IMG/VR virus record: IMGVR_UViG_3300019776_000484
Coordinates: 1-26,887 of that record
DNA from: a virus
Length of the DNA stretch: 26,887 nt
Reading direction: 5' to 3' (one strand)
Shown: positions 1-26,887 of the stretch, in pieces
Layout of the letters: the number at the start of each line of letters is the position of its first letter
How positions within the stretch are numbered: position 1 is the stretch's first letter
The notes under the pieces: model-generated
Database searches by the model: none
Told to the model about the DNA's origin: nothing
Seen by the model: only the letters and a program-made list of their open reading frames with translations
Program-made: the position numbers and the translations under genes

Positions 1-5
1 AAGAC

Positions 6-34
6 TTGATCAATATTATATAATCTGCTATGAT
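6..34 (+). promoter_or_regulatory. Sigma-70 promoter for the plus-strand homing-like gene
   Basis: TTGATC at 6-11 and TATGAT at 29-34 are separated by 17 bp, a good vegetative promoter directly ahead of the gene starting at 66. A second TATAAT lies at 35-40 but has no -35 at proper distance. It would let this gene be expressed independently of the opposing late operon. Confidence 0.6.
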
Positions 35-65
35 TATAATCATTAATCACTTTGAATAGTACAAA

Positions 66-521
66 ATGAATAAAGAAGAACTTAAACGCGCTCGTATTGC
101 ATATCATTCGCAAAAGAAAGGCGCCAAAGAGCGCGGAATAGAGTGGCTTTTTACTTTTGATACCTGGCTTGAGGGATGGATCGCGTCCGGATATTGGGAG
201 TTGCGCGGACGAAACAAAGGGCAATATCAAATGTGTAGAAAAGACGATGAAGGACCATATTCGCCAGATAATATATATTACGATACTACCGAAAATAACG
301 GCCTTTTTGCTCATGAAAAACAAAAACGAAGTAAAAAATGGAATGACTATGTTGATCAACTTATAAAACAGGGGCGCCCAGGAGGATATACATCTAAAAA
401 AGTAGTTATTCATGGCATTGAATATGTTTCCGCCGTCGAAGCGGCTAAAGCACTTGGTTTGCATTGGGCAACCGTCTATAGACGTATTAAACAAGGGCGT
501 CCAGGATATCATTATATTTAA
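66..521 (+). CDS. Homing-endonuclease-like protein with C-terminal NUMOD1-like domain
   Basis: This 151-residue protein is one of four paralogues in the window. The N-terminal 80 residues carry the family signature: RGIEW, a Trp-rich helix, RGRNKGQY, then D-x-G-P-Y-S-x-x-N-I. Residues about 112-151 match a NUMOD1-type helix-turn-helix (AVEAAKALGL, then TVYRRI) and end in GYHYI. No HNH, GIY-YIG or LAGLIDADG catalytic motif is visible, although DxGPYSxxNI resembles the second half of a degenerate HNH finger. It runs against the late operon, has its own promoter and lacks a clear Shine-Dalgarno site. Its TAA is nested with the opposing gp10-like stop in the tetramer TTAA. Nuclease activity is inferred, not seen. 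Confidence 0.7.
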   Translation: MNKEELKRARIAYHSQKKGAKERGIEWLFTFDTWLEGWIASGYWELRGRNKGQYQMCRKDDEGPYSPDNIYYDTTENNGLFAHEKQKRSKKWNDYVDQLIKQGRPGGYTSKKVVIHGIEYVSAVEAAKALGLHWATVYRRIKQGRPGYHYI

Positions 522-1987
522 GCCAATCCCACTTCCACATCGAGCATGGCGCTGAGCATCTGTGTTTTTACTGGCTCTGTTACTGTTACGCGAAACACAC
601 GATCACGACTACTACCCAATCGCTGCCAGCGAGCGCGAGTATTCCAACGACCTATTTGTCCCAAACTAGCGTATATTGGATTGCTCCAAGTTTGTCCGCC
701 ATCGTTGCTTATTTCCAACACTATACGCGGATTTACACTGCTCTGCGTATTAGTGCCATTGTTTACTAAGCCAGTGCCAAACTGAAAGTCTACCTCAAAT
801 AGTTTATAGAACATTCTGTTTAAGTTCTCGCTTACATGCGGTGTTTGACGAATTCTGGCGATCATATTGCCGTTGTCTGTGTATGTGTCCAGATCTAATT
901 CATAGATGTTATTATCGGCAAAGTCACCTACAATGTGTTGATTGTTTAGCACGCAATGACAACTGCCAATATTGCGACCAGCAACTCCATCGATGGTTGT
1001 TTGACGCTCATGCCACTGCTTTACGCTCATATCATAAACCAATGTAGTGTTCATGCTGGGAATATTCAAGCAATAAAAGTAATGACCCTCTTGCTGATAT
1101 GCGTAACCAGTAGCACCACTCAAGTCCGTATATTGCTGTATGATGTACTCAATTGCGTGTGTGCTTACTCGCACAGGCATAGCATTCTCAAGCATATAAA
1201 CAACGCCACCGCCCTGTGAGTTAGTGCCAAGCCAAAAGAATGTCTCACTCAATCTGGCAATGCTATTAGGGGCAGCGCATCCAACCTGACTGAAACGACC
1301 ATCTTGTCGTTGGAATGGTGTTGTTCCACTTGCTCCGCTGTTATACCAAATCTCTGTAGTGCTGGCACCAAGCAAGTATAACTGACGATTGTTGCTGATT
1401 ACGGCAGTTAGAATATCGCTGTTGCCGCTTTTGGCTGCTTCATTTAGAGCAGGAAAGTCTATGCTGTATAAGTCACTGATAAAGAAGTATGGTGTGCCTG
1501 TACGATTTAGTATGAAGTAGCCATCTTGGAATGTCACGGTATCAGCAGGATAGAAGTTTGGATCCGTAATATTGTTGATAGCCAGATTGCCTATTGTGAT
1601 ATAGTAACCAGCCTGACCATCTACTATCAGTGCCTGTATGCCATTGTCTGCTATTTGTACTGGACCAGTGCTTGTGCTCAGTGTTCCGCTTAGTTCTGTT
1701 GGCAATCCCAATGCACCACTGATCTGATAGACTTTGTTGCCACTGACAATATAACTGATTTGCTGATTGCTAACGGTATATACTTGACGAATAGGGCCAG
1801 TGCCTATGCTTTGTAGAAACTTTAGACCAGGAGTGCCAATCAGTACTGCTGGCTCGCCCCCTTTTCCACCACCAGTTTCGTCCATCTCAATGTAATAATT
1901 GACCAGTCGCTGAGCATCAAAGCGTTTTACACGACTTTCGTATGCGGGCCCGCAAAAGCCAGGAAATCTATTTTTACGCTCCGACAT
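518..1987 (-). CDS. P22 gp10-like tail hub / packaged-DNA stabilisation protein
   Basis: The 489-residue product matches the P22 gp10 type in size (P22 gp10 is about 470) and style: N-terminal GFCGPAYESR followed by QRLVNYY, then a long beta-rich propeller-like body. In P22, gp10 forms a hexameric ring below the gp4 ring, closes the portal channel and holds the tail needle and spikes. It is the last gene of the minus-strand head-tail block, downstream of two gp4-like adaptors, which fits that role. An AAGGA ribosome site lies 8 bp before the ATG at 1987. The upstream homing-like gene overlaps its start by 14 bp. The family assignment is by recognition of the N-terminal motif, context and length. 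Confidence 0.75.
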   Translation of the reverse strand: MSERKNRFPGFCGPAYESRVKRFDAQRLVNYYIEMDETGGGKGGEPAVLIGTPGLKFLQSIGTGPIRQVYTVSNQQISYIVSGNKVYQISGALGLPTELSGTLSTSTGPVQIADNGIQALIVDGQAGYYITIGNLAINNITDPNFYPADTVTFQDGYFILNRTGTPYFFISDLYSIDFPALNEAAKSGNSDILTAVISNNRQLYLLGASTTEIWYNSGASGTTPFQRQDGRFSQVGCAAPNSIARLSETFFWLGTNSQGGGVVYMLENAMPVRVSTHAIEYIIQQYTDLSGATGYAYQQEGHYFYCLNIPSMNTTLVYDMSVKQWHERQTTIDGVAGRNIGSCHCVLNNQHIVGDFADNNIYELDLDTYTDNGNMIARIRQTPHVSENLNRMFYKLFEVDFQFGTGLVNNGTNTQSSVNPRIVLEISNDGGQTWSNPIYASLGQIGRWNTRARWQRLGSSRDRVFRVTVTEPVKTQMLSAMLDVEVGLA

Positions 1988-2483
1988 TTTGTAGTTCCTT
2001 CTTTTTTAGTTTAGCCGCCTGAGTTGCTGCTATGCGCTTAGCAATATGCTCTGGCGATTGTTTTTTACCGCGAAACGATGCTCCCATTTTCATTTTGCTT
2101 TCTTCGCTAAATGTTTGCTTTAGTCTTGCTTCACGACATTTCTCTATGGTTGCTTCATTATGTCGTTTGCCGTGGAAAGGATTATTTTCGCCGTGTCTAT
2201 CATATCCTTTGCGACCTATTTGAGCATCACGAACATTATCGCTATGTAATCTTATGCTAACATTTCCTATTTCATAATGTCCAAGATCATTATGACGCGC
2301 CATTACATAGCAATCTTCCCATATTCCGCGTTTGTCTAAACAACCTGATTGTTCCCATAAGTCAAGCCATTCTTCAAACGATAATCTAAACTCTACCTTG
2401 TTTCCGGCAGCATCTAATTTGCGACCTGAATCGCATTGATATTTTTGAGTAGCATAGGCTTTTTTTAGTAATTTTAGATCCAT
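1974..2483 (-). CDS. Homing-endonuclease-like protein with NUMOD3-like repeats
   Basis: The 169-residue paralogue shares the N-terminal module of the family: a Trp-rich helix (EEWLDLW), RG, YVMARHNDLGHYEIGNV. It differs in the C-terminal half, where two NUMOD3-like units appear (NNPFHGKRHNEAT and RGKKQSPEHIAKR) in place of NUMOD1. NUMOD3 units bind DNA in the linker regions of homing endonucleases. The start at 2483 was chosen because GGAGA sits 6-10 bp upstream. An earlier in-frame ATG at 2540 overlaps the preceding stop as ATGA and would add 19 residues that do not belong to the family. It is inserted between the 64-residue gene and the gp10-like gene and overlaps the latter by 14 bp. Catalysis is unproven. 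Confidence 0.7.
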   Translation of the reverse strand: MDLKLLKKAYATQKYQCDSGRKLDAAGNKVEFRLSFEEWLDLWEQSGCLDKRGIWEDCYVMARHNDLGHYEIGNVSIRLHSDNVRDAQIGRKGYDRHGENNPFHGKRHNEATIEKCREARLKQTFSEESKMKMGASFRGKKQSPEHIAKRIAATQAAKLKKKELQNVGA

Positions 2484-2536
2484 ATTTTTCTCCAGTATGA
2501 ATCTATTTATATACGCTGGGTCTATGCCTACAAAAC

Positions 2537-2731
2537 TCATCTTTGTCGCTCCATTGTGTCGTTTGTTGAATTGTGCTTATATCCAGCATCGGTTAGCAAC
2601 TTTACGCTTAAATTCTCTGCTTTTATTTGACGGCCAGGAATACGATCCTGCTTACTCATAACAGCCATAGTACGCATATTGCGTTCGTATATGTATTGAC
2701 TATAGTTTTTTGGAGTTGGAATATCAATCAT
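2537..2731 (-). CDS. Small protein of unknown function, coupled to the gp4-like gene
   Basis: The 64-residue hydrophilic, basic product has no recognised domain. Its ATG lies 1 bp after the TAA of the upstream adaptor gene, and no good ribosome site is seen, so translation is probably coupled. Its TGA overlaps an in-frame ATG at 2540. Its position between the gp4-like adaptor and the gp10-like hub suggests a small neck or assembly protein, but that is only context. A longer frame reaching 2803 overlaps the adaptor and was not preferred. Confidence 0.55.
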   Translation of the reverse strand: MIDIPTPKNYSQYIYERNMRTMAVMSKQDRIPGRQIKAENLSVKLLTDAGYKHNSTNDTMERQR

Positions 2732-2732
2732 G

Positions 2733-3503
2733 TTAGTTTGGTATTGTTGTGGCAAGATTGTAATTATATACGCCTGGTCCTGGTGCGCTGATTGCGATAT
2801 CACCGCGTGTAATCTGACTTCTTACATTCAGACGCTTCAGTGAAGCATAACTTTCATCAGCAATTCTCAATACATCAGGCGCTGGTACTTTACCGAATTC
2901 GGCACTGAGTTCTACGGCAAGATTAAAGCGTAGTGCTCGTTCATATCCGCGTGGCAAATTCAACTGATCATCCAATGTGGCATATGTTCCAAGTGGTTGC
3001 CATGTCCATACGGTCATTGGCTGTGATGTAGTAGGCACTGGCCATAGACTAATAGTGCGTAATGGATAGTTGCCATTATCGTAAAACTTTAGCGCATATG
3101 TAGCAGGCTGATCCTTTACAGGGATAGCGGCATATTGTGCGTCAGTCAGCGTCTCTAATGGAATATCAATGGTTGTTTGACTATTAACCAATGAATACAA
3201 GCCAGTGCTGGGATTGTAAGTCAAACTTCCGTTATAACTCACAGTCATGCGCTCTACACTCATTGGACGCTCTAAATTCCAGTTACCGCCGCTGCCTAAT
3301 GTGTAGTTCTTTTGACCTGCCGTAGTTGGAAAATAGTATGGTTTCAGCACATAAATGGATAGTTTATCAGTGCTCCAACTATCAACCATGGCATCCAACG
3401 CAATCAGCGAGATATCCATGTCGGCCGCAGTGGCCACTTCGTTTTGCTGTATGACATTGATTAGTCTCAATGCGCCAGTGATTAGTTCGCGTGTAGTGCT
3501 CAT
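2733..3503 (-). CDS. gp4-like head-tail adaptor, second paralogue
   Basis: The 256-residue protein starts RELITGALRLINV and continues with an alpha-helical adaptor fold pattern (ALDAMVDSWSTDKL, later GYERALRFNLAVELSAEFG). This is the pattern of P22 gp4-type tail accessory factors, which ring the base of the portal; gp4 of P22 is shorter, about 166 residues. It is clearly homologous to the protein at 3983-4732: 35 of the first 60 residues are identical in a gapless hand alignment. Its ATG overlaps the stop of the homing-like gene (ATGA), so the two adaptors are separated by that gene. Having two such adaptors is unusual; one may form a second ring or be diverging. Confidence 0.7.
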   Translation of the reverse strand: MSTTRELITGALRLINVIQQNEVATAADMDISLIALDAMVDSWSTDKLSIYVLKPYYFPTTAGQKNYTLGSGGNWNLERPMSVERMTVSYNGSLTYNPSTGLYSLVNSQTTIDIPLETLTDAQYAAIPVKDQPATYALKFYDNGNYPLRTISLWPVPTTSQPMTVWTWQPLGTYATLDDQLNLPRGYERALRFNLAVELSAEFGKVPAPDVLRIADESYASLKRLNVRSQITRGDIAISAPGPGVYNYNLATTIPN

Positions 3504-3967
3504 AAGTATTCGTAGCCCTGTATATTATTGCGTAGGCGTTTTTTACACAGACTATATCCTATGCCAATTGCCTTAGCGGCGTCTTTAATACAATCATAAG
3601 TTTGACCATGTATTTTTACTTTTCGCGCAGCAGGATTATTGCTTCCGGATATTCTTTTGCTTATAGTGTTTCTAGTTATAACGCTGTGTTTCCGGCCAAT
3701 ATTATATGTGTTTCCGACATGGGCTTCACGAATATTTACTCCATGTAATTTGGCCTCTATGTTGCCTAATTCATATGCTCCTTGATCGCCATATCTGGCC
3801 ATTACATATTTGCCTTTGCCGCGCCCGCGAAGATGATATACTCCAGTCTCTAGCCACCAATTGATCCATTCATCATATGTTAGTTTCCATTCAATACCTC
3901 TCTTATCAGCCATATGTCGTTGCTGGCTAAAACTTACTCTTGCTTTTCTAATTTGTTCTTTTGTCAT
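3500..3967 (-). CDS. Homing-endonuclease-like protein with C-terminal NUMOD1-like domain
   Basis: The 155-residue paralogue has RGIEWKLTYDEWINWW, RGRGKGKYVMAR and DQGAYELGNI in the N-terminal module, then a NUMOD1-like tail (DCIKDAAKAIGIGYSLC) ending GYEYL. The ATG at 3967 was chosen because the protein then begins MTKEQIRKAR, aligning with MNKEELKRAR of the paralogue at 66. The ATG at 3976 would add three residues, and neither start has a strong ribosome site. It sits exactly between the two gp4-like paralogues and overlaps the second by 4 bp. No classical nuclease motif is seen, so the homing role is inferred from the NUMOD tail, the repeated intergenic placement and the strong paralogy. 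Confidence 0.7.
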   Translation of the reverse strand: MTKEQIRKARVSFSQQRHMADKRGIEWKLTYDEWINWWLETGVYHLRGRGKGKYVMARYGDQGAYELGNIEAKLHGVNIREAHVGNTYNIGRKHSVITRNTISKRISGSNNPAARKVKIHGQTYDCIKDAAKAIGIGYSLCKKRLRNNIQGYEYL

Positions 3968-3982
3968 AGTAAGCATAGTATA

Positions 3983-4732
3983 TCACATATTTGAAGGGAT
4001 TGTATCCCCCGTAACGTAGTTCCAAAGTGCCGTCTTATCACTGGCTATAGCAATGTCACCAGCCATAATCTGAGGCTGGCTGTTTAGTCGTTTTATTGTT
4101 GCCATACTGTTTCTGGCGATCTTACGCACGGTGTCTGGCACTTCTTTACCAAATTCACTGGCCAATTCAATTGCCAATGCGAAACGCAGTGCGCGTTCAT
4201 AGCCCTTTGGAAAGTTTACTGGATCGTCAATAGTGGCTGGATCGATCAGTGGTTGAAATAACCATAATTGCGCTGGAAATATGCGTTGTGGTATTGGCCA
4301 AACATAGATTGTGCGTAGAGGATTGTTGCCATCATCGTAGAACTTCAAGGGAAATCTGGCAGTGACTCCTTTGACTCCAATAGCAGACCACTGTTCCATA
4401 GTCAGTTTCTCCATTGGTAGATCTACGGTGGTTGGTGCTGGGCCAACTCCATCTACATTGGGATATCTAACATACATTGATATCACTTCCATTGGTCTTA
4501 CAACATTCCAATCGCCACCAGGGCCAAGTGTGTATTTGGCTTGATTTGGTACAAAGGCAAACTCATATGGATTGATGCTGTAGATATAGAGTCTGTCAGT
4601 ACTCCAACTTTGTAGCATACTGTTCAATGCCTCAAACGACACATTCATATCGTCAGCAGTAGGTGTTTCATTGGCTTGTACGACATTGATTAGTCGTAGA
4701 CTGCCAGTTATAAGGTCGCGTATTGTAGCCAT
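3983..4732 (-). CDS. gp4-like head-tail adaptor, first paralogue
   Basis: The 249-residue protein has the same layout as its paralogue at 2733-3503: RDLITGSLRLINVVQ, FEALNSMLQSWSTDRLYIY, LKFYDDGNNPLRTIYVWPIP and GYERALRFALAIELASEFG. It is placed just after the coat and head-decoration genes, where gp4-type tail accessory factors sit in P22-like phages. The ATG at 4732 aligns with the paralogue start. An ATG at 4747 would add five residues and lies right at the foot of a terminator-like hairpin. The 3' end is followed 16 bp later by the homing-like gene. The gp4 assignment rests on helix pattern and synteny; the head-tail connector role is likely. Confidence 0.7.
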   Translation of the reverse strand: MATIRDLITGSLRLINVVQANETPTADDMNVSFEALNSMLQSWSTDRLYIYSINPYEFAFVPNQAKYTLGPGGDWNVVRPMEVISMYVRYPNVDGVGPAPTTVDLPMEKLTMEQWSAIGVKGVTARFPLKFYDDGNNPLRTIYVWPIPQRIFPAQLWLFQPLIDPATIDDPVNFPKGYERALRFALAIELASEFGKEVPDTVRKIARNSMATIKRLNSQPQIMAGDIAIASDKTALWNYVTGDTIPSNM

Positions 4733-4750
4733 AATAGTATTTAGCATAAA

Positions 4751-4779
4751 GCCCCTATGGGCTTGTGACCCATAGAGGC
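4751..4779 (-). terminator. Terminator-like hairpin after the coat and head-protein genes
   Basis: On the minus strand an 11-bp stem (GCCTCTATGGG / CCCATAGGGGC, one G-U pair) with a 7-nt loop is followed by TTTAT. The U-tract is short, so termination may be partial, which would lower adaptor expression relative to coat. Confidence 0.5.
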
Positions 4780-4801
4780 TACTATAATCAACTGTGATTG
4801 A

Positions 4802-5080
4802 TTATTCTGCGATTAGACCTAGTTGCTTTAGTGCGCGAACTAGATCGCCAACGGTGTAAGCAGTACTGCCAACTCCGCCAGTCCATACGCTATCGCTTTT
4901 GCTTGCTGTACCACTGCCGGCAGCAAAGCCAGCAACGTTGCCAGTTGTGTCAAACTGAGCGATACCAGTGGCTCCATAGAAGCCTAGAGTTTGAGTTGTT
5001 ACTTCGCCAACAACGATACCGCTGGTGTTGCCACCAGTACTGGTTGGGTTGCTGGATACTTCAATATTTGGTGCGGCCAT
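4802..5080 (-). CDS. Small head decoration or head-fibre-like protein
   Basis: The 92-residue protein is rich in Gly, Thr and Ser, and ends in a short amphipathic helix (YTVGDLVRALKQLGLIA). That helix after a Gly/Ser/Thr-rich stretch is typical of small capsid-associated or head-fibre proteins found directly after coat genes; I recognise the pattern, not a specific family. An AAAGGA ribosome site precedes the ATG. It lies between the coat and adaptor genes and is followed by a terminator-like hairpin, consistent with high-level co-expression with coat. It could also be a fibre trimerisation or decoration trimer; function is inferred from position. Confidence 0.6.
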   Translation of the reverse strand: MAAPNIEVSSNPTSTGGNTSGIVVGEVTTQTLGFYGATGIAQFDTTGNVAGFAAGSGTASKSDSVWTGGVGSTAYTVGDLVRALKQLGLIAE

Positions 5081-5108
5081 TTTGTTTATTCCTTTGTGTT
5101 AGATTAGT

Positions 5109-5132
5109 TAGGGAGACTGTTACATCTCCCTA
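5109..5132. other. Perfect 8-bp hairpin between coat and small head gene
   Basis: TAGGGAGA at 5109-5116 and TCTCCCTA at 5125-5132 form a perfect stem with an 8-nt loop. There is no T-run on either side, so it is not a standard terminator. It might be an RNA processing or stability element downstream of the coat gene. Confidence 0.4.
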
Positions 5133-5141
5133 TAGCCCATA

Positions 5142-6329
5142 TTAAGATGTAGCGATACGGCAAGCAAGTTGCTCGTACAGTGTGTTGAATCCGAATAGAA
5201 CGTCGAAACGAGTGATCCACTGATCGGTTACAACGCTGTAATCACGGATGATACGAACTGATACGCCAGTTTGTGGATCGGTAGCGCGGAAAGCGCGGTC
5301 GGTACCACCAGGAACATCTAGTTCTGCTACGCCCATAACGAATGCGTCTGGGTGATAGGCAACGCTCAACTGAGTTGATACGCCACTAGCACCAGCGATT
5401 GTTAGATTTGCGCTATCAGCAGGTCCAGCACTTACGCTCTGGAATGCGCCACTTGTTACGATGGCTGGGCTGATGCTCATAGCACCTACACCAGTACGAT
5501 TGACTAGAACAACAAACTGCTGAGGAACACCTAGATCCTGTTTGGTCTGTGGGTTTACAGCGTTAACACCAGCGATGGTGAATACTGTACCAGCAGTTAG
5601 TGTGCCAGTTAGGCCTTTGATGACTAGTGTGCTACCAGTTTGACCAGCACCGTCAACCTGAATAGTACCGCTGAATGTTCCATTAGCGTGAGCAGGAATA
5701 TTCTGATCCATATACCATTCAAAGCCTAGAGCCTGAGCAAGTTGACCCTTTCTGTACTGAGCACTGATCTCTGGCTGTGGGTTGAACAGGTTCAGACCTA
5801 GGCCAGTAGCAACGGCTTGAGTATTTGGGTCAGCAACAAACTTCCATGTTCCATCACGAGGAGCAAGGTTCTGGTCTAGTTTAACACCGGCTTGTAGATA
5901 GGTGCTTAGACTGTTAACTGCTGAACCTGGTGATCCAACTTGGTTATAAACCTTGCTTAGATATGATAGACCATAAGCATCCATACGGTTGGCGATCTGT
6001 GCCATGGCAGGCTTGATAACGCGATCCGAATACATATCTAGACTTAGTGTCTGCTCTTGTGAGGTGAATGACAGGTCAACGCCATACTGCTCACTTAGAG
6101 TCAAAGGAACATAAGTTTCGGTTTGTGCTTCGATGTTCACTACAGGGCCAGTACGACCTACATAGCGAGCGGGTTTTCTGATATTGATGGTTTGGCCGAT
6201 CTTGGCTCCCTTGATGGCAAACTCATCGTTGTATCCTTGATTTACATTGGTCATGAACTTTAGTGAGCCGGTTAGCACACGAAGTGACTCTTGTGTAATC
6301 ATGGATATCGTTAGTAGTTGATTAGACAT
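5142..6329 (-). CDS. Major coat protein, P22 gp5 type
   Basis: The 395-residue protein starts with an N-arm (TQESLRVLTGSLKFM), then INIRKPARYVGRTGPVV and VDLSFTSQEQTLSLDMYSD, features of P22-type HK97-fold coat proteins. Between roughly residues 210 and 320 a Gly/Thr-rich beta segment with TVFTIAGVNAVNPQTKQ resembles the inserted I-domain of P22 coat. The C-terminal part ends in a short helix with LYEQLACRI. It follows the scaffold gene by 24 bp and has an AAAGGA ribosome site. It self-assembles on scaffold around the portal to form the procapsid. Length is close to P22 coat (430). Confidence 0.85.
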   Translation of the reverse strand: MSNQLLTISMITQESLRVLTGSLKFMTNVNQGYNDEFAIKGAKIGQTINIRKPARYVGRTGPVVNIEAQTETYVPLTLSEQYGVDLSFTSQEQTLSLDMYSDRVIKPAMAQIANRMDAYGLSYLSKVYNQVGSPGSAVNSLSTYLQAGVKLDQNLAPRDGTWKFVADPNTQAVATGLGLNLFNPQPEISAQYRKGQLAQALGFEWYMDQNIPAHANGTFSGTIQVDGAGQTGSTLVIKGLTGTLTAGTVFTIAGVNAVNPQTKQDLGVPQQFVVLVNRTGVGAMSISPAIVTSGAFQSVSAGPADSANLTIAGASGVSTQLSVAYHPDAFVMGVAELDVPGGTDRAFRATDPQTGVSVRIIRDYSVVTDQWITRFDVLFGFNTLYEQLACRIATS

Positions 6330-6353
6330 TTTTGATTATCCTTTAATGATAGT

Positions 6354-7253
6354 TTATTTGCGCTTAAGTGTTGCTTCGCGTCGTTTCAACCAGTCAGTAT
6401 AACTCAGATTTGGGTCACTAAGATCGTTGCTTTCGACTTTACCTGTGCCTTTTACTGGCTTTACTGGCGCTGGAGCAGCACTAATTTTCTTTGTCTCTGG
6501 AGCAGGCGCAGTCTGCTTCGGAGCGCGTACTTTGTCTTCTAATTTGCCTAGTTCAATATAACGTCGGCGTGGTGGTAACTTAGCAAGTGTGTCAATAATC
6601 TCTGGATTCTGAGCAATATAATATGCCATATTTGGCCCAACATCGCTTTCCATTGCGACTTCTAACACTTCCGGAATGTTGAGATCGCCATAGTCTGCTA
6701 CAAACTCACTCATTACTGCGTCAAAATCAGGCACGGTTTGCTTGAATTGACTAAGACGCTGCTCGTAAGTGTTAGCCACAGTCGCGAACTGTGTTTGTTG
6801 CTGAACTTGCGATAGTGCGCCATTGAGTTTCCAGTCTGTAAGAGCGTCGGTGTATGCCTCTATGTCATTATAATCAGAGAACTTTGGTTTTCCTTGTGGC
6901 TGTGGTGCTGATTGTGGCTCCGCTGGCTGTCCAAGTGCTACCCTCTTCCAGTATTCGATTTCCGCCTCTTTGGCGCTCAATTTCTGGTTGAATTTCTCGA
7001 TTCTGCGTTCGAATCCACGCTTTGGCTTGCGTTCGTTCTCACCTTCACCTACATCTTCGCCTGCTTCGTCAGTGCTGGCAGCAGTGGTTTCGGTGACTCC
7101 CTCTGCGTTTGTATCAGTTGCCGATTCTGATTCCACATTTGCTGTGGTTTCGCCACGATCTACTTCCACTGACTCTGAAGCGGTTGTTTCTGTAGCAGGT
7201 GCGGCTGTTTCCGCTGATGCGGGACTACCATTAATTGGGAATTGACCAAACAT
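6354..7253 (-). CDS. Capsid scaffold protein
   Basis: The 299-residue protein has a disordered acidic Ala/Thr/Glu-rich N-terminus (residues 1-70), a charged coiled-coil segment (about 75-110, FERRIEKFNQKLSAKEAEIEYW), an alpha-helical middle and a basic C-terminal helix (WLKRREATLKRK). In P22 the basic C-terminal helix-turn-helix of gp8 binds coat, and the protein leaves the procapsid during packaging. Its position directly before coat and after portal, and its charge pattern, fit a scaffold. An AAAGGA site precedes the ATG. The portal operon is separated from this gene by an opposing HNH gene. Confidence 0.8.
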   Translation of the reverse strand: MFGQFPINGSPASAETAAPATETTASESVEVDRGETTANVESESATDTNAEGVTETTAASTDEAGEDVGEGENERKPKRGFERRIEKFNQKLSAKEAEIEYWKRVALGQPAEPQSAPQPQGKPKFSDYNDIEAYTDALTDWKLNGALSQVQQQTQFATVANTYEQRLSQFKQTVPDFDAVMSEFVADYGDLNIPEVLEVAMESDVGPNMAYYIAQNPEIIDTLAKLPPRRRYIELGKLEDKVRAPKQTAPAPETKKISAAPAPVKPVKGTGKVESNDLSDPNLSYTDWLKRREATLKRK

Positions 7254-7332
7254 GTATTATCCTTTTGTTTGTAGTTGTACCTGGTTATAGGTGCCAGTAT
7301 CCTGTGTTGTATTTATGCTACAGCCAAAATAT

Positions 7333-7361
7333 TTGACGATAATTGAATTAAGCCTTATAAT
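7333..7361 (+). promoter_or_regulatory. Sigma-70 promoter for HNH-AP2 gene
   Basis: TTGACG at 7333-7338 and TATAAT at 7356-7361 are spaced by 17 bp. The predicted start of transcription is near 7368, about 44 bp before the ATG at 7412. The promoter belongs to the inserted plus-strand gene, not to the surrounding minus-strand operon. Confidence 0.75.
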
Positions 7362-7367
7362 CTTTAT

Positions 7368-7390
7368 ATGTTGCTGATGGGCAGCAGCAT
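7368..7390 (+). promoter_or_regulatory. 5'-end hairpin of the HNH-AP2 transcript
   Basis: ATGTTGCTG at 7368-7376 and CAGCAGCAT at 7382-7390 form a 9-bp stem with one G-U pair and a 5-nt loop. It starts at the predicted first nucleotide of the mRNA, where such hairpins are known to protect transcripts from decay. Confidence 0.45.
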
Positions 7391-7411
7391 AACTCAACAT
7401 AAGGAACTGTT

Positions 7412-7882
7412 ATGCAAAATTGGAATGAAATATTTGATTATAAAGACGGTGAATTATATTGGAAGCGTACTTTCGGACAGCGTGCCAAAGCAGGATCTCA
7501 GGCTGGGTACATTAGATCCGATGGCTATAAAGTGATTGCATATGAAAAACGAATCTATAAAGCGCATAGAATCATATGGGAAATGCATAATTGGCCTATT
7601 CCCTCAAACAAAGAAATAGATCATAAAGATCAAAACAAATCTAATAATCGTATCGACAATTTGCGTTGTTGTTCTCACGCGCAAAATGCACAAAATCCTA
7701 AATTATCTGTCAAAAACACTTCAGGTCATCGCGGAGTAATGTGGTACAAACCTCTTCAAAAATGGGCCGCATATATTAGACGTGATGGAAAACGAAAGCA
7801 TTTAGGATATTTTGATGATATCAATGACGCTATAGCCGCGAGACTAAAAGCGGAGCATGAAATTGGTTGGAATCAGTTCTAG
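7412..7882 (+). CDS. HNH homing endonuclease with AP2 DNA-binding domain
   Basis: The 156-residue protein has an HNH_3-type core: H52 in YKAHRIIWEMHN, D70-H71 in EIDHKDQN, N79 and N83 in NNRIDNLR. An AP2 domain follows at about residues 104-150 (SGHRGVMWYKP, then HLGYFDDINDAIAAR). This architecture is standard for freestanding phage homing endonucleases. It lies antisense within the portal-scaffold operon, with its own promoter and an AAGGA ribosome site. Its TAG overlaps the stop of the opposing 49-residue gene in the tetramer CTAG. It is closely related to the protein at 18599-19075. All expected catalytic residues are present, so it is probably active. Confidence 0.9.
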   Translation: MQNWNEIFDYKDGELYWKRTFGQRAKAGSQAGYIRSDGYKVIAYEKRIYKAHRIIWEMHNWPIPSNKEIDHKDQNKSNNRIDNLRCCSHAQNAQNPKLSVKNTSGHRGVMWYKPLQKWAAYIRRDGKRKHLGYFDDINDAIAARLKAEHEIGWNQF

Positions 7883-8028
7883 CCAGTATCGCGATCATTG
7901 ATTACGGGATGCTTGGCCAACAATATTTCTATGTCGGCTATAGCATCCCTTGCGCCATGATAATCGCGTTGCTCAAGCATTAACATCAAATATTGCCACA
8001 TTATTTGAAATTGCCGCTGCGGAGTCAT
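7879..8028 (-). CDS. 49-residue protein translationally coupled to portal
   Basis: This short frame was read by hand. Its ATG (8026-8028) shares its A with the TGA of the portal gene (TGATG), the classic arrangement for coupled translation. The product has an N-terminal helix (FQIMWQYLMLMLEQ) and a second helix with the pattern DYHGARDAIADIEILLAKHP. Small phage proteins with an analogous 'D-[WY]-H-G-x-x-D-A-A-x-D' stretch are common, but their function is unknown to me. It probably belongs to the portal-scaffold operon and was the original neighbour of the scaffold gene before the HNH gene was inserted. Confidence 0.65.
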   Translation of the reverse strand: MTPQRQFQIMWQYLMLMLEQRDYHGARDAIADIEILLAKHPVINDRDTG

Positions 8029-10175
8029 CAGATTCCCGTGGCACTGGCTTTAAGATCACTTGGCTGCGCTACATCGATGGCGTCGAACCTGGCTGCTTCT
8101 TTGTCCAACTCTTTGTCGATTTTGTCCATGCCGGCAACTGCAAGTTTTGCTTGTTCCAACTTAAGTTGCTCTTTCTGAATCAGTACTTCTTGCTCCTTGA
8201 TTAAGAAATCCAATTCATATTTCTTAGCGTCAAGGCTATACTCTTCACGACGAAGTTCAGCATCAAGTGTCGCCTTGTTCAACTCAATATCGCCCTTCAT
8301 TTTGCTTAACTTAAGTTCGTCTTTGGTGCGCTCCAATTCGCCCTCAACTTGAGCAGCATGAGCATTCAGTGCTTCCAATGCTTGAACGTTCTGCTTGAGT
8401 TTAGCCTGTAGCGTCTGGATCATTGCCTCAGCATTTTCTGGATCGATCTCTTCTTCACTGCTCATCAGTACTTCTGGCGGCACTGCGGCGCGTAATCTCT
8501 TAGCAATCTGTTTGGCGCCATCAAAACTCATTTCTTGTACGACTAAGTCGCTGATTAGTGGTGCGGCTTGTGGATAAACAGTCATAAGCGTCATTGACTT
8601 ATCTACCATTTCCTGACGCTGTGTTGAGTATCCAGGGCCAGTCTGAACAACTACATCATAGCGTCCAGCAGTAAGATCGATGATCTTGCCATTCTTATCC
8701 ATACCATTGATCAACACCAATTCTTGATCATCGTTTGGCTTGACAATGCGTATAGTTCTGGTTGTATCATAGTAGAATGGAATGATATCCACTAGCATGC
8801 GTCCAAGTTGTCTGATGGTTCTGACCAGATTGTCGTAGTAGTGATAATTGCTGATTCCTGTTTGCTCTTTGCGAGCCATAATTGCAATACCACTGGTTTC
8901 ATTGCTCTGTGCGCCTAGACTAGCGTCAAATACGCCAAAGATAGCCTTGATATCTTCTACGCTCTGCATCTTGGTCTGCTGTACAGCGGCAATAGGTGCT
9001 TCTACTGCATTACGAACTGGCGGTGGTGCTGGATTGCCATTGATATCAGTAGGATTGTATTCCAAGTAACCGAAGTTCTTACGATTAGCATCACGCCAAT
9101 TGTCCTCAAATGTGTCGAACTGCCCTGCTGCTCCAATGTATGGCGCTTTGGCATTTAGGTCAATGATTTCTGCTTGTAGGCTGGCAGTGAAGTTGATCAT
9201 CTTCTGTGCGTCTTTTGCTCTACGCACGGCTCCACATTTATAACGCTTGCCATCGACAAAATAGTCTTCGCCGTACACTGGCAGTACCGGAATGAACTTA
9301 CCTGGCCATACGCTGCTGTCTAATATCTCGGTGCCAGTCATCAAACACCATACTATCTGCGTTTCCAGTGTAGGACGCTTGTTTAGTATAACCAACAGCC
9401 CTGCGTCAAGTGTCTCTTCTGGTGGTTTATCAGTAGTTGTATAGATCTGACCAGTGATATTATCGCGTACTTGATATAGTGTCTTCTCGACATGCTCTTT
9501 GTAGTAGTATTCAGCAACTCTAATATTGTTCTGTGTGATCCAACTGGCATCGTACTCATTGAAGTTTTGCCATCCGCCTAAGTCCTCAACTTGCTGACTT
9601 AGTTTAGCATTGGGATATCTATGTTGGAACTCTGTCTTTGGTACGCTATCAACAATGAATGCCCAGTTGCAATCGCTGCCATCGCCTTGAACACTGTTTG
9701 GATCGTAAAACACATTCATTGGATCAGCCACTGCTTCGATGCGTAGTACTTGGTCAAATGTATTATCATCTTCGTATTCACTGCGAACGCGAATATAACC
9801 AATTCCTCCAGCAGCAGCGTACCAACCTGCTCTATCGTAAGCACTATCAGCGGCACTATCATACTCGATTGCTCTGATCAGTCCTTGCATAGTGTTGGCC
9901 ACGATATCGGTAGCGCCATCGCCCTTAGGCAGCACTTCAATGCGTGGTTTGTTCATACGCTGTTCGTTAACAATCTGACGCAATGCTGGATTGATACGAT
10001 CCATAGTCATACATGGACGGCCACTTTCTGTACGCTGCTGTCTTGCCAAACCGGTCCATTGGTCATCACTAATGAACTCCAAGTCTTCTTTAAACTTCAT
10101 TCTGAACTCGTTATCGGCGTCTTCGGCGATCTTAAATCTATCCAGCGCCATTTGTATTACTTTTTTTTCGTCCAT
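8028..10175 (-). CDS. Portal protein, P22 gp1 type
   Basis: The 715-residue protein (P22 gp1 is 725) starts with a helical clip/wing region containing FISDDQWTGLARQQRTESGRPCMTMDR-type sequence; the stretch DDQW...RPCMT(M/I)NR-like and INPALRQIVNEQR is typical of P22-like portals. The last 120 residues are a long charged coiled coil (QAKLKQNVQALEALNAHAAQ onward), equivalent to the P22 barrel and crown region. The dodecameric portal is the DNA entry channel and terminase docking site. The start at 10175 was chosen for the AGGA 9-12 bp upstream; an earlier TTG-type frame start runs into the adjacent gene. Terminase is upstream, separated by a homing-like gene. Confidence 0.9.
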   Translation of the reverse strand: MDEKKVIQMALDRFKIAEDADNEFRMKFKEDLEFISDDQWTGLARQQRTESGRPCMTMDRINPALRQIVNEQRMNKPRIEVLPKGDGATDIVANTMQGLIRAIEYDSAADSAYDRAGWYAAAGGIGYIRVRSEYEDDNTFDQVLRIEAVADPMNVFYDPNSVQGDGSDCNWAFIVDSVPKTEFQHRYPNAKLSQQVEDLGGWQNFNEYDASWITQNNIRVAEYYYKEHVEKTLYQVRDNITGQIYTTTDKPPEETLDAGLLVILNKRPTLETQIVWCLMTGTEILDSSVWPGKFIPVLPVYGEDYFVDGKRYKCGAVRRAKDAQKMINFTASLQAEIIDLNAKAPYIGAAGQFDTFEDNWRDANRKNFGYLEYNPTDINGNPAPPPVRNAVEAPIAAVQQTKMQSVEDIKAIFGVFDASLGAQSNETSGIAIMARKEQTGISNYHYYDNLVRTIRQLGRMLVDIIPFYYDTTRTIRIVKPNDDQELVLINGMDKNGKIIDLTAGRYDVVVQTGPGYSTQRQEMVDKSMTLMTVYPQAAPLISDLVVQEMSFDGAKQIAKRLRAAVPPEVLMSSEEEIDPENAEAMIQTLQAKLKQNVQALEALNAHAAQVEGELERTKDELKLSKMKGDIELNKATLDAELRREEYSLDAKKYELDFLIKEQEVLIQKEQLKLEQAKLAVAGMDKIDKELDKEAARFDAIDVAQPSDLKASATGI

Positions 10176-10200
10176 AGTGATTTTCCTGGTTATATTGTAT

Positions 10201-10641
10201 TTATATGTATTCGTAGCCTGGCACACCGTGATCAATGCGCCATGCGATAGTTGCTCGGGGTATCGATAGTTGTCTGCTGGCATTAGCCATACCTGGATAC
10301 GATACGCCCAATATCTTTACTGGCCTGCCCTTATCTTTATTATGCACGGTGTAATGCTTTGCTATGCCCTTTTGGCGCATGCCTGGCAGTCTGCTATTAT
10401 TGTCGGTGAGATCGCAGTATATATTGGATAGTGAGTATGGTCCAGTATCACCGTGCCGGCACATAACATATTGACCTTTATATTTGCCTCTATTGTTTAT
10501 TTGACCAGTGCTTTCCCACCAGTTTAGCCATTCTTCCCATGTAAGTTGCCATTCTATGCCGCGCTTTTTTGCTCCGCTGCGTTGCTCCTGAAATGCGCGC
10601 CAATATTTGTAAGTTTGTTCGTCCATTGTATTCTTTTTCAT
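10201..10641 (-). CDS. Homing-endonuclease-like protein with C-terminal NUMOD1-like domain
   Basis: The 146-residue paralogue carries RSGAKKRGIEWQLTWEEW, NNRGKYKGQYVMCRHGD and TGPYSLSNIYCD in the N-terminal module. A gapless 60-residue alignment to the protein at 66-521 gives 34 identities by hand. The tail is NUMOD1-like (GMANASRQLSIPRATIAWRI) and ends GYEYI. The ATG at 10641 follows a GAGGG ribosome site that itself overlaps the large terminase stop. A second ATG lies five codons later. It is inserted between terminase and portal, two genes that are normally adjacent. No catalytic motif of a known homing class is visible. Confidence 0.7.
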   Translation of the reverse strand: MKKNTMDEQTYKYWRAFQEQRSGAKKRGIEWQLTWEEWLNWWESTGQINNRGKYKGQYVMCRHGDTGPYSLSNIYCDLTDNNSRLPGMRQKGIAKHYTVHNKDKGRPVKILGVSYPGMANASRQLSIPRATIAWRIDHGVPGYEYI

Positions 10642-10651
10642 AGTGTTTCCC

Positions 10652-12088
10652 TCATAGTATGTTGCCACTATTAGGAGTATACACTTTTGCTTTCTTCGAG
10701 ACGATGTATTCTGGCTTAGCGACATCTCTGCCCATCATTGCGTATCTGATTGCGTCCATTATGTGATCATTGACCTTGATGACTTTACCCCGCTCGTCTC
10801 TACGGTATAATCTATATTCGTTCCAAAAGTTTGTAAGGTCGGTGAATATTTTCAGTTGACCGCTGCTCAGCAGTTCCCATACGGTGAATAATCCTGTTTC
10901 CACCGCTTTGTCGGCATCATTGAGTTTCAGTCCCAAATCTTTATACATCTGCATAAGATTGTCGCCATCGATCTGACTACGCCCACGAGCGGCAGTATCG
11001 ATAATGCCTGGTATCCAATCTCCGCGTGCTCTGATAGTAGAAGCATGATTACTGGGCTCTGCTTCGCCCTTATAGTATTCGCTATACGCGTACCATATGT
11101 TAGTATTGGGATCCTGTGCTAACCATATTGCTGCGGTTTTATTCCATCCTACATCTAAGCCGTATAGTTTCTTCCAACTCTTTGGAATATCAAATCTATC
11201 TACTGCTACTTCACTCTCTGGTATTGGATAGATGGCACCAGCACCAAGTTGTGGTATGCCCTTTGTTCTGGCATCTCGCTGAAATGGCGGTATGCTGGCT
11301 AACAGTATCTTTTTGTCTGCTGCTGTTAAGTGTGGGACATCATCCCATCCAGCCATGACTACATACTTGCCTTCGCCTACTGGACCTTCGTGAAACTGCG
11401 ATCCTTCCAAGAAGTTTAAGATAGTATCACTAATGCCCTTCAGTGGTGTAAAGGTCATCATCAGCATATTGTTGCCTGTTGCTGTACGCAATAAGCACTC
11501 GGTGAATATACTTAGTGGTGGTTCTTCGTCTAACCATATGCTGCGTTCAGTGCCCTCAAAACTGGTTCTGCCTGCGTCATATGCTTTAAACTCTACGTTA
11601 CTGTAGCCACCACTACTATGTTTTACACGGAACACAGTGACGCCAGTGTCTGCTTTCTTTGCGTCTTTTAGTGTGTCAAAGTCCAAGCATTCTTTTGGAA
11701 TCATGCCTGTACCGAACTCTCCTACTGAACCAAGTAATGTGTTCTGTAAGATGGATAATATTGTTCTGCTGTCTTTACCGCATACCCACCAACTGCTTGG
11801 ACCTGTATTTCTGCGACCAATCCACCAATCTGGATATTGACCTGTTAGATGACAAGTGAGTTCATATGCTGCTGCCAATGTTTTGCCCACACGATTGGCT
11901 GCCATGAACAATCGCAGTTTGTAGTCTGTTCCTGCCTTAAAGAACTCTGTGTGTTTTGGATACAGTTCGCGGCGTGTATCGCCAGTGTCGCTAAAATAAC
12001 TACGAATGCGTCTGTTATTTTGTCTGCGTTCGCGTTCTTCCAATAGGGCAATCAACTGTAATGCTTCACTTCTGCTCAGTGGTTTCAT
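10652..12088 (-). CDS. terL: Terminase large subunit
   Basis: The 478-residue protein has an ATPase domain with Walker A ANRVGKT (residues 64-70) and Walker B IWLDEE (184-189), a coupling region (MMTFTPLKG, 210-218), and an RNase H-like nuclease domain with likely metal ligands D312 (YGLDVGW), D364 (IIDTAARGR) and D445 (NDHIMDAIRY). It packages concatemeric DNA through the portal and cuts it. Length fits P22 gp2-type terminases (499). The small subunit gene overlaps its start by 23 bp. Its TGA overlaps the ribosome site of the following homing-like gene. All motifs look intact. Confidence 0.95.
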   Translation of the reverse strand: MKPLSRSEALQLIALLEERERRQNNRRIRSYFSDTGDTRRELYPKHTEFFKAGTDYKLRLFMAANRVGKTLAAAYELTCHLTGQYPDWWIGRRNTGPSSWWVCGKDSRTILSILQNTLLGSVGEFGTGMIPKECLDFDTLKDAKKADTGVTVFRVKHSSGGYSNVEFKAYDAGRTSFEGTERSIWLDEEPPLSIFTECLLRTATGNNMLMMTFTPLKGISDTILNFLEGSQFHEGPVGEGKYVVMAGWDDVPHLTAADKKILLASIPPFQRDARTKGIPQLGAGAIYPIPESEVAVDRFDIPKSWKKLYGLDVGWNKTAAIWLAQDPNTNIWYAYSEYYKGEAEPSNHASTIRARGDWIPGIIDTAARGRSQIDGDNLMQMYKDLGLKLNDADKAVETGLFTVWELLSSGQLKIFTDLTNFWNEYRLYRRDERGKVIKVNDHIMDAIRYAMMGRDVAKPEYIVSKKAKVYTPNSGNIL

Positions 12089-12461
12089 CAGTGACTGTTT
12101 GGCTATTGAACTTCGCTCTGGCGATTAGTGCTGCTGCTTTTAGTTCGATTTCAGCGTCATCCATATCTTTTGGAGTGACATCACGAACTTCTAACTCTTG
12201 TGATGGTGGTCTGACCATATACTTCATCATACTGGCAGTGAATGTGACTGCTTCACGAATATTGTTTCCTGCCTTGAAGTCATTGAATAGTTGTAGTTGC
12301 ATCTCCGCTAGTACTTGCTCAAACGGAATGCCTACTATCTTCTTTACTTGTTTGCGTAGTTCTTGTGCTGTTAGGTGTTTGACGCCCTTTGGTGGGCCAC
12401 TATTAGGTCTTGCGCCACCTATGCCGCCTTTGCCTAATCTTACTGGGGTATTTGCCGCCAT
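12066..12461 (-). CDS. Terminase small subunit
   Basis: The 131-residue protein begins with a basic, Gly-rich segment (GKGGIGGARPNSGPPKG) of the kind found at the start of many small terminases, followed by a helical region (TAQELRKQVKKIVG, FEQVLAEMQLQLF) suited to oligomerisation. It recognises the packaging site and stimulates the large subunit. The gene directly precedes terL and overlaps it by 23 bp, implying coupled expression. A GAGGA ribosome site is 8 bp before the ATG, but that site lies within one arm of a perfect 12-bp inverted repeat, suggesting control of its translation. Confidence 0.8.
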   Translation of the reverse strand: MAANTPVRLGKGGIGGARPNSGPPKGVKHLTAQELRKQVKKIVGIPFEQVLAEMQLQLFNDFKAGNNIREAVTFTASMMKYMVRPPSQELEVRDVTPKDMDDAEIELKAAALIARAKFNSQTVTDETTEQK

Positions 12462-12532
12462 TTATTTGTCCTCTTCTGTGAGTAGTTTTCTCGGTGATTG
12501 CGCCGATACATATACTATTTAGGACAAATAAA
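12461..12532 (-). promoter_or_regulatory. Inverted repeat covering the small-terminase ribosome site
   Basis: TTTATTTGTCCT at 12461-12472 is perfectly complementary to AGGACAAATAAA at 12521-12532. On the minus-strand RNA the downstream arm contains the AGGA ribosome site and the A of the ATG. The upstream arm starts within the U-tract of the preceding terminator. RNA that reads through the terminator would therefore fold its terS start away, while RNA starting between the arms would not. Confidence 0.55.
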
Positions 12533-12533
12533 A

Positions 12534-12556
12534 AACCCAGGTTGATTGCCTGGGTT
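12534..12556 (-). terminator. Rho-independent terminator of the early gene at 12564
   Basis: On the minus strand AACCCAGG, a 7-nt loop and CCTGGGTT form an 8-bp stem followed by a U-rich tail (TTTTATTTG after the stem). It lies 8 bp after the stop of the 111-residue gene and separates early from late transcription. Confidence 0.8.
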
Positions 12557-12563
12557 GTTGTGA

Positions 12564-12899
12564 TTACTCAAAAATGATTTTTACTTTTGTTATATCCCTG
12601 CATTTGTCGATATTCATATCACTCAATATTGAGTAAAACATTAGTCTGTCTTCCATAATGCAATGTTTTTGGTATTGCTCAAAAGCATGGCGTAAAAAAC
12701 CAGTCCAGCCATTTGCTTCGCAGTATTCATATAACTCATCTACTGTGATATTACCATCAATTGAGTTGTAATATTCTGGATATGCCGTCTCAAACATCTC
12801 ACTAATAGTGGACAAACTGTCATTTCTAAACTTGGCAATATCCAGTGTGATTACTTTGTCTGCCAGAGTTGCTACAATATCTTCGTGTTCAGTATTCAT
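12564..12899 (-). CDS. Small early protein of unknown function
   Basis: The 111-residue acidic protein has no recognised domain. It starts MNTEHEDIVATL, which resembles MYTEHDDLIDSL at the start of the protein encoded at 15437-15847, hinting at a shared N-terminal element. The remainder looks alpha-helical and includes VDELYEYCEANGWTGFLRHA. It forms a monocistronic unit with its own sigma-70 promoter (12939-12967), an AAGGAG ribosome site and a strong terminator. This arrangement suggests early, independent expression. Confidence 0.75.
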   Translation of the reverse strand: MNTEHEDIVATLADKVITLDIAKFRNDSLSTISEMFETAYPEYYNSIDGNITVDELYEYCEANGWTGFLRHAFEQYQKHCIMEDRLMFYSILSDMNIDKCRDITKVKIIFE

Positions 12900-12938
12900 A
12901 TCAATCTCCTTGTGTTATAGCGAAGTTGCTATATATGT

Positions 12939-12967
12939 ATTGTATAAGATAAATCAATATCTGTCAA
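12939..12967 (-). promoter_or_regulatory. Sigma-70 promoter with 5'-end hairpin
   Basis: TTGACA (12962-12967) and TACAAT (12939-12944) on the minus strand are 17 bp apart. The predicted transcript starts near 12932 and begins with a hairpin (TATAGC/GCTATA, 12916-12933). It drives the gene at 12564-12899. The spacer lacks the ATAAAT palindrome found in the promoters at 13.8-15.2 kb. Confidence 0.75.
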
Positions 12968-12974
12968 GTAAAAA

Positions 12975-13000
12975 CCCCCAGAACCTTGCGGAACTGGGGG
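12975..13000 (-). terminator. Rho-independent terminator of the early gene array
   Basis: On the minus strand CCCCCAG and CTGGGGG form a 7-bp G+C-rich stem, extended inside by CC/GG, with a run of five T after it. It ends transcripts entering from the small-gene array to the right, and lies just 7 bp before the -35 of the next promoter. Confidence 0.75.
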
Positions 13001-13138
13001 GCGTAGCATCAACAATTTAGGAAAGGAGATTGAAAAATTATAGTACTTCTAGAACAACCGTTGTCTCACGACAACATTACTATTTATCAAATAGTGTAGA
13101 AATCATAGCAAAATCGTTGGCTTTTGTAAATAAGCAAT
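13001..13138. other. Intergenic stretch with alternative short hairpins
   Basis: No gene is seen here. ACAAC-C-GTTGT (13054-13064) and GTTGTC-TCAC-GACAAC (13060-13075) share the middle arm and are mutually exclusive hairpins. A GGAAAGGAGA stretch at 13019-13029 on the plus strand looks like a ribosome site but is not followed by an ATG at proper distance. Confidence 0.35.
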
Positions 13139-13309
13139 ATGACCGAAATTACAGAACACATCCCATTACCAAAACCATTGCCCGCTAAGTTAGCCATGTA
13201 TATACGACTTGGCTATGAATACGATGGGCGACACTTACGCTATAAACGCAAAGACGGCACCACAAATATTATTCTGTGGGCCGTCGCTAATGCTGCTAGA
13301 CTGACTTGA
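13139..13309 (+). CDS. Possible 56-residue basic protein
   Basis: This short plus-strand frame lies between two minus-strand early genes. The product has a Pro/Leu-rich start (IPLPKPLPAKLAMYI), then LGYEYDGRHLRYKRKDGT and an amphipathic helix. The sequence looks protein-like rather than random, with a basic middle. However, there is no strong ribosome site and no clear promoter, and it runs against its neighbours. No homolog is recognised. It fills an otherwise empty 170-bp stretch, which is the main argument for it. Confidence 0.4.
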   Translation: MTEITEHIPLPKPLPAKLAMYIRLGYEYDGRHLRYKRKDGTTNIILWAVANAARLT

Positions 13310-13311
13310 GA

Positions 13312-13575
13312 TTATTCGTCAAATTCCACACGCTTGATTTGCTGGGCGCCATTCTTGTAATTCCACAACTCGATGCCGTTATTCCCAGTGCCATCGTTGA
13401 TCTGACTCTGATCAAAAGTTCTTGAGTTGATACCAAGATGTTCCTTGGTCAGACGACGAGCAGTTTTGATGAACACATTGTAATCGCGTGACTGAATGCT
13501 AGCGTCAATGTCAGCATGCTCGATCCAAACTTCACGACTGGAACCGATCTTGAAACTTACCAGATACTTGGCCAT
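13312..13575 (-). CDS. Small early protein of unknown function
   Basis: The 87-residue protein begins MAKYLVSFKIGSSREVWIEH, a beta-strand-rich start, and ends acidic (RVEFDE). No domain is recognised. The ATG at 13575 follows AGGAAC and lies 13 bp after the stop of the gene at 13589, so the two are co-transcribed from the operator-bearing promoter at 13816-13844. A longer frame to 13725 overlaps that gene and was rejected. Confidence 0.7.
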   Translation of the reverse strand: MAKYLVSFKIGSSREVWIEHADIDASIQSRDYNVFIKTARRLTKEHLGINSRTFDQSQINDGTGNNGIELWNYKNGAQQIKRVEFDE

Positions 13576-13588
13576 GATTGTGTTCCTA

Positions 13589-13780
13589 TTACTTGTAGCA
13601 AACGACGAGTTTGGTTTTGGAATTGTAGTCAACTTTGGTGAAGTGCTTGCGATATGCGGCGAGCACGCCGGGGACTTCCTTTTTAGACAGAGCAGCGATG
13701 CTATGCGGCCACACGCCACCAGCATTGAGAATGCTGCTCATATTCTTGGCATACTGATCAGCGATTTGGATGTTCGACAT
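13589..13780 (-). CDS. Small early protein of unknown function
   Basis: The 63-residue basic protein (IADQYAKNMSSILNAGG, then KEVPGVLAAYRKHF) is mostly helical with no recognised domain. Its AAGGAACG ribosome site is part of the conserved leader shared by the array of early cassettes. It is the first gene after the promoter at 13816-13844. Small early phage proteins of this type often bind and reprogram host enzymes, but nothing here identifies a target. Confidence 0.7.
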   Translation of the reverse strand: MSNIQIADQYAKNMSSILNAGGVWPHSIAALSKKEVPGVLAAYRKHFTKVDYNSKTKLVVCYK

Positions 13781-13815
13781 GATTGCGTTCCTTGTGTTGA
13801 TTAGTCAGTATATGT

Positions 13816-13844
13816 ATTATAGGATAAATGCGATTTATTGTCAA
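13816..13844 (-). promoter_or_regulatory. Early promoter cassette 1 with palindromic operator
   Basis: TTGACA (13839-13844), a 17-bp spacer and TATAAT (13816-13821). The spacer holds the palindrome ATAAAT-gcg-ATTTAT (13824-13838). The -35 contains the TGA of the upstream gene. A leader with ACTGACTAATCAACACAAGG follows. Confidence 0.85.
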
Positions 13845-14044
13845 GCCGCATCGTAGCCGCATTCGGCCACGGTGGGCAGATCGCGAACGGCACTGTTGCT
13901 GCGACCGTCAGCCTTGATACGCAGACGAACACCATACTGCTCGCGAATAGCATCCAGAGCCTGATGAACGGCCAGAATGTGTTCGTTGGGGATCTGATCC
14001 AGAAGGATGACATTGGGACTAACGGAAGTGTTGCGCTTGGTCAT
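13841..14044 (-). CDS. Small early protein of unknown function
   Basis: The 67-residue protein has a Val/Leu strand (SPNVILLDQIP), a helix (HILAVHQALDAIREQYG) and a basic turn (VRLRIKADGR). No domain is recognised. The ATG at 14044 has AAGGA 9-13 bp upstream within the conserved leader. The apparent frame extends upstream to 14107 only because the promoter happens to be open. Its TGA is part of the -35 hexamer of the next cassette. Confidence 0.7.
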   Translation of the reverse strand: MTKRNTSVSPNVILLDQIPNEHILAVHQALDAIREQYGVRLRIKADGRSNSAVRDLPTVAECGYDAA

Positions 14045-14078
14045 GATCGTGTCCTTGTGTTGATTAGTCAGTATTAGT

Positions 14079-14107
14079 ATTATAGGATAAATGGGATTTA
14101 TTGTCAA
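14079..14107 (-). promoter_or_regulatory. Early promoter cassette 2 with palindromic operator
   Basis: TTGACA (14102-14107), 17 bp, TATAAT (14079-14084), with ATAAAT-ggg-ATTTAT at 14087-14101 in the spacer. It drives the gene at 13841-14044. The -35 includes the TGA of the gene at 14104. Confidence 0.85.
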
Positions 14108-14295
14108 GCCAGATGCGGGCGAGGCTTAGTCAGAAAAGCGATGAGCCCAGCGTTGGCATCACTCGCCAGCCATTCTTCCCATGTGTAATCGTCATCAACT
14201 TGCAGACCGTTTTCTTTGCACCAATCGCGATAGATTTCTTGTACAAAATCGTTCCAAGTATCGCAGGCAAGTTCATACACACTATCTTTGTCCAT
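14104..14295 (-). CDS. Small acidic early protein
   Basis: The 63-residue protein is acidic and Trp-rich (DTWNDFVQEIYRDW, YTWEEWLASDANAG). No domain is recognised. The ATG at 14295 is preceded by AATCAACACAAGGACAC, a copy of the conserved leader without its promoter, so it is co-transcribed with the gene at 14322-14534. That suggests an ancestral promoter cassette here lost its -35/-10 half. Confidence 0.7.
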   Translation of the reverse strand: MDKDSVYELACDTWNDFVQEIYRDWCKENGLQVDDDYTWEEWLASDANAGLIAFLTKPRPHLA

Positions 14296-14321
14296 GATTG
14301 TGTCCTTGTGTTGATTATTCG

Positions 14322-14534
14322 TCAATCCAATGTAAGACAGTTGCCGTCATCGTCATACACTTGCGGATCCTCGTCAAAATCATAGGTTACATTATCAACG
14401 ACACCAGTATCGACAATTTGCGCGATAGTGTCGCGCGCCTTCTCAATCGCCTCGTCAATGACTTCATCATTGTCGCCAGAATCGATGTCCAACTCAAGCG
14501 TAAAAATAACCTTGTATTGTACAGTGGTTTTCAC
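14322..14534 (-). CDS. Small acidic early protein, GTG start
   Basis: The 70-residue protein has a beta-strand start (KTTVQYKVIFTLELDID) and a very acidic end (DFDEDPQVYDDDGN). The GTG at 14534 follows an AAGGAG ribosome site. It is the first gene after cassette 3. The strand-then-helix pattern and acidity are reminiscent of small host-interaction or DNA-mimic proteins, but no family is recognised and this is speculation. Confidence 0.7.
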   Translation of the reverse strand: MKTTVQYKVIFTLELDIDSGDNDEVIDEAIEKARDTIAQIVDTGVVDNVTYDFDEDPQVYDDDGNCLTLD

Positions 14535-14566
14535 AACAAACTCCTTGTTGATTAGTCAGTATTAGT

Positions 14567-14595
14567 ATTATAGGATAAATCGGATTTATTGTCGA
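14567..14595 (-). promoter_or_regulatory. Early promoter cassette 3 with palindromic operator
   Basis: TCGACA (14590-14595, one mismatch to consensus), 17 bp, TATAAT (14567-14572), and ATAAAT-cgg-ATTTAT at 14575-14589. It drives the genes at 14322-14534 and 14104-14295. Confidence 0.8.
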
Positions 14596-14819
14596 GCCAA
14601 CATGAAAGTCTTGAGACGCTCAATACGCTCGATGCTGCCAGGAGCAGTGCTATCCAGAATAACTCTAATAGCATTACCGACTCCCGTAATGCCAGGGTAA
14701 TAGGTTTCCATGTCGATTCCAAGTGGCGCAAGCATAAGATTGTCGAGCAGATCGACAATTCGATGAGCATCGCGTTCCAACTGCTCATTGGAGATGACTT
14801 GTTTGGATTGCTTACGCAT
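14586..14819 (-). CDS. Small early protein of unknown function
   Basis: The 77-residue protein is helical (NEQLERDAHRIVDLLDNLML and SIERIERLKTFMLARQ) with a short central loop (YYPGITGVGNAIR). No domain is recognised. It has the array leader and an AAGGACAC ribosome site, and is the only gene between cassettes 4 and 3. Its TAA overlaps the operator of cassette 3. Confidence 0.7.
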   Translation of the reverse strand: MRKQSKQVISNEQLERDAHRIVDLLDNLMLAPLGIDMETYYPGITGVGNAIRVILDSTAPGSIERIERLKTFMLARQ

Positions 14820-14855
14820 GATAGTGTGTCCTTGTGTTGATTAGTCAGTATATGT

Positions 14856-14884
14856 ATTATAGGATAAATGGGATTTATTGTCAA
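14856..14884 (-). promoter_or_regulatory. Early promoter cassette 4 with palindromic operator
   Basis: TTGACA (14879-14884), 17 bp, TATAAT (14856-14861), with ATAAAT-ccc-ATTTAT (minus-strand reading) at 14864-14878. It drives the gene at 14586-14819. The -35 contains the TGA of the next gene upstream. Confidence 0.85.
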
Positions 14885-15147
14885 GCCGCAGCGTAGACAG
14901 CGGGAACAACACCACGCATCTCATTCAGAACCGTCACGATGACGGGCGTAGTGCGAGCCACAACCAGCACCAGAGGCTCGCGTTTGTTGGGGTTGAACCA
15001 ATATTCGCACTCGCCCACAGCACTGGTGGCTTTAAGTTTGCTGCGCTTGAAGCCAATTTTAACGAGATCGATGGTGACGTCTGCTTTGATGCGGCAGACA
15101 CGCTGAGAGAACCTGGTGGCAGCGTGAGGCGTGAACTTGACTTGCAT
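14881..15147 (-). CDS. Small early protein, possibly DUF4258-like
   Basis: The 88-residue basic protein starts MQVKFTPHAATRFSQRV and has a mid-region with EYWFNPNKREPLVLVVAR followed by TPVIVTVLNEM. The HAATRFSQR helix followed by strands ending in 'vitvln' resembles the DUF4258 group of small toxin-like or RNA-binding proteins, which I suggest only tentatively. A GGAGA ribosome site precedes the ATG. Its own cassette (5) lies upstream, and its leader is divergent from the others between the -10 and the ATG. Confidence 0.65.
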   Translation of the reverse strand: MQVKFTPHAATRFSQRVCRIKADVTIDLVKIGFKRSKLKATSAVGECEYWFNPNKREPLVLVVARTTPVIVTVLNEMRGVVPAVYAAA

Positions 15148-15187
15148 CGCAATCTCCTACATACCAATCTGTGTTGTCAGTATTAGT

Positions 15188-15216
15188 ATTATAGGATAAA
15201 TGCGATTTATTGTCAA
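15188..15216 (-). promoter_or_regulatory. Early promoter cassette 5 with palindromic operator
   Basis: TTGACA (15211-15216), 17 bp, TATAAT (15188-15193), with ATAAAT-cgc-ATTTAT at 15196-15210 (minus reading). It drives the gene at 14881-15147 and starts 2 bp after the stop of the 55-residue membrane protein. Confidence 0.85.
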
Positions 15217-15217
15217 A

Positions 15218-15385
15218 TTATCGGGTCCAGCGACCGATAGCCCATAGCAGCACTGGCAGCCCAATGATGATGGTCAGAGGGTGGGCAATAGCAAGCCAGA
15301 CTACACCCCCAATGACGGCTGCTGAGAACATATTTCCCCAACCGAATAGCATGCTCAGAGCAATGTAGACAAGAACGAAATGCAT
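15218..15385 (-). CDS. Small two-helix membrane protein
   Basis: This 55-residue frame was read by hand. The product is almost entirely hydrophobic: a first membrane segment (residues about 3-16, FVLVYIALSMLFGW), a short turn, then AVIGGVVWLAIAHPLTIII and LPVLLWAIG, ending in the basic tail GRWTR. It could span the membrane two or three times. A TAGGAA ribosome site precedes the ATG. It sits in the early array under its own promoter (15419-15447), so it is more likely an early envelope-modifying protein than a lysis holin, though holin function cannot be excluded. Confidence 0.7.
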   Translation of the reverse strand: MHFVLVYIALSMLFGWGNMFSAAVIGGVVWLAIAHPLTIIIGLPVLLWAIGRWTR

Positions 15386-15418
15386 GATAGTTCCTAAATG
15401 TGTGTTGATAGTGTTTGT

Positions 15419-15447
15419 ATTGTAGAAGATTATTGATTATTCGTCAA
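15419..15447 (-). promoter_or_regulatory. Sigma-70 promoter without the array operator
   Basis: TTGACG (15442-15447), 17 bp, TACAAT (15419-15424). The -35 lies in the Leu-Asp-Glu codons at the end of the upstream gene. The spacer has AATAATCAATAAT rather than the ATAAAT palindrome, so this promoter may escape the array's regulator. It drives the membrane protein. Confidence 0.7.
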
Positions 15448-15847
15448 GTTTTCTAATATTGATCTGAATGTCGATGTCATCGTGCTCAGAAATATCTTTA
15501 CACACCAACTCTAGCATATCGATCATCTTGAATGCTTGCTTCCATCTGCCAATATCGCTTTTGCTGGCAATCTTGCCAGGCGGATAGGATCCGAATTTTA
15601 CATAATGTTCAAAGAGCGATGACATAGGCGATACATTTCCATCTTGCGGATATTTGTATCGCTTCCACCAAGTGTCTGAGTGCTTCTCTCTGATATCAAA
15701 CAACTCATCTAATGATTCGTCATCGTGTAGTCGTTCGCACAAATACTCAAAGTATGCTTTGTCCAAATATTCGTAAAGTCCTTGTTTTGTGACTCGTATC
15801 AAGTTGCCTTTTAGTGAATCAATCAAGTCATCGTGTTCTGTGTACAT
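15437..15847 (-). CDS. Early protein of unknown function
   Basis: The 136-residue protein starts MYTEHDDLIDSL, similar to the start of the protein at 12564-12899. The body is charged and helical (EYLDKAYFEYLCERLHDDES, then SDTWWKRYKYPQDGN) and it ends with an acidic strand (DIQINIRKLDE). No domain is recognised. The ATG at 15847 follows AAGGAAC; an earlier in-frame start at 15880 lacks a ribosome site. It follows the helicase gene by about 100 bp and may share its transcript. Confidence 0.7.
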   Translation of the reverse strand: MYTEHDDLIDSLKGNLIRVTKQGLYEYLDKAYFEYLCERLHDDESLDELFDIREKHSDTWWKRYKYPQDGNVSPMSSLFEHYVKFGSYPPGKIASKSDIGRWKQAFKMIDMLELVCKDISEHDDIDIQINIRKLDE

Positions 15848-15908
15848 ATTAGTTCCTTTTTGTTTAGATTCCGCGATCATGCGTTAGGGTTTGGCTGACT
15901 GAGAACTT

Positions 15909-15957
15909 ATGTAATCAAAATACCCTATAAAGACTTCTTAGGATATAATGATTACAT
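15909..15957. repeat. 9-bp inverted repeat downstream of the helicase gene
   Basis: ATGTAATCA (15909-15917) and TGATTACAT (15949-15957) are perfect inverted arms separated by 31 bp. The right arm covers the stop codon of the helicase gene. There is no U-tract next to it, so the role is unclear. Confidence 0.4.
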
Positions 15958-17337
15958 TTTCCTTTTATCTCTCAGTTGCCGAACATTGTTTTTTACTTGT
16001 TCGCGTCGTGCTTGTAGCCGTTCCTCTTCCGTTGTGTATTTGTGCTTGCGACCACGCACTGGCTTTGTGTAGCCAATATCTACTTGATCGCGGATAATAG
16101 CCTCATCAAAAAAGATTGCGATAAAGCCCATAGCAACGCCCTCGTCCATTACGAACACATCAAGCACATTATCGCCGTGATCAGCAAGACGATAGCCAGT
16201 GCGTAGAACCAGTTGATAAAACTTATAGGTAGCCCATAGATTGGTGATCTTGCGCTTGATGTCGTGCTCATTATCACCAGCAAACCAGTTATCAGTCATC
16301 CATTTCTTTGCTAACGGATCAGGAACCAGAGCAGTTTCCAATGAAATGTTCCAGTATTGCGTGTAGCCATTGAGGCCGTGTGCGTTATGACTGATAGGAA
16401 TATCATCCATATGTCTGCCATCTTTGCCCCAAATGATATTGCGAGCACTGAGCACAGGACCAGTGCGTGTCTTATCCACATGCTCTTGCCAAGCAGACAG
16501 CAGTTCTGGTTGCTTCATCATCAAGTTCTTGCTCCAAACAAGATTGGGACTATGTAGCCTTATAGGTTGCGGATGAGGCTCAAACTTATGCTTAATCTCA
16601 TATGGAATGGAACTATTGCGTAGCCAATGACCCATAGCAGTATGCTCGAAAGCAGCAGCAGCAATATGAACACTGCGCCACATATTGAGTATGTCTGTGT
16701 TCAGCACCAATAGCATCTTGTGCGGTTGCTCACTGCCAACTCGCAATGCGGTCCAAGTGTTAGCAGTCATCCACACCGTATAGTTCTCATTGGTCATCTG
16801 TCTAAATGACTGAGATTCGGTAATGATATTGTCCTGTGGAGTTCTATACACACGAAATGGATATAGTTCAGTGTCTTCGTGTTGATCCAACTCATACATT
16901 CGTTGATGTTCTGGTTTGACCCAACAGAACACATTCTCTATGTCCAAGTCAGGACGCCATTGACCAGTAGTGTTGTATCTAAGCGACAGTGTGGTAACAA
17001 TGCCTTCCAATGCTTCATCAATAATGAGATGATAGTTGGCCCTGTATGCTCTGTGACTTGACTGCGTGAATGTTTGTGCTGTAATGATAATGGCATCACG
17101 CCCACTACGCATAGCATCATATAGTGCCGTAGCGGTGTTGTCGTGTGTTGTATGATTGATTCGGAACCAACCAATCTTGTTGAGATCACGCACATACTGA
17201 TCCTGTAATGCGATACTTGGAACCACAACCAATACTCTGGATCCACTGCTGATGTGATCGCGGATCTGTTTGTAAATGCCAGTGGCTGCGTCAGTGGTCT
17301 TTCCAGCGCCACACGCTCTGCTATCTATTGTAATCAT
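15952..17337 (-). CDS. DEAD-like superfamily 2 helicase
   Basis: The 461-residue protein has Walker A CGAGKTT (residues 9-15), motif Ia-like VLVVVPSIALQDQY (35-48), motif II IIDEAL (105-110), and a motif VI-like QLVLRTGYR (375-383), so it is a superfamily 2 ATPase. The last 34 residues form a basic, charged tail (RGRKHKYTTEEERLQARREQ) of a type seen in DNA-binding phage proteins. The start at 17337 was chosen because AAGGAG precedes it. The upstream ATG at 17361 abuts the -10 hexamer and would be upstream of the transcription start. It likely acts in DNA replication or transcription remodelling. It is the first gene of the leftward early transcript. Confidence 0.8.
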   Translation of the reverse strand: MITIDSRACGAGKTTDAATGIYKQIRDHISSGSRVLVVVPSIALQDQYVRDLNKIGWFRINHTTHDNTATALYDAMRSGRDAIIITAQTFTQSSHRAYRANYHLIIDEALEGIVTTLSLRYNTTGQWRPDLDIENVFCWVKPEHQRMYELDQHEDTELYPFRVYRTPQDNIITESQSFRQMTNENYTVWMTANTWTALRVGSEQPHKMLLVLNTDILNMWRSVHIAAAAFEHTAMGHWLRNSSIPYEIKHKFEPHPQPIRLHSPNLVWSKNLMMKQPELLSAWQEHVDKTRTGPVLSARNIIWGKDGRHMDDIPISHNAHGLNGYTQYWNISLETALVPDPLAKKWMTDNWFAGDNEHDIKRKITNLWATYKFYQLVLRTGYRLADHGDNVLDVFVMDEGVAMGFIAIFFDEAIIRDQVDIGYTKPVRGRKHKYTTEEERLQARREQVKNNVRQLRDKRKM

Positions 17338-17361
17338 CCTAATCTCCTTGACTATGTTCAT

Positions 17362-17389
17362 ATTATACAGTATATTTATTATTAGTCAA
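17362..17389 (-). promoter_or_regulatory. Promoter of the helicase gene with overlapping palindrome
   Basis: TTGACT (17384-17389), 16 bp, TATAAT (17362-17367). The palindrome TATAC-A-GTATA (17364-17374) overlaps the -10, an ideal place for a repressor. This operator differs from the ATAAAT type of the array. Confidence 0.75.
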
Positions 17390-17405
17390 GTATTATCTTG
17401 ACTAA
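17382..17405. repeat. Perfect inverted repeat at the early divergence point
   Basis: TTAGTCAAG (17382-17390) and CTTGACTAA (17397-17405) flank TATTAT. Each arm holds a TTGACT -35-like hexamer pointing outward. The left one serves the helicase promoter; the right one has no -10 at 17 bp. It may be a regulator site between the two early operons. Confidence 0.5.
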
Positions 17406-17428
17406 ATACTTTACACATAGGAGCCAAT

Positions 17429-17713
17429 ATGGAACTACAAAGACGAGGACGCGGACGACCAAAGGGCTACAAGGTCACCGACGAAACCAAACAAAAAATC
17501 AAAAACACAAGTGCCAGAACAGTATCAATCGCTGTAACCACACCAGATGGCCACTTTCCCAGTTTGCGTGCTGCTGGATTATATTACAATCTAACATCAA
17601 GCAGTATTGCTCACAGATGTAAAACTGGAGCACGACAGCGCAGTGAGGGCTATAGTGAGACAGACAGCGTAAAGGATTACAGAGGATGGTTTGCCGCACG
17701 GATCACAATCTAA
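17429..17713 (+). CDS. Standalone NUMOD/AT-hook DNA-binding protein
   Basis: The 94-residue basic protein starts with an AT-hook-like RRGRGRPKGY, then a NUMOD3-like helix (VTDETKQKIKNT), then a NUMOD1-like unit (PDGHFPSLRAAGLYYNLTSS, then IAHRCK). These modules normally sit at the ends of homing endonucleases, but here there is no nuclease domain. It is the first gene of the rightward operon, next to palindromes in the divergent control region, so it could be a regulator built from homing-enzyme parts, or a remnant. A TAGGAG ribosome site precedes it. Confidence 0.7.
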   Translation: MELQRRGRGRPKGYKVTDETKQKIKNTSARTVSIAVTTPDGHFPSLRAAGLYYNLTSSSIAHRCKTGARQRSEGYSETDSVKDYRGWFAARITI

Positions 17714-17726
17714 CAGGAGAATAGAG

Positions 17727-18227
17727 ATGAAACGCATGAACTATAAACGGAAAGTAACCAAAGCAAACACCGTATATACTGATTTGGCATTACAGGATCA
17801 GCAGTATCTAAAAAAAGAACTGGGTGATGTCCAAATCATGCTTGACGCAGTGGTTAGTGCCAGTGCCAAAGACAAAGATTACGAGGATATGGCTGCTACA
17901 TTTACAGAAAATCGCAGTGACTTGCCTCGTCGTGGTGAGTATCCATTCAAGCATAATAGCATCAAGGATTTTGTTGATGGTCTGATACATAACTTTGATT
18001 CTGGCAATCAACGCAATTACAGCGAAAAGCAGTTACGCGGATTGGAAGTAGTATTCGGAGTGCTACATGACATATTTCCAGAGCACATCGAAGACATTGA
18101 GTTTGTAGAAGGACAACCAGCAATCACGCCAAAACCAAAACCAACACCACAGCCAAATATTACGCAGAACAGTTTATTTGACTTCGGTGACTATGAGGTA
18201 AGTATTACTGTAAGGAAGAAAGTATGA
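17727..18227 (+). CDS. Protein of unknown function with Pro-rich linker
   Basis: The 166-residue protein has a basic start (RMNYKRKVTKAN), a helical body (QQYLKKELGDVQIMLDAVVS; LRGLEVVFGVLHDIFPEHI), then a Lys/Pro linker (TPKPKPTPQPN) and a short C-terminal strand region (NSLFDFGDYEVSITVRKK). The start at 17727 follows AGGAGA; an earlier frame start at 17691 overlaps the previous gene. Its stop overlaps the next ATG by 4 bp, so the genes are coupled. No family is recognised; the linker suggests two independently folding parts. Confidence 0.7.
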   Translation: MKRMNYKRKVTKANTVYTDLALQDQQYLKKELGDVQIMLDAVVSASAKDKDYEDMAATFTENRSDLPRRGEYPFKHNSIKDFVDGLIHNFDSGNQRNYSEKQLRGLEVVFGVLHDIFPEHIEDIEFVEGQPAITPKPKPTPQPNITQNSLFDFGDYEVSITVRKKV

Positions 18228-18424
18228 AATATATTATAATCAGTGGTCAGAATATTGACGATATGGCCAATAAAGTCAATGAACACACACAATTGGGATG
18301 GGAACCTATTGGTGGTGTTCAGTTTGATCGCATCAATTTGCCATATCAGACCATGGTAAAGCAAACAGCAGATATTCCAGCACTGCTAAAACCAAAGGCT
18401 AAAACTACTAAAGGAGAAAAATAA
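18224..18424 (+). CDS. DUF1737-like small protein
   Basis: The 66-residue protein has the pattern of DUF1737: a strand (KYIIISG), a helix with MANKVNEHTQLGW, then EPIGGVQFD and YQTMVKQ. The 'helix-GWxPxGG-strand' core is distinctive. Function of that family is not known. It ends with a basic tail (KPKAKTTKGEK). The ATG overlaps the preceding stop (ATGA), and its own TAA overlaps the next ATG, placing it firmly in the rightward operon. Confidence 0.65.
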   Translation: MKYIIISGQNIDDMANKVNEHTQLGWEPIGGVQFDRINLPYQTMVKQTADIPALLKPKAKTTKGEK

Positions 18425-18606
18425 TGCCTAAAAAAGAGATATATCAAGACGAAAAGACTGGCTTATATTTGGAGCGAGAAGTAAAATTTGAGAAACGCGA
18501 GAAAATGAGCAGGCAGGAATGGCGCTGCTATTTTGCAGACGAAGAAATTTCGGAGCAAGAGTTCCGTGACGAATACGCCAAATATAAGAGGCCTTTAGAT
18601 GCATAA
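18424..18606 (+). CDS. Small charged protein of unknown function
   Basis: The 60-residue protein is rich in Lys, Glu and Arg (EREVKFEKREKMSRQEWRCY, then SEQEFRDEYAKYKR). It appears to be a strand followed by helices, with no recognised domain. Its ATG overlaps the previous stop as TAATG, and AAGGAG lies just upstream. The HNH-AP2 gene begins inside its last codons, indicating insertion at or near its 3' end. Confidence 0.65.
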   Translation: MPKKEIYQDEKTGLYLEREVKFEKREKMSRQEWRCYFADEEISEQEFRDEYAKYKRPLDA

Positions 18607-19075
18607 AGTAATAGATTGGAACGAAATCTTTGTATACAAAGACGGTGATCTATACTGGAAAGAAACTAAAGGCAATGCAAAAAAAGGATCAAAAGCAGGA
18701 TATTTGCATCATACTGGATATGTTTGTGTAGGCTATCAAGGCAAATCATATAGAATACATCGAATTATATGGGAGATGCATAACTGGCCTATCCCGTCTA
18801 ACAAACATATAGATCATGCTGATAGAAATAAGACAAATAATCGCATAGAAAATTTGCGTTGTTGTTCTCATGCTCAAAATGCTCAAAATATGAAACTTCA
18901 TGTAAAGAACATATCTGGACATCGCGGGGTAACTTGGTATAAACCATATGAAAAATGGAATGCTTATATTATGGATAATAATAAACGAAAACATCTTGGA
19001 TATTTTGATGATGTCAATGACGCAATCGCTGCCCGCAAAGCAGCAGAACAACAATTACAATGGAATCAATACTAA
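18599..19075 (+). CDS. HNH homing endonuclease with AP2 DNA-binding domain
   Basis: The 158-residue protein is a close paralogue of the one at 7412-7882, with H54 (YRIHRIIWEMHN), D72-H73 (HIDHADRN), N80/N81 and the identical run NLRCCSHAQNAQN. The AP2 part (SGHRGVTWYKP, HLGYFDDVNDAIAAR) is retained. It overlaps the upstream gene by 8 bp and the downstream one as TAATG, so it relies on operon transcription, unlike its paralogue with a private promoter. All catalytic residues are present. It probably spread as a mobile gene between phage loci. Confidence 0.9.
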   Translation: MHKVIDWNEIFVYKDGDLYWKETKGNAKKGSKAGYLHHTGYVCVGYQGKSYRIHRIIWEMHNWPIPSNKHIDHADRNKTNNRIENLRCCSHAQNAQNMKLHVKNISGHRGVTWYKPYEKWNAYIMDNNKRKHLGYFDDVNDAIAARKAAEQQLQWNQY

Positions 19076-19332
19076 TGAACCTATGGAATGAAGTATTTGG
19101 CGTCAGTAATCAGTATAACACTGCTAGTGCTGTCCAATATCACAAAATCTATAGTGCTGAAGAGTTGGCTCGGTCGCAATATAATAGTTTGACTATATCA
19201 GAGGATCAACTAAACTATGTTGGTCCTACTGATAGACAACTCGCCCAGCACGAAGGATTGCGTGATGCCTGGGAGCGATATGTCGTTGTAGCAAAACTAC
19301 ACGATATACCTGTAAAACGATTTGGAGAATAG
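19075..19332 (+). CDS. Protein of unknown function
   Basis: The 85-residue protein starts NLWNEVFGV and has a helical second half (DRQLAQHEGLRDAWERYVVV). No domain is recognised. Its ATG at 19075 overlaps the HNH stop (TAATG). The start at 19060 was rejected because it lies within the HNH gene with no ribosome site. The stop directly abuts the next ATG, whose ribosome site (GGAGA) lies in its last codons. Confidence 0.65.
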   Translation: MNLWNEVFGVSNQYNTASAVQYHKIYSAEELARSQYNSLTISEDQLNYVGPTDRQLAQHEGLRDAWERYVVVAKLHDIPVKRFGE

Positions 19333-19707
19333 ATGAATAAAGACATATACGGATACGGCACAGAAACTATATCAGTGCCTGAATATAAGCAAGTGCGATC
19401 AGAAGACGGTGATGCAACTGAATTTACCACCACTGCTAAAATCTATCAGCGCGTAATCATTGGAGTGCGCGTCGGTATGCCGCCGGCTAGTATTCTCAGC
19501 GCGACACAGCAACAATATGAAGCACGCCGCCAGGCAATTGCTGCTATTACTAATAGTAAAGACTATGATTGGCTAATGGCTCACAACTGGGATGGACACA
19601 TCCCTCTTTTCAGATATCGCGAAGATCCTGTAAATGATGTGCTAATTGGCAGCATGGATTTTTACATTGACGAGAAAGATTACATAGTTCACTTACTAGG
19701 AAGATAA
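19333..19707 (+). CDS. Protein of unknown function
   Basis: The 124-residue protein has a strand-rich start (ETISVPEYKQVR, KIYQRVIIGVRVG), a helix (LSATQQQYEARRQAIAAI) and ends with DDFY-like strands (SMDFYIDEKDYIVHLL). No domain is recognised. It starts immediately after the previous stop and is followed 2 bp later by the last gene of the operon. Confidence 0.65.
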   Translation: MNKDIYGYGTETISVPEYKQVRSEDGDATEFTTTAKIYQRVIIGVRVGMPPASILSATQQQYEARRQAIAAITNSKDYDWLMAHNWDGHIPLFRYREDPVNDVLIGSMDFYIDEKDYIVHLLGR

Positions 19708-19709
19708 CA

Positions 19710-19955
19710 ATGAACGAACACGATATTGAAGATGATGATATGGAAGAATACACTGCCAAGATGGAAGATATGACTGCTCTACAGTCATTTTACCATGTGT
19801 TCGCAATTTCCAAGCACGATAATGAAACAGACGATGAATATGAGGAGCGTAAAATCGCTCGTCAAACATTTGAGCAGATGTTAGAAGCAAATGGAATCAC
19901 GCCCAGCGAGTATCTAGCAGAACTGATCAGGCGTGGAGATCATACTGTTCATTAA
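19710..19955 (+). CDS. Small acidic protein of unknown function
   Basis: The 81-residue protein is strongly acidic at the start (NEHDIEDDDMEEYTAKMED) and helical throughout, with a C-terminal segment (RQTFEQMLEANGITPSEYLA) that looks like a small helical bundle. No family is recognised. An AGGAAG ribosome site precedes it. It ends the rightward operon, and its TAA is nested with the opposing fibre gene's stop in TTAA. Confidence 0.65.
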   Translation: MNEHDIEDDDMEEYTAKMEDMTALQSFYHVFAISKHDNETDDEYEERKIARQTFEQMLEANGITPSEYLAELIRRGDHTVH

Positions 19956-21511
19956 GCCAGTATAAGATCGTTTAGTTGGCCGGTAACTCTGAATGTGTAT
20001 TCATTTAGATTGCCGGCTTGATCTATTAGTGTTCCAGGAATAACACCATGACTTTGTGGAATTACAGTATATACTGGTGTTGTTTCAGTCTGTGTGCCAC
20101 TGGTGTATGTAGATGGACCATAGACGCCAATGTAATCATAATTAGTGGGCAATCTGGATACTAATGCGCCATTGCCACTTGCCCCACTCACAGCAATAAT
20201 ATCATCACGAACACTGATGCCTACTCCGTAGATAGCAGTCTGAAATGTTCCTAATGTCCAGTTTTTAGTACAAACTCCGCTGATGGTATCAATCTCTAAT
20301 ATCCATACGCTATGATATCCAGGATTATATTCAGCGGCTATGTATAGTTTGTCTCCAGAGATTACAGCGCCCCACATATAGTTTGTGACTAATCCGCTGT
20401 CTATATTATCATAGTATCGTTGCCATACGATATTATCGGTATCGTCTAACTTAAACACAGTCAATGTGGCAATTTCTGGACCAGGTGTGGTCATTATTAC
20501 ATAAGTGTTATTGTCTTGTGGTATGGCATTTAGTAGATCTGCTCCAGCAACAGCAGCCAATCTTACCGTTCTGCCAACTACCATACTACCATCACTGGCA
20601 TTAATTCTGCCAACAGCACAGAAATTTCCGCTATAACAAATGGTATCATTACTGCTATCATAGAATAGATGATTGATCCAGTAATTACTTGGTGTAGTGA
20701 TTTTTACTTGATATTGTAATACACCACTGCTGTTGTATTTGGCTATAGTTGGATCGCCATAGAACTGACCAAAACCAATATAAACATTATCATCAGTATC
20801 GATACATAGTGCTGGAGGGAATTGAGCAAATTCCACCTCACCTGGAATGCCAGTAGTAAGCACTCGTTGCCACACTAATGTACCACTGCTGCTGTATTTG
20901 AATACAACTACATCATAGACACCTGGTGGTCCAGAACCACCACCATCGCTGCGTAATCCAAATACATATAGGTCATTGTTGCTATCCACTACGCAACGAA
21001 ATAACTGAGCGCCATACACATGATTAACACTAACATATCGTTGCCAAAGTATTGCGCCAGAATTATCAGTCTTTGTAACTGCGCCATAATAAGTGATTGC
21101 TCCCGTAGTAATGAATGTTCCAATGTAATATGTATTACCACTGCTATCTATGGCACAATCAGCGTATGATACTGATTGTGTTGCTTGCGCTAAGTGTGAT
21201 CCAAAATACAATTTGCTACAATCGCAATCGATTCCACTTATATTGGTCCAAGTACTTAATACTGTGGTGCCATCTGCTCTGGTTAATGTGATGTTATAGT
21301 AGCCAACATCAAGAAACACATTGGTGTTTATATAACCACTGCTATCCAATACAATAGGATTTGAGTTTTCTACTGTGCCTGATCTGTTTGAGTAGGTTGT
21401 TTTCTCTGTGCTGAATGATCCACCCTCGTAAAAGAACAACTTACCTCCAGCCAATGGATTGCCATTAGGGTCGAAGTATTGATTTTGGATTACGGGGCAA
21501 ATTAGCGCCAT
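19952..21511 (-). CDS. Tail fibre with beta-propeller-like repeats
   Basis: The 519-residue protein begins with the N-terminal fold common in phage tail fibres and spikes (FDPNGNPLAGGKLFFYEGGS, then YSNRSGTVENSNPIVLDSSG, VGYYNITLTRADGT), which anchors them to the virion. Residues about 110-450 contain repeats of the type 'VDSNNDLYVFG...YSSSGTLVWQR', repeated with variations such as GAILWQRYVS and DNIVWQRYYD. These look like blades of a beta-propeller. The C-terminus is a short sheet (YTVIPQSHGVIPG). An AAAGGA site precedes the ATG. It most likely mediates receptor recognition; a propeller in this position is less usual than a beta-helix. Confidence 0.75.
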   Translation of the reverse strand: MALICPVIQNQYFDPNGNPLAGGKLFFYEGGSFSTEKTTYSNRSGTVENSNPIVLDSSGYINTNVFLDVGYYNITLTRADGTTVLSTWTNISGIDCDCSKLYFGSHLAQATQSVSYADCAIDSSGNTYYIGTFITTGAITYYGAVTKTDNSGAILWQRYVSVNHVYGAQLFRCVVDSNNDLYVFGLRSDGGGSGPPGVYDVVVFKYSSSGTLVWQRVLTTGIPGEVEFAQFPPALCIDTDDNVYIGFGQFYGDPTIAKYNSSGVLQYQVKITTPSNYWINHLFYDSSNDTICYSGNFCAVGRINASDGSMVVGRTVRLAAVAGADLLNAIPQDNNTYVIMTTPGPEIATLTVFKLDDTDNIVWQRYYDNIDSGLVTNYMWGAVISGDKLYIAAEYNPGYHSVWILEIDTISGVCTKNWTLGTFQTAIYGVGISVRDDIIAVSGASGNGALVSRLPTNYDYIGVYGPSTYTSGTQTETTPVYTVIPQSHGVIPGTLIDQAGNLNEYTFRVTGQLNDLILA

Positions 21512-21514
21512 AGA

Positions 21515-21772
21515 TTAGTATCCTTTGCCGGCTTTTTTACTCATCTTTTTCATTGCTTGCTCACCAGTTTTAGCACCCATTCTGGTCAATAGTGTGGCGC
21601 CCTCGTGCTCAAGTTTCTCATAAGCAGGACTCTCTGCGGCTTCGTGTTGAGCGTGCATATAATCCATATCACGCATTTTGCCAGGTTTGCTGTGACCGCA
21701 AGTCTCATCACGACAAGTGCCATCCATAATTCCAGCGTAGTGATCCATTGGGTCTTTGTGTTTATGTTTCAT
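21515..21772 (-). CDS. Small Met/His-rich protein
   Basis: The 85-residue protein is rich in Lys, His and Met ([18 protein letters not shown], then [14 protein letters not shown]) and ends in a basic helix ([11 protein letters not shown]). Two Cys and several His could bind a metal, but no known finger is recognised. Its ATG overlaps the stop of the upstream 54-residue gene. The overlap sits on a run of seven A. It ends 3 bp before the fibre gene. Confidence 0.65.
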
Positions 21773-21933
21773 TTTTTTGCCTTTTTCTTTTCAGACTTTT
21801 TTACATCGTCATATGATTTGCCGGCTTTACTAAAGGCTATTGCTACAGCCTGGCGCTGTGGCTTGCCTGCATGCATTTCCGTGCGGATATTCTCAGCGAT
21901 TACTGCTTTACTGCTCCCTTTTTTCAGCGGCAT
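21769..21933 (-). CDS. Small basic phage protein (MPLKKG type)
   Basis: This 54-residue frame was read by hand. The product [17 protein letters not shown] followed by [18 protein letters not shown] and a Lys-rich tail closely fits a widespread small phage protein whose hallmark is 'MPLKKG...QAVAIALSKAGK'; its function is not known to me. AAGGAG lies 10-15 bp before the ATG. It overlaps the membrane protein gene upstream by 26 bp and the next gene by 4 bp. It ends GC-AAAAAAA-TGA, a slippery heptamer adjacent to the stop. Confidence 0.75.
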
Positions 21934-22156
21934 TTTGTTGCTCCTTGGTTAATTCTGTATAAAACTCTATTCCAAACGGAACTAGAGTAAATGATTTGAT
22001 ACTACGCGCTCTGCGTCTTACTACCAATATACCAATCCATACTCCAGCGAGTAATGTTAGTGCTGTGGCAAAACCTATGCCTATAACTAGTATTTCGGTT
22101 ATGGTCGATAACCAAGCAGGTAATGTTTTGATTAGGGCAGTAAGTGATTCCAGCAT
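21908..22156 (-). CDS. Single-span membrane protein, possible holin
   Basis: The 82-residue protein has an amphipathic start ([16 protein letters not shown]), a long hydrophobic span (about 20-46, [20 protein letters not shown]), then a basic RRRARSIK stretch and a charged cytoplasmic tail ending EKREQ. It sits among tail and host-range genes, a place where lysis genes may occur. The single span plus basic stop-transfer resembles small holins or inner-membrane spanin parts, but no lysozyme gene is in the window, so the lysis role is only suggested. The ribosome site is weak. Confidence 0.55.
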
Positions 22157-22177
22157 GATACTTGTATTTAGTTGTTA

Positions 22178-24496
22178 TTAATAGTTCTGTATTAGGCCAT
22201 ATATGTTGTTTGTTGTTGTGCTTGGGGCAATATAGGGATCAGTGGCTTGTGTAGTTGGAGGTGTAAAGTTCGATGTATATAATGCGCTTGACGCTATGAC
22301 TACATCGTCGAGATAGCCGTCCAAAAATTGAATAGGATAAGTACTGTCTAGCGCGCCAGAATTGTAAAATCCTCCAATTAAGCAACCACCGGCATTACCA
22401 GTAGTACCAGACAAGGATGCAGTCCCGGTAGATGTGCCATTGATGTATGCAGTAACAGTTCCACTGTTTCTAATAAATGCCACATGAAACCATGTATTTG
22501 TATAACTTGCCGGAGTGATGGAGCCTAAATTTGTATCGCCTATCCCATATCTTCCTACCTGTAATACTCCGTTGCCACGAAGCCATAATCTCCAAACATT
22601 GTTTGCGCTAGTACCCGAATTCGCTATACCCATAGTAAGCAATCCATTGCCGACTTCTGCCGCGTTTACATTCCAATTTCTGATATATGCCCAACACATA
22701 AAGGTCCAGTTGCCTGTACCCCAGTTAGTTATCGGTCTTGGAATATATAAGCAAGAGTTTAATCTGTTAGTAGTATATGTTAAACTGGCTGCTCCAAATT
22801 TCTTTTCTGTGGTGCTAGTGGTAATATCTCTTATAGCATATACGGGATTAGGAAGAGTATCATTATCCTGAATGGTTGCGCGCTCAAATTTACATAGCAA
22901 TACTGTTTGCGTACTAGCAAATGTTGTATCAACATTAGTGGTGCTTGGATAACTTGCTGCACTTGCTGCGCCGCTTACATCAACTGGCTGTATGCTTGGG
23001 GGAGTAAAAGTTCCAGTGTATACAGCAGTTCCTTTAACTATACGAATACCAGTAATATATCCGTTCATGACGCTAGATGGATATTGAACTCCTAGACCTA
23101 ATGTGCCATTAGTAACAACAGTAGTTTCTTGATATCCGCCTATACGCAATGGCGCTGTTGCAGGAGTATTAATCGCGCCACTAATAGTACCCACTGTACT
23201 TGCTAATACACCATTCAAGTATAATCTTAAGTTGGATCCACTTCTAACAGCAGCCACATGATTCCATTGATTTGCTGGAACAGTAGTAGTTCCAGTAAAG
23301 TTAGTTTGCGTACTGCCGATCAAATAAGTCAATTGTATTTGATTACTAGAATTTACTGAAAAAATAAATCCGGAATTAGCGGTAACTCCGCTATTCCAAG
23401 TACCGCAAACTACATGAGCACTATTATTTTGACGATACACCCATGCTTCTACGGTAAAATCTCCACTACCTAATCCAAAATCAGCACTGGCTGGACTATC
23501 AATAAAAGTATATGTCCCGTCAAACCAATAACTACCGTATGTTCCCCCACCACTATATGGGTTGAATCTAGTCTGGCCTCCGATCGGTGCCCAAGTCAAT
23601 GAACTAGGCGCCAAACCTTTTACATTGTTGGTGCTGCTATCGACTACACGTGGATTATTAAAGTTTAGCAATAGACTGGTTTCTGTTCCACTAATAGCAG
23701 CAATATTTGTTCCAGCACTTTGTGTAGCAGTTAATGGACTGGTTGGTACTGTGAAAGTTCCTGTATATACTCCGATACCCTTAACAACACGCACATTAGA
23801 AATTGAACCTCTAAACGCGCTGGTTGTTAAGAAATTAGTTGGCGAGGGAGAATCTACTCCTATAACAGGTCTATCTGCGTTAGTTATATAATTATTGCCA
23901 TCTGTATAGTTGGATCCAGTTTGCACGCCATTTAAGTACATTCTGGTTGTTCCGCTTATTCTTACCACAGCAACATGATTCCAAGCATTAAGAGTAATAG
24001 TCGAACTAGTTATTCTATCTGCGGCAGATACAAGATATCTTACAGTGGTGATACCGCCGCTATCTCTGAAAACATATAATGTTGGTGCTACTTGATTAGC
24101 AGCATTCCTCCAGTCAATTATAGTATTGCCTGTGTTATTAGTCATGGACGGAATAAAAAACCAAGTTTCTATTGTAAAATCACCGGTGCTCATAGCCAAT
24201 GGCGTATTTGTTCCTGATACTTGTAACCAATCCCCAGATCCGTCTAAAAATAAACTGCCCCCAGTTCCAGCAGCGAATGGAGTAATTTGAGTTTGACTTG
24301 GGAATCCCGCTATGTTGGATATGTAATAGCCATAACTACTACTATCTACGATTTCAGTGTTACTAACATTGTTAGTAGTTTGATTGGCATTAAGTAATCC
24401 GGATAAGTTATAACTGACATCGGGACCAGGTCTGCTAATATTAGGCAGTGTGCTCTTACCAATAAATCCCTCACGCGATATATGAACTTTAGCCAT
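22178..24496 (-). CDS. Tail protein with three LamG/ConA-like domains
   Basis: The 772-residue protein contains three jelly-roll LamG-type domains of the same design, at roughly residues 80-250, 310-490 and 570-750. Each shows GDFTIETW / GDFTVEAW / GNWTFMCW, then WNHVAVVR / WNHVAAVR / WFHVAFIR, then MYLNG / LYLNG / AYING, and ends 'VYTGTFT(V/P)P' or 'LYTSNFTPP'. Such domains bind carbohydrates, so the protein is a candidate for surface glycan attachment. The ATG at 24496 overlaps the previous TAA (TAATG). Its large size and threefold repeat suggest growth by tandem duplication. Not a depolymerase: no catalytic fold is visible. Confidence 0.75.
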   Translation of the reverse strand: MAKVHISREGFIGKSTLPNISRPGPDVSYNLSGLLNANQTTNNVSNTEIVDSSSYGYYISNIAGFPSQTQITPFAAGTGGSLFLDGSGDWLQVSGTNTPLAMSTGDFTIETWFFIPSMTNNTGNTIIDWRNAANQVAPTLYVFRDSGGITTVRYLVSAADRITSSTITLNAWNHVAVVRISGTTRMYLNGVQTGSNYTDGNNYITNADRPVIGVDSPSPTNFLTTSAFRGSISNVRVVKGIGVYTGTFTVPTSPLTATQSAGTNIAAISGTETSLLLNFNNPRVVDSSTNNVKGLAPSSLTWAPIGGQTRFNPYSGGGTYGSYWFDGTYTFIDSPASADFGLGSGDFTVEAWVYRQNNSAHVVCGTWNSGVTANSGFIFSVNSSNQIQLTYLIGSTQTNFTGTTTVPANQWNHVAAVRSGSNLRLYLNGVLASTVGTISGAINTPATAPLRIGGYQETTVVTNGTLGLGVQYPSSVMNGYITGIRIVKGTAVYTGTFTPPSIQPVDVSGAASAASYPSTTNVDTTFASTQTVLLCKFERATIQDNDTLPNPVYAIRDITTSTTEKKFGAASLTYTTNRLNSCLYIPRPITNWGTGNWTFMCWAYIRNWNVNAAEVGNGLLTMGIANSGTSANNVWRLWLRGNGVLQVGRYGIGDTNLGSITPASYTNTWFHVAFIRNSGTVTAYINGTSTGTASLSGTTGNAGGCLIGGFYNSGALDSTYPIQFLDGYLDDVVIASSALYTSNFTPPTTQATDPYIAPSTTTNNIYGLIQNY

Positions 24497-24831
24497 TAAG
24501 TGATCTCCAAGCAACTAACAGTAACGCTAAGATAGTTAGCCACGCTTGCTGTTGCTCGCAGTTTTTCTCCTGCTTTAAGCACTATCTTATTACTGACTGC
24601 TTCTAGAGTGGTGTTTTGTGGAATAGCAACCAAATACAATATGGTGCTCAATACATTATTACTGCTATCAGTTAGAACAAGATTGACATTGCTACTATTA
24701 GCGCCGTTTGTATTAGCAATCAATGTGCTCAATACAATGCTAACTGCTCCCGCACTTGCTGGTGCCTGATAAACATCAGTAATATTAGTTGTAGTAAGAT
24801 TGGTTTTTGCGTTATTAAAAGTGTTTGCCAT
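24496..24831 (-). CDS. Small virion or tail structural protein
   Basis: The 111-residue protein is beta-rich: ITDVYQAPASAGAVSIVLS, VNLVLTDSSNNVLSTILY, VAIPQNTTLEAV, KIVLKAGEKLRATASVAN and a final CLEIT. This 'MANTFNNA...ytapa...PIPxxTxL...GekLrv...leIt' pattern is common near fibre genes of aquatic phages and is usually taken as a tail structural protein. An AAAGGA site precedes it and it is coupled to the LamG gene downstream. Confidence 0.65.
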   Translation of the reverse strand: MANTFNNAKTNLTTTNITDVYQAPASAGAVSIVLSTLIANTNGANSSNVNLVLTDSSNNVLSTILYLVAIPQNTTLEAVSNKIVLKAGEKLRATASVANYLSVTVSCLEIT

Positions 24832-24840
24832 ATTATTCCT

Positions 24841-25671
24841 TTAGCCTCCCAATGCTATAGCATAAACTATGGCATCGTCTACTGTGGCTGCTGTGGCCCA
24901 TTGTGTAGTTGTGCCTGTTGTTTGTAAAAATTTACCAGCATTGCCGGTTTGACTGGGTAATATTCCATTTAGTGCTGTGTTTGGTGCTTCGTTCTTCCAT
25001 AGACTGGTTGCGCTATCATATTGTAGCAAACTATTATCAGCCACTGGATCAGTGATTAGCACATCGTGTATCTCATTTAGTTCGTAGCCGTTTTGTGGCT
25101 TTACATAGATGGCACCGCTACTAGCATTCTGTTTCAGAACTACTCCTACGAATACTAGATTGGCTGGTGCTACTGGCTTTGTGCTTGTGTAGTTTCCAGC
25201 AGTTCCAAGCCATAATATAGTGCCTGGGGCATATGCGTTGGTATTGATGCCATTGATATTGCCCTGTGTGATTACAAAGCCTTCAGCGCCGGCAGCAATA
25301 GTCTCAGCCACTACACCGAATGTTTTGCTACTGGTTGTGTCGCTAGTATTATCTGCCAATGATACAGCAATACGCTGACCCTGTGCTCCTGAGATATAAA
25401 CCACTTGACCCTTGGTCATTGTGCTAGCAGTATCGTTATAACATAATGTGGCTAGGTCTTCGCCAATTCGTAATGTGACATTACCGCCTTTAACTACATA
25501 TTGTAGCATTCCATAGCCAGTGTCCCATTGCTGTCTAGCAACGGCTGTAGCAGGCGTGGCTGTTGTATCCCACTGAACATAGTCTAGATTATCAACAGCA
25601 ATAACATTACCATCGACATCTTCTACGCCGATCTGATAAAAGTTACTGTTAACTTGATTATTTGTTGCCAT
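24841..25671 (-). CDS. Tail fibre protein
   Basis: The 276-residue protein has an N-terminal region (DYVQWDTTAT, QWDTGYGMLQYVVKGGNVTL) that I recognise from tail-fibre proteins of marine phages, followed by a carbohydrate-module-like beta domain (GQVVYISGAQGQRIAVSLAD, TFGVVAETI, EGFVITQG, PGTILWLG). The end has the motif LNEIHDVLIT and a fibre-type QTGNAGKFLQTTG. It sits between two other fibre genes in a minus-strand operon. A fibre connector or shaft is likely; receptor binding is possible. Confidence 0.7.
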   Translation of the reverse strand: MATNNQVNSNFYQIGVEDVDGNVIAVDNLDYVQWDTTATPATAVARQQWDTGYGMLQYVVKGGNVTLRIGEDLATLCYNDTASTMTKGQVVYISGAQGQRIAVSLADNTSDTTSSKTFGVVAETIAAGAEGFVITQGNINGINTNAYAPGTILWLGTAGNYTSTKPVAPANLVFVGVVLKQNASSGAIYVKPQNGYELNEIHDVLITDPVADNSLLQYDSATSLWKNEAPNTALNGILPSQTGNAGKFLQTTGTTTQWATAATVDDAIVYAIALGG

Positions 25672-25695
25672 TGTTTAGTGTCCTATTAGTATTTA

Positions 25696-26406
25696 TTAGT
25701 TTGTTCCAGCAGTTAAGTATCGAATGATGAATATTCCATCACCCCCACCCCCGTTATTACTACTTGTTGCTCCTCCACCACCACCGCTACCGGTACCCGG
25801 AGAACCTGCCGTAGCGTTTGTTGGTCCCTGATAAGTGCCACCGGTTCCGCCACCTGTTGTACCACCAGTTCCGGCAGTAAAATTTGCACCACCACCGCCT
25901 CCAGCGCCGTATCTTACACTAACGCCACTAATACTAGATAACACTCCGTTGTTTCCGTTAGTTGCAGCAGTTCCTGTACCTAATCCTCCAGTACCGCCAG
26001 ACCCTGATCCGCCAACAGACGCGCCACCAGTTCTAAATGATCCGTTATTTCCTTTAAGAGCAGTAAAAAGAGACCCAACAGTAGTATTTTGTTGACTGCC
26101 CCCAATAGTAACTGCATAACTGCCCGAATTTATCGTGGTGGTCCCAGTTAAAGTTTGTCCTCCGCTGCCACCACCACCGCCTCTTCCGGATTCGCTTCCA
26201 GCAATATCGTAATTACCAGTGTCGCCTCGCCCACCACCACCAACTACGAGATAATCACAAGCAAGATTGCCACCTGATATTCCAAGTGTGCCATTACCGG
26301 TAAATGTACGAACACTATAGGATCCGTCAAATGTGAGTGTGCCACCTGTAACCGTTATGGTTGATGGTGCCGGTTGTTTATAGAATCCAACTCTAGTAGC
26401 AAACAT
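25696..26406 (-). CDS. Glycine-rich tail tip / adhesin-like protein
   Basis: The 236-residue protein has a short beta start (TVTGGTLTFDGSYSVRTFTG), then CDYLVVGGGGRGD and long Gly-rich blocks (GRGGGGGSGG, GGSGSGGTGG, GAGGGGG, GTGSGGGGG) and ends GDGIFIIRYLTAG. The 'YLVVGGGG...GGGGSGG...FIIRY' layout is common in tail tip proteins of aquatic phages. Poly-Gly stretches can pack as polyglycine II sandwiches, as known in T-even-type adhesins, with variable loops contacting the receptor. The ATG overlaps the preceding TAA (TAATG). Confidence 0.7.
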   Translation of the reverse strand: MFATRVGFYKQPAPSTITVTGGTLTFDGSYSVRTFTGNGTLGISGGNLACDYLVVGGGGRGDTGNYDIAGSESGRGGGGGSGGQTLTGTTTINSGSYAVTIGGSQQNTTVGSLFTALKGNNGSFRTGGASVGGSGSGGTGGLGTGTAATNGNNGVLSSISGVSVRYGAGGGGGANFTAGTGGTTGGGTGGTYQGPTNATAGSPGTGSGGGGGATSSNNGGGGDGIFIIRYLTAGTN

Positions 26407-26887
26407 TATACATACCCAGTAGTTAGTGAGGCATAATAAGTAGTTCCATCATAGAATACGCTAATAATATCTCTGGAACCGACGGCAGTGCTCAATGTCT
26501 TGTTTCCGCCAGCAAATCTCCAACTGCTGGTTAGAGTATAACTTCCACTACCGCCCTGCGTTAGTATGATGGTCATACTAGTTCCAGCGGCCACATTGGT
26601 AATAGCATTTAGAGTTATGCTGCCAGTCAATGTGTAATTGTAGATAGTTCCGCTAGCGGCATTAGGTGTGATAGTCCCACTAACACTGCCGCCTGCTACT
26701 GTGGTTTCTTGATACTGAGTTAGTGTGACATTGCTAGTCCAAGTAGGAACTCCACCACTTACTGTTAATAACTGATTAGTAGAACCTATTGCGCGTTTTG
26801 CTAATGTGTTTGTGCCACTGGCGTAAAGTATGTCTCCAGTAGTATAAGTAGATAATCCTGTTCCGCCGCTTGTAGAAGCCAATGTGC
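26406..26887 (-). CDS. Tail fibre protein, N-terminus outside the window
   Basis: The visible 160 residues show the repeat signature LASTSGGTGLSTYTTGDILY, then LTVSGGVPTWTSN, then a beta domain ending in VFYDGTTYYASL. This is the C-terminal part of a typical long fibre with 'TSGGTGL' repeats. The frame stays open to the right edge, with no ATG; the first possible start is a TTG inside the repeat, so the gene extends beyond 26887. It overlaps the next gene as TAATG. Confidence 0.7.
   Translation of the reverse strand, partial: TLASTSGGTGLSTYTTGDILYASGTNTLAKRAIGSTNQLLTVSGGVPTWTSNVTLTQYQETTVAGGSVSGTITPNAASGTIYNYTLTGSITLNAITNVAAGTSMTIILTQGGSGSYTLTSSWRFAGGNKTLSTAVGSRDIISVFYDGTTYYASLTTGYV

Follow-up and report, generated by a model that had tools for sequence, protein, structure and literature searches.

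Four homing-type genes in a P22-like head block share a predicted HNH-derived module with arginine at the general-base position

The window analysed here, the whole of a 26.9-kb IMG/VR virus record, carries a P22-like head block with genes for the large terminase subunit (terL), portal, a scaffold-like protein, the P22 coat, two paralogous head-completion-like proteins (adaptA and adaptB) and the stabilisation protein. No close relative of it was found among 50,697 phage records. Four further ORFs, hom1 to hom4, are all present where a sequence-only reading had placed them. The relevant features are:

66..521, + strand, hom1: N-module (residues ~5-85) and NUMOD1/I-TevI-type HTH tail
518..1987, - strand, P22-type phage stabilisation protein (PF11134), flanking host gene
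1974..2540, - strand, hom2: N-module and two NUMOD3 stretches
2733..3503, - strand, adaptB, flanking host gene, paralogue of adaptA
3500..3976, - strand, hom3: N-module, NUMOD3 and beta-hairpin/HTH tail
3983..4747, - strand, adaptA, flanking host gene
7412..7882, + strand, canonical HNH_3 + AP2 homing-type gene, unrelated, H-N-N intact, used as contrast
8028..10283, - strand, P22-like portal, flanking host gene
10201..10725, - strand, hom4: N-module and I-TevI-like tail
10396..10470, - strand, putative cryptic HNH core of hom4, YVMCRHGDTGPYSLSNIYCDLTDNN; residues 58-82 counted from start 10641
10652..12088, - strand, terminase large subunit, flanking host gene
18599..19075, + strand, second canonical HNH_3 + AP2 homing-type gene

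In-frame starts further upstream are possible for hom2 (2540, upstream of 2483), hom3 (3976, upstream of 3967) and hom4 (10725, upstream of 10641); for hom4 the true start is probably 10641, and that of the portal gene probably lies near 10181. As had been proposed, the four ORFs share an N-terminal module of ~85 residues, recognised both by BLASTP and by matches to PHROG 16521. With E values scaled to a 60-Mresidue database, BLASTP joins hom1 to hom4 (2e-27), hom3 to hom4 (1e-25), hom1 to hom3 (5e-22), hom2 to hom3 (7e-13) and hom2 to hom4 (2e-11), leaving hom1/hom2 as the sole pair that is weak on its own (0.1). All four proteins match PHROG 16521 at E 1e-14 to 1e-29, hom1 at 3e-29 and hom2 at 9e-15. 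The 34 identities in 60 residues counted by gapless alignment of the first and fourth proteins proved exact, and lie between residues 19-78 of hom1 and 23-82 of hom4. The idea that a single gene was duplicated locally to give all four is rejected: monophyly of the window copies fails the AU test (p 0.0001), suggesting that they were acquired separately. Otherwise the tree of the module family is poorly resolved.

The C-terminal tails are DNA-binding elements of the types found in homing enzymes (NUMOD, I-TevI, HTH). They had been described as NUMOD1-like in three proteins and NUMOD3-like in one, which holds except for hom3, whose tail carries both NUMOD3 and a NUMOD1/I-TevI-type element. The tail of hom2 consists of two NUMOD3 stretches, that of hom1 matches the I-TevI_DNA-bd and HTH models below the Pfam cut-off, and that of hom4, which has no Pfam match, aligns over its whole length with the tails of hom1 and hom3. 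Across the family the tails vary between NUMOD3, I-TevI/NUMOD1-like and HTH types. AP2-like tails were also recognised by eye in contigs L013 and L034, the latter matching PHROG 99 at E 0.001. Elsewhere in the window, a 94-aa ORF at 17429-17713 resembles a NUMOD3/NUMOD1 tail (Pfam E 0.08) without a nuclease domain, and is possibly a homing-gene remnant.

Identification of the flanking genes confirmed that each hom gene lies at a gene boundary. hom1 is convergent with the 3' end of the stabilisation-protein gene, which it overlaps by 4 nt, while hom2 lies between that gene and a small ORF. hom3 separates the two tandem paralogues adaptB and adaptA, and hom4 occupies the terL/portal junction. 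Across the module family the median gap to neighbouring ORFs is 3 nt, and virion structural genes make up most of the neighbours that could be recognised. The genes at 7412-7882 and 18599-19075 are related to each other, bringing the window to six homing-type genes within 27 kb.

The module had been reported to lack any HNH, GIY-YIG, LAGLIDADG or similar signature, and this stands insofar as the nuclease models of Pfam and NCBIfam gave no match to it. A search of the module against PDB sequences found no nuclease, and its match to PvuII (E 0.38) is at chance level. The module contains no GIY or YIG motif, matched no GIY-YIG model and has no CxxC motif. Structure prediction and fold comparison had been suggested earlier as a check. 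The AF2 model of the module is confident (pLDDT 91, pTM 0.79) and has the order helix-helix-beta-loop-beta-helix, the beta-beta-alpha fold being a feature of the predicted model only. In a Foldseek search of 350,542 PDB chains the best match was the HNH enzyme PacI (probability 0.63, E 0.5), the next scoring 0.04 or less; no EDxHD/VSR or PD-(D/E)XK fold was found among the PDB matches. The full-length hom3 model matched the I-TevI DNA-binding domain (probability 1.00), PacI (0.69) and I-HmuI (0.44), with everything beyond these three at 0.08 or less. In BFVD, the module fold is matched at E about 0.05-0.2 by several T4-like proteins labelled 'anti-sigma factor' and by 'Zn-finger' proteins of giant viruses; hom4 has a match at E 0.26 to PHROG 4592, 'decoy of host sigma70'.

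In hom4 the core is predicted to run beta1, loop, beta2 and helix, and contains R62, D65, G67, Y69, N73 and N82. Eleven columns (W, W, R, G, M, R, D, G, Y, N and N) are at least 99% conserved among 95 non-redundant sequences. The position of the first His of HNH, the general base, is Arg in 94 of the 95 and His in one. The canonical metal-binding Asp before that Arg is absent from all 95, nearly all of which have Ala, Ser or Cys instead, and an invariant Asp lies three residues after the Arg. This +3 Asp is a candidate replacement for the lost metal ligand. The central Asn (N73, 95/95) and the last Asn (N82, 94/94) are 9 residues apart, as in HNH. Y69 is invariant and aligns with Y100 of PacI; at position 58, 91% of the sequences have Tyr and 8% have Leu. 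In pairs with measurable dS, dN/dS is 0.03-0.15, indicating purifying selection on the module.

Profile searches, also suggested earlier, join the module to two groups of phage HNH proteins, the 'DRIDNDGNY' (DRID) family and relatives of PacI. hhalign aligned the module with the DRID family at E 4.5e-5, a value reached by none of 200 column-shuffled profiles, and with a profile of PacI and five phage relatives at E 3e-4 over 69 columns (0/150 shuffles). The PacI sequence used is identical to that of PDB 3ldy, and some of the five relatives are labelled homing endonuclease or NUMOD1 protein. On its own, the PacI sequence gave no significant match to the module, the six-member profile being needed. 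Direct comparison with an HNH_3 set was not significant (probability 6), so the link runs via the DRID and PacI-like families. When 7,470 ORFs were searched with the module HMM, the sub-threshold matches were almost all of the DRID family, and the DRID HMM returned module members together with two genuine D-H type HNH proteins. Entire modules are matched by PHROG 3118, annotated 'HNH endonuclease' (E 2.8e-5 and 5.5e-4). For a DRID protein, comparison with the PHROG HNH families gave E values of 1e-50 to 1e-12, and 3e-4 with PHROG 4578, which also matches the true HNH_3 proteins of the window at E 1e-31 or better. Four positions, R0, Y+7, N+11 and N/Q+20, are conserved in both the module (99-100% of 95) and the DRID family and are present in PacI. 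At the level of sequence profiles, homology to accepted HNH families is beyond chance, and the module very probably has HNH ancestry.

PacI (R.PacI, PDB 3ldy/3m7k) is the best PDB fold match, has Arg at the first-His position and carries R, Y, N and N at identical spacing. It differs from the module in being a restriction enzyme with two Cys4 zinc sites and in retaining an Asp ahead of the Arg. In PacI a Tyr acts as general base, and Asp and Asn are metal ligands (PMC4081073). Since PacI cuts with a Tyr base, having Arg in place of the His need not make a domain inactive, although the loss of the Asp takes the module further than PacI. The DRIDNDGNYxPxNCRWAT family (PHROG 374/3377/8790) shares the frame RGI...W...G...R-x4-G-x-Y-x3-N-x8-N/Q, but keeps D or E before the Arg, usually has Q for the last N and differs in its N-terminal part. 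The HNH_3 homing endonucleases (those of the window and I-HmuI) resemble the module genes in joining HNH to a homing-type tail, in gene-boundary location and in the 9-residue spacing of central and last Asn, whereas their His general base and DH pair are intact. Among GIY-YIG freestanding homing genes (Seg proteins, I-TevI), the I-TevI-like tail is shared (Foldseek probability 1.00), and SegB occupies the same tRNA-cluster niche as the family (PMC2988022), but the catalytic domain of the family is not GIY-YIG. F-CphI (DHHRN family, Endo VII motif) is likewise a freestanding phage homing enzyme with a beta-beta-alpha-metal fold, outside the classic six families (PMC6083498); its Endo VII-type DHxH and CxxC are absent from the module.

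The module corresponds to PHROG 16521, listed with function unknown and with no fold or mobility given. A first viral scan of IMG/VR yielded 46 loci; in a second, confirmed places numbered at least 202. The collection scan used a 12-row subset, the 38-row alignment being too diverse, and because the scans rely on conserved peptide patterns the family counts are lower bounds. Searches with tblastn found members in 76 phage records, mostly T4-like, labelled 'hypothetical' or 'HNH endonuclease'. Among 84,980 prokaryotic species genomes a match turned up in a single one, that of Paraburkholderia xenovorans; this copy is probably in a prophage, as its protein is identical to that of the 53-kb viral contig L013.

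Members of the family occupy sites that are empty in relatives. In Aeromonas phage 31, whose protein matches PHROG 16521 at E 1e-71, the gene (L215 2501-2968) sits between tRNA-Asn and tRNA-Tyr. Phages 44RR2.8t (44RR) and L9-6 have no family gene there, and in 44RR the two tRNAs adjoin; the flanks of Aeromonas phage 31 are 98.9-100% identical to those of 44RR, and for L9-6 the identity on the Tyr side is 99.4%. Apart from a short leader, the insert in phage 31 is essentially just the ORF. One tRNA gap further, 44RR carries 44RRORF121c (L216 1845-2399), T5orf172/GIY-YIG-like by eye and absent from L9-6, making it another optional gene. Family copies also lie within the tRNA clusters of T2, Lutter and Citrobacter phage Ursula. 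The T2 copy (trna.1, L213 2550-2951) is short, and its tblastn match is divided in two and begins upstream of the start as annotated, which suggests that its 5' end is broken; a longer, intact counterpart exists in phage vB_EcoM_Lutter, at L223 1471-1953. The T4 tRNA cluster carries SegB (PMC2988022), and both structural genes and tRNA clusters are known homing-gene hot spots (PMC10448857, PMC2988022).

Contig L132 provides the corresponding comparison for the window, to which its portal, terL and coat are 62%, 74% and 81% identical. The hom2 and hom3 sites are empty in L132 and the genes abut there, adaptA and adaptB meeting at the hom3 site. The terL/portal junction of L131 and L132 holds a family gene 42% identical to hom4; a tree test of orthology between hom4 and the L132 gene neither favoured nor rejected it (AU p 0.38). 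L132 has an extra family gene after its coat gene, on the opposite strand, an insert that the window lacks. The paralogues at 2733-3503 and 3983-4747 are about 50% identical across copies, and their duplication also occurs in L132, so it is either older than the hom3 insertion or the site was lost there. In these comparisons, family genes are optional insertions at gene junctions with otherwise matching flanks. The suggestion that they spread as freestanding homing genes is supported by these empty sites, by the interchangeable DNA-binding tails and by the scattered phylogeny, and there is little doubt that the family consists of homing elements.

We propose, with a probability of about 0.7, that hom1 to hom4 belong to a single phage family of freestanding homing endonuclease genes, whose N-module is an Arg-type, zinc-less HNH domain that cleaves insert-less DNA. 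The N-module would be a beta-beta-alpha-metal HNH domain in which, as in PacI and the DRID proteins, Arg occupies the place of the general-base His, and in which the metal-binding Asp before the Arg was additionally swapped for Ala, Ser or Cys. The C-terminal tail, whether NUMOD3, NUMOD1/I-TevI-like or HTH, would bind an extended target sequence within the adjoining essential gene of the insert-less phage. The N-module would then nick or cut the insert-less genome at that target, and repair by recombination from the insert-bearing genome would copy the gene into the junction (intronless homing). Family membership, predicted fold, remote homology, modular tails, optional insertion and purifying selection come from comparison; from these we infer DNA cleavage, the participation of R62, D65, Y69, N73 and N82, and the position of the target. 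The module probably retains catalysis. That the family forms a distinct and widespread class of homing endonuclease, with an HNH-derived site that dispenses with the His base and the usual Asp and uses Arg62, a relocated Asp65, Tyr69 and Asn82, is a more tentative proposal, to which we give slightly less than an even chance.

With the general-base His missing from 94 of 95 members and the canonical Asp from all, the domain could instead be a dead nuclease, an HNH kept for binding DNA or protein. The hom genes would then be passengers of other endonucleases, such as the canonical HNH_3 enzymes encoded in the same window, or regulators, a role that HTH tails could serve. We regard this as unlikely. 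Eleven columns conserved to at least 99% in 95 diverse sequences, together with low dN/dS, indicate that the module does something; PacI, with Arg at the His position, still cuts by means of its Tyr base (PMC4081073); and the Aeromonas insert is the family gene alone and contains no other nuclease gene.

Two other explanations are far less probable. The sequence-only reading had offered a degenerate HNH or a new nuclease fold; the first is favoured here, as the module appears to be distantly related to HNH domains of the Arg type, PacI among them, yet the match is not to an established HNH family with all its catalytic residues, the first His and preceding Asp being absent. A novel fold unrelated to HNH would account for the lack of Pfam, NCBIfam and PDB-sequence matches, but the structure matches, and the homology of profiles that align in exact register with the DRID and PacI-like HNHs, make it very improbable. 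Equally improbable is that the proteins serve in the virion or in packaging and that their genes lie among head genes by chance. Their position within the head block would fit, and a terminase-adjacent HNH protein assists cos cleavage in HK97 according to a discussion in PMC10448857; against this stand their optional presence, the tRNA-cluster locations in T-even and Aeromonas phages, the opposite orientation at some sites and the DNA-binding tails, and nothing found in the analysis points to a virion role.

The PHROG itself and the HNH and NUMOD architectures were already known. No published description of PHROG 16521 or its family was found in the open-access literature; as far as that literature shows, the functional and structural assignment of the family and the His-less, Asp-shifted HNH core are new. 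Hundreds of 'hypothetical' phage genes can now be recognised as homing genes, including an ORF of T-even and Aeromonas tRNA clusters that varies between close relatives. HNH_3 (D-H), the DRID and PacI-like proteins (D-R) and the PHROG 16521 family (A/S/C-R) form a natural series in which one can ask how a beta-beta-alpha nuclease copes when its general base is lost.

Contig L012 (39.8 kb; locus 5534-6274) carries a family member together with a DRID-type HNH gene. In the window, a ~40-nt intergenic repeat occurs in five copies between 13789 and 15228, ahead of several small ORFs; on the - strand it reads, by eye, as a near-perfect sigma-70 promoter (TTGACA-17 nt-TATAAT).
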